Translations under genes and position numbers: made by a program | From: Physcomitrium patens | Taxonomy: Eukaryota > Streptophyta > Bryopsida > Funariales > Funariaceae | Length of the DNA stretch: 64,000 nucleotides | Assembly: GCF_000002425.4 (NCBI RefSeq) | Contig: NC_037256.1 | Span: 18,159,982 to 18,223,981 of the forward strand | Direction: 5' to 3' | Notes under the pieces: generated by a model | Told to the model about the DNA's origin: nothing | The model's input: only the letters and a program-made list of their open reading frames with translations | Databases searched by the model: none | Part shown: positions 1 to 64,000 of the stretch, one piece after another | How the letters are laid out: each line of letters begins with the position of its first letter | How positions within the stretch are numbered: the stretch's first letter is position 1

Positions 1-84
1 ATTTAAAATTCATTGCAACAAAATAAACCATTAAAAATTTCTTATAAAATGATATTAACTCTGGAAATGACCAAATTCAATAAC

Positions 85-2325
85 CTGTAACTGTTTGCCG
101 ATAGCAACAAATGGCTGAACATCCCCACGTGTGCCAACAATGAGCATGACTATTTTCAAAGGAGGAACTGGACTTTGATCATTCTCTTCGTTTCCCTCCT
201 CAATTCGGTTAGCTGCAGGAATTCCATGATCACTTTCCTCTTCATCCATGACATGGTCTCCAAAGAGATCCCGGGCCAGTTGGCCACTTTGACGGAGGTC
301 AAATTCCACGCCTCCATCCGTTTGGATCATAGCAAATTGTCTCAAAAGCTTTTTCTGGAACAGTTAACAATCAAGCCATTTTTAGATGGATGGAATACAA
401 ACTACTTCGAACTAACATCACCTTGTTCAAATTAATCGTGCTTTGGGAGAAAGAAGAGTAAGAGCGTTACGAAACCTTTTTCCGGTCTAACAACTTGGAC
501 CTTGCAGCTACTCGAACATTCGCATTATCACGATTCTTGTTAATTCTTCTTTTCAGTATGTTGGACTGCGTCAGATGGTCTTGGCGAATTCTCTCTGACA
601 TTTGAAAGTCTGCTTCTGGCATCGACGTTGTCCTGGGCATTTGGTCTGAACACCACAATGCAAAAATTAAAATTTACCTAAATCTCCAGATCTTACAAGT
701 TATTATATTCTGTTAGACAGTAGTGGATCTAATGCGTGCTACACTGAGCTTCAAGTATTACGTTTGGAATTTGGTTTATCATTTGCATCAAGTTCCTGCT
801 TAGTTGAATAATTAAGAAAGTTAAAATTTCAAAAGAGGTACAATAAGACACGAAAAAACCGTCCTGAAACTCATTTTTTGAAGTGCATGCTAAAGTAAGG
901 TGCAAATACATATAAAGTCTAACTCCACATAGATCGAAAAAGATTCACAGTTTCAAATCTGTATGCCCTGATGAAAAATATACAGGCCCAGGAGCTCCAA
1001 AACAAAACAAAAATTTGATTTTATTTGCATTGATAAATAGCATAGCGATACAAAATAGAACGCGTCACCTTTTGCTGGAGTTCCACCGAGACTGCTTTGG
1101 TCAACCTCCTCAATTGCTTGTGGTGTTGGAAAGGGAGTTACAAGGGCTTCAACCTCTTCTGCTATGCTTTCAGGGGCATCCGTACTAGTAACAGTAGAGG
1201 GCATCCAGACAGGAAGAGATTGTGTGGCCTGTAGGGGCCTCCCTGCTTCGATTGGTGTCTTTTGTTCACTTCCTGGCTATTTAAAACAAAAGTAAACTTT
1301 TCATCTGAATATTATAATACTATAAGTATTTCATCGGCAGATTAACAGGAACCTCGAAAGAACATTCCAGCGTTTACAATATGAAAACCTGGACTCAATT
1401 AGTAAAATATATCCACAAAAGAAATGATGGTGATCGAAATATAGGAGCTCCCCTCCAACAAGCCAAAGCGAAAAAACGAGATGTAATACCTGCAGATCAT
1501 ATTGCGGACCATGTAATGGAAAAGGCTGAGGATCCCGATGGTGTTGAGTATCGCCTATGGGACCCGGTAAATGAGAATCACTGTGAGTTGCAAAGACCTT
1601 TGTTGAGTCCTTCGACTTCGGACCAAGAAGCGATATTTTCCCGCCCTCTGAATCTCCTTTATCACCACCATTTCCGTATGCCATGTTGCCATCTGAATCG
1701 TTAAAAAGATCATCCTTGGACCTAAACAAATATATTACAAGACGTGTGATCAGTGAAAGACAAAGATGTGGTATGATGGCAATGCCAAATTCTGCACTGT
1801 ACCATTAAAAAAATGCTACATCTCAAGAACCTTATACAGGAAAAGAAAAGAAAAAACAAAAAGATAAAAATAAAAATAAAAATAAAAATCCTGATTAAGA
1901 ATGATCACACAATCTTGACTTCACCAAATCTAAAAACTTCTCAAAAGGGAGGATAAAACAAACAACCTGGTGCCTGTAGGATTTAGAATTTCATTCACAT
2001 GTGGAACTTCATTAAGGACATTTTCTTTGGGCCTGCCACGAGTAGGCCATGTTTCAATTGCAATGTCCGATAAATCAACTTGGGAAAGTGCACTTTCGTT
2101 TTTATCTTTGGATAGAAGTGCTGATATGATCCCAGAACTCTCATTATTGTTGCCAGAACCAGCGTCCGCGGCCAAATTCGGCAGAGCTTTTGAAGATACT
2201 TGAGCCGGAAATGTGGTCTGAAGAGGGACCTGTGGGCTGTTAGGCAATGGTTTTGAAGCCGTAGAAGATGTGCCTGGAGGAACATAGGAACTGACTCCTA
2301 CGTCACGTTCCCCGGACAGCGTCAT
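85..2325 (-). CDS. UGT80: Sterol 3-beta-glucosyltransferase, N-terminal part (partial gene, 5 exons)
   Basis: Transfers glucose from UDP-glucose to membrane sterols in known UGT80 enzymes. I placed five exons by splice sites and reading phase: 1967-2325, 1490-1721, 1069-1276, 476-645 and 85-354. Together they give 1239 nt, exactly 413 codons, with every phase matching. The last visible exon carries PPLKIVMLIVGTRGDVQPF followed by VAIGKQLQ, the start of the GT-B fold that is the hallmark of this family, then a GT donor at 84. The catalytic and UDP-binding parts lie beyond the left edge. The ATG at 2325 is the first Met after an in-frame TAA at 2359-2361. About 390 residues precede the hallmark. 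They are low-complexity, Ser/Thr/Pro and acid rich, and longer than I recall for angiosperm UGT80A proteins. Family call very secure; exon borders secure by phase. Confidence 0.9.
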
Positions 2326-2392
2326 TATAGACGCCGAGAATATACACCAAACTGGTTTTTAATAAGCCGAATGAACGGAGGAGAGTGGAACA

Positions 2393-4450
2393 CCTATCTC
2401 AGCCAAGAAAAGAAAACCATCTCAACTTCCGAAACCGTCGGAAACCCAAGATTATAGTCTGCAACCCGAGGAAACAACTTTCAGATTCGCAATACAACAA
2501 GTCTCTTGAAAATATCAAGCACTTTCGAACTGCTAAATTAATACTGGTTTATCCTTTGAAAGAGATCAACTTTCAGTTAAAAAATTAAATACACTTATTT
2601 CCTAGTGCTTCCGGTTAAGCACATAATGAACAAATTTTAAAATTTCCGACTACGTTTCATTCATAATCGAAACTCATCGCAAACCACTTCTGTACGAACA
2701 ACAGTCTCTATTGTAGCTGTGATGAACATGTGATGCTCCTGCATACACCATTCTTCGTCTCAGGTCACTGGTCAATTCTAGAAAGCCAAGCTTCATAGAC
2801 AAAAGAGGGCTCATCGTTCTGGTTTGGGGTCAACAAACGCACTGAACACCTTCGACCTCATCAAGATGAAAAAGAAATTAATCAAAGTCTAACTGGTCAG
2901 AGAATTCCCATTCACGACGGAAATCTACGTCATAAAAGATAATGCCTTGGGCGCACGAGAGACACATTAAAATTTTCCATCTAATCATTCATCTTCATAT
3001 GACCTAGCTGACTCAAAAAAGCAATGAGCGGCATACAAGATCCTTGTCACAGCCATTGCTAGTACACTAACAATCCTAAATCTGATGAAAAATCCCAGCA
3101 ACAACGAATCCAATAAAATCGTCGAACACGACACTAGGTGTTGAATTTTACAGTACATGTACCGTCCATTAACAATCCCACTGATTCTATGCGTCCATTG
3201 AAACACCACAGTTATATTTTCCTACGAAACGTCCCGTGCAGTATCAACACCGAATACCTAATCTACTCACAGTCAGATGTCCACGACTAAAAAATGCACC
3301 AAACCACTGATAAAGGGTGGGCATCTACAAACATAGCAGAGGAAATGACCAAATCTGAGAGTATGCAATGAATCGCCCATATTTAATCGCTAAGAATCAT
3401 GCAAAGCTCCATGTGAGCAATGACATAACACCTACTCTCAATTAATCGTCATGGGGCGGAATTCAAGTGAATACAGGTGGAAAAGTCCAACAACTCAAAT
3501 GCCAATCGTTTATTGTGTTCGTTCAGGGTCAACAATCATGCACAAAACACAAGCACAAAAATCCGAAGCAAAAACACTGCAAAAAACCCGAAACTGCGTC
3601 TCGAAATGTTTCATTCACAAAACAAGCCATGCGACGTGTTTTGAAAGAAGCAAAATGACAAAATGAGTATTATTTCCCAATTAAACGCTGCATCCACACT
3701 CCACTGCATTGTTCGGACCTTTCCGTGAAATTAATCTTTGAAAGTTCATTTTTAAAAATTATCCGCGTACAAGCCGACTATATGCCCCACAACAGAGTAG
3801 CAATACAACAATGTCAGAAAAGCAGAGCGCATTTTAAGAAACTGAAGGCACCAAGACGGAACAGAAACGCCTATATTGAAACCTCTAAACTGCACTCTAG
3901 AAGCAAGGATTACGTTAAAAACAGAATAACTAAACCGGTAAGCTAACCTTGACTGACAACCAGGCACAAAAACCACAAACATTCTCTGAACAAAGCAATA
4001 ACAATACCTATGAGCATCCAACGATCTAAAATTCGGTTGTAGCTAAATCCTCACACCACGACGATCCCTCACCAGCTCTTCGCCGACCTCAATCCAGCTC
4101 ATACTCACCACACTTCAATTTCTTGAAAAAAGCACCACTTCAAACAACCAACCCCTCGGATTCCTACCTTTCCTCACCAATACTCACTAAATCTTAACCT
4201 GGCAAAAAGTTCACCACCTCAACAACTCATCAACCTTCATATCCCCTCAACTCCCCGATCATTGCTCCAAATCGCTTACAAACAAATAATTCAACGCACC
4301 AGAACCAAGGGAGCCTTGAATACAAGAACAAGCTCCGATCATAACCGACGCCAGCCGAAACTTAAGAATGAGAAGGAAAAAAAAAATATGTGTATCCTAG
4401 AACGGAGGGAGAGCAAGCAAAGGAAGAGAGCGAGTTCGTGGTGATGGAGA
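2393..4450 (-). promoter_or_regulatory. Possible 5' leader exon and leader intron of the UGT80 gene
   Basis: No protein-like frame is seen between the UGT80 start codon and about 4.48 kb. On the minus strand 4199-4450 is pyrimidine rich at its upstream end, as plant leaders often are. It ends in CAG followed by GTTAAG at 4198, a good donor. A TTCTTTTCTTGG tract ending in AG at 2394-2395 could be the acceptor. This would give a leader intron of about 1.8 kb. Transcript data are needed; the region could instead be plain promoter. Confidence 0.3.
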
Positions 4451-4654
4451 CAGGCAGGGGTCATGAGTAGTCATAGGCTCACAATTGACTGCGAAACATT
4501 ACGGAAGAGGGGGGGCCACAAAGCAAGCATATCGCAGTTCTGGACAAGGCGACGAGGCCAGCGAATTTGTCAAACGGATTTTTTACATTGAAAAAAAAAT
4601 AACATGTACATGCGTGTATTAAGTATGGAAAATCAAAAATTACTATTCTAATTA

Positions 4655-4655
4655 A

Positions 4656-4681
<26 letters not shown>
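4655..4681. repeat. (TA)n microsatellite
   Basis: About 13 uninterrupted TA units just upstream of the presumed UGT80 promoter region. It could supply TATA-like sequence, but nothing else supports that. Confidence 0.8.
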
Positions 4682-4686
<5 letters not shown>

Positions 4687-4689
4687 TAT

Positions 4690-6276
4690 GGCCTGTTGTA
4701 TGAAAGTTGGTTCCTTGATAGTGGTAATATTTAAAAGCCTTTCAAATGACCTGATTACTTGATACAAATAAAGAAGCAAATTGAAACTGTATTAAACTTT
4801 GTCAACATCTGTATGTATTCTAGAATTGTTTGAAGATTACTCAATATTGCAATACTGTCTAGGCGTGTATAAATTCACCTACAATTTGCACTTGAAATCT
4901 GATAAAACCATTAAAATCATGTTAGGATTTGATATATGTATGAAGACAACAAATCTTATTTTATCTCAATCATAATAATTACAAAAAGGCTATTTTAAAA
5001 TTTTAACTCAACTCCTAAATTTACCTAACTTGAAAATATTTTAACAACATGAATAAGCATGACCTTGAAAATAAAATAATAATAATAATAATAATTACTA
5101 CTAAAAATTTGGTAAATAAAATCCATTACCTTGATAAATGATTGAAATCACTTGAAACTTTGTAAGTTGAAGATCCAAAGTTGACATCAATATTTTAATT
5201 AATGATAAAAATTTGTTGAATTTTTTATTACATTAATTAATGATCAAATGGCTCTCAATCACCTACAATTTATTTTCTTCTCTACTTATATAAGAAAAAG
5301 TGTATGTCCGATTGTCTGTCCACAAAAATCATTGATTGCCTGAGGTATAAAATTAGTTATAAAATCAAGTATGTGGAGAAGGGCACATCCACATGAGGGG
5401 AGAGAGAGGGCCGTGGCATTCACTCTGCCACATGGCTGCTGCATTCTAATATGCCACCCAATATATTCCTGGCTCTGTTCTCAGCCCCTTCCCAACCTCC
5501 CCATCTCCATTCCAACCCCCATCCTCCGTCCCCTGTCTTTCTTTCTTTTTTTTTTTTTTTTTTTTTGGATTGAATCTATGCGACCAAAGCTTTGATATAA
5601 CATTTATCAAGGATGAGAAGATTTTGATCTTATCAAAGAGTAGAGTTGCCATTTTGAAGGTGTGAGTTGAAGGAATTTAAAAAACAGTAGATTTGGATCT
5701 AAATAATATGTTGGAGGTTGCTTAGTTTTGGTTTGTTATATAGTTCACAATGGTTTCTGCATTAAGGTATGTTGTATATGCTTCCAACTTCTTGTTTTAT
5801 CTAAATTTTAGGTTTAAATTTGCTCATTAGCAACAATTCAAGAATCATTAGTGCTCAAGAGGTGCATTGCATTGCAGTTGTAGAAATTGAAATAAGTATA
5901 TCTAAATTCAACACTTTCATATAATAGATTTGACATGACATAATAATATCTTTTTATTGCACAAAATTACATTTTAAATATTGATTTTGATTTTTATATT
6001 AATATGACTATTATTTTGTACTAAATAAAATATTACATAAATGAAATAATCAATTTAATATATTTAAAATAATTAAAATAATATTACTATGTATTTTTAT
6101 ATTTTGAAAAAAATTAAATAATAAATATAATTATCTTAGCCTAGATCATTCAAAAAAAATTAATTTTTATAATCATATTACATTTTGAGTTGTTGAATAT
6201 GTAAATAGTAGTATTAGTGTAATTTTTTAAACACCTTCTATTTGTAAACAAATCAATCTAGTTGCTTGTTGATTAT
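4690..6276. other. A+T-rich intergenic DNA with one GC-rich patch
   Basis: No coding or RNA gene is supported. A short AAT run lies near 5076-5093. At 5370-5545 there is an isolated GC-rich patch followed by a run of about 23 T. A T run next to GC-rich sequence could be the tail of a minus-strand retroposed copy, but I see no pol III boxes or target duplication. Confidence 0.5.
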
Positions 6277-6806
6277 TGACAAGGACAAAAATTTAGTGAA
6301 TGCAAATAAATAAGTAGAATCTTTGTTAAAGAAAGATGGAAAAAAAAAATGTATATTCAAAAAAAATGAAATGGCTATTGCTAAAAGATAAGAAAACTAG
6401 AGACCCTTGAAACTAGATTAAAAGTAAAAAAAGAATTAATAAGAGTGAAAAAGGCTTCATTCTTGCCTCTATGTATACTATCTAATTAGAAGTAATATTC
6501 TATAGGACCTCTAATATATGTCCAACTTGTAGAACATGCATCTATCTTGCAAGATAAGCTTCCAATATGTGTACCACATATCCAACTTGTACCACAAGTC
6601 AGCAATATGCGCGATATGAGGCCAACTTCTCAATTAAATTTTCAACCTATCAATCAATTATAGACATATTTAAAGCCAAAGCTACATCTATATAGCTTCT
6701 AAGAAGTTCTTTTATAAGATATTTATAATTTTATTTTCTTTTTATCTACTTTTATTTATTCATATTATCTATGTAATTATTAGAATAAATATGGATGTCT
6801 ATGATA
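6277..6806 (-). repeat. Solo LTR of the E1/H family, inverted
   Basis: Reading the minus strand, this matches the E1/H LTR from its first bases (degraded TGTC...GACAT at 6806) through the TATA/hairpin zone near 6460 to the CTTGTCCTTG end at 6277. It lies head to head with the H 5' LTR, with only three bases between them. The flanks attat and atttg are at best a partial target duplication. Confidence 0.75.
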
Positions 6807-6809
6807 ATT

Positions 6810-7006
6810 TGTCACAGACATACATATTTATCCTAATAATTATCTAAATAATAAGAATAAGTAGAAGTAAGTCAAAGTAAATAAATATGATAATATCTTG
6901 TGGATAGCTTCTTAGAAGCTTCATAGATGCTACTTTGCCTTTACATGTCTATAGGTGATTGATAGGTTGAAAACTTGGCTAACAAGGAGGCCATATGTTG
7001 ACATGT
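6810..7006 (+). repeat. H 5' LTR, left segment (interrupted by E1)
   Basis: Begins TGTCACAGACATAC, like the E1 LTR start. It is cut at 7006 by the E1 insertion and continues at 14196, with CATGT duplicated at both junctions. Confidence 0.8.
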
Positions 7007-7567
7007 TGTCACGGACATACTCATGTAAGCTAGTAATTACATATATAAATAGGTAGAAGTAAGTAAAAGTAGATAAAAAAAAGATAATTTTATAGTATTT
7101 GATATGGAAGCTTCCTAGAAGCTTAATAGATGCTACTTTGACTTTATAGGTATCTTTAATTGACTTTTTGGATTAGAAACGTGGTCAACAAGTTGGCCAT
7201 GTGCCAGTTATGTTGTTAGCTTGAAGACCAAGCTAACAATGTGGCCCACATGTAGAAAAACTTGTCTTATAAGTCAAGGCATGTGTCTTATAAAGTCAAC
7301 ACATATTGAAGGTCCTATAAAACGTTGCCACGTGGCCCCTAGTTAGATAGTATATATAGAGACAAGAGTGAAGCCTTCTTCACTCTTATCAACTCTTTTC
7401 TTGTTTCTAGTCTAGTTTCAAGAGTCTTCATGTTTTCTAGTCTTTAGCAATAGCCATTCCAATTTTTCTTTCAATATATATACTTGTTTATTTATATTTT
7501 CTTACCTTTCTTTGAGTGAAGGCTCACTTGTCTGAATTGCTTTTTCATCGAGTTCTTGTCCTTGACA
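7007..7567 (+). repeat. E1 5' LTR
   Basis: 561 bp, TGTCACGG...CCTTGACA, so it ends in TGTCA/TGACA-like inverted termini. It holds a TATA box and a hairpin just upstream of the predicted transcript start. Confidence 0.93.
7351..7392 (+). promoter_or_regulatory. E1 LTR promoter: TATA box, hairpin and predicted transcript 5' end
   Basis: TATATATAGA starts at 7351. The arms GACAAGAGTGAAG and CTTCACTCTTATC (7361-7390) form a stem with a four-base loop. The 11-mer ACTCTTATCAA at 7382-7392 starts 31 nt after the TATA start, where plant transcripts usually begin. The E1 3' LTR has the unmutated form ACTCTTGTCAA at 14005-14015, which pairs perfectly with the site at 7570-7580. Confidence 0.65.
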
Positions 7568-7569
7568 GA

Positions 7570-7580
7570 TTGACAAGAGT
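7570..7580 (+). other. E1 primer binding site, apparently of self-priming type
   Basis: TTGACAAGAGT lies two bases inside the LTR. It is the exact reverse complement of ACTCTTGTCAA in the 3' LTR (one mismatch to the mutated 5' LTR). It does not begin with TGG, as sites complementary to tRNA 3' ends do. The same offset of two bases is seen in E3, E4, E5 and H. Confidence 0.7.
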
Positions 7581-7589
7581 ACACTTACA

Positions 7590-7694
7590 ATATTAGAGCT
7601 TTGTCTTATCTTGATTAAGAGTGGATTACCCCTTATTCTTGATAAGACACAAGCATATTAGAAGTTGCGGATTACCCACTTCTAAACTGATATT
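7590..7694 (+). repeat. E1 leader module (single copy)
   Basis: Bounded by ATATTAGAGCTT and AACTGATATT, an imperfect inverted pair. It contains two GTGGATTACCC / GCGGATTACCC motifs. The same module of about 103 bp recurs once in H and E5, twice in E4 and three times in E3. Confidence 0.75.
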
Positions 7695-7779
7695 GTCCTT
7701 AGTATTTTCTTTGTTATCAAGTCCTCTCTTCTATTTGTCTTGAGTGATATTAGACATTTTCTCTTTTCTAAGTGTTCTC

Positions 7780-8786
7780 ATGGCAGAACTTGCTGAAATG
7801 AAAAGTGCAATAGCACAAATATAAGAGCAATTGAGGGAGTTAATGCTTGCAATGCATCAGCTCAATTTACCACCATAAGGAGCAACAAGATTGGCAAGAA
7901 GTAAAGATATAGAAATGATTGGAGCTGCTTCAACATCTGCACCAAATCATGTCCCTTCTCCTATGGTGGAACGCCCTTCCAGTGTTCAAGAACCAAGAAT
8001 TGCCCTATCCGAGAAGTTTGATGGCACCAGATCCAAGTTTCGAGGTTTTATCAATCAAGTGCAACTTGTGATTGAACTTCAACCCCAAAGCTATCCAACT
8101 CTAGGATCGCAAGTTAGATTCATTGATACGCTTCTTTCAGGTTCAGCACTATCATGGTTTTCATCTTTTTTTGAACGACGAGATCCAATATTGGATAATC
8201 TAGAGATTTTTCTGGTAGAGTTTTAATCCATATATGGAGAATATGATGTAATTTGTATTGCAACTAATAAGTTCCATATTTTACAACAAGACAATCGATC
8301 ACTAATGTTGTATGCTTTACAATTTTGATGACTTGCAATTGATATCAAGTGGAATGATGCCGCACTTATTAGTGAATTTTTTATGGATTACAATATGAAG
8401 TAAAAAAATTAATGCTCAACTTATCTGATCCTCAAACATTGAGTCAAGCAATTGACTTTGCTATGAAGTGTGACAATTGCCTTTTTGAATTTCGATCTAA
8501 GAACCGTAGAAGTGAATCTCAACGTAACTATAATTCAATAGCAACACCAACATCTCTTCAACACATACATTCGAAAGTAGAGGATATGTAAATTGATGCA
8601 GTACATTTCAAATCTCTTATTGAACAAGAAAAGATTTATCGTCGTCAAGAAGGATTATGTTTATACTGTGGAGAACCAAAACACACTGCTCAATATTATC
8701 CAAAGAAACGACGCAACTACAAAATGAGGAGTATGGCTATCAAAGAAGACAATATGTCAAAAAACGAGTTTATCCAGCTACAATAG
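7780..8786 (+). pseudogene. E1 gag (broken)
   Basis: Capsid/nucleocapsid polyprotein of the element. It starts at ATGGCAGAACTTGC and holds the retrotransposon gag core (EKFDGTRSKFRGF, ALSWFSSFFE) around residues 60-140. A CCHC zinc knuckle (CLYCGEPKHTAQYY, last Cys lost) sits near 8655-8700. It ends at TAG 8784-8786. Breaks are several TAA and TGA stops (7823, 7876, 8224, 8326, 8588 areas) and a one-base loss in a T run near 8377. Without that loss the frame would be 336 codons. Confidence 0.85.
8759..8765 (+). promoter_or_regulatory. Candidate -1 ribosomal frameshift heptamer
   Basis: In the gag frame the sequence reads A AAA AAC, the canonical slippery heptamer. It lies 18 nt before the gag stop and inside the gag/pol overlap. 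Slipping back one base leads directly into the pol frame (RVYPATIGTV). E3 has the same overlap but no clear heptamer. Confidence 0.5.
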
Positions 8787-11700
8787 GGACTGTGTGCTTG
8801 GAACCTTACACAACATCTTGTAAAGGTCCTATTCTCTCCTTAGAACCATCTCCTTGTTTTACATTAAATGTTATTTTAGGACCTAAACATTACAAAGCCT
8901 GTGCCTTGTTAGATTCAAGAGCCTCAGCATGTTTCTTAGATGAAGAATTTACTAAAAGATATAACATATCTTTAGTAAAGAAAATTAAACTTGTTCATGT
9001 AGAAGTCATAGATGGTCGTCCATTATCTTCTGGAGATATTACTCACGAAACCCTTCCTATAGAAGTAATAATCAATGGTCATAATAGCTTTGTAGTATTT
9101 AATATCATTAGATCTCCCTCTAATCTAGTCATTTTAGATTTATCGTGGTTAGAAAAATACAACCCTCAAATAGATTGGATTTCTTGAACTCTTACTTTCT
9201 CTAAAAGTATAACTACTAGTGTAGTTGATCAAGTAAAGAGTCATAAGTCCAGTTCAATTAAACTCGTGTTTATAGGTGCAAAAGCTTTCTTGCATGCTGC
9301 TATGAAAGAATCACCATATATTATTTATGCTACACCCATTTCTAATGATACAAAGACTTCACGTGGCATTCCGAGCCAATATCAAGAATTTCAAAATGTA
9401 TTTGAAAAAAAGAATGCGGATACACTCTCGGAACATCATCCCTATGATTTTTCAATTGACCTTCAAGAAAGAGCACAACTGCCATTTGGACCAATCTGTA
9501 GTTTATCACAAAATGAGTTGATTGAACTCGAGGAATATATTGAAGAAAATCTAGCCAAGAATTTCATACGCCATTCTAAATGTCCCGCAAGAGCTCCAAT
9601 TCTATTTGTGAAGAAAAAAGATAGATCATTATGAATGTGTGTTGATTATCAAGGACTCAACAAGATTACCATCAATAACAAGTATCCACTACTTTTAATA
9701 TCTTGACTTCTTGATCAGTTGAATTAAGATAAGATCTATACAAAAATAGATCTCCTGGGAGCATACAATCTAGTATGCATCAAAGAAGGAGATGAATGGA
9801 AGACTGCGTTTCGAACTAAGTATGGACATTTTGAATACAAGATCATGCCTTTTGGACTTATAAATGCACCAGCAGCTTTTCAACATCTAATGAATGATGT
9901 TTTTTGAGAGTTTTTGGATGATTTTGTGGTCTGTTATCTTGACGACATCTTGATCTATTTTAAGAATCTAGAAGAACATGAACTTCATGTTCGTCATGTG
10001 TTACAAAAATTAAGAGATGCGAGACTTTATGCCAAGATAAAAAAGTGTGTATTCCACACTACTCAAGTCAATTTCTTAGGTTACATCATTTCAAATGATG
10101 GTCTTATGATGGATCCTAAGAAAGTTCAAACTATTATAGATTTAAAGATTCCAAAAATGGTAAGAGATGTCTAATGCTTTTTGGGATTTGCCAACTACTA
10201 TCGGATCTTCATCAAAGACTTCTCTCCAGTTGCAGCTCCACTAACACGTTTGACTTGTAAAGACAAACTCTAATGGAATCAAGAAGCAGAATCAAGAAGC
10301 TTTTAAATCTTTCAAGACAACATTTGTTTCTGCACCAATCTTGTATCGTGTTGATTTTTCCAAAGCGTTCTTTATGGAAATTGATGCATCAAATTTTGCT
10401 CTAGGTGCGGTTTTGTCACAAATGGAAATAGATGACAAACTTCATCCAATAGCCTTTCATTCAAGAAAATTCTCAACAGCAGAAATCAATTATGAGATCC
10501 ATGATAAAGAACTTCTTGCAATTGTATATTCTTTTCAAGAATGGCATCATTATTTAGAAGGTGCTTCTAGTTCGGTCACCGTATATACGGATCACAAGAA
10601 CCTCAAATATTTCATGTCAACATGCATATTAAAGTGTCGTCAAGCTCGTTGAAGCATGTCTTTATCAAGATTCGAATTCATCATCACTTATCAGCTAAAA
10701 AAATAATAAGGTTTATTCGATGCCTTGTCTAGACGTTCTTATCTTGCACCAAAAGAAGGAGATGCAGCTTTTGAGTAACAAAGAATAGTTCTCTTGAAGC
10801 CGAAGTAATTTCATCTTCGAGCAACAAAATCAACATTGATTGTTGATTTAACTTTTTTCAAGCAAGTCTAGTTAAGTATGTCTTCAGACCCTCTTATTCA
10901 TGATATCAAGAATAATTCTTCTAGATGTCATGATCCTTCTAAATTCGAGTTCAAGAACAACCTACTCTATTTTGAAGGATGCCTATATGTTCCAAAAGGA
11001 GAAGCATATTTACGTATTCTTCAAGCCCATCACGACTTTTCAGCAGCAGGATATTTTGGATACAATAAGACTTTGGAGCTGATATCTAAGAAATTTTGGT
11101 GGCCTCAAATGTGGAAGGCAGTCAAAGATTTTGTACAATCATGTGATGTTTGCTCAAGATCAAAAACTCCTCGTCATCGATCTTTTGGACTTCTTCAGCC
11201 ATTACCCATTCCAGAACAACCATAGTCTTCTGTTTCTATGGACTTCATCACGAATCTTCCAATCTCAGGTTTTTATGACTTTATATTCATGATAGTAGAT
11301 TATTTTACCAAGTTGGCTTATTTTGTACCATGTACAAAATCTATCACAAGTGAAGAAACAGCTAAGCTCTTTCTTGACAATATCTATCGCTATCATGGAT
11401 TATCCAAGGATATTATATCAGATAGAGGAACTCAATCTGTATCAAGATTTTGACAGACTCTTTTCAAGATTCTAAAAGTTGATATAAAACTATCTTTGGC
11501 ATTCCATCCTCAAACTGATGGACAAATGAAGCATGTTAATCAAGTTTTGGAGCAATATTTAAGATGTACCATTGACTACCAATAAGCTGATTGGACAACT
11601 CTTTTGCCATTGGCAGAGTTTGCTTACAATAATACGATACATTCTTCTACAAAACAAACACCTTTTTTTTACTAATTATGGTTATCATCCACAACTTGAT

Positions 11701-12252
11701 ACTTTTGACTTTTTAAAAGTTGATAATCCTACTGCGAAAGACTTGGCGATTTTTTTGTCAGAGCTACATGCAACGATGAAGGTGTAGTTAAAAGAAGCTC
11801 AAGAACAACAAAAGATGAATGGAGATGTCTATCGTAAGGAATAACCACCATTCTACTTGGGTGATAAGATATGGCTACTTTGTCGCAATATCAATACCAC
11901 TCATCCTTGTGACAAGATGGACTAGTGAAGGCTTGGACCATTTTCTATTTCTGTACAAATCAATCCAATTGCATATCATTTACATCTATCAGAGTCAATG
12001 AAAATCCATCCAGTATTCCTTGTGTCTCTTTTTAAACCATATATGGACATACCAAGAAGAAGACAAGCTCCACCTCCTCCAATAGAAGAGGACAATAATG
12101 AAGAGTTTGAAATAAAAGAAGTCTTAGATTCAAGGCGGCGCTGAAATAAATTAGAATATCTTATTTATTGGTGTGGATATTAGTGAACGCACATGGGAGC
12201 CAGTTAAGAATCTTGTAAATGCAGCAAAGGTGGTGGAGGCTTTTCATCGATG
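8766..12252 (+). pseudogene. E1 pol: protease, RT, RNase H, integrase, chromodomain (broken)
   Basis: The protease at 8830-9190 has ALLDSRASACF, so the active-site Gly is replaced by Arg. RT spans about 9560-10175 with FVKKKDRSL and the YLDD catalytic box near 9937. RNase H is at 10341-10652 (EIDASNFALGAVLSQ, YTDHKNLKYF). Integrase spans about 10878-11760 with the HHCC finger (ending SCDVCSRSK) and DDE-type motifs MDFITNLP and SDRGTQS. The chromodomain at about 12100-12250 includes EVLDSRR and WEPVKNL remnants. Many stops occur, most of them TAA or TGA where relatives have CAA or CGA. There are also a few indels. Confidence 0.85.
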
Positions 12253-12369
12253 AAATCCATCAAAATCAAGATGAAAACCTTCTTTATAAAAGAAACAACA
12301 TCTAGACAAGATAACATTCTACTTTCAATCCTTGTTTGTAGCTTCTTTGTAGTTGTGATGCTTAGGAGA

Positions 12370-12791
12370 TGGAGAACCAACAACCAACAGATTCGACTCA
12401 AGAGCCTTCATTTGTTGACTTGTTGGACGAGACATTATAATTGTCATAACCTTCAAGATGACACAATCGAGATGAAGATCTTCAAGAATGACATGTTCTT
12501 CCTCGAATAGATGGCAAGATATAACATGTTTGGTATCACCACTTGGGAAGGGTCTCTTGATATTTGGTCATTTTACTAGAAGTAGGAACAACTCCTGATG
12601 GTGTTTCAAATATTCTATTTGAAGGAAGTTATGAAGGCCTCAACAATGATCAAATAACTGGGTGGTCTTCCTGCCCTAGTATGGGGCACTATCGATGGTT
12701 GAGATGCCCTATCAATCATCTTCAAAGAGAACAAAGATCAGAGTATGTAGTGAATACAATTCATCGCATCATAGATTTCATCAACATATGA
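12370..12791 (+). pseudogene. E1 extra 3' reading frame (ORF3), unknown function
   Basis: It lies between the chromodomain and the 3' LTR, where some retroelements carry an envelope gene, but nothing envelope-like is seen. The last 75 codons (12564-12788) are open and include GHYRWLRCPINHLQREQ. E3 ORF3 has the matching GHYRWLQGPLNHLPREQ, and E5 has HYRWLQGPMNHLP. Farther upstream LVILLEVG aligns with LVIVIEVE of E3. The N-terminal part is broken by stops. I do not recognise the domain. Confidence 0.6.
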
Positions 12792-12818
12792 TGACCGCTC
12801 CTCGTGGAGCTTGTCCCT

Positions 12819-12832
12819 AGAAGGGAGGGTAA
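12819..12832 (+). other. E1 polypurine tract
   Basis: AGAAGGGAGGGTAA directly precedes the 3' LTR, the expected primer for second-strand synthesis. Confidence 0.75.
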
Positions 12833-14190
12833 TATCATGGACATACTCATGTAAGCTAGTAATTACATATATAAATAGGTAGAAGTAAATAAAGATAGAT
12901 AAAAGAAAGATAATTCTATGATATTTGATATGGAAGCTTTCTAGAAGCTTCATAGACGTTGCTTTGACTTTATAGGTGTCTTTAATTGACTTTTTGGATT
13001 AGAAACGTGGTCAACAAGTTGGCCATGTGCCACACATGTTATTAACTTGAAGACCAAGCTAACAATGTAGTCCACACGTAGAAAAACTTACCTTATAAGT
13101 CAAGGCATGTGTCTTATAAAGTCAACACATATTGGAGGTCCTATAGAACATCACCACATAGTTCTTAATTAGATAGTATGTGTGATTGCTCGTTTTACTT
13201 ATTTCGGAAGAAACCTCTTAGAATAAATCCGTATAGGGAGATTCAAACACAGAGAATGACTAGTTGCTTAAGCGTTCATGTTAGGATCAGACAATCAATT
13301 ACCTCCTGAATGTATCGTCTCTATTTCCAATATCTGAACACACAAGGAAACTATAATCTCCTCCTTCACCTTATCGGTCTTTTTCTTATAGTAATTCAGT
13401 CATACCAATAACTGCTATTTCTACTAATATATTCACCCTCATAATCTCCAACTGTAATACTACGCCCTCATAGCTTTCAGCACACAATTATCCTCGTTCC
13501 AATCACTGGAATTCTTCACACAAAACTGCCATTCACATTACAATATTTCGCACAAACATAGACTCATTCTCTCTGTTGAACTACAATCAAATTTCAGCAT
13601 TCAATCTTTCTTCTTCTCAAATAATATCAATCACATTTCTATTCCATAATTCACTTCACAATATTCAGAAACTCTCAATCATCTTATTCAAAGAAAATAA
13701 CAAACAAAAGAAAAGAGGTAGCACCAAGCTTATCCCGGCTCACAACTATCGCAGCGATGGCCCTCGGCTCATGACTATCACAATCTGGCATCTTAATTAA
13801 CTTCTACAACTCTTATATACTTTTCCCTGATTTTTCAGATTCTAACCGTAATTCTTTAATTAACCACTTTTAATAACTAAATCATTCATCTGTCCTCCTG
13901 AATTTCCTATTATATGAATTATTAATATATTTTACTAATATCTTTCAAAAACGAATTAATATCTATTCTATAGTATGTATAGAGACAAGAGTGAAGCCTT
14001 CTTCACTCTTGTCAACTCTTTTCTTGTTTCCAGTCTAGTTTCAAGAGTCTTCATGTTTTCTAGTCTTTGGCAATAGCCATTCCAGTTTCTCTTTCAATAT
14101 ACATACTTGTTTATTTATATTTTGTTACCTTTCTTTGAATGAAGGCTTACTTGTCTGAATTTTTTTTTCATCAAGTTCTTATCCTTGACA
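12833..14190 (+). repeat. E1 3' LTR, split by a solo LTR
   Basis: Segments 12833-13180 and 13978-14190 total 561 bp, the same as the 5' LTR. The LTR starts TATCATGG where the 5' LTR has TGTCACGG. Confidence 0.9.
13181..13972 (-). repeat. Solo LTR of the E2 family
   Basis: A 792-bp copy of the LTR at 15371-16161, inserted in the E1 3' LTR. GTATG is duplicated at 13176-13180 and 13973-13977. The termini are TGTGATTG and TCTATA (TCTACA in the other copy). Orientation is taken from a minus-strand TATA box (AAGTATATAAG near 13821) and from the purine tract beside the other copy. No internal sequence remains, so it reflects LTR-LTR recombination. Confidence 0.85.
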
Positions 14191-14195
14191 CATGT

Positions 14196-14589
14196 TAACC
14201 ACTTGTAGTATAAGTAAGACATATGGTGCATACTTATGAAACTTGTCTTACAACTTAGACATGCATCTTGTAAATTGGACGTATATTAGAGGTCTTATAG
14301 CATATCGCCACATAGTTCTTAGTAAAGAAATATATATAAAGATAAGAGTGAGGCCTTTTTCACTCTTATCAACTCCTTTCTTGCTTTTAGTCTAATTTCA
14401 AGAGTCTTATGTTTTCTAGTCTTTGGCAATAGCCATTCGACTTCTTCGTTGAATATACATACTTTCTTCTATTTTGTTACTTTCTTTTTGATATAGATTC
14501 TATGAGTTTATGTATCTTCTTCTAGTTTGTATCCTTAACATACAAATTCGATAAGTTTATGTATCTTCCTCTAGTTTGTATTCTTGATA
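14196..14589 (+). repeat. H 5' LTR, right segment
   Basis: Continues the LTR cut at 7006. It has ATATATAAAG then GATAAGAGTGAGG, and the 11-mer ACTCTTATCAA at 14362-14372. A duplication of about 40 bp (TTATGTATCTTC...TAGTTTGTAT) makes it slightly longer than the E1 LTR. The end is TTGATA where E1 has TTGACA. Confidence 0.75.
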
Positions 14590-14591
14590 AA

Positions 14592-14602
14592 TTGATAAGA
14601 AT
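14592..14602 (+). other. H self-primer binding site (decayed)
   Basis: TTGATAAGAAT, two bases inside the LTR, pairs with ACTCTTATCAA of the H LTR at 10 of 11 positions. Compared with E1, both partners carry the same G/C to A/T change, as if the pair co-varied. Confidence 0.55.
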
Positions 14603-14611
14603 ACACATAAA

Positions 14612-14716
14612 ATATTAAAGCTTTGTTATTTCTTAATTAAGAATAGATTACCTTTTTTTCTTGATAAAATAAAAGCATATTAGAAGTTGCAGATTACCCT
14701 CTTTTAAACTGATATT
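14612..14716 (+). repeat. H leader module (single copy)
   Basis: Same architecture as the E1 module: ATATTAAAGCTT at the left, AACTGATATT at the right, and two decayed GGATTACC motifs (GATTACC). Confidence 0.6.
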
Positions 14717-14793
14717 GTTTCTAGAAATCTTTTTCTTGATTCTTGAGTATTATATTTTGTGAGAATAGACACTTTTCTTTTTATTGTACTAGC

Positions 14794-15370
14794 ATGGCAT
14801 AGCTTGCTGAAATGAAAAGTGCAATGACTCAAATGTAAGAACAAATGAGAGAGTTAATGCTAGCAATATATCAACTTTGTCTACCACCACAAAGAGCAAT
14901 AAGATTATCGAGCAATGAAAATATAGAGATGATTGGAGTTACTTCAACATTTACACCAAACCATATCACTGCTCCTACAATGAAACATCGTTCAAGTTTT
15001 AAGGAACCAAAAATTGAAATACTTAAGAAGTTTGATGGCACAAGATGTAAATTTTGAAGATTTATCAATTGGGTATAATTGGTGATTGAACTACAATCTC
15101 AAATTTATCCAACTTAAGGATCACAAGTCAAGTTTATTAAAATACTACTTTCAAGTTCTATTTTATCATAGTTTTTATCATTTCTTGAATGACGTGATTC
15201 AATATTGGATAATTTGGGAGTATTCTTACTACAATTTCAATCTATGTATGGAGAATATGATGCAATCTGTGTTCCAACCAACAAGATTCATATCTTGTGA
15301 TAAGATAATTGATCAATGATATTATACACTTTATAATTTTGACAATTAGTAACAGATATTATGTGGGATG
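14794..15370 (+). pseudogene. H gag, N-terminal part (broken)
   Basis: ATGGCATAGCTTGCTG matches the E1 gag start. The core LKKFDGTRCKF is recognisable near 15035. Many stops interrupt it, and it ends where the E2 LTR inserted. The rest of gag is missing, lost with the insertion. Confidence 0.75.
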
Positions 15371-16161
15371 TGTGATTGCTCGTTTTACTTATTCTGAAAG
15401 AATCCTTTCAGAATAAACTCGTATAGGGAGATTCGAACATGGGGAATGACTACTTGCTTAAGCGTTCATATTAGGATCACACAATCAATTACCTCCTGAA
15501 TGTATCATCTCTATTTCTAATATCTGAACACACAAGGAAACTATAATCTCCTCCTTCTCCTTATCGGTCTTTTCCTTACAGTAATTCAGTCATACCAATA
15601 ACTGCTATTTCTACCAATATATTCACCCTCATAATCTCCAACTGTAATACTACGCCCTCATAGCTTTCAGCACACAATTATCCTCATTCCAATCACTAGA
15701 ATTCTTCACACAAAACTGCCATTCACATTACAGTATTTCACACAAATATAGACTCATTCTCTCTGTTGAACTACAATCAAATTTCAGCATTCAATCTTTC
15801 TTCTTCTCAAATAACACCAATCACATTTCCATTCCATAATTCACTTCACAGTATTCAGAAATTCTCAATCCTCTTATTCAAAGAAAATAACAAACAATAG
15901 AAAAGAGGTAGCACCAAGCTTATCCCGGCTCATACTATCACAGCGATGGCTCCCGGCTCACGACTCTCACACTCTAGCATCCTAATTAACTTCTGCAACT
16001 CCTATATACTTTCCCCTGATTTTTCAGATTCTAACCGTAATTCTGTAATTAACCGCTTTTAATAACTAAATCACTCATTCGTCCTCTTGAATTTCTTATA
16101 ATATGAATTATTAATATATTTTACCAATATCTTTCAAAAATGAATTAATATCTATTCTACA
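15371..16161 (-). repeat. E2 LTR (3' LTR by orientation)
   Basis: 791 bp, about as long as the solo copy at 13181-13972 and closely similar to it. The plus-strand ends are TGTGATTG and TCTACA. A minus-strand TATA box (AAGTATATAGG near 16010) and the purine tract at 16162-16180 place the element's body to the right. The flank GGATG at 15366-15370 has no partner, because the other end of the element is missing. Confidence 0.8.
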
Positions 16162-16180
16162 TAGCCCCACTCCTATCTGT
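16162..16180 (-). other. E2 polypurine tract
   Basis: On the minus strand ACAGATAGGAGTGGGGCTA directly precedes the LTR start TGTAGAATAG. Confidence 0.6.
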
Positions 16181-16209
16181 ATAGCGTCCTCATAAACACT
16201 CAATTAATA

Positions 16210-16311
16210 CCTATCTAAAAATTATCTAACAAAATTCTACAAAAATTACGATCCTTCTGGCCTATCTAAAAATTATCTAACAAAATTCTACAAAAATTAC
16301 GATCCTTCTGG
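16210..16311. repeat. Perfect 51-bp tandem duplication
   Basis: Two identical 51-bp units (16210-16260 and 16261-16311) start CCTATCTAAAAATT. The first bases of a third unit follow. Confidence 0.95.
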
Positions 16312-16410
16312 CCTATCTAATTAATCAATTGTCACAGTATCTGTTATTGTTTCTACCAATTCTGGTTCCAACTGCAAATCTTCGTCCTTCTCCAATCCTT
16401 CCATCGGCTC

Positions 16411-16989
16411 TTACCTCAACTGAGCTGAAAGGTCTTCATTGTACTCGCCCAGTTCACGGACTTGAGCTTCCAATTTCAGGATCTGGGCATCTCTCAATTC
16501 CAACTGGTGCTGAAAGTGACTCCTCTCTTCTGAAACTTCGGGAACTTGCAACGTCGATACTTGTGCTTGACCAATATTGACTAAATCCTCTGCCAATCTT
16601 GTCACCTCGATATTCAAGGCCTCAATTTTAACCCTTAACCGCTCCATTTTATATCTGTATTGGTCACTCAATACCAATTTCTCTTGTGCCAATAACTCGG
16701 CCTTTTCTTGTTCCATTATCAATTGACCCTTTGCTTTTTTTAGTTCCAAAATTGAATTACTTTGAGCCCGGAATAGTTCTTGCCTGTGGGTCTCTACCAT
16801 GCGTTTTTTTTCTTTGTCCCAAGCTTCTTGTTGTTCCTCAATTTTTTGCTCCAATAGTAGCTTGGATTCTGCATTCGCTTGGATGATCCGTTCTTGCTCT
16901 TCAATTCTTCGGGTCTGCTCCAATATCACCTTTTTACTTGCCTCTAATTCCTGTTTACCACTACCATTTACATCCAATGCTCGTACCAT
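16411..16989 (-). CDS. Intact coiled-coil protein of 192 residues inside E2, function unknown
   Basis: The only long undamaged frame in this part of the block. The ATG at 16989 follows an in-frame TAA. The product is almost wholly helical and charged (Glu, Lys, Gln, Arg rich), with heptad-like stretches such as LEQKIEEQQEAWDKEKKRM and RDAQILKLEAQVRELGEYN. I see no Cys/His knuckle, protease or other catalytic motif. It sits about 250 bp upstream of the E2 purine tract and LTR, so it reads as a 3'-proximal frame of that element, perhaps a non-autonomous one. It could instead be a captured host exon. Function not assigned. Confidence 0.6.
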   Translation of the reverse strand: MVRALDVNGSGKQELEASKKVILEQTRRIEEQERIIQANAESKLLLEQKIEEQQEAWDKEKKRMVETHRQELFRAQSNSILELKKAKGQLIMEQEKAELLAQEKLVLSDQYRYKMERLRVKIEALNIEVTRLAEDLVNIGQAQVSTLQVPEVSEERSHFQHQLELRDAQILKLEAQVRELGEYNEDLSAQLR

Positions 16990-17106
16990 GCAATGTATTT
17001 ATGAAATACACTTCAATAGAGTATTTTTAAGATGTACGCCTTTCAGTAGTCAACCCTGTGGAAATGCTAACTGATTGATATCTAACAACGTCGGGACTTC
17101 ATTCTC

Positions 17107-17669
17107 CATAGCCAAAAACCTAAACCTTCTGACCTTAGCCTTCAAAACTCAAATGGCTTTGAGAAACTAACCCTAATCCCTAATATGGCCTTGGGCAGCC
17201 TCCTCAAAGCCCATTGGTCATGATTTTTGACCAATAGGAATGGAGATTTTCATTATTCATCTCCATTCATCTATATTGGTGCCTTAATTATTCCCTTTGC
17301 TACCAAAACCCTTCTTCAATTTTTTTTTTATAAGATTTATATAATTTATACTCTAAACATGAAATAAAAGAATCAAAATAAGTTTTCAAATGTCACAAAT
17401 GTCTAACAAATGTGATTCTAAATATTTAGAAGTTACTATCAACCAAAACCAATCTTGAAAGCCACTATCAAAAGAAAATTAAAGTTATACAAATTCTAAA
17501 GTAATCTTTTTAAACAACCTCTTAACAAAGTAATAATCAAATTATATTATACAACCAATTAAAATCTACTAACATGGCTCTTACCATGTTACTTAATAAA
17601 TTATATATTAAGTACATAATTATATTATTTTCATATAGTAGCCAAACTACAACACAACACCATATGACT
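17107..17669 (-). repeat. R1: partial LTR of family R
   Basis: Matches 36585-36925 (R3) almost throughout and the R4 LTR in part. It ends CATATGACT as R4 does. Only the promoter-side part is present. It separates E2 from the resumed H element, so the insertion removed the end of H gag. Confidence 0.6.
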
Positions 17670-17689
17670 AGAATCTTATACACTTCCTA

Positions 17690-19086
17690 ATGAAGGTCCT
17701 ATTCTCTCCTCAAAACCTTCTCTTTATTTTAGAATAGATGTACATTTAGGATCTAATAATCACAAAGCCTCTGCTTTAATGGATTCAGGAATCTCAACTT
17801 ATTTTTTAGATGAGGAATTTGTTAAAAGTCATAATATACAGTTAGTATAAAAAACTAAACATATACATATAGAAGTCATAAACGGTCATCTATTATCTTT
17901 TGAAGATGTTATTCATAAAACACTTCCTATAGATGCAATAATAAATGGTTATAATAGTCACATAATTTTTAATATAATTAGACCTCTTTTTAATCCAGTT
18001 ATTTTAGGTTTATCATGGCTAGAAAAGTATAACCTTGTCATAGATTAAATTTCTTGTAAACTTTACTTTTCTTCAAACATCATTAAGAGTTTTTCGAATC
18101 TAATTGAAAGTCATAAGTCTAGTATAGCCAAATCTATACTTATAGGTGCAAAAGCTTTTTTGCATACTACAAAAGAAGGATCGTCTTTTGTTATTTATGC
18201 TACATCTTTTTAAATGATGGAAAGATTTCAAATAAAATTCTAAGTCAATATCAAGATTTTTAAGATATTTTTGAGAAGAAGAATGAAAATATTCTCCTCG
18301 AGTATCATCCATATGATTGCTCAATCGATCTTAAAGAATGAACTCAATTATTATTTGGTCCAATCTATAGTTTATTACAAAATAATTTGGTTGAATTTAA
18401 GAATTTCATATGCCATTCAAAATCTCTTGCAAGAGCTCCTATCTTATTTGTGAAGAAAAAAGATGGATCATTGTTAATGTGTGTGAATTATCGAGGACTC
18501 AATAAGATTACCATCAAGAATAGATATCCTCTATCTTTGATATCTGGAATTTTTGATCAATTAAATCAAGCTAAGATCTATACAAAAATAAATCTATGAA
18601 GAGCATACAATCTAGTGTGCATTAAAAAAAGAGATGAATAGAAGACTATATTTCAAATATGGTATGGATACTTTGAATATAATGTCATACCTTTTGGACT
18701 CATGAATATACCAATAACTTTCAACATCTTATGAATGATATTTTTTGTGAGTTTTTAGATGATTTTTTTATCTGTTACTTAGATAATATTTTAATTTACT
18801 CTAAGAATATAGAAGAATATGAAGTTCATGTTTGTCATGTGTTACAAAAATTTAGAGATGCGGGATTGTATGCCAAGATAAAAAAGTGTATATTCTACAC
18901 TACTTAAGTTGACTTCTTAGGATACATCATTTCAAACAATGGTTTAATGATGGATCTTAAAAAAATTCACACAATCATAAATTGGAAGATTTCAAAAACA
19001 GTAAGACATATACAATGAATTTTGAGACTTGACAATTACTATTGGATCTTCATCAAGAACGGTTTTCAAGTTGTAGTGCCACTTAT
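17690..19086 (+). pseudogene. H protease and reverse transcriptase (broken)
   Basis: Protease remnant with ALMDSGISTYFLDEEF near 17775. RT from about 18390 has [19 protein letters not shown], and the YLDD box is changed to YLDN near 18780. Stops and frameshifts are frequent. The piece stops at the CTTAT duplication of E5. Confidence 0.75.
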
Positions 19087-19528
19087 TATTAGAGACCATA
19101 CACAAGACAAGGATTCAAGACCAAGAAATGGAATTAGCTTGACATTAGAACAACAATTGGATACAAAGTAAGAAAATCCTAGCTTGGCCTTAAGAAGTGA
19201 GTTATCAAGATTGAGAATCTCTTCAACCTCGATTCCTATATATACTAGGTCCTAAAAAGCTTCTTGAGAAGTTTCTATGAAGCTTGAGAACAAAGCAAGC
19301 CTAAGATCCTTCTTTGGCAACTTCCTAAATCATTCAAAGTATTCTAGAACCTTCTAAAACTTTCTTAGAATCTATTGGAACCTTCTAGAACCTTCTTAGA
19401 ATCCACTAGAATATTTGAGAATCTTCTAAAATCTTTTAGAATCTTCTGGAGCCTTCTTAGATTCTATTAAAATCTTTTAGAATTTTCTAAAACCTTCTAG
19501 AATCTTCTTCAATTGTATGTCTGTAACA
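19087..19528 (-). repeat. E5 3' LTR
   Basis: Starts TATTAGAGACC and ends CTGTAACA on the plus strand. The adjoining TCACCTCTTCTTCTAG is the purine tract on the minus strand. Confidence 0.85.
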
Positions 19529-19579
19529 TCACCTCTTCTTCTAGCTTTGAGGTCTCTGAGAAGCAAGTGAGTATATGTG

Positions 19580-19930
19580 CAAGAAGTTGAAGATCTATCA
19601 CATGGTCTTCATTATATATTTTAGTTGTTTTTTACAAGGTAAATGGTTCATAGGCCCTTGTAGCCATCGATAGTGCTTCAAGTCTTCTACTTGTAATTAA
19701 GTATAAACTTTGGTATCTTCATTGTAGAATTGTCTTGCAAACATTCCTTTTGGACGTCCTTCATAAGTAGATTCTACCTCAAACACAATTATCTGGGACT
19801 TATTATTAGATGTCTTTTGAGGTCTTTGTGGTTCAGGCAGCTCTTCATCTTAAGGTCGTGTTCATGAGCTACTTGGTTGAGATGGTATGATCGACAAGGC
19901 ATCTATCTCTTGACTATTCATATCATATAA
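19580..19930 (-). pseudogene. E5 ORF3 remnant
   Basis: On the minus strand RPKGMFARQFYNEDTKVYT and HYRWLQGPMNHLPCKKQ can be read, aligned with E3 ORF3. Several stops. Position, between chromodomain and 3' LTR, is the same as in E1 and E3. Confidence 0.6.
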
Positions 19931-20129
19931 AGTAGATAAGATTAAAGAATATAAACAAGCTATGGTCGTGAACTTGAACTACTGACTTATAATATTCTGA
20001 ATATTTTAAAAAAATTGCCTCTTCAGAAGTTGCCTCCTCTCCTTCTTTATGAGGCTAAGAATTAAGAATCTTCATGGTGAAGCTATCTTGCTAAGCTACT
20101 ATTCTTCATTTTTCCACTTTTAGTCTAGA

Positions 20130-21561
20130 TGGATGTCGTTGATAGATCCTTTGAATCTTCATTTGTAGATTTATAAGGTTATCAACTAGTTTCTACTTGC
20201 GATCATTGATATCATATCTAAACCAATGGACCAAATATTCAAGCCTTCCATATCTTATCCTTGAATCTATTACCTTTTCTATCTAAAATTCAATATGAAC
20301 ATTGATTTCAACCATAGGAGGTGGAAGTTGTCTTTGACCTAGTATGTTCGATTCTTTATACCATTTCAAAAGTGAAACATGAAAGATTAGATGAATTTTC
20401 ATGGATGAAGGTAATTCCAAGTGATAAGTTATGTTATTAATTTATTTCTGAATCACAAATGGTCCCAACCTTTGGTAGTCCAACTTATCACATGGCCTAT
20501 TGATTTTTATATTGTGTCGAAGAAGCCACACTTTGTCACCAACTTGGAATGGACAATATTCATTTGTGAATTCATCTACCAATAGCTTATAACGTTGTTG
20601 AGTACTTTTTAGGTGAGTCTTCATGGTTGCTTGAAGTTCGGCCATTTTTGTAGCAAAACTCCTTTGCTGTTGGATTTGCCAACTTTAAAGGCTCTATTAG
20701 ATCGAACTTTGGATGATGACCGGAGTTTGAATAGAATAAAATTTGCTACGTAGATATATAGATTATGTTGTTATATTCAAACACCATCAACAATAAGTAG
20801 GAAGTCCAATCATCTTGTTGATGATGCACCTCAAATATTGCTTAAGAATTTGGTTGATCCACTCTGTTTCACTATCAATTTGAGGGTAGAAGGTTGAAAA
20901 AAGGTTGATGTTAATCTTAAGAATCTTGAAAGAGTGCCTTCCAAAATCTTGATACAAATTATGGCCTACAATCTAACACAATGTTGTCTAGCAACTTGTG
21001 ATAACAATAGACATTGTCAATAAAGAGTCTTATTGTCTCTTCACTAGTAATTGATTTCTTGTAAGGTATAAAATGTGCCATCTCGGTCAATTGATCAAAA
21101 ACTATGAAGATAGTATCAAATAAGCTTGATGGTAGAAGATCCATAATGAAATCCATTAAAATAGATGACCATGTTTGTGTTGAAATAGAAAGGGATTGAA
21201 GAAGTCTATATGGCTAATGTCGAGGATTTTTTGACCTTGAATAAGTATCATATGATAGTATAAATTCTTTAACGTCTTTCCACATTTTAGGCCACCAAAA
21301 GTCTTTAAATAGAAGTTTCAAGGTCTTGTTGAATCCAAAATTTCTGGCTATAGGGTAGTCATGGCATGTTTGAAGAACGCTTAAGAAAGTTGGCCCTTTA
21401 GGAATGAATAAACGTTCTATAAAGAATAAGAGGTTATTTTCATACTTGAATTTAGAAGACTCTTCAAGAAGGTTATTGGTAAGACATTTGATATTAAGAA
21501 TAAGAAGGTTTTTGTTTGAGGCTTTACAAACATGATCAAGAAATGATAAATCTCTAGGCAT
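20130..21561 (-). pseudogene. E5 integrase and chromodomain (broken)
   Basis: Zinc-finger part at 21214-21561 (FWWPKMWKDVKEF, YDTYSRSKNPRH, with Cys lost). Core at 20959-21156 (MDFIMDLLPSS, VFDQLTEMAHF). C-terminal part at 20442-20645 (VGDKVWLLRHNIK). Chromodomain near 20130-20310 (RLEYLVHWFRYDIND). Frames are interrupted between these blocks. Confidence 0.75.
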
Positions 21562-21599
21562 TGATACATTGGTTGCTTGAAGATGAAATTACTCAGGTT

Positions 21600-22890
21600 T
21601 TAATAAGATTGTCCATTGTTAATCTTGTGCTATCTTGTTTTCTTTCTGTTCAAGGTAGAAACATCTTGATAATGCATCTGATAATCTTTATTGGCTTCCA
21701 AGTTGATACGTGATGTAAAAGTCAAATTGTCATAAAGATATACTTCAATGCCCTTTGCGACGGTTTAAGACTCAAACTGATAAGAAATATTCAAGATCCT
21801 TATGATTTATATATATAATCACTTGATGAAAGGCACCTTCAAGAAAGTGTTGCCATTCTTGAAAAGAATCTACAATACCAAGCAGGTTTTTATTATGGAT
21901 TTTGTAGGTAATTTTTTCCGTTGAGAATTTGTTAGAATGGAATGAAATTGGATGAAGTTTGTCATTTTCTCTATATTATCACAAAATTGCTCTCAATGCA
22001 AAATCTGAGGTACTTATCTCTATAATATAGGGCTTGTTGAAGTTTGGATGTATTAAAACTAGAGCTATTGAAAAAACATCTTTTAAGCTTTGAAAAGCTT
22101 TTTCTACTTTGAGGCCCTAATCAAGCTAATCTTTGTATGTCAATCACGTAAGTGGAGTAGTAATCTTGAAATAATTTTTAACAAAAATCTTGTAGAAGTT
22201 TACAAATCCAAGAAAGCATTGGACATCACGTACAATTTTTAGCTTTGCCCAATTAATGATTGCTTGTACCTTCTTTGCATCCATAAAAGGCCTTTGTTGA
22301 AAATAATATATCCAAAAAATTTGACTTGAGGTGCATGAAATATATACTTCTTTAGTTTTGCATATAGCCCAATACTTTGTAGCATTTTTAGTACAAGATA
22401 GACATGTTTTTTGTGGTCTTTTGGATTCTTAGAAAAGATTAGAATATCATCCAAATAGATCATAATAAAATTGTCAAAATGCTCATAAAATATATCATTC
22501 ATTAAGTGTTGAAATATGACTGGTGCATTGATAAGTCCAAAAGGCATGACATTGTATTCAAAATATCCATACTTGGTGTGAAATATTGTCTTTCATTCAT
22601 CTCCCTCCTTAATGCGTACCAAGTTATAAACAAATATTGATAATAGATCTTTATCATAGATCAATCTTGATAAAGATCTTTACTTGGCTAAGTTGATCAA
22701 GTAGTTTGGATATCAATGGAAATAGATATAAATTTTTTATTGTGATTTTATTAAAACCACAATAATCGACACAAATTTGTAAAGATCCATCTTTTTTCTT
22801 CACAAATAATATCAAAGCACCAATTAGTGACTTAGAATGTTGAATAAAAATCTTAGCCAAATTTTTCTCAATATACTCTTTTAAATTCAC
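21600..22890 (-). pseudogene. E5 reverse transcriptase and RNase H (broken)
   Basis: RT blocks at 22654-22890 ([19 protein letters not shown]) and 22239-22547 ([30 protein letters not shown]) keep the YLDD box. RNase H remnants at about 21750-22120 include a degraded YTDHKNLE-like stretch. Stops separate all blocks. Confidence 0.75.
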
Positions 22891-23152
22891 AAGCTTATTC
22901 TAAGATAAATTATATATGGATCCAAATGGTGGTTGAGTACCTTCTTAAAGATAAATTGTACAATCATAAGGGTAATGCTTTGATAGAATGTCCATATTTT
23001 TCTATTCAAATACATCTGTAAAATTCTTATACACCTTTGGAATTATTGTTGTAGCAACCATAAGTTTTGATTGTGGATTTGCATAGACAACAAACGTAAT
23101 ATCTTATTTGACCACCCTCACAAATACTCTAAATCTAATAAATAAATATTAT

Positions 23153-23626
23153 TTAAGTTTTGGTTTGTCGGATGTTAGAAGTTTTTTTTATAGATCTAAA
23201 GATTCTGTGATCTATTAGAAAAAATTCTAACTTTTGAGATATCCAATATATTAAGGATTTATATTTTTCAAGGCATGTGAGTCCTAAAATGATTAGACTT
23301 GATGGTGATCTAATGACGTTGAATACTACTTGGCTGCTATGGTTTTCAAAGGTTATTTCTAATGGAATCATTTTATGAGTGATGTTTCCAAAGGATAAAG
23401 ATTGACCATATATTACTTCTATATGTACAGCTTTAGTTTTTTTCACCATACAGATTTTGTAGGATCTAGAAAATTCTTTGTCAATAAAACATGCACAGGC
23501 TTCTAACTCAAGTAATGCATGACACTCTAGTTTTATGATTCCTAACCGTACAAGTATAGTAAAACAACAGAAAGGGCTGGCAGAGAATACAAGATTTTTT
23601 TTGGTTTGTGACAGTGAAGAATCCAA
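23153..23626 (-). pseudogene. E5 protease region
   Basis: An open stretch of 157 codons aligned with the protease of E1 and E3 (VKKTKAVHIEVIYGQSLSFG). The DSGA active site is replaced by ELEA, so it would be inactive. Confidence 0.7.
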
Positions 23627-23689
23627 TTACATGGTCTCTACTATGGCTGGATGCCCTCATTTTCATACAATGCTTTTGACAATGTAGCT

Positions 23690-24720
23690 CCATTCTTCAT
23701 TTGATATGTATGTTGGCATTTCTTTGAAAAATTATTAACCTTATGGCCACATTTTCCACAATATTAGCATAGGCCAAGTTTCTTTTGATATTTTTTTTTT
23801 TGCTTAGAAAGAGGTTTGAAGTGAATTGCATCAATTTTCATATCTTTTGCTTCCAAATGCTCATTAGAATTGAGTGATGAAGAAGTTGCAAAATAATTGG
23901 TGTATATATGTGATGTAATTGAAGAATATTTATCTTATCATTGTTGAAATAAATGATTATTGTACTTTATAACTTGAATAATGGCTTCATTGAGTGTTAG
24001 AGGATCTAGCATAGACAAAAATAAGTCCTTAACATCATCTTTTAATCTCCAATGAAATTGGCTCATCAATGCATCTTCTCCTCAATTTATATCACATGAT
24101 AATTATCAAAAATCTAAGGCATATATTAATACAAAATGTGTTCTTTGTCGAAGGCTTTGAATTTTAGTTTTTAAAAAATAAACCTTATCATTTTCATCAA
24201 ATGCTTCTTCAAATGCTACCAAAAATGTTTCAAAATTGTATAATATAGGAGAATTTTTTTCAAATAATGGAGCAAACCAAAATAAAGCTTGACCTGATAA
24301 CAAAGTTCTAACCAAACCAACATGAGATGCTTTAGTGGAATATCGTTGAGATTGAAGCAAGGTGATTAGTCATACTTGGTTTACAAAGCCACTAAATTTT
24401 GAGTGGATGCCATCAAACTTTTCTAGAAGGCTGATCTTTGGTTCTTTTGATGTTATTGTTATCAGATCATTGCCTTGAGTGGATGCACCTCCCATGTTTG
24501 AAGCAAATATAGTCGTTTGAAAATTTGGAATTTCTATTGTGATTTGAAGTGGTAGTTGAGATGCTCCAGCTCCTTGACCATTATGTATGGTCATATATAG
24601 TTTTTCATTCCGTTTCGACAAAGTCACTCTCCTCATTCTCAATGCTTTAAGAGCATTAATAATAGAATCTAACTTGATCTCTTTACGGTCTATCATATTG
24701 ACTTTTCTACTTGCTACCAT
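23690..24720 (-). pseudogene. E5 gag (broken)
   Basis: Starts MVASRKVNMID at 24720. The core LLEKFDGIHSKFSGFVNQV ends at a TAG/frame break near 24370, and the next block, 24106-24360, has ALFWFAPLFEKNSP. A decayed zinc knuckle (YCGKCGHKVNNF) sits near 23740-23790. Confidence 0.75.
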
Positions 24721-24817
24721 AAAAAATTAGAAAAATACACACCTTCAAAGGAAAAAAATCTTATTTAGAGTATAAAAAAATAAATAAAAAAAATCAAAAG
24801 AATAATAATAAAAAAAA

Positions 24818-24922
24818 TATATTAATCTAAGAGAAGATAAATCACAACCTCTAAAATGCTATAGTACTTCCAAGAAGAGGGATAATCCACTCTTTGTCAA
24901 GAAAGACCAAGCTCCTAATATT
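24818..24922 (-). repeat. E5 leader module (single copy, decayed)
   Basis: Minus strand: ATATTAGGAGCTT ... GAGTGGATTATCCC ... CTTAGATTAATAT, the same 105-bp plan as in E1 and H. Confidence 0.55.
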
Positions 24923-24945
24923 ATTTTATGTTAGTTTCAACAAAC

Positions 24946-25407
24946 TATTAGGGACCATATACAAGACAAGGATTCAAGACCAAGAAATGGAGTTCGCTTG
25001 ACATTAGAAAAACAATTGGATACAAGGCAAGAAGGTCCTAACTAGATCACAAGAAGTAAGTTGTCGAGAGCGAGGATCTCTTCAACCTTGACTCCTATAT
25101 ATACTAGGTCCTAAAAAACTTCTTGAAAAGTTTCTATGAAGCTTGGAAATAAAGCAAGCCAAAGATCCTTCTTCGACAACTTCCTAGATCATCCAAAGCC
25201 TCTTAGAACCTTCTAAGATTTCCTATGACCTTCTAAAACTTTCTTAGAATTTATTCAAACTTTTTGGAACCTTCTTAGAATCCACAAGAATCTTTTGGAA
25301 CTTTCTAGAACCTTTTAGAACCTTCTAGAATCTCCTAAAATCTTCTAGAGCCTTCTTAGATTTTATTGAAACTTTTTAGAACCTTCTTCAGTTATATGTC
25401 TATGACA
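24946..25407 (-). repeat. E5 5' LTR
   Basis: Plus-strand ends TATTAGGGACC and CTATGACA. Minus-strand TATATATAGG is followed 32 bases on by GCTCTCGACAA. The inner site at 24933-24943 reads TTGTTGAAACT on the minus strand, a decayed partner for that 11-mer. Confidence 0.85.
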
Positions 25408-25800
25408 CTTATACACTTAACTTGTAAAGACAAGATTGAATGGAATAAAGAAGCAGAAGTATCATTTAAAGCTTTGAAGAAAGTTTTTGCTTCTGCAGCA
25501 ATCTTACATTGTATTCATTTTTCTAAAGCATTTTTTTGGAGATAGATGCATTTGACTTTGCCTTGGATGCAATCTTATTATAAATAGGAGCAGATGACAA
25601 ACTTCATCTAATAGCTTTTTATTCAAAAAAAATTTCAGCAGTTCAAATTAATTATGAGATCCATGACAAGGAACTTCTTGCAATGACATCATTATTTAGA
25701 ATGCGCTTCAAGTCTAGTCACTGTATATATGGATTACAAGAACTTCGAGTATTTCATACTAGAATGTATTTTGAATTATCAATAGGCTCGATGGAGCGTA
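25408..25800 (+). pseudogene. H RNase H segment
   Basis: Resumes exactly where H stopped at 19086. It begins LTCKDKIEWNKEAEVSFKAL and runs to INYEIHDKELLA, aligned with E1 10250-10640. Stops and a deletion break it. It ends at the GCGTA duplication of E3. Confidence 0.75.
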
Positions 25801-26274
25801 TGTCACGGACCAAAAATACAAACAAGAAATCTAAACAAGAAGTTCAAGAAGAAATGACAAGAACTAGATTATCAGATGAGTACAAGAGCAACGCCAAGAG
25901 AATTGAGCTAAAGCTTCAAGAGATGTGTAGTCGAGACTGAAGAACTCTTCAGCCTTGACTCCTATATATACTATTGGCCTATGGTTCTAAGGAAGCGCAT
26001 CAAGAAGCTTCCCAAGAACTATGAAGCTTCTCGAGCAACTATCCAAGAGCTAGGAAGCTTCTCAAGTAACTTCCTAGAATCTACTAGAATATTCTAAGAA
26101 TCTTCTAGAGCCTTCTAAGGGAATCCTTAGGGAATCTTCAAAGAATCTTTAGAGAATCTTTAAAGAATATTCTAAGAGAATATTCAAAGAATCTTCTGGA
26201 AGTTTCTAGAGACTTCTTTCTAGAAGGTTTTAGAAACTTGTCTCTAGAAAGGTCTAAGAACTATGTCCCTAACA
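25801..26274 (-). repeat. E3 3' LTR
   Basis: 474 bp, TGTCACGGACC...CCCTAACA on the plus strand. Confidence 0.95.
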
Positions 26275-26289
26275 TCACCTCCTCCTTTA
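26275..26289 (-). other. E3 polypurine tract
   Basis: Minus-strand AAAGGAGGAGGTGA abuts the LTR start TGTTAGGG. Confidence 0.75.
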
Positions 26290-26324
26290 GCTTCGAGGTT
26301 TCCGAGAAGCAATATTATCGTCAG

Positions 26325-26678
26325 TCAATACCAACACAAGAAAATGAAGATCTGTCGCATAACCTCTGCTATGAACTCCAATTGTTGTTCACGAGGCAAG
26401 TGATTCAATGGTCCTTGAAGCCACCGGTAGTGGCCCACGCCTTCAACTTCAGACCAAGCATGAACCTCCGTGTCTTCATTGTGAAATTGTCCAGCAAACA
26501 CTCCTTCTGGCTGACCATTGTAGGCAGGCTCGACCTCAATTACAATCACCAGCGATCTGTTGCTCGGAATCCTTTGACGTCGTCGTGGTGCAAGCGGTTC
26601 TTCATCTCGCGGTCGTCTTCGTGAGCTAGTTGCTTGAGATGACATGACAAGTGTAGTATCTTGGCTATCCATATTCAA
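26325..26678 (-). CDS. E3 ORF3: intact extra protein of the element, unknown function
   Basis: 117 codons, undamaged while gag and pol have seven stops. It begins MNMDSQDTTL; a second Met two codons on may be the real start. Residues about 20-35 are basic (SRRRPRDEEPLAPRRRQR). The rest is a compact acidic domain with LVIVIEVEPAYNGQPEG and, near the end, GHYRWLQGPLNHLPREQ, followed by a hydrophobic tail (IFIFLCWY). No signal peptide or clear membrane segment. The same protein is recognisable in E1 and E5 at the same place. It lies 36 bp from the purine tract. It could be an accessory protein such as a silencing suppressor or a nucleic-acid binder, but nothing in the sequence decides this. Confidence 0.7.
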   Translation of the reverse strand: MNMDSQDTTLVMSSQATSSRRRPRDEEPLAPRRRQRIPSNRSLVIVIEVEPAYNGQPEGVFAGQFHNEDTEVHAWSEVEGVGHYRWLQGPLNHLPREQQLEFIAEVMRQIFIFLCWY

Positions 26679-26817
26679 AGGCTAAAACAATAAGAACAAA
26701 CTTGGGCTACTAACAAAGTTCTACGCTATCTTGGAGAGAATGACTACATCAACTATGGATTTTGGTGGTGCTCTCTCCTCTTTTCTGTTTTTTGGATGAG
26801 CAAGCTTCAGTAAGAAG

Positions 26818-29800
26818 CTATCGTCGAACCGGCTTGGGTTTCTCAGGATATCGTCGATGAAACTCCTGTACCTTTTGCGGCGCATTCGCGAGATTTTCGG
26901 CTGGCTCCCATGTTCGTTCATTAATATCGTAACCGCTCCAATGCACAAAGTATTCTAATTTATCCCGTCTTTGCCGTGAATCCAGGACCTTTTCCACCTC
27001 GTATTCTTCGTGGTTCTCTATTTCTATGCTAGGTGGTGGACATTGTACTCTTCCAGGAAAAGACGATTCTTGATAAGGCTCCAACAAAGAAACATGAAAG
27101 ACAGGATGTACCTTCATAGTAGCTGGTAACTACAGACGATACGCTACAGGATTGATCTGCTTCTGGATAATAAATGGTCCCAATCTCCGATAGTCCAATT
27201 TGTCACATGGCCGCTTGGTCTTAATATTTCGTCGAAGCAGCCAAACTTTGTCTCCAATCGTGAATTTAGGTGCGTGATTCCGAAATTTATCCGCGGACGC
27301 CTTGTAAGATTCTTGGGCAGTTTGCAATTGAAGCTTCAATGTAGTTTGAAGCTGCAAAAGCTCCTTCACCAATCCTTCAGCTGCCGGATTGTTAATCGTT
27401 GACAAACTCCATAAGTCAAGCTTCGGATGGTATCTATAATTGGAAAAGAATGGCGTTTGTTGAGTTCACGCATGAAGGGTGTTTTTATATGCGAACTCGG
27501 CTAGCGGTAGATATGCGATCCAATCATCTTGTTGATAGTTGATGGTGCAACGTAAATATTGCTCTAAAACTTGATTCACCTGTTCTGTTTGGCCGTCCGT
27601 TTGAGGATGAAATGCCGAAGAAAGCTTGATATCCACCTTCAATATTTCAAAAAGAGATTTCCAAAACTTTGACACAAACTGGGTTCCTCGATCCGATACG
27701 ATATCATCTGGTAGACCATGATATCGATACACATTATCAAGAAAGAGTCTTGCTGTGTCTTCGCTTGACGATGTCTTCTTGCAAGGGACAAAATGTGCCA
27801 TCTTTGTAAGCCGGTCTACGACAACAAAAATGCTGTCAAATAAATTCGATGGTGGTAGATCCGTAATAAAGTCCATGGAAACCGAAGACCATGGTCGACG
27901 CGGAATAGGCAATGGCTGTAGAAGTCCATAAGGCCGATGTCGAGGGTTTTTGGATCTTGAACAAATGTCATAAGATACAACAAAATCTTTCACATCCTTC
28001 CACATTTGAGGCCACCAAAAATCGTGGGAAATAAGTTCCAAGGTCTTATTGAATCCAAAATGTCCCGCAGCTGGAAAGTCATGACGAGATTGAAGAACTC
28101 GAAGTTGTGTTGGCCCTTTTGGGATATACAACCGTTCTTCAAAATATACTAGATCTCCTTCCATCTTGAATTTATCATCACTAGTATGTTGCTTGATATC
28201 AAGGGCTAGAGAATCTTCAATGGTTGCGGCCCGTACTTGGTCGAGGAAGTCAACATCAATTGGTACAATAGCTGCGTTGAGCCAAAATTTCTCTGGCTTC
28301 AACAATGTTGTGCACTATTGATCAAATGCTGCATCTCCAGCCTTTGACGCGAGATATGATCTCCTTGATAATGCATCGAACAACCCTTGTTGCTTCCCAG
28401 GCCGATAAGTAATAACAAAGTCGAACTTGGATAGCGACATACTCCACCGAGCTTCACGCCGATTCAAAACCCGAGCCGACATAAAATACTCTAAATTCTT
28501 GTGATCCGTATATACGGTCACTGGATGTGCAGTTCCTTCGAGAAAGTGGCGCCACTTTTGGAAAGAATCTACTATAGCAAGGAGTTCCTTATCGTGGATC
28601 TCATAGTTGATCTCAGCAGCAGAGAATTTTCGAGAATAGAACGCAACTGGATAGAGCTTCTCATCTACGCCCATCTGTGAAAGTACAGCTCCTAAAGCAA
28701 AATCCGAAGCATCTGTCTCCAAATAAAAGGCCTTTGTAAAGTCCGGATGTACCAAGATTGGAGCTGTAGTAAATACCATCTTCAAATCTTGAAATGCTTT
28801 TTCTGCGATAGGTCTCCATTCGAGCTTGTCCTTACACGTTAATCAAGTGAGGGGGGCAGCAACTTGAGAATAATTCTTGATGAAGATCCGATAGTAGTTA
28901 GCAAATCCAAGAAAACATTATACGTCCCTAACCGTCTTCGGAACTTCCCAAGACATGATTGCTTCCACCTTCTTTGGATCCATCTTCAAGCCTTCCGTAG
29001 TCTCAATGAATCCCAAAAACTCCATCTCAATTTGGTGAAATAAGCACTTCTCCAATTTGGCATAGAGTCCTCGCTCCCGTAGTTTTTTGAGTACCAGACG
29101 AACGTGCTTCTCATGTTCTTCCTCGTTCTTAGAAAATATCAAAATATCATCTAGATAGATGACAACAAAATCGTCTAGATGCTCTCGAAAGATGTCATTC
29201 ATCATGTGTTGAAAGACCGCTGGAGCAAAAGTAAGACCAAATGGTATGACATTGTATTCAAAATGGCCATACCTTGTTCGGAATGCTGTCTTCCATTCAT
29301 CTCCTTCCTTAATTTGCACAAGGTTGTAAGCTCCCCTTAAGTCAATCTTTGTAAAGATCCTTGCACGCCCAAGTTGTTCTAGAAGACCAGAGATGAAAGG
29401 CAGTGGGTAGCGATTCTTTTTTGTCACCTTGTTGAGACCTCGATAGTCCACGCACATCCGTAGTGAGCCATCCTTCTTCTTCACAAATAAGATTGGTGCC
29501 CCAACTGGCGACTTCGAATGACGGATGAAGTTCTTGGCTAGATTCTCATCAATGTACTTCCGCAACTCAGTCAACTCCGTCTGCGACAAATTGTAGATTG
29601 GTCCAAAAGGTGGTTGTACTCCTTCTTGTAATTCAATGGCACAGTCATAGGGTCGATGCTCTGGCAGCATATCAGCATTCTTCTTTTCAAAGACATCTTT
29701 GAATTCTTCATACTGCTTTAGAATAACCAAAGTCGGAGTTGCATCTTCTCGAGTCGGAGTTGCGAAGATGACAAGAGGTGTATTTTGCTTGGCTTCCTTC

Positions 29801-30378
29801 ATGAAAGCCCTTGCACCTATAAACAAGGATATGTTTCTAGACATTGTCTTGGCAGATTCCACCTTCAAGGAGTTTGTTAGAAATGTCACTTTCCGCAACT
29901 TCCAATCTATCAATGGATTATATCTATCAAGCCAAGATAGTCCCAAAATGATAGGACATGAAGGGGTCTTGATAACATTAAACACAATATTGCTCTCATG
30001 GTTTTCAAGACGTACCTTCAATGGTTTAGTTTCATGGATAACATTGCCCGAAGACAATGGTCGTCCATCTATGACTTCTACATGGACAGGCTTAAGTTTC
30101 TTTACAAGAGAAATATTGTGAAGCTTGGCAAACTCTTCATCTATAAAGCAAGCGGATGCACCCGAGTCTAATAAAGCATCGACTTGTAGTTTTTGAATAC
30201 CCAGATGTAAAGGTACCATAAAACAATCTGAAAGTTGAGCTGAGAGAAAGGGACCTTGATTAATTTTGGATGTTGAGATGTCTAGCCGCACGGTCCCTAT
30301 TGTGGCTGGGCGTCCTTGTTTTCTTGCATGCTTGTACTCATGAGTCTTGTTGTTTGAGGCTTCTGTTTCTTCCGACAA
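26818..30378 (-). pseudogene. E3 pol: protease, RT, RNase H, integrase, chromodomain (broken by stops)
   Basis: The N-terminal 486 codons (28918-30378) are open. The protease has ALLDSGASACFIDEEF and the RT has [19 protein letters not shown] and YLDDILIFS, so both active sites are kept. RNase H follows at 28315-28785 (LETDASDFALGAVLSQ, YTDHKNLEYF). Integrase at 27466-28305 has the H-H pair (RHDF, AGHF), a finger with one Cys lost (SYDICSRSK), and D, D and E in MDFITDLP, SDRGTQF and the QTDGQTEQ region. The C-terminal part is at 27130-27405. The chromodomain at 26818-27117 reads YEVEKVLDSRQRRDKLEYF then VHWSGYDINERTWEPAENL. Stops lie at 28918, near 28850, 28315, 27466 and 27130. Confidence 0.9.
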
Positions 30379-31346
30379 TCTACAGCTTTATGGCCCGCTT
30401 CTCCACAATATAAACACAAGTTTTGTTCAAACCGTCGCTTCCTTTCCTCAGCTATGAGGGGTTTGAAACGTATCGCATCAATTTGCATGGGTTCAGGATC
30501 TGTGGAGTGATTCTCTGGACCTTTTGAAAATGTAGCAAATGCTCCATCATTTCTCCAGCCTGATCGTCTTTCTTGTCGTAATTCAAAGAGGCGGTTGTTA
30601 CAAATAATTGCCTGAGATATAAGTTCTTCTAAAGTATCCGCCTTAGGCATGGTGATCAATAAGTTCTTGACATCATCTCTCAGTCCATATCGAAATCGTG
30701 TCATGAACGCCTTATCATTCCAATCAAGATCACATGTAAGCTGTTGAAATTCTGCAGCATAGATTGCAGCAGAACGTGATCCTTATCGCAGATTTTGCAT
30801 CTTTCTTTTAGCCACTCTTTCTCGATCGCTATCTCCAAACGTAGCAGTAAGTCTCTCTATGAAAGCCTCTAGGTCGTACAATATTGGAGAATCCTTCTCC
30901 AATAGTGGAGCAAACCAAGAGCGAGCATTTCCTGATAGAAGAGTACCTATGAAAGTAACCTGGGTAAATCCATTCGGATAACGAGAAGGGTATAGGCGTA
31001 GGTAAAGCTGTACTTGTTGCACAAAACCTCGGAAGTTGGCTCTTGTTCCGTCAAACTTGTCTGGCATACTCGCTTTTGGTTCTTTCGTACTAATCCTTGA
31101 AGTATCCATAGGGGTCGTATGTGACACATGTCTTGCTTCTCTCAGTCGAATAATCTCTTGTTGTAGGCTATGAATTTTGCATCTAGCTTCTTCGGTCACT
31201 AGATCAATTTGAGGTTCTTTACTTGGATTGCGAAGAAATGCAATCTCCTTTCATACACTATTCATAAGAGCTTGAAGATCTGCATGAGTTGCCACTCTAT
31301 TGTCTACTTGTGGAGATGCACTGTCTATGACCTGGTCTACTTCCAT
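30297..31346 (-). pseudogene. E3 gag (two in-frame stops)
   Basis: A single frame from ATG 31346 (MEVDQVIDSA) to TAG 30297. Order: a helical N-terminal part (KIHSLQQEIIRLREARH), the gag core (PDKFDGTRANFRGFVQQVQ, NARSWFAPLLEKDSP), then a CCHC knuckle [14 protein letters not shown] near 30375-30420. Stops are TGA at 31251-31253 and TAA at 30783-30785. The last 82 bases overlap pol in the frame one base back, so expression of pol would need a -1 shift. Confidence 0.85.
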
Positions 31347-31467
31347 ATTTAGAGAATAGATGGATTAAAATTTTGAGAGAAGAAGAAATTGTTAAGTCTC
31401 TTGGAAAAAATTGTAGCACTACCTGTCACTAAAACCTACTCGGAAAAAAGAAAAAAAACACTAAACG

Positions 31468-31838
31468 ATTTCAGTTTTAGAGGAGGGTAATGCGCAACCT
31501 CTAAAAATGCCTCAATGCTTTCGAGAAGAGGGGTAATCCGCACTCTATCAAGAAGGCAAAGCTCTGAAATCAATGTTAACAGTCTTTTTTACTAGCTATG
31601 CTAAACAAAAAGAAGGAATTAATATCAGTCCAAGAGAGGGTAATCCGCAATCCTTAGAACGTTCAAGTATCTCCAAGGAAAGGGGTAGTCCACTCTCTGC
31701 CTCAAAGAACTAAGCTCTGATATTGTGATTGAGAAAATATCAGTTTAGAGGAAGGTAATCCGCAACCCCTAAAGCGCTAGAATACCTTCAAGAAGAGGGG
31801 TAATCCGCTCTCAAACAAGAAGGATTCAGCTCTGATAT
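31468..31838 (-). repeat. E3 leader: three tandem ~103-bp modules
   Basis: Modules lie at 31737-31838, 31622-31723 and 31468-31570. On the minus strand each starts ATATCAGAGCT (ATTTCAGAGCT in the last) and ends ACTGATATT (ACTGAAAT), so each is closed by an inverted pair. Each holds two GGATTACCC-type motifs: a GAGTGGATTACCCCT-like one about 20 bases in, and a TTGCGGATTACCC-like one near the end. Spacers between modules vary. Confidence 0.8.
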
Positions 31839-31850
31839 TAAGATAAAGGT

Positions 31851-31861
31851 AGTCTTGACAA
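31851..31861 (-). other. E3 self-primer binding site
   Basis: Minus-strand TTGTCAAGACT, two bases inside the LTR, pairs with AGTCTCGACAA of the 5' LTR (31991-32001) at 10 of 11 positions. Confidence 0.65.
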
Positions 31862-31863
31862 TT

Positions 31864-32337
31864 TGTCACGGACCAAAAATACCAACAAGAAATCTAAACA
31901 AGAAGTTCAAGAAGAAATGACAAGAACTAGATTATCAGATGAGTACAAGAGCAACGCCAAGAGAATTGAGCTAGAGCTTCAAGAAATGTGTTGTCGAGAC
32001 TGAAGAACTCTTCAGCCTCGACTCCTATATATACTACTGGCCTATGGTTCTAAGGAAGCGCATCAAGAAGCTTCCCAAGAACTATGAAGCTTCTCGAGCA
32101 ACTATCCAAGAGCTAGGAAGCTTCTCAAGTAACTTCCTAGAATCTACTAGAATATTCTAAGAATCTTCTAGAGCCTTCTAAGGGAATCTTTAGGGAATCT
32201 TCAAAGAATCTTTAGAGAATCTTTAAAGAATATTCTAAGAGAATATTCAAGGAATCTTCTGGAAGTTTCTAGAGACTTCTTTCTAGAAGGTTCTAGAAAC
32301 TTGTATCTAGAAAGGTCTAAGGACTATGTCCCTAACA
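31864..32337 (-). repeat. E3 5' LTR with promoter
   Basis: 474 bp. Minus-strand TATA box AGTATATATAGG at 32024-32035. An almost perfect hairpin occupies 31993-32022. The predicted transcript 5' end AGTCTCGACAA starts 32 bases after the TATA start. Confidence 0.9.
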
Positions 32338-32799
32338 GCGTATCTTAGTCAAGATTTGAAGGAATATGCCTTATTGGCCAAAAAAACAACAAGGTTATTT
32401 TGATGCCATTTCTAAATGTTCTTATCTTATATTAAAAGAAAAAAAAATATCTTTTGACCAACAAAAGATAATTTTATTGAAGCTAGAACAATTTCATCTC
32501 CGAGCAATGAAATCAACATTGACTATTGATTTGCTTTTTTTTCAAGCAAATCCAAGTAAGTATTTCATGAGATCTTCTTGTTCATGATATTAAAAATACT
32601 TCTTTTAAGTCTCAAGATATTTCCAAGTTTAATTTTTAAAAAAATCTACTCTATTTTGAAAGATGCTTACATGTTCCAAAAGGAGAAGCACGATTACATA
32701 CTCTTAAAGCTTATCAAAATTTCCTTGCAATATGATATTTTGGATATAATAAGACTTTAGAGCTTATATCTAGAGATTTTTGGTGGCCTCAAATATGTA
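32338..32799 (+). pseudogene. H RNase H end and integrase start
   Basis: Resumes H after E3. MPYWPKKQQGYFDAISKCSYL corresponds to E1 10690-10740. It is followed by the integrase N-terminal zone to FWWPQI near 32790. Several stops. Confidence 0.7.
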
Positions 32800-33137
32800 T
32801 TGAAGAAATACAACAAGGAAGATACAAGTAAGTAGAAATCAGCAAGGTTGTATATAAGAGAAGTATAGAATGAGATACCTCATACTTCCAACATCCTTTA
32901 CTTATAGGTGGTGGTTACTAACCAACAAGACAACTTCTGTTCTTTTGATATTCCATCCATTTCTACTTCATCCAACTAAACCGTAGGTTCTTTCTTAACC
33001 TAGCTACTACCTAAACCTCAACCGCCACCTTAGTTACTTCTCTTCACCCTTTTTCTGTTCTTTTACCATTAGCAACTTATCTAAGATAATACTTACTTAC
33101 TTTATCATACCTATGATAATACTTATTTATTTTAACA
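32800..33137. repeat. Solo LTR, 338 bp, copia-like
   Basis: Bounded by the exact duplication ATGTA (32795-32799 and 33138-33142) inside H integrase. It starts TTGAAGAAATAC and ends TTTAACA. A related stretch with the same start and ACTATTAACA end lies at 42580-42828 next to the copia remnant, so both may be LTRs of that copia family. Confidence 0.7.
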
Positions 33138-33607
33138 ATGTAAAAGGCTGTTAAAGAATTTTTTCAAACATGTGATGTTTTTTCAAGATCAAAAATTCCT
33201 CATTATCAACTTTATAGACTCTTATAACCATTACCTATACCAAAATAACCATGGTCTTCTCTCTTTATGGATTTTATCATGGATCTTCCAATTTCAAGTT
33301 CATATGATTCTATATTCGTGATTGCAGATCATTTAACCAATATAGTATATTTTATACCATGTACAAAATCTATTACATGTGAAGAAACAACTAAACTCTT
33401 CTTTGACAACATCTATCGTTATCATGGATTATTAAGAGATATTATATCAGATAAAGGAACACAATTTTTATCAAAATTTTAGAGAATTCTTTTCAAGATA
33501 TTGAAGGTGGATATAAAACTATTTTTGGCTTTCCACCTTCAAACTGATGGACAAACACAATGGATAAATTAAATTTTAAAGCAATATTTGAGGTGTACCA
33601 TCAATTT
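33138..33607 (+). pseudogene. H integrase core (broken)
   Basis: MDFIMDLPISSSYDSIFVI at 33267 and SDKGTQFLSKF near 33450 match the E1 integrase core. Ends at CAATT, where a minus-strand LTR begins. Confidence 0.75.
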
Positions 33608-34241
33608 GTCAAGGACAAGAATATATACTATCTAACTAGGAGCTATGTTAACAATATCTTGAAAAGAATATCTTGAAAAGAATTCTCTACAATTTTGATA
33701 TCTATAAAAATAAATAAACAAGTGAGACTTCTCTCAAAGAAATATGAAAAAATAGAAATAATTTAATATGTATATTAAAAAAGAAACTGGAATGGCTATT
33801 GCCAAAAGACAAGAAAACTAGAGACCCTTGAAATTAGACTGGAAGTAAGAAAGGAATTGACAAGAATGAAGAAGGCTTCACTCTTGTCTCTATATATACT
33901 ATCTAATAAGGGACTTTGTGGCAATGTTCTATAGGACCTCCAATATGTGTTGACTTTGTAGGACAGATGCCTTTACTTACAAGGCAAGTTTTTCTACGTG
34001 TGTGCCACATAGTTAGCTTGGTCTTTAAGCTAACAACATGTGTGGCACATGGCCAACTTCTTAACCACGTTTCTAATCCAAAAAGTCAATTAAAGATATC
34101 TATAAAGTCAAGGCAGCATCTATGAAGCTTCTGTAAAGCTTCCATAGCAAATATTTTAGAATTAACTTATTTTTACTTACTTTTACTTACTTCTACCTAT
34201 TTATACATGTAATTATTGGCTTACATGCATATGTCTGTGAT
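33608..34241 (-). repeat. E4 left LTR (E1/H type)
   Basis: Starts TGTCAAGGACAAG, the reverse complement of the E1 LTR end, and ends ATGTCTGTGATA. A small duplication (AATATCTTGAAAAG) lies near its start. Confidence 0.8.
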
Positions 34242-35832
34242 ATTACCATCTTTTCTAGGCATGAAATCCATAAGAAGCGGTCATCATATATTGAAGAAAT
34301 CTATGATGCAATGAATTGTATTCGCCACATACTCTCATCTTTGTTCTCTTCGAAGATGATTGATAGGGCTTCTCAACCATCGATGTCATACTATAATTAC
34401 TTATAGTATGTAAAAATTAACTAAAACATATAATATTTTTGTAAGTCTTGATGTAGATTAGAGTGGTTAGTAAATAAATTTAAAGAGAATTGTTATAAGG
34501 AAATTTATTTGGAGATTTATCTATTTTGATTATAGTGTTTATATTATGTAAGATTTAGATATTTAGTATAAAGCTTAAGAGCAGGTTGGGGCCTAAAGAG
34601 GAAAATCTTAACTAATAGGAGGCTTATTGGAAGGGATGAAAGTAAGGTATGATTGGATGAAGGCAAATAATAGAAAACTTCATTCCTATTGGTCGAAGGC
34701 TATGCCCAATAGGCTTCAAGGAGGCTGCCCGAGGCCTTATTAGGAATTATGATTTCTCTTTTGAAGGCATTTGAGCTTTGGAGGCTAGGATCAACAAGTT
34801 CAAGATTTTGGGTATAATTTGGGTGAAGAATTTGTGAGATTTCGAGTTTTTGTGAAGGAGATATAGGTGTTCAAAGTTAAGGTATCAAATTTATATCTAT
34901 TGTCACTCTTTGAAGCATAACATATGCGTACAGAAAGCAATGAAACATTAGCAACTAGAATTAGAGAGGACACTTTCTTAGCTACACTTAATATATACTA
35001 TTTGACAAATTTTAAGTTTAGATGAAGGAATTATAGACATTTGAAGATAGTACATGTAATTCAAAGATACTAAGTGAGTCATTTTGTTGATAGTAATGGT
35101 TGGAGCCATATCTTGAGTTCATGGGCGAATTTTTGGCTCAAAATTTTCATAAGTGTGAGTTATTAAGTTAAAAAGCTATAGATCAAAGCTTCATGGTATT
35201 TGAGTACTTAATTGGGAGATATGAAGAAATTAGCACACAAGTGTATGTAAGCTAGGGTTTTAAGCTACTGTTAGGATTTTGGCAATATCTCAAGATTTGT
35301 AATGAATTTACAGTTGAATTTTTTTAATAAAGTTTTTAAAAGTATATTAATACTTTATGTAAAATTTAAGGTTGTTTGAATAGTTCGATCCTAAAATATG
35401 AGCTGTTGAAATTCAAATAACATCTCTCATAAGGATATATAAGGTTTTAAGATCTTTATCATACATTTGGATATTTTCTTAGTACTTAGACTAGTGTTTT
35501 GATGTAATTGCCAAAAAAAAAAAATATATTATATATATAAACTTGGTAATTTATATCTTAGACTTGATTGAGTATTTAGTGGCAATCAAAAGCCCAACGC
35601 TTTTTTGAAGCAAACTCTCTCTATCCCGACATCGATAGTATCTCATATTAGGACGGGAAGACTATTCAATTATTTGATCATTGTTGAAGCCTTCATAACT
35701 TCCTTCGAATAAAACATTTGGAACACCGTTAGAAGTTGTTCCTACCTCTAGTAAAATCACCAAACATCGAGAGTCCCTTCTAAGGTCGTGATATCAAATT
35801 CATTGTCATATAGCATGATTTACTATCTGAGA
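34242..35832 (-). pseudogene. E4 ORF3 remnant, split by R2
   Basis: Segments 34242-34383 and 35632-35832 join to match E1 12520-12830 in reverse, including the region encoding the GHYRWL block. Heavily mutated. Confidence 0.6.
34384..35631 (+). repeat. R2: solo LTR of family R
   Basis: About 1248 bp. Plus-strand ends TGTCATAC and CTATCCCGACA. Flanked by ATCGA / (A)TCGA, and the E4 sequence continues exactly across it. R4 has the matching ends, TGACA-type at 57669 and 58909. Confidence 0.8.
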
Positions 35833-36925
35833 ATACATTGGATATGTAGCTATAGAATTTGTAGCTTAAAATTTTATATAAATCTTGTCATTGATTCCAA
35901 AACTCCTTTATTTTGCATAAAATTCAAAATATAACAAAATCCCTTCAAAACATATTTTTCCTGTAAAGATTTTCTTTTTCCAAACTTTAGAAATTCATAA
36001 CTCTTGATCTAACTATTCAATTTGTCTCAAATTTATAAAATAAGTAGAATTCACCCTTAACTTTTATTACAAAAAAATCCAACTTCAAATTCACTCTTGA
36101 TTTTTTGGCATCTAAGAAATCCTAGTAAATACTCTAAACCCTAATTTACAAGCATCTGAGTACTATTTTCTTAATATCTCAAGAATCCAATATTCAAATG
36201 TCATAAAAATTATGTAAAAAGTTTAATAACATGAAATTACACATTTTTTGAAATATTGAGCCAAAACCTTATCAAATTATTGAAGATATAGCTTAAGACA
36301 CAACTACTACAAAATCAGATCACTTACTACCCTTAGATTGCATGGGCTGACTTCAAATTCCAATAAATCCTTTACATCAACTTGGAATCCAATAAGCAGT
36401 ATATAAAAAGTGTAGCCGCAAAAGTAATGTCTCCAGTTGAAGTTGTTGATTCTTAATTGCTGTCTGTAAGCGTACGTTATGCCAAAAAATTTGATAGTAG
36501 CTCCCAAATCAACACCTTAACTTTGAGCGCTTTCATCTCCTTCATATAAACTCCAAACTATACAAAACTTGCACCAAAACCATAGCCAAAAATCTAAACC
36601 TTCTGACCTTAGCCTTCAAAGCTCGAATGCCCCAAAAAACTAACTCTAATCCTTAATATGGCCTTGGGCAACCTCTTCAAAGCCTATTGGCCATGATTTT
36701 TGATCATTAGGAATGGAGATTTTCATTATTCATCTCCATTCATCTATATTGATGCCCTAATTACTCCTTTTACTACCAAAACTCTTTTTCAATCTTTTTT
36801 TATAAGATTTATATAATTTATGCTCTAAACATCAAATAAAAGAGCCAAAATAAGTTTCCAAAGGTCACCAATGTCAAACAAATGTGATTCTAAATATTTA
36901 GAAGTTACTATCAACTAAAACCAAT
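35833..36925 (-). repeat. R3: family R LTR, inverted to R2, partial
   Basis: Aligns with R5 and R1 (same phrases such as TTGAGCGC...CATCTCCTTCAT and CTTGGGCAACCTC) in the orientation opposite to R2, about 200 bp away from it. Ends are degraded. Confidence 0.65.
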
Positions 36926-37690
36926 CCTTATAGAATTGAAAGTAGAATGTTATCTTGCTTAGATCTTGTTTCTTTTATAAGGAAGGTTTTCATCTTAATT
37001 TTAATGGATGTCATCAATGAAAAGCCTCCACCTCCTTTGCTGCATTTGTAAGATTCTTTACTGGCTCCCATGTGAGTTCACTAATATCATATCCGTGCCA
37101 ATGGACAAGATATTCTAATTTATTTTGGTGCCACCTTGAATCTAAGACTTCTACTATTTCAAACTCTTCATTATTGTCTACTTTTCTAGGAGGAGGCGGA
37201 GCTCATCTTCTTCTTGGTATGTCCACTGTCTTGTATGGTTCAAGAAGAGATTCGATGAATATTAGATGGATTTTCATTGATTCTGGTAGGTGTAAAAGAT
37301 ATACAATTGGATTGATTTATACAAAAATAGAAAATGGTCCAAGCCTTTGATAGTCCAACTTGTCATAAGGACGAGTGGTCTTGATATTACGATGAAGTAA
37401 CTATATCTTATCAAGCATGTAGAATGGTAGTTGTTCCTTTCAATAGACATCAGTATTGATCTTTTGTTGTTGTTGAGCTTCTCTTAACTGTACCTTCATC
37501 ATTGCATGTAGCTCTGATAAATGAATTGTAAAATCTTTCGGAGCAGGATTATCAACTTTTGAAAAGTCAAAAGTATGAAGTCATGGATGATAACCATAAT
37601 TGGCAAAGAAAGGTATTTGTTTTGTAGAAGAATGTATCATGTTATTGTAAGCAAACTCTGCCAATGGCAAAAGAGTTATCCAATCATTTG
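36926..37690 (-). pseudogene. E4 integrase C-terminus and chromodomain
   Basis: Reverse of E1 11570-12330, with the chromodomain near 37040-37160 and a KVWLL-like integrase end near 37380-37420. Stops in all frames. Confidence 0.7.
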
Positions 37691-38709
37691 TGGTTGGACA
37701 TCCTTATTTTCTTGAACAAACGTGACTCTAGTCATGACAATACGTCGATTTTGCTTCTTGGGGCAGTTTCCAACTTTGTGGCCTTCTTCACCGCAATACA
37801 AGCATAGATCTTCCTTCATATGTCGTTTTTTTCTCCTAGGATAAGGGATTTGACATATACCGCATCAATTTGCATGTCTTCTACCTCTGCATGTGAATTC
37901 ACGCTACTTGCCGACATAGTTGAGGTGTGGCGAATCATATGTTATCTTGAACGTTGGACTTGGCAGCGTTGGAATAGATGATTATCACACTTCACAACTT
38001 CACTAATAGCTTCATTGAGCGTTTGTGGATCAGAAAGAGTTAACACCAAATCCTTCACATCATCCCTTAAACCTCAATAAAATTGACTCATCAACACTTC
38101 TTCGTCCCAATTGATGTCACATGCTAATTGCCTTAAGTTTGATGCATAGACTAATGTAGAGTGCATCCCTTGTCGTAGTGACCGGATCTTTGTCGTAGCC
38201 CATCAAACCTTGTCGTGTTCTCCAAATGCTTCCGCAAATGCCTCCAAAAAGATTTCAAAGTTGTTTAGTATGGACGATCATTTCTCAAACAAAGGAGCAA
38301 ACCATGATAGAGCTTGCCCTGTATGTAAGGTTCCAACAAGTCCAACATGTGTCTCCTCCGTTGGATAGCGTTCTGGCTATAAAACTGTTATCAACCTGAT
38401 TTGATTGACGAATCCTCGAAACTTGGAACGCGTACCATCGAACTTGTCTGGAAGGCTAACTTGGGACTCCTTATGTTGTAGAACCAGCGGTGCTTGTCAA
38501 ACCTGAGGCAAAGTTGCTTCTCCAAGTACAGAAGTTTGAGGCTGGTGCAACCTAGATTGTTCCATCCCAGATGCTCCATCATTATGAATCCTTGCCATGA
38601 CTCCTTCAATCTCTGCAGTTCTTTGCGATAACGTAGCAAGGGTATTCATGATAGCATCCAACTTGGACTCTGAACTTTCTGTCATACTAATGTCTTGGCC
38701 TCCGACCAT
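37691..38709 (-). pseudogene. E4 gag (E3 type, broken)
   Basis: MVGGQDISMTESSESKLDAI starts at 38709. A helical stretch TAEIEGVMARIHNDGA follows, then the gag core in another frame. A zinc knuckle CLYCGEEGHKVGNC lies near 37780. It is interrupted by frameshifts and stops and fused to integrase at about 37690. Confidence 0.75.
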
Positions 38710-38745
38710 TCTAAGAGAAGGACAAAAATGATTCTACAAGAAGAC

Positions 38746-38963
38746 AATATTGGTTTAGAGGAGGATACTCCGCAACCTCTAAAATGCCTTAAGAGCTTTA
38801 AGAAAAGGGGTAATCTACTCTCTCCAAGAAGAATAAGACTCCAATATTGTAACAAAAGAAATATCAGTTTAGAGGAGGGTAATCCGCAACCTCTAAAATG
38901 CTAGTACACTTCCAAACAGAGGGATAATCCGCACTCTAACGAGAAAGAAACTAACTCTGATAT
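38746..38963 (-). repeat. E4 leader: two tandem modules
   Basis: Modules at 38861-38963 and 38746-38849, each with the two GGATTACC-type motifs and the ATATCAG/CTGATAT-type borders. Confidence 0.75.
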
Positions 38964-38976
38964 CTGAGGTGAGTGA

Positions 38977-38987
38977 AGTCTCGACAA
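38977..38987 (-). other. E4 self-primer binding site
   Basis: Minus-strand TTGTCGAGACT, two bases inside the LTR, is the exact complement of the E3 5' LTR 11-mer AGTCTCGACAA. It has one mismatch to E4's own LTR (AGTCTCTACAA at 39117-39127). Confidence 0.65.
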
Positions 38988-38989
38988 AC

Positions 38990-39386
38990 TGTCATGGACA
39001 CAGAAATACAGACTCGAGATCTAAGAAGAAGTTCAACAAGAATTGGCAAGAACTAGATTAACCAGATGAATACAAGAACAACACTAGAGAGGTGAGCTAG
39101 AACTCCAAGAGATGTGTTGTAGAGACTGAAGAACTCTTCAGCCTCGATTTCAATATATACTCCTATTTAGGAAGCTTCTCAAGCAACTTCTACCAACTAG
39201 GAAGCTTCTAGAAGGTTTAGAGACTTGCTTCTAGAAGGTTCTAGAAACTTATCTCTAGAAGGTTCTAAGGACTATGTCCCTAACATCTTCTACCAATTAA
39301 GAAGTTTCTAGAAGGTTTTAGAGACTTGCTTCTAGAAGGTTCTAGAAAATTGTCTCTAAAAGGTTCTAAGGACTATGTCCCTAACA
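38990..39386 (-). repeat. E4 right LTR (E3 type) with internal duplication
   Basis: TGTCATGG...CCCTAACA. The last stretch of about 100 bp, ending GGACTATGTCCCTAACA, is present twice (to 39283 and to 39386). Confidence 0.8.
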
Positions 39387-39654
39387 CATTGTCCATAAGA
39401 GATTCGTACTCTTCTTCCATAGCCTTCTTCTACTTGATTGCATCTTGGGACTTCAATGCATCACACAAAGTTAACGGATCAGCAAGAAGAGTAATATTTG
39501 CATGTTCTTCACTTACTTGAAAAAAGATGTGATCCTTCTACCATTCACCATGTTGACTTCTTTCTCTCAAAAGATATCTCTTTTCGTTTGTAGAAGAAGA
39601 TTCACCTTGTTATACTCCATGTTCTTTTCCAATCTTCTTCTCTCTTAAACCTTG

Positions 39655-41154
39655 TCATTTCTTATTCAATGGTTGATAGTCCTCATCATCATCATCATCA
39701 TAATCTTCAATATCTTCGTTTCTTTCATTCTTATTCCTAGAAATTATAAGAGCCTTCATCTTTTCAACTTTCTTTGGCTTTTCATCTTCATCATCTTTAT
39801 TATCTTCATCTTCATGTTTCTTTGTTGAATTCAAAGATGTGACTACTATCACACCATTACTCCTACTTGGACACATCTCCAAGTGCTCACAAGCAGTCTT
39901 GAACTCCAAAAACTCAACATCACGACTTTTGATGATCTTCTAAGTTTCCAAGCACATTAGCTTATACACCTTAGTTTCTTTACAATAACCAAGAAACACA
40001 CACTTTGGACGTTTTGTATCAAGTTTTGACCTCATGTAATCTAGTATTTTTACACATGCAATATAATCAAAGGCCTTCAGATGAGAAATGCAAGGTTGTC
40101 TCCCACTCTAAGCTTCGTGTAGTGTCATTGATGAAAGAACACTTCTTGGACACCTATTTCTTATATACATTGCTTTCACTACAGCTTCCGTCCAAAACTC
40201 ATAACCAAGGTATTGAGCATAAAGCATGCTCCTTGTCATCTCTACAATGGTTCAATTTACCCTTTCAATAACACCATTTTGTTATAGAGTGTATCGAATT
40301 ATGGCTTGTCTAACAATTCCTTCATTCTTCAAATAAACATCAAATTGCTTAGACATGTACTCATCTCCATTGTCCGTATGCAGCACCTTGATCTTGCATT
40401 CACTTTTTTTCTCAACAAATACTTTAAACTCCTGAAACCTCCAAAAGCATTCAATCTTGGCTTTAAGAATGTAGATCTAAATCTTTCTTAAATAATCATC
40501 AATGAAAGTAAGAAAATAGCTTGATCTTCCAATACTTGTGTTCTTCATAGGTCCACATACATCAGAATAGACAATCTCGAGTAACTTGGTAACACGTGTT
40601 GCTATGCTATTTGGAAATGAGGCTTATTATTGTTTGCCTTATATGTATCCTTGACATACAAGTTATTTTGTATTTTGGCTTGTATTACCAAGATCTAAGC
40701 CACTTATCACAAACTTGAGCTCTTTCATACTCTTTACATTCAAATGGCCAAGGTGATGATGGCATATATTCAACTTATTTTGATTTGATGTAAACTCAGG
40801 AAATGCAGCTATCTCCACTCCATTCACCTTTTTACAAATGAGGTAGTACAAATTTTCCTCTCTAAAGCCTTTAAAGACCTTGTCTCTACTCAATGTTCTT
40901 ACAAAACATCCATTTATGTCAAATTGAACTTTAAAACCTTCCATTACAAGTTTATTCACCGAAAGTAGATTTTGCTTCATCATAGATATATGAAAGATGT
41001 TTTTAAATATGATTCTATTGGTTTGTCCATTCACAACCACTTCCACCATAATAGAGCCAATTCCAATGGCTTTACATGTACCATTATCCGCCAACACCAC
41101 ATTTGATATTGGAATAGCCTCATAAGTGTCAAATAAACACTTATAAGGTGCCAT
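39655..41154 (-). pseudogene. Copia integrase and GAG-pre-integrase domain (broken)
   Basis: 163 open codons (40663-41154) contain the pre-integrase finger ICHHHLGHLNVKSMKEL. The integrase core follows in pieces with VYSDVCGPM, HTDNGDEY and a QNGVIERVN box near 40270-40600. 39655-39909 encodes an acidic linker (EDYDDDDDEDYQ). A protease-like stretch WIIDSSYSNHM lies just upstream near 41160-41190, with the DSG triad changed to DSS. Confidence 0.8.
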
Positions 41155-41279
41155 ATGATTGGAATAACTTGAATCTATAATCCATCTTTACATGGCAGCC
41201 ATAGAAGTCCCATTTGTTGCCATGAATACATAATCTTTTCCTCTAAACTTATCTTGCACATTATTTGCATTCTCCTTCT

Positions 41280-42020
41280 CTAATTTTTTGCCTTTGTAGT
41301 AATTTCAAGCAAAATGGCCTACTTTGCCACAAATGAAGCAAGATTTGATATTACCTCATTGATTTGAATAATTGCCCTTGCCTTAATATAAGTAGAGTGT
41401 TGAATCTTCACTTTGGGTCTTTTTTTTTTTTCTTTTTGGTTCCTTCATAGATAAGTCTTGTTGTCACATAATCCATTGTAAGCTCTTTTAGCTTAATGGA
41501 CTCCAATGCCATAATGAGGTAGTCGTAGGATTTGGAAAGGCTCACCAGCAAGGTCATGACAATATCACTTTCTTCTAAAGGCTTATCAATAATTGCTAGT
41601 TGGTTTGTAAGAGCCTTTACCTTATTGATATGAACTATGAGGTCTTCTTCTTCTTCTTTTTTTATCTTACAAGTGAAGAACTTCTTCCTTGTATAGATGA
41701 TATTGGATAAGTTCTTCCTCTTATAGATATTGCAAAGAGTCTTCCATGCTTGTGCTGGTCCTTTATAAGAGATAATGTGGGAGAAATTGGCTTCATCTAC
41801 ATTGGTTGCAATCAATCCAAAAGTATTCTTTTCACGATGTTTGAACTCTTTCTTCTCTTTTATATCAGCATCTATGCTTGGACTTTCTTCACTTTTATCT
41901 ACAATATTCCAAAGATCCAAAGATGCCAACAAAAGCTTTATTTTTACCTTCCAATGGTAGAAATTTTTATCTGTGAACTTTTCAATTACTCTCAATCCTT
42001 CACCCTCACTTGAAGCTATG
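41280..42020 (-). pseudogene. Copia gag (UBN2/retrotran_gag type)
   Basis: 195 open codons (41408-41995) with FTDKNFYHWKVKIKLLL, LWNIVDKSEESPS and AWKTLCNIYKRKNLSN, typical of copia gag. A CCHC-like knuckle remnant (CFICGKVGHFA) is near 41310-41340. The reading frame runs upstream of 41995 to about 42016. The C-terminal Lys run comes from a T tract at 41420. Confidence 0.8.
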
Positions 42021-42579
42021 TCAAAAAGAGAGATGTATCAAAAAAAATTGAAAGAAGAAGTCTTAATGCTATCATAATCAGCAAAAAAATATTGTTGCCT
42101 TAAAATCATAGAATCCTTCTATGTGAACAAACTAAAGTTTTTACTCTCAAAAACACTCTCAACTTCACTTTTAAGGCTTCTCACAAGTCTAATGACCTAT
42201 CTTAATGTCTCAAATCTGACTTGCTACTCAAATATCACTCTTATGCTCACAAATCACCTCTATACACTACAAGACGTCTTTTAAGTATAATCAGTATCTT
42301 TAGATCATGAAACTACAAAATTAGACCACTTAAGGATCTATCTGAGTAATAGTACAATGCAAGTGTTCTATAACTTTGCCTTAAGGTGAAAAACCAAATA
42401 CCAATACCAAAATGCTCTTAACCACAAATAAGAGCAAACTAAGATTTAGATCTAGATCTGAATCTAAAAGTTAGGTACTTCTTAATTCTAATATCAGCAA
42501 CAATAACTTGATCTACTCTACACATCAACAATTACTTCAAAGAACTTCAAAATACTCAAACAAATGTGAGTGGGTCCAT

Positions 42580-42828
42580 AACCTATTGAAGAAAAGAAAT
42601 CTAAAAGCTACAAACACTTAGCATCAACAAGGTTTGTCCACATAGAGAAGTTTGGAGTAAGATAATTCTTAATTCCAACATCTTTTACTTATAAGTGGTG
42701 GTTTGCTAATCAACGAAGCAACTTCCATCTTTTTGATATTATATCCATTTCTACTTCATCCAATTAAATCCTAGGTACTACCATAGTAACTTTCTTTAAT
42801 TCTTTGCTGCCTTTTGACTATTAACAAT
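42580..42828. repeat. LTR-like fragment related to 32800-33137
   Basis: Shares TTGAAGAAA at the start, CTTTTACTTATAAGTGGTGGTT in the middle and ACTATTAACA at the end. It may be the 5' LTR of the copia remnant, displaced by about 560 bp of leader. Confidence 0.45.
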
Positions 42829-43264
42829 ATACTATGCTTAATCTCTATGTAGTTGTAACTAAGCAAGTACTTCCTGATCTTCAACAGCTTTGACCTTTTT
42901 TTTTATTTCTATAGTAATTTCTAATGTTTCATACTTCCTTGAGCTTTTGCTACATATTCAGGTCCATCTAGTCTTCCATATTTTGTAATTGAAGGAATTT
43001 TATATCAAGCCAAAGTACTTTTCAGATTAACACCAACCACCACCACCAATAATTATAGTTGATGACCACAAGAATATGAAGTAAACAACATTTTGAAACA
43101 TCACTACTTTCATTGTGGTAGCAAATATCCACAACTTCAATACAAAGTTCTTTAGAAAGATTATCCCAATTACGAAGTAATGTGAAAATTTGCACAAAAT
43201 CTAACCCATTGCTAAGCGACAATTTCAATATACCATCTAGAGCAAAATGAGGACGTTTTGCATT

Positions 43265-43930
43265 AATAGAAAGGAATTAACTGTAACAAGGTATAGATAA
43301 GATAATTATATAGATAGATAGAACCATGGAAGTTTCTAGAATTAAGGTTAGGTTAGTGGATGACATAGGATCCATTGTAGAACATTCTAAAAAGAATTGA
43401 AGGCAGTTATTTAGATGGAGTCCATCATAGAACTTTCTAAAAAAGGCTTAAGACAGTTATCTAGGTGGAACCTACCACCTAGAAACATTCTAGAAAGTCT
43501 AAGGTAGTAGAACCTAATATAAATAGGATTGGCCAAGGCCTTTTGGGGCATCTAATTAGGTATTGCTTCAGATTCTTTCTCTTAGTAAAGTTTGGTTCTG
43601 CATCCTTTTGTTCAGTTATGTTCTATTATATTTCTATTTGCTCAATTTGTCTTTCATATCCTATTCTGTTTAATTTCATTCAGTTCTATTCTAGCCTCTT
43701 TTGTTCTATTTTGTGATGAGGTTTTATTTTACTATAGAATAGAAGGATCTTAGGTTTTTGAGATCATCTGGTCCTGTTTCAGTAGAAGTTGGCCATGTGG
43801 TACATATATCAAAAATTTGCCTTATAAGTTAGATATGTGATTTAGAAGTTGGATACATATCAAATGATCTATAGAACTTTTATAATAATTTCTTTAATTA
43901 GATAGAATATATGGAAGTAAGATTAAAGTT
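43265..43930 (+). repeat. LTR scraps
   Basis: 43265-43780 looks like an LTR of unknown family, with a TATA box AATATAAATAGG near 43518. 43785-43930 resembles the middle of the E1/H LTR (GTTGGCCATGTGGT, GCCTTATAAGT, TTAGATAG). Fragments only; 42829-43264 holds nothing I can name. Confidence 0.4.
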
Positions 43931-44400
43931 AAGAAAATATTAATTTTAATATTATAAGTAGTTATTATGAAAATAATTAAAAATAACAATTATTTGATAA
44001 GCTCAATAGTTATTATACAACCTAAAAGTCTACCATACAATTAAATAGATCAAGATGACAATACATTATCTTCTTAAGGAGGACTTCTTAATTACACAAG
44101 GAAGTAAGAAGCCACAAGTTTTAATAAAGTCATCTATTTTTTTGTTTTGTATTTTTAAAAACTTCAAATATTTTATGCAATTCATAATCATATTTATTAG
44201 CCACATATGTTTTGTGTGATAAGCCAAGCTTTATTTCTATAGCATGTTTATATTCTCCAATAAAAATAATCACTAGTATCATTTACTTTTATACATATGT
44301 AATTCATATTTCATTCATCAACCTTTGAAATCAAAACTGAAACTTTTTTTGAAAAAAATTGTATCTATTTTAGGAAACTATCTTAAACTTTGACCAAAAA
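43931..44400. other. A+T-rich spacer
   Basis: No gene, RNA or repeat boundary recognised. Confidence 0.5.
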
Positions 44401-45160
44401 AATGTCTGCAACAAATTCAACCAGAAACACGGAATCTGCTCTTCCACAGATGGAGAATCTGAAGTGAAGTTTTGCAATTGCACAGGTCATGAGCTTGTCC
44501 AGCACGTTCCCTGATTGCAAGCTTAGTCTGCTCAGGCTCTTGCCTCGTTCTCAACCAGGTTTCTGGATTCAGGTTGCGAATACCTTTTGCCCACTTGAAT
44601 GAATCAAAATGGCTTCCAGCTCCCAACGCACTCCTTCGATCTCTCTGCTGACTACAGCATCGAGGATTCCGGACAAAGACTCAATTGGGTTTGCGAGGAT
44701 CATCCTGAGCGCACTTTCTCTCTCGCCTCCACCTCACTTCCGTGCTCATATTCCTGTCGCAGAGTTGTTCAGAACTGGAGTCGGTGCTTGATCCTACTCT
44801 GGGTTGTTACACCATTGCCACTCAGGATGGAGCAGCCTGCAGGAGAGAGACCAAGAAAGTTGGTGGCTGATCTGAAGTTGCTGTAGTGAGTGGTTTTTAT
44901 GAGAAGGAATTCTTGTCTCGACCAAGTTACGGCTGATGCTGTACACAACTGGGAGTGATGTGTTTCAAAGCTTGGAAATACAGGAGCAATCTGGCGGCGG
45001 AGCCAGCCTTACAAATCTTAACACCGAGATCAAGTTTCCGGCCGCCAAAGAAAGATCAGTTCGACATCTGTTTCCCTGTCTGGGGCTCCCTAGACTTCTC
45101 TTAATGAAACGTGCGGCACTCTGGGCGGCGTTGCAGCTAAGCAATTAAAATGGGGTTGGC
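44401..45160. other. Unidentified GC-rich block
   Basis: Sharp rise in GC compared with both sides, with short open frames on both strands (for example 44599-44886 plus and 44417-44626 minus). None shows a domain I recognise and none is clearly preferred. It could be a distant promoter or leader of the Argonaute gene, or a gene remnant. Confidence 0.4.
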
Positions 45161-45903
45161 ATCTCATCTGACGAGACAACTTTTTATTGTTGTTTGTGTC
45201 GTGGAATTACGTGTCACCCAAATCACAGAAATAATGACCAGCAAAAGAAATATAGATAGCTGGATGATGTATCAGTGAAGAAACAGTTGTTCCTGTTTTA
45301 AAACCATTTGGGTTACTTGTACACAGTTCAAAAGTATGAATTTGAATAATAATCCTATCAATTAGTTGGAGAATGAGAAGTGTGAAAGTCAATGTATTGT
45401 TGAACTAATTATTACTTAATACATTTTTCGATAGAAGATGATTTTCTTTCTCAATCTTCGTACATTGGAACTTGCACTGATAGATATAATATACATTGTT
45501 ATTTTCCACTACAACAAGTACAATCACTTATTTAACAACTTGTGCTTGTGATCATTGCAACTAGTTATTATTATATGAAGTTAAAGGAAATCATGACTTG
45601 TACAAGTGGTCATGGAAAACAAGATAGTAATTTATACAACCTTTTCAAGTTATAACCATAAGCAAACCATAAACAAAAAAATTGACACATTTGAATTCAA
45701 AGGAGTAAAACTTTGTTGAAGAATTTGTATGTAATTTTTTTATATGATCTAACCATAGTTTTGAGCACAATAAATTTAATTATAATGATTAAATTTTAGT
45801 TAATGAAAATAATTACATATACATAATTATGTTTCAAACATCATCATATATAAATATATATATATATATAGATATGTAATTATATTTTTTTATAAAAAAA
45901 AAC

Positions 45904-45940
<37 letters not shown>

Positions 45941-47280
45941 TATATATATTATTGTTTGATAAATTATAAATTTTTTTAATATTTTTTGTTTTAATTTTTT
46001 ACTTTGTTAAAATTTTAAAATATATATTTTTCTATGATTTTGATTTACAAATATCTTGTAGGTAAACAAATACAAAATTTTGATACTTTTATCAATATGT
46101 AATAGAAATAAATAAATAAATAATTAAGTCATTCAATTTTTAACATTATAAAAGTAAATCAAGAGATAAAAATAAGAAAATATATTTTACTATTAAAGAT
46201 AATAAAATTATACAGAAAATTAAGATAATTATTAATTTCAATAAATACATCTAAATAAATATATAGTATTTTATGATTATCTATAGTACAAAATAGAAAT
46301 TACGTATATCATAATTAAATCATCAGAATAAAAATATTAATAGAAAGATTCAAGGTTAAGAACATATGTTGATAAAAATGTAAATAATAAAACATACACA
46401 TATGTTTAAGTAGATCCATAGTTAGCATAGAATTATAATATTTTATTATGTCATAAAATACTTCAAAATGATGAAATTGTATTTTTGTAATGGGGTCTTT
46501 TTATTTAGAAGAGAAAGTAAAAAGCCAAATTAAAAAAAAAATAATAATTGGTTGAAATTGCTAGCACTCACTTAATTGGCATTGTATTCACAAAATTCAA
46601 TCCATAAGCCATAAGAATAAAAGATGAGGTCAAATGCTATATTTTTCTATACAACTTCAACAGAGAGGTTTAGACTTGGCACTTTTGCAAAACCCAATTA
46701 ATGGGATTCAACCCTTAATATTTCCAAAATCACTCAAAATACCAAATCCCAAATATCACACTCCAAACTACCGTTGATAATTCCCCCTCATTTACACTTT
46801 ATTATTCCATTGGTATAGAGTCAAAGAGGGAAGAGAGCTAAGGCAAGGAAAGCAGTTTTTGATATTTCATCCATACCTCTTTCAATATTTGGATTTCAAA
46901 ATCACCCACCTAGCAAGATGAGTCATTTGGTGAAATATCAAAAGATATTTTGGAATATCATTGGATACTTCGAGATCTCATCACAAGTGAAAGGCCATGC
47001 TTGAATCCCTCAATTGACCCACCTCAAGAATTTCACAACTCAAAATTTTAAAAGATTTTGAAAGTTGTCTAAAAAATCACCACAAATGACCAGTTACATT
47101 TATTTTAAATCATTCATATAATAAAGTTATAAATTGACATACTTAATTTCATACTTAAACCAATGATTCAACTCATGTCGTTCACTTCTCTTACATTGTA
47201 CAATCTCTGAACACCAAAGCTTTCAAAAAACATATTTTCTATATACAATGACTAGCAGCATGGAAATTTGTATGAGACTC
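45161..47280. other. A+T-rich intergenic DNA
   Basis: No coding frame supported. TA-rich simple repeats at about 45855-45945. Confidence 0.6.
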
Positions 47281-48058
47281 TCACAGTCATTAAAGAGCAG
47301 GATCCAAACAACGAATTACAACCACATTCAATGCTGTTGTCAAGCACGAGGGTCCAACACAATTATCTCCGGGACTGGTTTCTGAGTTCTGTGTCCAGTT
47401 GCCGGCCATGTCATTGCCTCCGTGAGTGATTGGAGTCACTTGGGCTTGGCGGCGGAACAGGGAACCGAAAGAAGGGGTCTGAAGTTCAGTCTGCAGCAAG
47501 ACCAACAGAGGAGCTCACATTCGATGAACATGGTTCGGAAGCTGGTGGTCCATGGATGATTCCTATTCACCTCCGTGTCTGTGGAAAATTCCCTTCTGGC
47601 AGCTCATTCTCTGTTAGCTGCTGCTTTAACCACGCACTGACCCTCGCCCTGGGACTTATTTAAGGTTGGCACTCCGCATATCATGCTGCACTAAGTTTCT
47701 GTTTCAATGTTTCTTCACTGTGCTAGTTTCTCACTTTTTGCTTCTGAGAGTGCACTTATTGACCGGCGGTGGATGCGTTTTGATCTTCACGGTGCTGGTA
47801 ACCATTGGAGGTGACGTTCAAGTGCCCACCAGTTGTTTTGTTTTCTCATCGTGATTCTACCTCCATGCACTGCAAATCTGCGGCTGGCTGTGATCCTAAT
47901 TGCTTTGTGTCAGGGATGATTCTAGTCTTTGTCCTGTAGGTTCCAGCCAGTCATGACGTGGTGGAATCTTCGTTGGTGGAATCTTCGTTGTTGACCTTCG
48001 AGTGAACTTATTGTGTGGTGGGCGCTGGTTATAAGTTCGAAACTTGTAAGCTCACAAG
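47281..48058 (+). promoter_or_regulatory. Probable promoter and leader of the Argonaute gene
   Basis: GC-rich, directly upstream of the start codon. Several short frames are present, but none joins in phase with exon 1 and an in-frame TAA lies three codons before the ATG. No clear TATA box. Confidence 0.4.
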
Positions 48059-51000
48059 ATGGCACAAGGTAAAGGTAATTCTGTTCAACGACGACGACAG
48101 AAAGCTGAAGGAGCTGTTCCTATCAGTGCTGCTGGCGAAGGAGGTGGCGAAGGACCTCGGGCAGGTCCATCACTATCCGGACCAGTCGGACGTTGTGAGG
48201 TTAGAGCGGTGACTGTGCCGAAAAAATCATTAAGACCAGGATATGGTCGAGCAGGGCGTGGGACACTGCTTGGCGTGAATTACTTCAAGACTTCATTGTC
48301 GAAGAGAGTCGATGTCCATCATTACAATGTTTGACCACTTTGCCCACTGAGCCAACCTACAGCTAACGAAAAGTGGGTCTTTTTGTGCGTCATGGTCTTG
48401 CATTCTGAATGGGATAAAGTTGTCTTGTTTACCAGACCGTTATTTCGGATTTTGAAGCCAATCAGAAGACTTTATTATTCTATCCACTCCTACCACTTCA
48501 CAATTTGAATGTAACATTCGATATGGATTTAAATTTTGAGACGTTTGTAAAATGCCGTTTCTACACAAGTTTTGATTGAAGTATCTCCATCGCGCTGCCC
48601 GCATTTGACAATTTCGGCCCGTTGTCAGCAAGTAAAATCGGTAACCCATGCCTGCAGGTTTCAATCGAGCCGGAAACCGTGAGCAAGAGGATGTGCCGTG
48701 AAATAATGAAGAAGCTCCGCGAAACATATGGAAACGAATATTTTGATGGTAAACATGGAGCGTACGATGGAGAAAAATCTCTGTTTACGAGTGGGTGTTT
48801 ACCGTTCAAGTCAATGAAGTTTTCAGTACTCCTGGACAATTTCGAGGGTTCCTCATGTAGACCTGGTGACAGTGGAAGACCGAGTTCAGGTACGAAGTGC
48901 ATAGCAAATCGATTTACGATATCCACTCGTCGTGGCATTTGTGCTGAACGTCATTCATTTGTCTTACTAAATTGCTCCTTACCTGTGGTGCAGCCAGTCG
49001 TAGAGCAGAGCCTCTCTCACAGAGAAGGGCTCCATCCAAAGTTAGGAAATTTGATGTTTCAATTGAGTTGGCTGCAAAGATTCGGATGGATGCGATAGAG
49101 GAAATGATGAAGAGAGCGCTGGGTAGGTGTGATCAGGAGCTACAAGATCGAGCGCTGGACGCTCTACGTGTTCTGGACGTTATACTCCGTGAAATTGCTT
49201 CAAGAAGGTAGACTAAATGCGACTCCGCATTTGTCATGAGCAAGCAGTCGTGTTTTCAGTCTACATTCCGTAAGATGGCATTTGCTTATTTTTGCAGAGG
49301 CTACCTGCTTGTGAGAGACAATTTCTTCCATCCGAGTTTGGGTCAAGTTTGCGATTTGGGCGATGGTGTGGAAGGTTGGAGGGGTTATCACTCCAGCGTG
49401 AGACCGACGCTGATGGGATTGATGTTAAATTTAGGTGAGTAGAGATCGTACTCAGTCACTGACTCCAAAGAAAATGTGGTTTGTCTCATTTCGAAACAGA
49501 AAAGTTTTACTTTGATCAGTTCCGGCGTCAATGGTCATTGCTGTCCCTTGAAGTGATTTCGTAATATATTCTGCATCGTTGCCCTGGGACATAGTACTGA
49601 CTGGTTTGTCCAATTGCAACAGATACCACTATGACGGTGGTACTGAAGCCTACTCTGGTTGATGAGTTTCTCAAGGAAAGGTTCAATGTAAGAGACCTGT
49701 CTGGTTTGCAGAAAAGAGATTGGGCTAAAGCGAAGGACATGTTGAAAAACGTCAGAATAGAAACGACTCACACGGGAGTGTCCCGAAAGTACAGAATATC
49801 GGGCTTCAGTGATCGGTCCATACGAGAATTAAAGTGAGGATAGTGGTCACGAAGTATTTTATTCAGCTTCACTATTGCTGAGTGTTGTGGTGTTGTCGAA
49901 TATGTAATGAATTTCCATTCGACTGAACATGCAAAGTGACCTCTAAGGACGTGATTTGATTTGGTGCCGATGCAGGTTTATGAAGGGGACGAAAGATGGG
50001 AATGGGGAGGAGGAAATTTCAGTATATAATTATTTTTTTGATACTTACTCGCGCAAACTAAAAAACCTAAATTTTCCAGCGCTGGATCTTGGAAACAGCA
50101 GGAAGCCAATATACATGCCCATAGAAGTAATGTCTGCGTTTCCTCGCCCAGTTTCTAATTTTCCTGCCGACAGTTAGAGTTGGTTATCTTTCATATTTCC
50201 TTGCGTGGTCCACTGGTGTTTCATTCGTCAGTGTTTGTATTTGTTCTTCTGACCGCAGTTGTGCAAGATAGTTAGTGGACAGCGCTATACCAAGCCGCTG
50301 TCCAGCAAGCAGAGGATGGCACAAATCGGTGCAAGCAAGCAGGCGCCGCAAGAACGACAAAAGATCTGTGAGAATGTGTGTAGAAATTACACCAGATGAC
50401 TTGCAGTATCCTACAGAATGTGTTGAGTTGTAGCCTCGAATTCCCCATTGACTGTAGTATTTGTCTTATTTCATGACCAGGCGCTCAAAGTTTGCAACTA
50501 CAGCTCCGACAAGCTGATTGCGGAGTTCGGTTTACAATTTGATAACAAGCTTGCGTCCGTTTCTGGCAGAGTGCTACCTGCCCCTCAGGTATGATTGTCA
50601 ACACGTTCGCTTTGATATAATTTCCCACATCACCAGTGAGTGTTCCTTGCATCAGGATGTAAAGAACGACTCATCCCAAGTGGTATTGTTTTCTCGTGTG
50701 AGGACAGCTCGACTTTGGAAATGGAAAGACCGAGGAGCCCAAAGAAGGGCGATGGAATTTCAACCACAAGGTGTTTCAAGTTCGCTCTTAGGAATGCATT
50801 GCGTGTTTTCTCTAAAGGCTTAGCCCACTATGGCGAAAGGATTTTATCTAATGCAAGTCCTGCTTGTCCCTTGCAGACCTTGAAAAAGGGAGTTACGATA
50901 GCCGCTTGGGCTGTAGCTGTGTTCGACCCCTGCTGCAATGATGGAGATCGAATCGCATTCCAGTTGATAGAGAGTTGCAGCCGACGAGGCATGGTGATGA

Positions 51001-53377
51001 AAAGTCCGGCGGTGGTGCAGAAACAGCCGAGGAATTCGTTTGGATCTTCTCCTGAAGAAAGAGTGGAGACGATGTTTAATGCTTTGAGGCCGTACGCGCC
51101 TGTGTTCATTCTTGCTATTCTAGCAGAAAAAGACAGTCCCATTTATGGTACCTTCATCCTTTCACTGCTCCCTTACCGAGTAATTCGATGGCGCTCAGTA
51201 GTCCTACCCTGGTGAAGCCCTGCACGCTTCTAACACGTTGGGTTGTTATGACAGTTCCTTTCAAGCGGTTGTGTGAAATTAGACTTGGAATAATCTCGCA
51301 GTGCATGGTGAAGCCGCGAACTCTGAACGATCAGTTCCTAGGAAACCTTGCGTTGAAGATTAATTTGAAGGTATGTGCTGACATGTGAAGGTATGAGGGA
51401 TCTTTCCGCTGTTCATACTCGAAGTTGCGTGTGTAACACCCTGATTTTGTGCACAGATGGGAGGATTGAACTCGCCATTGAGTCAGCGGATGTTACATTG
51501 CCTTGGTCAGTCGACCATAATCTTCGGCATGGATGTGACCCATGGGTCTCCTGGGGATGTCGAAATACCCTCAATTGCGGCAGTAGTCGCAACGAAGAAT
51601 TGGCCCGAGGTATTCCATTATTCGACTCAAGTTAAGGTCCAACCAGCCAGGATGGAGATGATTCAAGGGCTGTATGAACCTGAAGGTGGCATGGTACGGT
51701 GAGTTAGACTTCCGCAGGATGTTCCATAGGCGAGGACGCTTGTTTTCTAGGATCGCACACATGGAGGTTTGCTTTACCAAAATTAACGTTGATCGTTTTG
51801 GCAGAGAATTGCTCATGTCGTTCTATTCGACATGCGCCAAAGGCGTCAACCCGAAGCCATCCCAAATTATAATTTACAGGTACCCCTGGTCTGCTGACAT
51901 ATATTTGTAATACATCCTCTCTTCCACTCAATGGTGTGTTTCTCTGAGATCGTTACTTCAGGAGTTAAGTGCATATCCCGTAGTTTGTTTTGGATCTACC
52001 GCCAGATTCGGCATGATGAATACACGTATTTCTCACTGTTTCTACATCATGATGATTTGAACGAGTTGGAGGGACTGCTCTGATTCAGGGATGGAGTTAG
52101 CGATAGCATGTTTGCGAAATGTTTGGAAGTTGAGTTCGTCGCATTTAAACGAGTGAGTTTGAAATCCTCAGCGTGACCTTGATTCGTGGAATGATTTTGG
52201 TTCTTCATTGTCTTTCTCATGTGTCGTCGTGGGTGGTGTGGTAACCTACTTTGGTTTCGACAGGCTTGTGCAGAACTCGAAGCGGGTTACAATCCCGGAA
52301 TAACGTTCATTGTGGCTAAAAAGCGTCACGGCACGCGCTTCTTTCCTCAGAGTCGAGATGCGTTGCGGAATGGGAACGTTCTACCAGGTTGGTACTGCAC
52401 CTGCCAGATGTGGTCAGCTTTGCTTATATTGGACAACGTTCTAAGCGTTGAAAGTGTGCTTCCTGTTGCAAGGATTGTGTTTGTACACTGCAGAAGCACC
52501 TCTATATCTGAAAGTTAGCCAAAACGTGTAGTTGCAAAACTCCCAATCTCGCCGTGATGTGCAGGAACTGTTGTCGACAAGGATGCGTGCCACCCTCGGA
52601 ATTTTGACTTCTTCCTCATCTCTCAGGCCGGCCTCATTGTAGTCATTCGTATCTTTTAACAGTAGTTTGTTTGGCAGCCATTATTTATCTTAACGTGCAG
52701 AATTCATATGAAGAGAACTCTATCTGGGGCCTGCATTGTATCGCCTTCCTACTGTTCCAGTTGTCATTGCTATTTAACCCCTTGAGAAGGGCAGTTAACG
52801 TGACGATGATGAGAATGTACGTTTGCCTGGACTGTAGGGCACAGCTCGGCCTACTCACTACACAATACTGGTGAATGAAAACCAGCTTGGGCCTGATGAT
52901 ATTCAGACCTTGACCAACAAACTGTGCTACACGTAGGTGTCAGTGGTTAAAGTTTTTTGATTCCATATGCAGGCTCCGTGTTGCAATGTACACCTTCCAC
53001 AGGTTTTTTCTTGTTTTGAGCTCTGACATTGTATTCTGCTGGGGATGGCGGTTCATGTGCAGGTTTGGACGCTGTACCTCATCCATCTCGATGGGTAACC
53101 TCCTGGTTTGAGAATCATTGGACTTATACTTCCGCACCTGTGTCTGCAGTAGGTTGTAACTTTCTAACACGAACGTTGTCCCGTGGTTTGGTGTTTTGCA
53201 GCGGCTCCAGCCGCATATGCTCATATTCTGGCATCAAGATATCGGAAGTTGATGAGTCCTTTGGAAGGAGGATCTACTACATCGTCATCGAGCTCTCGAG
53301 GAATAGGTGTTTCAAGACCTTTACCACCAGTCCCGATTTTGCGGATGAAGGCAGATCATTCCATGTTTTTTTGTTGA
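48059..53377 (+). CDS. AGO4: Argonaute protein, AGO4/6/9 clade (complete, 19 coding exons)
   Basis: Binds small RNAs; this clade guides DNA methylation of transposons in plants. Exons: 48059-48328, 48658-48889, 48994-49207, 49298-49434, 49623-49833, 49976-50126, 50259-50375, 50481-50588, 50708-50770, 50877-51147, 51255-51370, 51457-51698, 51805-51879, 52089-52152, 52264-52387, 52565-52638, 52838-52932, 53063-53094, 53202-53377. They total 2772 nt, 923 residues, all GT/AG and in phase. Order: Arg/Gly-rich start, N domain ([11 protein letters not shown]), DUF1785 ([16 protein letters not shown]), PAZ, MID, PIWI. The slicer tetrad looks intact: D in [12 protein letters not shown] in [12 protein letters not shown] in RDGVS, H in [28 protein letters not shown] and the SMFFC end are AGO4-clade marks. 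A conserved in-frame stop upstream fixes the start. Confidence 0.95.
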
Positions 53378-55009
53378 GTGAACAGCTAGCTAGAATTTCA
53401 AGTTATTCAGAAAAAAAACACAACGATATTGCGTGCGGAAGAGGGCCTCCAATACTCTTCTTATTGTGCACAATTCAGAGTTTGCTGTGCTCAGCATCTA
53501 AGGTGGGATGGAGTGGGTGAGTAGGACGATTTTATGTTCCAGCCAAAAGTGTACATAATTGCACTTTTTGTGAAAAGATATGATTTGCCGGAAGTTCTTG
53601 TGGTTATTCCTGTTTGGAAGTAAGTGTGTGTACTTACCACTTTAAGTACAACTATTACCCAGAAATTTTTCTGACATATTGTTTTAACTGAAAATTACCC
53701 GATTTAACGTTGGTTCAGACCCATGGACTTCTAAGTACGAAATGCTGCTGTCTAATGCTGATGTTGAGTGCACAAGGAAAAATATCAATATTAATGATAT
53801 ATCATCTAAAATTACTTAACCAAATTCATTTTGTAAAATAACTTGTAAGTTTCTGACTTATATAGTTCAGATTGAGAGTCTGAAAAATTATTGCTGAACA
53901 TAATACAATTATGTCAAAAAAAGATTTTAAAAATTAATACAGCATCTCTATAATGAAATAATCAAAGATAGTTTTGAAATTTAATATTAAATTTATCAAT
54001 TTAGGAAATAGCTTAAGTAAAGAAAGTTTTTTGTTTTATAAAAATGTTTACATGTTTCTAGAAAAATGTTTATTCATTCTTCCATGCAATGTTCATTTTC
54101 CAAATGTGGCGAATGTATTATATTACCTCTGAAAAAAAAATCAATATAAAAATAAATAAACAATAGATAAGAAGAAAATAAACAATTCCTTTCTTAACCT
54201 TTAAATTTGATGTTAGCAAATTATGAACGTAAAAAGCTTGTATTTGTATGTAAATGATGCTAATTTAATTCAATTAGACTCAATAATTGGAGAAGAGATG
54301 AATATGAATTGATATATGTAATAAAGTTTATGAATACTAGACAGAGGGCATATTTACATATCAAAAGAAGATTATGGAGTGCAATAATTGCTATGAAGAA
54401 TGTAAATAAAAAATAAAAATAAAAATGATGCATTAATAGTAATAAAAATAAATTATATTCATTATATCATTTATTAATCTAAAAATAAAAATAATTAAGA
54501 AGAATTAAAAAATTCTATAAATTTCTTATATTTTTATTTATACTTAAATATTTAAAATCCTTCAAAAATTATATTAAATTGAAAAATAATAAAATATTTA
54601 GTTTTCAAGAATATTATCCTTCAAAACTTAATTAAAAGTAGATATAATCTAATACATTATAAGATTTCTTATAAAATTTATTGAGGATGAATTTTCTTTA
54701 TTTATTTTCATATAGTCTAATAATATTCTAATATTTTGAATAATTAAAAAACATAAGAATTTTGATTTTTTTTAAAAAAATTCAGAATATCAAAATCACT
54801 TCTCAAAATAAAAAAATAGATGAAGTTAAAATACAAAATAATATATGTAATTATTCAAGAAGTAATTTTATATTATTTTTATGCATAAAATTGATTTCAT
54901 GAAAAAGATATTATAAATCTTAAATAACAATAATAATTTGTTATTTTATTTAAATGGTGACATATTAATTTTTTGGAAGATTGTTATTATTTTTTGAAAG
55001 ATCCCAATA
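53378..55009. other. Argonaute 3' region and A+T-rich spacer
   Basis: The first 200-300 bp is probably 3' UTR. Beyond about 53.8 kb it is very A+T rich with no gene or named repeat seen. Confidence 0.5.
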
Positions 55010-55437
55010 TTTCTTGTTTTTGGTAGTAGCCATTCTAGTATAATACTATATCATCTTTGAGTGATTTTTTAGTTCTTTTGAGTGATAGAAGAGTTTATTG
55101 AGAATTTCTTTCTTTAAGATTCATATCCTTAAAAATTTGACAATAGTGCTAATTCATTATTCTTGTCTTGTTTTAGAAGTGAGTAAATTATCTCACTTCT
55201 ATTGTTATATTTTGTAGGTTGTGGATTATCTACCTTTAAACAAATTGTTTAGTTTTTTAACACTCATTTTTTCTTTAAAGAAAGCAAACTATCTTTTTTT
55301 GTAGAAACTTTCATATGATATTAGAAATTATAGATTATCTTTCTCTAATTTGACTTGTAGTTTTTTGAAGTTTTTTAAAATAAAAAAAAGATCATAGATG
55401 CTTTACTTAGTAGGAGTGAGAATAGATTTGTCCATAG
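55010..55437 (+). repeat. E6 duplicated LTR end, leader and gag start
   Basis: The stretch TTTGACAATAGTGC ... GTGAGAATAGATTTG repeats, with divergence, the sequence at 55774-56065. It includes the inner primer site, the leader and the first gag codons. Then it jumps back into LTR sequence. Confidence 0.6.
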
Positions 55438-55984
55438 CTTACAGAACAACCTAATTATATGTCATTTATATAAAAAACTTGCATTGCAAGTTAAGATATG
55501 TGTCTTATAAAGTCAACATGTTTAAAATATTCTATAGGATATCACAACATAGCTTTTAGTTAAGAGTATATATAGAGGTAAGAGTACATCCTTCTTCACT
55601 CTTATCAATGCTTTTTTAATCCTTAGTCTTGTTTTAAGACTTTCTAGTCTTCTTGTCTTTGGTAATATCCATTTTAATTCAATATACTACCTTCTTTAGT
55701 AATTTTTTAGTTTTTTGAGTGATACAAAAGTATATCAAGGTCTTCTTTTTTCGAGATTCATGTCCTTCATAATTTGACAAGAATGCTAACTTATTGTTCT
55801 TATCTTGTTATAGAAGTAAGTAGATTACTCCATTTTTATTGTTGTATTTTGAAGGTTTCAAATTATCCACATTTAAATAAACTATTTAGTTTTTTAACAC
55901 TGATTTTTTCTCTAAAGAGAGAAAATTATCTTTCTTTGTAGAAATTTTTATTTAATTTTAGAGTTTGCAAATACCTTCTTCTAA

Positions 55985-57085
55985 TTTGACTTGTAGATTT
56001 GTTAAGTTGTTTGAAATAGAAGGAAAAAATATAGATGCTACACTTAAAAGAAGTAAGAATAGATTTGCAACTATTACAAATCTTCACAAATTTGTTGATA
56101 CTCTTAGAATAGAAAATTCATACATCACGAGTGCCAACTATGGAAGTACTAATCCTATGCCTATGAAAAAAGTTTAGAATCTATGTCAAGAAGTTGTGCA
56201 ATTGAAAGAAACAAGTAGATCAACTTCTTAACCAAATTCAAAAAATTTCGCTTGTAAAAGTACAATGGAGATACAGATTAGTATGCTTTATAAGTTTCAT
56301 GGAACAAGATCAAAATTTTGGAAATTTCTATAACAAGTGAAGTTCTATCTAAGTTTGCATCTCTTTTAATACCTTGATGGATTTACTCAAATTAGATTTA
56401 AAGATACACTTTTATTTAGAAGTATTTTTTTTATTTGCACTGTTAATATAAAAAGATTTATAAATCTTTTATGATTTGAATTTATTCTTAGAAGTGTTTA
56501 TAACTACATTTGAAAATAGTGATTAAAAAAGAATAGTAAAAATCAAGCTCTTATCTTTACATCAAGAATTGTGATTAGCTACCATATATGTTGTTGAATT
56601 CCAAAATCTAGCTTGTAATATAAATTAGTATGACAAAGCCTTTATCAATCAATTTTAATATAGATTGAAGGATAATGTCAAAGAATTATTATTAATAATG
56701 CCAAAAATATTGTTTGTGATAATTTATTGCTTAAGCCATTATATGTAATAATTGATTATTTAAAAGGAATTAAGAACAAAAACTTGGTTGAAGAAGAATA
56801 AGTCAAGTAATGATGGCAGCTCACAAGTTTTCAAAAATTTATTTATCAAGGCTAGAACAAATGTAATATGATACAATATGTTTTATATCTCTCACTGAGC
56901 AAAGAAAGATTTGATATTGTCAAGAAGGCTTGTGCTTATATTATAGAGAAGCTAAGCACATTGCTCAATATTATCCAAAGAAACAACACAATCACAACAT
57001 AAGGAGTATAATTGCCAAAGAAGACAATGTATCAAAAAATAAGTTTTTCCAGCTTTAAAAAAGATTGTGCAAGTAGAAACATGTG
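55985..57085 (+). pseudogene. E6 gag (broken)
   Basis: LYKFHGTRSKFWKFL near 56285 matches the gag core of E1 and E3. CLYYREAKHIAQYYPKK near 56935 is a decayed zinc knuckle with two of three Cys lost. It ends where the inverted R element begins; protease is missing. Confidence 0.65.
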
Positions 57086-57089
57086 CTTG

Positions 57090-57757
57090 TAAGAATAACT
57101 CACTTTTTCTTATTTCCAATAATTACCTCTCTTGCCATTGTAATTGGCCAAATTTAGTTGTATATTCCATGATTAATTCATTTGGAGCTATTTCATTCCT
57201 TGGCCTATGCTCAATCTACTCCACAAAGTCACCTTGGTCATTCTTTCTGAATCTTCTTCAAAAAATTCATCTTTCAAGAGTTCCTCAAATTTCTTCCATG
57301 ATATAGCCTCTGCATGTAAATCTTGCATTCTTTTCCTAATTTCTGGTATCACTGCTAAATCAAAGGTAGTGATCATCTTTATTCATGGAACTTGATGCAC
57401 TTCCATTTTATATGTGTAAATCCTTCAGAACTTAGTAATATTCCTCCCATCAAACCTTCCAACTTTTTCCACTACTACATTTAAGGCTTTAGTAGTGCTC
57501 CTATCATTTCTATGCACATGTTGTCTTTCTTCTATAAATTGAGCAAATTTCCTAAATTAATCATGGACACCCATCCCACTTGGTAATGAAAATCTAGGAA
57601 TTTGATCTCCCATCTTAACTTATTGAAATAATTAGTGTCTTAAGGCTCTCTCAGTGGAAGTACTAATATGTCAGGGTAGAGAGAGTTTGCTTCAAGAAAG
57701 CACTACGCTCTTGGCTACTATTAATTGCTCAATCAAGTCTTGAGATAAGAAAGACCA

Positions 57758-57800
<43 letters not shown>

Positions 57801-58909
57801 CACTTTTAGATACTATTGCACCAAATATATAAGTCTTAAGTTCTCAAAAATATCCAAAATATAATAAAACCTCTAAATCCTTTAATATCCTTATGGAGTA
57901 TTATTCTTGAACTTCAAAAACTCATATCTTCCAATCGGACCGTTCAAAAATACTCAAATTTTACATGAAGTACTAATGTAATTCTAAAAACTACTACAAC
58001 AAATTTCAACTGCAAATTCGTTGCGGATCTTAAGATATCATCAAAATCCTAATAGTATCTTCAAACCCTAGTTTTTATACATGTGCATGCAAATTTCTTT
58101 ATATCTCACAAACTAAACACTCAAATGCCACAAAATTTGTATGTATAGTTTCTTAATACAATTATCTACCTTTTTTAAAAGGTTTGAGCCAAAATTTCGT
58201 CTAGAAATCTAAGATATGGCTCAAACCATTACTATGAAAAAAATCACTTACTTACTACCTTTGATTAGGATGCGCTGACTTCAACACTCTATAACTTCTT
58301 CATCCAAACTCCAAATTCATCAAATAGTGTATGAAAAATGTAGTTGAAATTTTTTTCTCTCCAATTCTAATCGTCAATCCTTTTTTACTCTCTGTAAACG
58401 TATATTATGTCCCAAAGAGTGACAATAGGTATGAAATTAATACCTTAACTTTGAGCGCCAATAACTCCTTCATTAAAACTCCAAATCACACATAATTTAT
58501 ATCCAATCCATATCCAAAAATCTAAATTTGATAACCCTAACCTTAAAAGCTCGAATAACTTCAAAAGAGAAATCCTAATCTTTAATAAGGCCTTGGATAG
58601 CCTCTTTGAAGCCCATTGGGCATGGCCTTCATCCAACCATGCTTAGCTTTCATCTCTTCCAATAAGCTTCTTACTAGTTAAGATTTTCTTCTTTAAGTTC
58701 TAATCTCTTCTCGAGGCTTCATATTAAACATTTAGGTCCTATAATTTTTTTTAAATGCTATAATGAAAAAAGATAAAATTTAAAATAAAGTTTTTAATAT
58801 CCACTCTCTTTAAATTAATCTATTAACCATTCTAACATACACCAAGACTTATGAATATATTATATGTTTGAACTATTTTTTACATACTATAAGCAATTAT
58901 AATATGACT
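57090..58909 (-). mobile_element. R4: 5' end of a family R element (LTR plus gag fragment)
   Basis: The LTR at 57669-58909 (1241 bp) has minus-strand ends AGTCATA and CTACCCTGACA. A short leader of 55 bp precedes a gag frame starting MGDQIPRFSLPSGMG at 57613. That gag continues with stops to FDLAVIPEIRKRMQDLHAEA and FEELLKDEFFEEDSERM (57188-57376). It is truncated near 57090. It is inserted in E6, and E6 pol resumes at 58910. This shows family R is an LTR retrotransposon with a gag unlike that of E1-E6. Confidence 0.7.
57669..58909 (-). repeat. R4 LTR
   Basis: Carries a (TA)n run of about 22 units at 57756-57798, at the place where R2 has a shorter A/TA tract. Confidence 0.75.
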
Positions 58910-61900
58910 CCAAGTACATTTAAATCCTTACTGATAGGTACAAGAGCTGTCATGCATACAATGAAAGAAGGGACATCTTTTGCTAAATATGCCTTATCTA
59001 TTTGTGATGGTAAAAAGACATCAAGAGGTATTTTTAGTGACTGTCAAGATTTTCAAGATATTTTTGAAAAGAAAAATATAGATATTTTTTCAAAATATTA
59101 ATCCTACAATTGTTCAATTGATTTACAAGAAAGAACTCAACTATTATTTAGACCAATCTATAACTCATTATAAAATGAGTTGGTTGCATTAAAAGATTAC
59201 ATTGACAAGAACTTATTTAAAAACTTCATACTCCATTGAAAATCTCTAGGAGGAGTTTCTATCTTATTTGTGAAGAAAAAGAATGGATCTTTTCAGATGT
59301 GCCTAGACTATTAAGTACTTAAGAAGATCACCATCAAGAATAGGTATCTCTTACCTCTGATTATAAGATTTCTTGACAAACTCAATCAAGCAAAGATCTA
59401 TATAAAAATAGATCTTTGAAAAGATACAACCAAGACTGTATCAAAGAAAGAATTGAATGAAAGAATGCTTTCTGAATTTAGTATGAACATTTTAAATATA
59501 ATGTCATGCCATTTGAATTCACAAATATACTAGTTGCTTTTCAACATCTCATGAATAATGTCATTTGTGAGTTTCTTGATGATTTTTTCATCTATTATTT
59601 AGACAACATTCTAATCTAATTTAAAAATATAAAAGAACATAAATTTCATATTTGTCATGTATTACAAAAACTTAGAGATGTAAGATTATATGCCAAGATG
59701 AAAAAGTGTATATTCTATACTATTCAAGTTAATTTCTTACAATATATCATTTCCAATGAAGGATTAATGATGGATCCTAAGAAGGTCCAAACTATCATGG
59801 ATTAGAAGGTTCTAAAAACAGTCACAAATGTGCAATGTTTTTTTAAATTCATTAATTATCTTTGATCTTCATCAATTTTTTTTTTCAAGTTTTGGCTCTT
59901 TTTACACATTTGACATATAAAGAGAAACTTGAGTAGAGTAAAGAAACTAAAACATCTTTTGAAGCCATGATTTTTTATTTTTTATTTTTTTTTGTTTTTT
60001 ATTTTTTATTTTTATATCAATTTTTATTGCATTGATTTTTTTAAGGCATTCTTTATAGAAAAAAATGCATCAAATTTTTCTAGGGATGTTATTTTATTAT
60101 AAATGAGAGCAGATGATATACTCCTATTGATAGCTTTTTATTCCAAAAAATATTTAGTAGCCAAAATTAACTATAAGATTTACAATAAAGAACTTTTTGT
60201 AATTAAAGATTTATTTTGAGAATGGCATCATTATCTAAAAGGAACTTCTAATCCAATTATTATATTTATAGGTCATAAGAATTTTAAGTACTTCATGTTG
60301 ATATATATTTTGAATTATCACCAAACTCATTGGAGTATGTTTTTATCAAGATTTAATTTCAAAATTAACTATAGACCTAAAAAATAATAAGATTTATTAA
60401 ATATATTTTTTAGATGTTCTTATCTTGTAACAAAGGAAAGAAATATAAATTTTGATCAATAAAAAATTATTCTCTTGAAGTTGGAATAATTTCATCTTTG
60501 AGCAATACAATAAACATTGATTATTAATTCAATCTTTTTCAAGCAAATTTAGTCAAGTATGCCTTTTGATCTTTTTATTCATGATATCAAGAATAATGCT
60601 TTTAAATCTTATGTTATTTTTAAGTTCAAATTTAAGAATAATTTACTCTAATTCAAAGAAAAATTATACATTTGAGAAGGCAAAGTAAGATTACATGTTC
60701 TTTAAGCTCATCATGACTTTCCAATATTTGGACATTTTGGATACAAAAAGACTTTGGAACTAATATCTAAAATTTTTTGGTGGCGTCAAATGTAGAAGGT
60801 AGTCAAAGACTTTGTACAATAATGTAATATTTGTTCAAGATCTAAAATTCCTCGTCATCAATCTTATGGACTTCTTTAGCAATTATCTATTTTGGTACAA
60901 CCATGGTCTTTTGTTTCTATGGATTTTATCATGGATCTTCCAATCTCAAGTTTATATGATTCAATCTTTGTGATAATAGATGATTTTACTAAGATGATGC
61001 ATTTTGTGCCATGTTCAAAATCTATCACTAGGAAAGAAATAATTAAGCTTTTTTTTTTATAACATCTATTACTATTATAGAATCTTCAAAGATATTATAT
61101 TGTATAGAGAGATTCAATTTATATCAAGATTTTAGAAAATCTTTTTTAAGATTTTAAAGATGTATATAAAGCTTTTTTTGGCTTTTTATTCTCAAATTAA
61201 TAGGCAAATGGAATGGATGAGTTAAGTTTTGGAGCAATATTTGATGTGTACCATCAATTATCATCAAGATGCTTAGACATCTTTTACCATAGGTAAAATT
61301 TATATGTAATAATTTATTACATATTTCTACTCAATTAATATCTTTCTTTACTAATTATGGTTATCATCCATAACTTATTACTTTTGATTTTTTTAAAGTT
61401 GATAATTCTATGGCAGATGATTTAGCAAATTATTTGTTAGAGCTACATGCAACAATAAAGGTGTAGTTAAAGAGAGCTCAAGAATAACAAAAGCTCAATG
61501 TAGATGCTTATCAAAAGGGTCAATTACAATTTAATGAAGATAATAAGGAATAGTTACTTTGTCATAATATCAAAAATACTTATCTTTATAACAAGTTGGA
61601 CTATCATAAGCTTGAATTTTTTTCTATTAGTGAATAAGTCAATCCTATTGTTTATTGATTATATCTACCAAAGTCTATTAAGATCCATCTTATATTGAAC
61701 GTGTCTCTTTTTAAGCCATTTAAGATAATAAATATCTTAGGTAGAAGAAAAATATCACTTTGCCTTATAGAAGTAGATATTAATCAAAAATTTGAAGTGA
61801 AAGAAGTCTTAGATTCAAAGAAGCACCAAAATAAGTTGAAATATCTTGTTCATTGGTACAAACATGATATTAATGAATACTCATGGGAGCCAACAAAGAA

Positions 61901-61940
61901 TCTTGTAAATACAGCAAAGAAAATTAAGGCTTTTTATTAA
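58910..61940 (+). pseudogene. E6 pol: RT, RNase H, integrase, chromodomain (broken)
   Basis: Starts with the protease/RT linker (LLIGTRAVMHTMKEG, 58930). RT remnants are FVKKKNGSFQMC near 59270 and YLDNILI near 59600, with YLDD changed to YLDN. RNase H is at about 60040-60300. Integrase is MDFIMDLPISSLYDSIFVI at 60930. The chromodomain at 61695-61940 is still open: KEVLDSKKHQNKLKYL then VHWYKHDINEYSWEPTKNL. A low-complexity T-rich stretch lies at 59968-60020. Confidence 0.75.
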
Positions 61941-62399
61941 CGATATCCATCAAAATTAACATAAAGAAATGCAAGATCCACAAAAAATGATGACCGCTCC
62001 TAGTTGATTGGTAGATTAGAAACTTACTCAATCATATATTGGTAGCTTGCAGAACAAGCTAACTATGTGGTGCACATATAAAAAAATTACATTGCAAGTT
62101 AAGATACATTGTCATATTATGTAAAGTCTTACTTAAGAATGCACTGAATACTTGGTTATCAAAGATAGAATGGAAATTACAACAACAAAATTTCAATTCT
62201 AATAGAATACTAAATAAACTTTAATTAAATCTTAAAAATATTAAATAAGCTTTAATAAAATTTAAAAGAAATTATAAAAGAAATAATAAGAAATTTTAAA
62301 GGAATTGAAAGAAAATCTACAATAAAATTTAAAAGAATCTTTAATAAGTCCTAAAAAATATTGAAATACTAAAAAATATATCTTAAATAAATTATAATA

Positions 62400-62710
62400 A
62401 AGTTCTAATTTAATCCTAATTGAAAATTTAATAGACTTTAATAAAATCGTAGACAAATCCTAAATCCTAAATCAAATTTTAAATCAAATCCTAGACAAAT
62501 TCTAAAATCTAAACCAAATCCTAAATTAAATCCTAGAAAAATCCGAAATCTTAAATCAAATCATAAATCAAATCTTGGAAAAAATTTAAATCCTAAATCA
62601 AATCTTAAATCAAATCCTAGACAAATCCTAAATCCTAAACCAAATTCAAAATGAATCTTTAATCTTAAACCAAACCTTGGACAAATCCTAAATCCTAAAT
62701 CAAATGTAGC
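62400..62710. repeat. AAATCCTA / AAATCAAATC short-period repeat
   Basis: About 300 bp built from imperfect AAATCCTAAATCA and AAATCCTAGAC units. The preceding 62140-62400 is a looser run of AAATT/TAATAAA repeats. The unit recalls plant telomere CCCTAAA with one C lost, but is not a telomere array. Confidence 0.7.
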
Positions 62711-62872
62711 ATTTAAATCTTTAGTTCTAATTTCTTTTGGACTATTATCTATTTACTAAGATAATTTGGTATAATATTTGAAGTAAGATCTTCTATAATA
62801 TAATAGATTCTTCACTCTTTTTATCCATTAGTTGTGTTACATTACAACAATATTATTGTATAGCATTGATTT

Positions 62873-64000
62873 TCTATCTAGAAATACAATGGATATTTAG
62901 CTGTAGAGAGTTTAGTTTTAACTTATTAGCCAAGCTCTAATAAGCTATTTAACCTTTAAAATAAAAGACAAATAAATTCCTCAATATCAAAAAGATATTA
63001 TACTAGTAAAATTTTTTATGTTTAAGAAGGTTTATATAGATGGCTTTCTAAAATATCTAGGAATTTCCTAACATTCTTGGTTATACCACATCATAACTAA
63101 CGATTTGCTGATAAGTTAGATTTTCAATAATTCCAAAGAAAATCCATAATCTCTTCTCAAAACCTTATCTTTATATTAAAATTTAATCATAGCTCCATAT
63201 ATCCATCTTCAATATATATATAAAGTCTTGACATCCAAAAAATTCCTTTACTTTATATAAAATACTCTTTGTATAAAATGCTCAAATTATAATAAAATTC
63301 CTTCAAACATATTTTTCTTATAAGGATTTTTTTCTTCTACATTTTTAGAAATTTATATCTTTCGATCCAACCGTTTTATTTTATAAAATTTATAGATAAT
63401 ATAGAATTTATCCTCGAATAATACTACAAAATAATTCAACCATAAAATTGCTATCAATCGTCTGACATCTTAAAAATCCTAGCAAGTACTTCAAACCCCA
63501 ATTCATAAGCACCTAAGTACTATTTTCTTCATATCTCACAAATCCAAAATCCAAATGCTAAAAAATTTATACATAAAGTTTATTAAAATGATTATACATA
63601 TTCTTGGAAATTTTGAGCCAAAATCTCATCAAATTGCTTAAGATATATGTCAAAACACAACCACTAGTGAATTAGGTCTCTTACTACCCTTAGATTTGTA
63701 AGTTCTGATTTCAACCTCCAATTTCTCCTTCATACTAATTTAAAGTCCATCAAAAAATATGTCAAAACTGTAGCCAAAAAAGTGTTTTCTTCATCTCCAA
63801 TGACCGATCCTTTGTTGCTTTCTGTACACATGCATTATACCCAAAAGAGTGACAGTAGGTACAAAATTGACACCTCGACTTTGAGTGCCTATATCTCCTT
63901 CATAAAAACTCTAATTGACTCAAAATTTGCACCAAAACCATAACCAAAAACTTGAATTTGCTGACCCTAGCTTCTAAAAGCTTGAATCACTCAAAAGTAT
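62873..64000 (-). repeat. R5: family R LTR, cut by the window edge
   Basis: Shares with R3 the opening ACAATGGATATTTAGC and, from 63230 on, the body also present in R2 and R4 (TTGAGCCAAAATCTCATCAA, CTTTGAGTGCC). Continues past 64000. Confidence 0.65.

What the first reader, a model, noticed from the sequence alone, without database searches (positions are those of the whole stretch)
7351..7580. Tf1-like self-priming signature in a plant chromovirus-type family
In E1, H, E3, E4, E5 and E6 an 11-nt site begins two bases inside the LTR (E6 offset less certain). It is complementary to an 11-mer that begins 31-32 nt after the LTR TATA box, the expected transcript 5' end. E1: TTGACAAGAGT with ACTCTTGTCAA (3' LTR), 11 of 11. 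E4: TTGTCGAGACT with AGTCTCGACAA of the E3 LTR, 11 of 11. E3: 10 of 11. H: TTGATAAGAAT with ACTCTTATCAA, 10 of 11. E5 and E6 are more decayed. The two subfamilies use different 11-mers, but each matches its own partner, which argues for co-variation. None begins TGG, so tRNA priming is unlikely. Self-priming with an 11-nt 5' end is known for yeast Tf1 and proposed for its relatives. I do not know of a plant case.
Basis: partly seen in the sequence, partly recalled or inferred. Interest (0 to 1): 0.92.

Follow-up and report, generated by a model that had tools for sequence, protein, structure and literature searches.

The report
Self-primed moss retrotransposon with start-site hairpin
This jumping-gene family appears to start copying its RNA into DNA with the RNA's own first 11 or 12 letters instead of a transfer RNA, a mechanism already predicted for moss relatives, and its start site also carries a paired hairpin that co-varies with that primer and that I did not find described.

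Summary
E1's PBS (7570-7580) lies 2 nt inside the 5' LTR and is complementary to an 11-mer 31 nt after the TATA box: 10/11 in its own 5' LTR, 11/11 in its 3' LTR. Genome-wide, 3612 matched sites of subfamily 1 and 1638 of subfamily 2 occur; none of 9 cross-pair sites is a real PBS. Of 18 subfamily-2 5' LTRs not picked for their PBS, 15 match 11/11 and 3 match 10/11. Self-priming is the best explanation. It is not the first plant case: Neumann 2019 (PMC6317226, passages) predicts it for moss and club-moss Tcn1 chromoviruses, and RT and chromodomain of a relative fit that group. New to me is a hairpin of 11-13 pairs with a 4-nt loop straddling U3/R. Its right arm holds primer nt 1-9, and its left arm co-varies with primer and PBS in both subfamilies; the same arrangement recurs in 5 of 6 related elements from other sources. 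I propose that it hides the 3'-LTR copy of the primer sequence, so that only the true RNA 5' end can prime. No RNA data were available.

The parts
7007..7567 (+). E1 5' LTR (TGTCACGG...CTTGACA), 5-bp TSD CATGT at 7002-7006
7351..7358 (+). TATA box of E1 5' LTR, 31 nt before the primer
7361..7390 (+). U3/R hairpin: left arm 7361-7373, 4-nt loop 7374-7377, right arm 7378-7390 (end of U3 + primer nt 1-9); one mismatch in this copy (-12.8 kcal/mol)
7382..7392 (+). Proposed self-primer, expected RNA 5' end (ACTCTTATCAA, 10/11 to PBS)
7568..7569 (+). 2-nt spacer GA between LTR end CA and PBS
7570..7580 (+). PBS TTGACAAGAGT
12833..14190 (+). E1 3' LTR, interrupted by a repeat insertion at about 13178-13970; followed by TSD CATGT 14191-14195
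13984..14013 (+). U3/R hairpin of E1 3' LTR (13 pairs, -19.0 kcal/mol)
14005..14015 (+). 3'-LTR copy of primer sequence ACTCTTGTCAA (11/11 to PBS)
14362..14372 (+). H primer 11-mer ACTCTTATCAA
14592..14602 (+). H PBS TTGATAAGAAT (10/11)
31851..31861 (-). E3 PBS TTGTCAAGACT (subfamily 2, 10/11)
31991..32022 (-). E3 5' LTR hairpin and primer AGTCTCGACAA (primer 31991-32001)
38977..38987 (-). E4 PBS TTGTCGAGACT (subfamily 2)
39117..39127 (-). E4 5' LTR primer AGTCTCTACAA (10/11)
24933..24943 (-). E5 PBS-like site TTGTTGAAACT (7/11, decayed)
25061..25071 (-). E5 5' LTR primer 11-mer GCTCTCGACAA
55598..55608 (+). E6 primer 11-mer ACTCTTATCAA
55774..55784 (+). E6 PBS TTGACAAGAAT (9/11)

Best explanation
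E1 and its relatives are Tf1/sushi-group (Tcn1-type) chromoviruses that start reverse transcription by self-priming. Transcription starts about 31 nt after the TATA box. The first 11 (or 12) nt of the RNA fold back onto the PBS 2 nt inside the 5' LTR. RNase H of the element's RT cuts behind them, and that end primes minus-strand DNA. The PBS of each new copy is rebuilt by copying the primer, so primer and PBS stay Watson-Crick complementary. A hairpin of 11-13 pairs with a 4-nt loop straddles U3/R. It can form only where U3 precedes R, that is in the 3' LTR of the RNA and in read-through RNA, not at the true 5' end, which lacks the left arm. It would hide the 3' copy of the primer sequence from the PBS. 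Shown: sequence complementarity, spacing, co-variation, predicted hairpin stability. Inferred: the RNA 5' end, the cut, the copying, the masking role (about 0.4 for masking alone; the stated confidence is for self-priming).
For: Matched sites 3612 and 1638, control 0 each. Cross pairs: 9 sites in the union; 7 show an inverted subfamily-2-type LTR end joined to subfamily-1 U5 in the listing, and the other 2, read in full, are oppositely oriented LTRs: 0 true cross pairs. Of 39 usable subfamily-2 LTRs not picked for their PBS, 18 are true 5' LTRs: PBS 11/11 in 15, 10/11 in 3; the 21 others match 0-6 of 11. Of 31 related contigs, 6 carry exact 11-12 nt primer/PBS pairs with a 2-nt spacer and TATA 31-34 nt before the primer, with three further 11-mers; own pairs 11/11, foreign pairs 3-8 of 11 except between near-identical 11-mers. 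Tf1 uses 11 nt (PMC7175516, passages). Hairpin z -3.5 to -7.0 in 7 of 8 tested (two share the same 35 nt), and -19.8/-21.0 kcal/mol against -14.4/-16.2 for the primer:PBS duplex. RT tree, chromodomain.
Against: No RNA 5' end was measured. The free fold of the leader does not choose primer:PBS pairing (z 0.0), though enforcing it costs only 0.7 kcal/mol in L009 and nothing in E4. The two flanking duplexes of the Tf1 'pretzel' do not reach the top 5% of shuffles in any of the 11 elements tested. The length is not fixed at 11: G follows the PBS, giving 12 pairs, in 8 of 18 subfamily-2 and 5 of 23 subfamily-1 junctions. Of the 31 contigs, 22 show nothing and 3 (L068, L069, L070) only a one-mismatch match of the kind seen in controls; 14 distant contigs (best RT segment at most 62% identical) with at least 1800 nt before the RT match show no exact pair. 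L043 has the primer/PBS pair but no hairpin. The two subfamilies are one comparison, not thousands of independent events.
Confidence: 0.85

Rival explanations
1. The primer is a tRNA or tRNA fragment, and the LTR match is coincidence.
For: Most plant chromoviruses use tRNA-Met, and half-tRNA primers exist in plant copia elements (PMC6317226, passages).
Against: No PBS seen starts with TGG. Four clearly different PBS sequences each match their own LTR exactly. The match stops at 11-12 nt and lies at TATA +31/32. A direct comparison with this genome's tRNAs was not done (requests 123, 125, 127 did not complete).
Confidence: 0.05
2. The 11-mer pairing closes the RNA into a circle or packages it, and is not the primer.
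For: The same 11-mer also lies in the 3' LTR, so PBS to 3'-LTR pairing is possible; 5'-3' cyclisation of yeast elements is recalled, not looked up.
Against: The site sits at the PBS position (2 nt after CA). The 3' copy is predicted to be locked in a hairpin more stable than the duplex.
Confidence: 0.07
3. The hairpin is a DNA feature (a dyad at the start site, for a transcription factor or for initiation), unrelated to priming.
For: It lies between TATA box and expected start, and a dyad there could bind a factor.
Against: Subfamily 2 has G at stem position 7 in 39 of 39 arms, a G.U pair in RNA but a mismatch in DNA. In the related contigs pair 11 reads G-C, G.U and A-U (L044, L047, L067). 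These are few events, and C-to-T decay adds noise.
Confidence: 0.3

Closest known systems
Tf1 of Schizosaccharomyces pombe (and Tj1, Tosmo elements)
   Same: First 11 nt of the Tf1 RNA pair with the PBS; chromodomain; PMC7175516, PMC4600332, PMC10085805 (passages).
   Different: The flanking 'pretzel' duplexes of Tf1 are not supported here. A U3/R hairpin is not mentioned in the passages seen. Pairing here is 11 or 12 nt. No cleavage data here.
Tcn1-clade chromoviruses of mosses and club-mosses
   Same: Non-seed plants, close to the fungal Tf1/sushi group, self-priming predicted for most (PMC6317226, passages).
   Different: The passages seen report the prediction without subfamily co-variation or a hairpin. 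Its supplement could not be read, so I cannot say whether this very family is listed.
RLG1 of Physcomitrium patens
   Same: Dominant chromodomain gypsy family of a moss genome; 5092 complete copies (PMC7466625, passages) against 5250 matched sites here.
   Different: Identity not proven: G000 is unnamed and no RLG1 sequence was available.
Vertebrate Tf1/sushi-type elements
   Same: Same RT group: named frog and fish sequences 52-58% identical.
   Different: Different hosts; priming not compared here.

Membership tests
Tf1/sushi self-primed group | PBS complementary to the expected 5' end of the element's own RNA | tested here: met
Tf1/sushi self-primed group | RNA 5' end located exactly at the 11-mer | not testable with these tools
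   only TATA spacing (31-32 nt) is available
Tf1/sushi self-primed group | RNase H cut between nt 11 and 12 releasing the primer | not testable with these tools
   RNase H domain is encoded by L009; pairing is 11 or 12 nt; no biochemistry
Tf1/sushi self-primed group | Flanking duplexes of the 'pretzel' structure | tested here: inconclusive
   best case reached by 29 of 300 shuffles, in 11 elements
Tf1/sushi group (phylogeny) | RT groups with fungal/vertebrate chromoviruses, apart from seed-plant ones | tested here: met
   branch 100/99, 23 rows; few named references, no Tcn1 or Tf1 sequence itself
Chromovirus | Chromodomain after integrase | tested here: met
   PF00385 and Tf2-1-like SH3 in relative L009; not tested separately in E1
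tRNA-primed plant chromoviruses | PBS complementary to a tRNA 3' end (TGG...) | tested here: not met
   all start TTG; no tRNA set searched
RLG1 of Physcomitrium patens | Sequence identity with RLG1 | not tested
   no RLG1 sequence or genome name available

The most novel reading that the evidence does not exclude
Self-primed chromoviruses of non-seed plants carry a co-varying U3/R hairpin that permits priming only from a correctly started RNA 5' end and hides the identical sequence in the 3' LTR: a built-in check of the transcript start, kept while the primer sequence itself drifts.
Probability: 0.35. Interest if true: 0.7.

Novelty: new variant of a known kind. Interest (0 to 1): 0.5.

Why it matters
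In plants, self-priming rests on sequence predictions in the papers I saw. Thousands of copies in one genome, plus related families with different 11-mers, make the co-variation test strong. The hairpin raises a question that can be tested directly: how does a self-primed element tell its 5' primer from the identical sequence in its 3' LTR?

Tried and rejected
Pretzel duplexes: no support. Viral contig scans for relatives: none confirmed. Rfam on the window: no match at gathering score. Naming the genome through gag homologues: the only organism-named rows among the 120 listed are the fern Ceratopteris. Relaxed search (10-mers, no TATA needed) of 16 contigs without an exact hit: 7 complementary against 7 reversed-control matches, so nothing. 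Controls: 23 complementary rows (shifted duplicates included), 2 reversed, 36 same-sense rows (which I take to be direct repeats). One search also listed repeat-made matches in L065, 637-669 nt away, which I set aside. I first took L017 and L018 for tandem elements; rereading they are single minus-strand elements. A first script over the 40 LTRs failed and was redone. Mended on recheck: 'exactly 11 nt' became 11 or 12.

Full report
What is there. The window lies in an unnamed 470-Mb genome (G000:C4). E1 is an LTR element with its 5' LTR at 7007-7567, a 3' LTR split by an insertion, and a perfect 5-bp TSD. Its PBS at 7570-7580 follows the LTR end CA after 2 nt. The complementary 11-mer starts 31 nt after the TATA box. 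Match counts for the elements in the window are: E1 10 and 11, H 10, E3 10 and 9, E4 10, E5 7 and 6, E6 9 and 9, of 11.

Beyond the window. TTGACAAGAGT occurs 10188+10291 times in the genome against 64+59 for the reversed control, and TTGTCGAGACT 3648+3629 against 38+47. Primer and PBS at the right distance: 3612 sites for subfamily 1 and 1638 for subfamily 2, controls 0. These patterns are their own reverse complement, so each site is counted once here; a few may be oppositely oriented LTRs. Cross pairs: 8 places and 8, 9 distinct; the two patterns are reverse complements of each other apart from one middle base, so they test the same thing. Seven show an inverted subfamily-2-type LTR end joined to subfamily-1 U5 in the listing; the other two were fetched and read in full and are oppositely oriented LTRs. 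So none is a mismatched primer-PBS pair.

Sample not picked for the PBS. From the list (TATATATAG plus exact subfamily-2 primer; 1115+1149 sites, control 0) I took 40 LTRs: 29 of the last 30 listed, leaving out one known nested site, and 11 from 9.4-10.8 Mb. None of the 40 was in the list as shown, which works against perfect pairs in the second group. One (L130) was fetched on the wrong side. Of 39, 18 are true 5' LTRs followed by a leader: PBS 11/11 in 15 and 10/11 in 3, each of the three being one C-to-T or G-to-A change at the CpG; spacer GT in all 18. Within the first group alone it is 12 and 3 of 15. The other 21 are 3' or solo LTRs, matching 0-6 of 11; four of these passed the script's loose leader test, and I assigned them by eye. 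An earlier set, partly selected on the 11-mer, gave 46 rows: 31 at 11/11, 9 at 10/11, 2 at 9/11, and 4 lower, of which 3 look like false anchors and one (L021) is a PBS-like site without a good primer; 5 further rows had no TATA and were dropped.

Length. In E1 and L009 complementarity stops at 11 nt. Where G follows the PBS it is 12 nt, since C precedes the primer: 8 of 18 subfamily-2 junctions and 5 of 23 subfamily-1 junctions with exact primer and PBS. The start may thus lie one base earlier in some copies.

What kind of element. Relative L009 encodes gag, protease, RT, RNase H, integrase, a Tf2-1-like SH3 domain and a chromodomain. Its RT groups with fungal, frog and fish sequences and apart from Tanacetum and the long-branched alga Closterium (100/99, 23 rows). 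Among the 120 best pol homologues listed, named fungal and vertebrate ones are 52-59% identical, Tanacetum 44-48%; among 120 gag homologues the only organism-named are from the fern Ceratopteris, 49-50%. This fits the Tf1/sushi-Tcn1 group. That is inference.

The hairpin. Between TATA box and primer lies a left arm complementary to the end of U3 plus primer nt 1-9. Both subfamilies can form 13 pairs with a 4-nt loop, -19.8 and -21.0 kcal/mol, against -14.4 and -16.2 for the primer:PBS duplex. In the 39 subfamily-2 LTRs the fold has 13 pairs in 20, 12 in 15, 11 in 2 and 10 in 2. E1's own 5' copy has a mismatch (-12.8), its 3' copy none (-19.0). Three positions differ in step in PBS, primer and left arm between the subfamilies. 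At stem position 7 subfamily 2 has G in 39 of 39 arms (and in every arm listed, by eye), pairing G.U with the primer, while the PBS has A in 18 of 18. L037, outside that sample, has A there, a changed stem end and still 13 pairs. So the arm is not a copy of the PBS, and wobble is tolerated in the hairpin but not in the PBS. That is expected if the PBS is rebuilt by copying the primer each round and the hairpin is kept by selection on RNA.

Other organisms. A scan of bacterial-genome contigs gave 31 loci that look like eukaryotic contaminants. Six carry exact primer/PBS pairs with a 2-nt spacer: L042, L043, L044, L047, L048, L067; three (L068, L069, L070) have only a one-mismatch match that looks like chance; 22 have none. 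Among contigs whose best RT segment is at least 63% identical, with at least 1800 nt before the RT match, it is 6 of 7 (L046 is the miss); among 14 more distant ones (L049-L051, L053, L055, L058, L059, L064, L065, L068-L072) there is no exact pair (tabulated by me). Three further 11-mers occur. The hairpin recurs in 5 of the 6, with 11-13 pairs and a 4-nt loop, ending at primer nt 9; L042 has the same 35 nt as subfamily 2. Stem pair 11 reads G-C, G.U and A-U in L044, L047 and L067. L043 lacks it (z +1.2). The Trichormus sample may come from the fern Azolla; that is recalled, not tested.

Mechanism. Self-priming explains the place, the length, the strict complementarity and the co-variation. 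The 2-nt spacer fits the dinucleotide that integrase trims (recalled from retroviruses). The hairpin cannot form at a correctly started 5' end, because the left arm is not transcribed there. It can form in the 3' LTR (z -3.3). I therefore propose that it masks the 3' copy. A role at the first strand transfer, 2 nt from the landing point, or in the promoter is not excluded.

Against. The free leader fold does not show primer:PBS pairing; enforcing it costs 0.7 kcal/mol in L009 and none in E4 (the E3 value there is not meaningful because of its mismatch). Pretzel duplexes were not supported in 11 elements. No tRNA comparison was possible. Independent changes are few: two subfamilies here and three 11-mers elsewhere, two of these one base apart.

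Known or new. Tf1: first 11 bases pair with the PBS, cut between 11 and 12 (PMC7175516, passages). Tcn1 of Cryptococcus: self-priming proposed (same). Plant Tcn1 clade: self-priming predicted (PMC6317226, passages). For the club-moss SM-Tcn1, Novikova 2010 found neither tRNA priming nor self-priming (PMC2864245, passages). Searches for palindrome, hairpin or inverted repeat together with self-priming terms (listings) and passages of two candidates showed no description of the U3/R hairpin; most subscription papers are not held. Hence: new variant of a known kind.

Noticed in passing
window 48622-49095 (+): An open frame matches the N-terminal domain of Argonaute (PF16486) amid retrotransposons; gene or fragment not determined.
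   Followed up: no
window 13178-13970 and 15368-16159: A repeat of about 793 bp (93% identical copies) is inserted both in the 3' LTR of E1 and in H.
   Followed up: no
L042-L072: Bacterial genome records hold eukaryotic-type Tf1/sushi retroelement contigs, probably contamination; the Trichormus set may come from a fern (recalled).
   Followed up: partly
window 40663-41995 (-): Copia-type gag and pol fragments.
   Followed up: no
window 6341-6976: Inverted LTR fragments related to the E1 LTR lie just upstream of E1.
   Followed up: no
window 55137-55147 and 55774-55784: E6 has two PBS-like sites about 640 nt apart within a repeated stretch (55011-55430 and 55650-56067), a duplicated 5' end.
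   Followed up: partly
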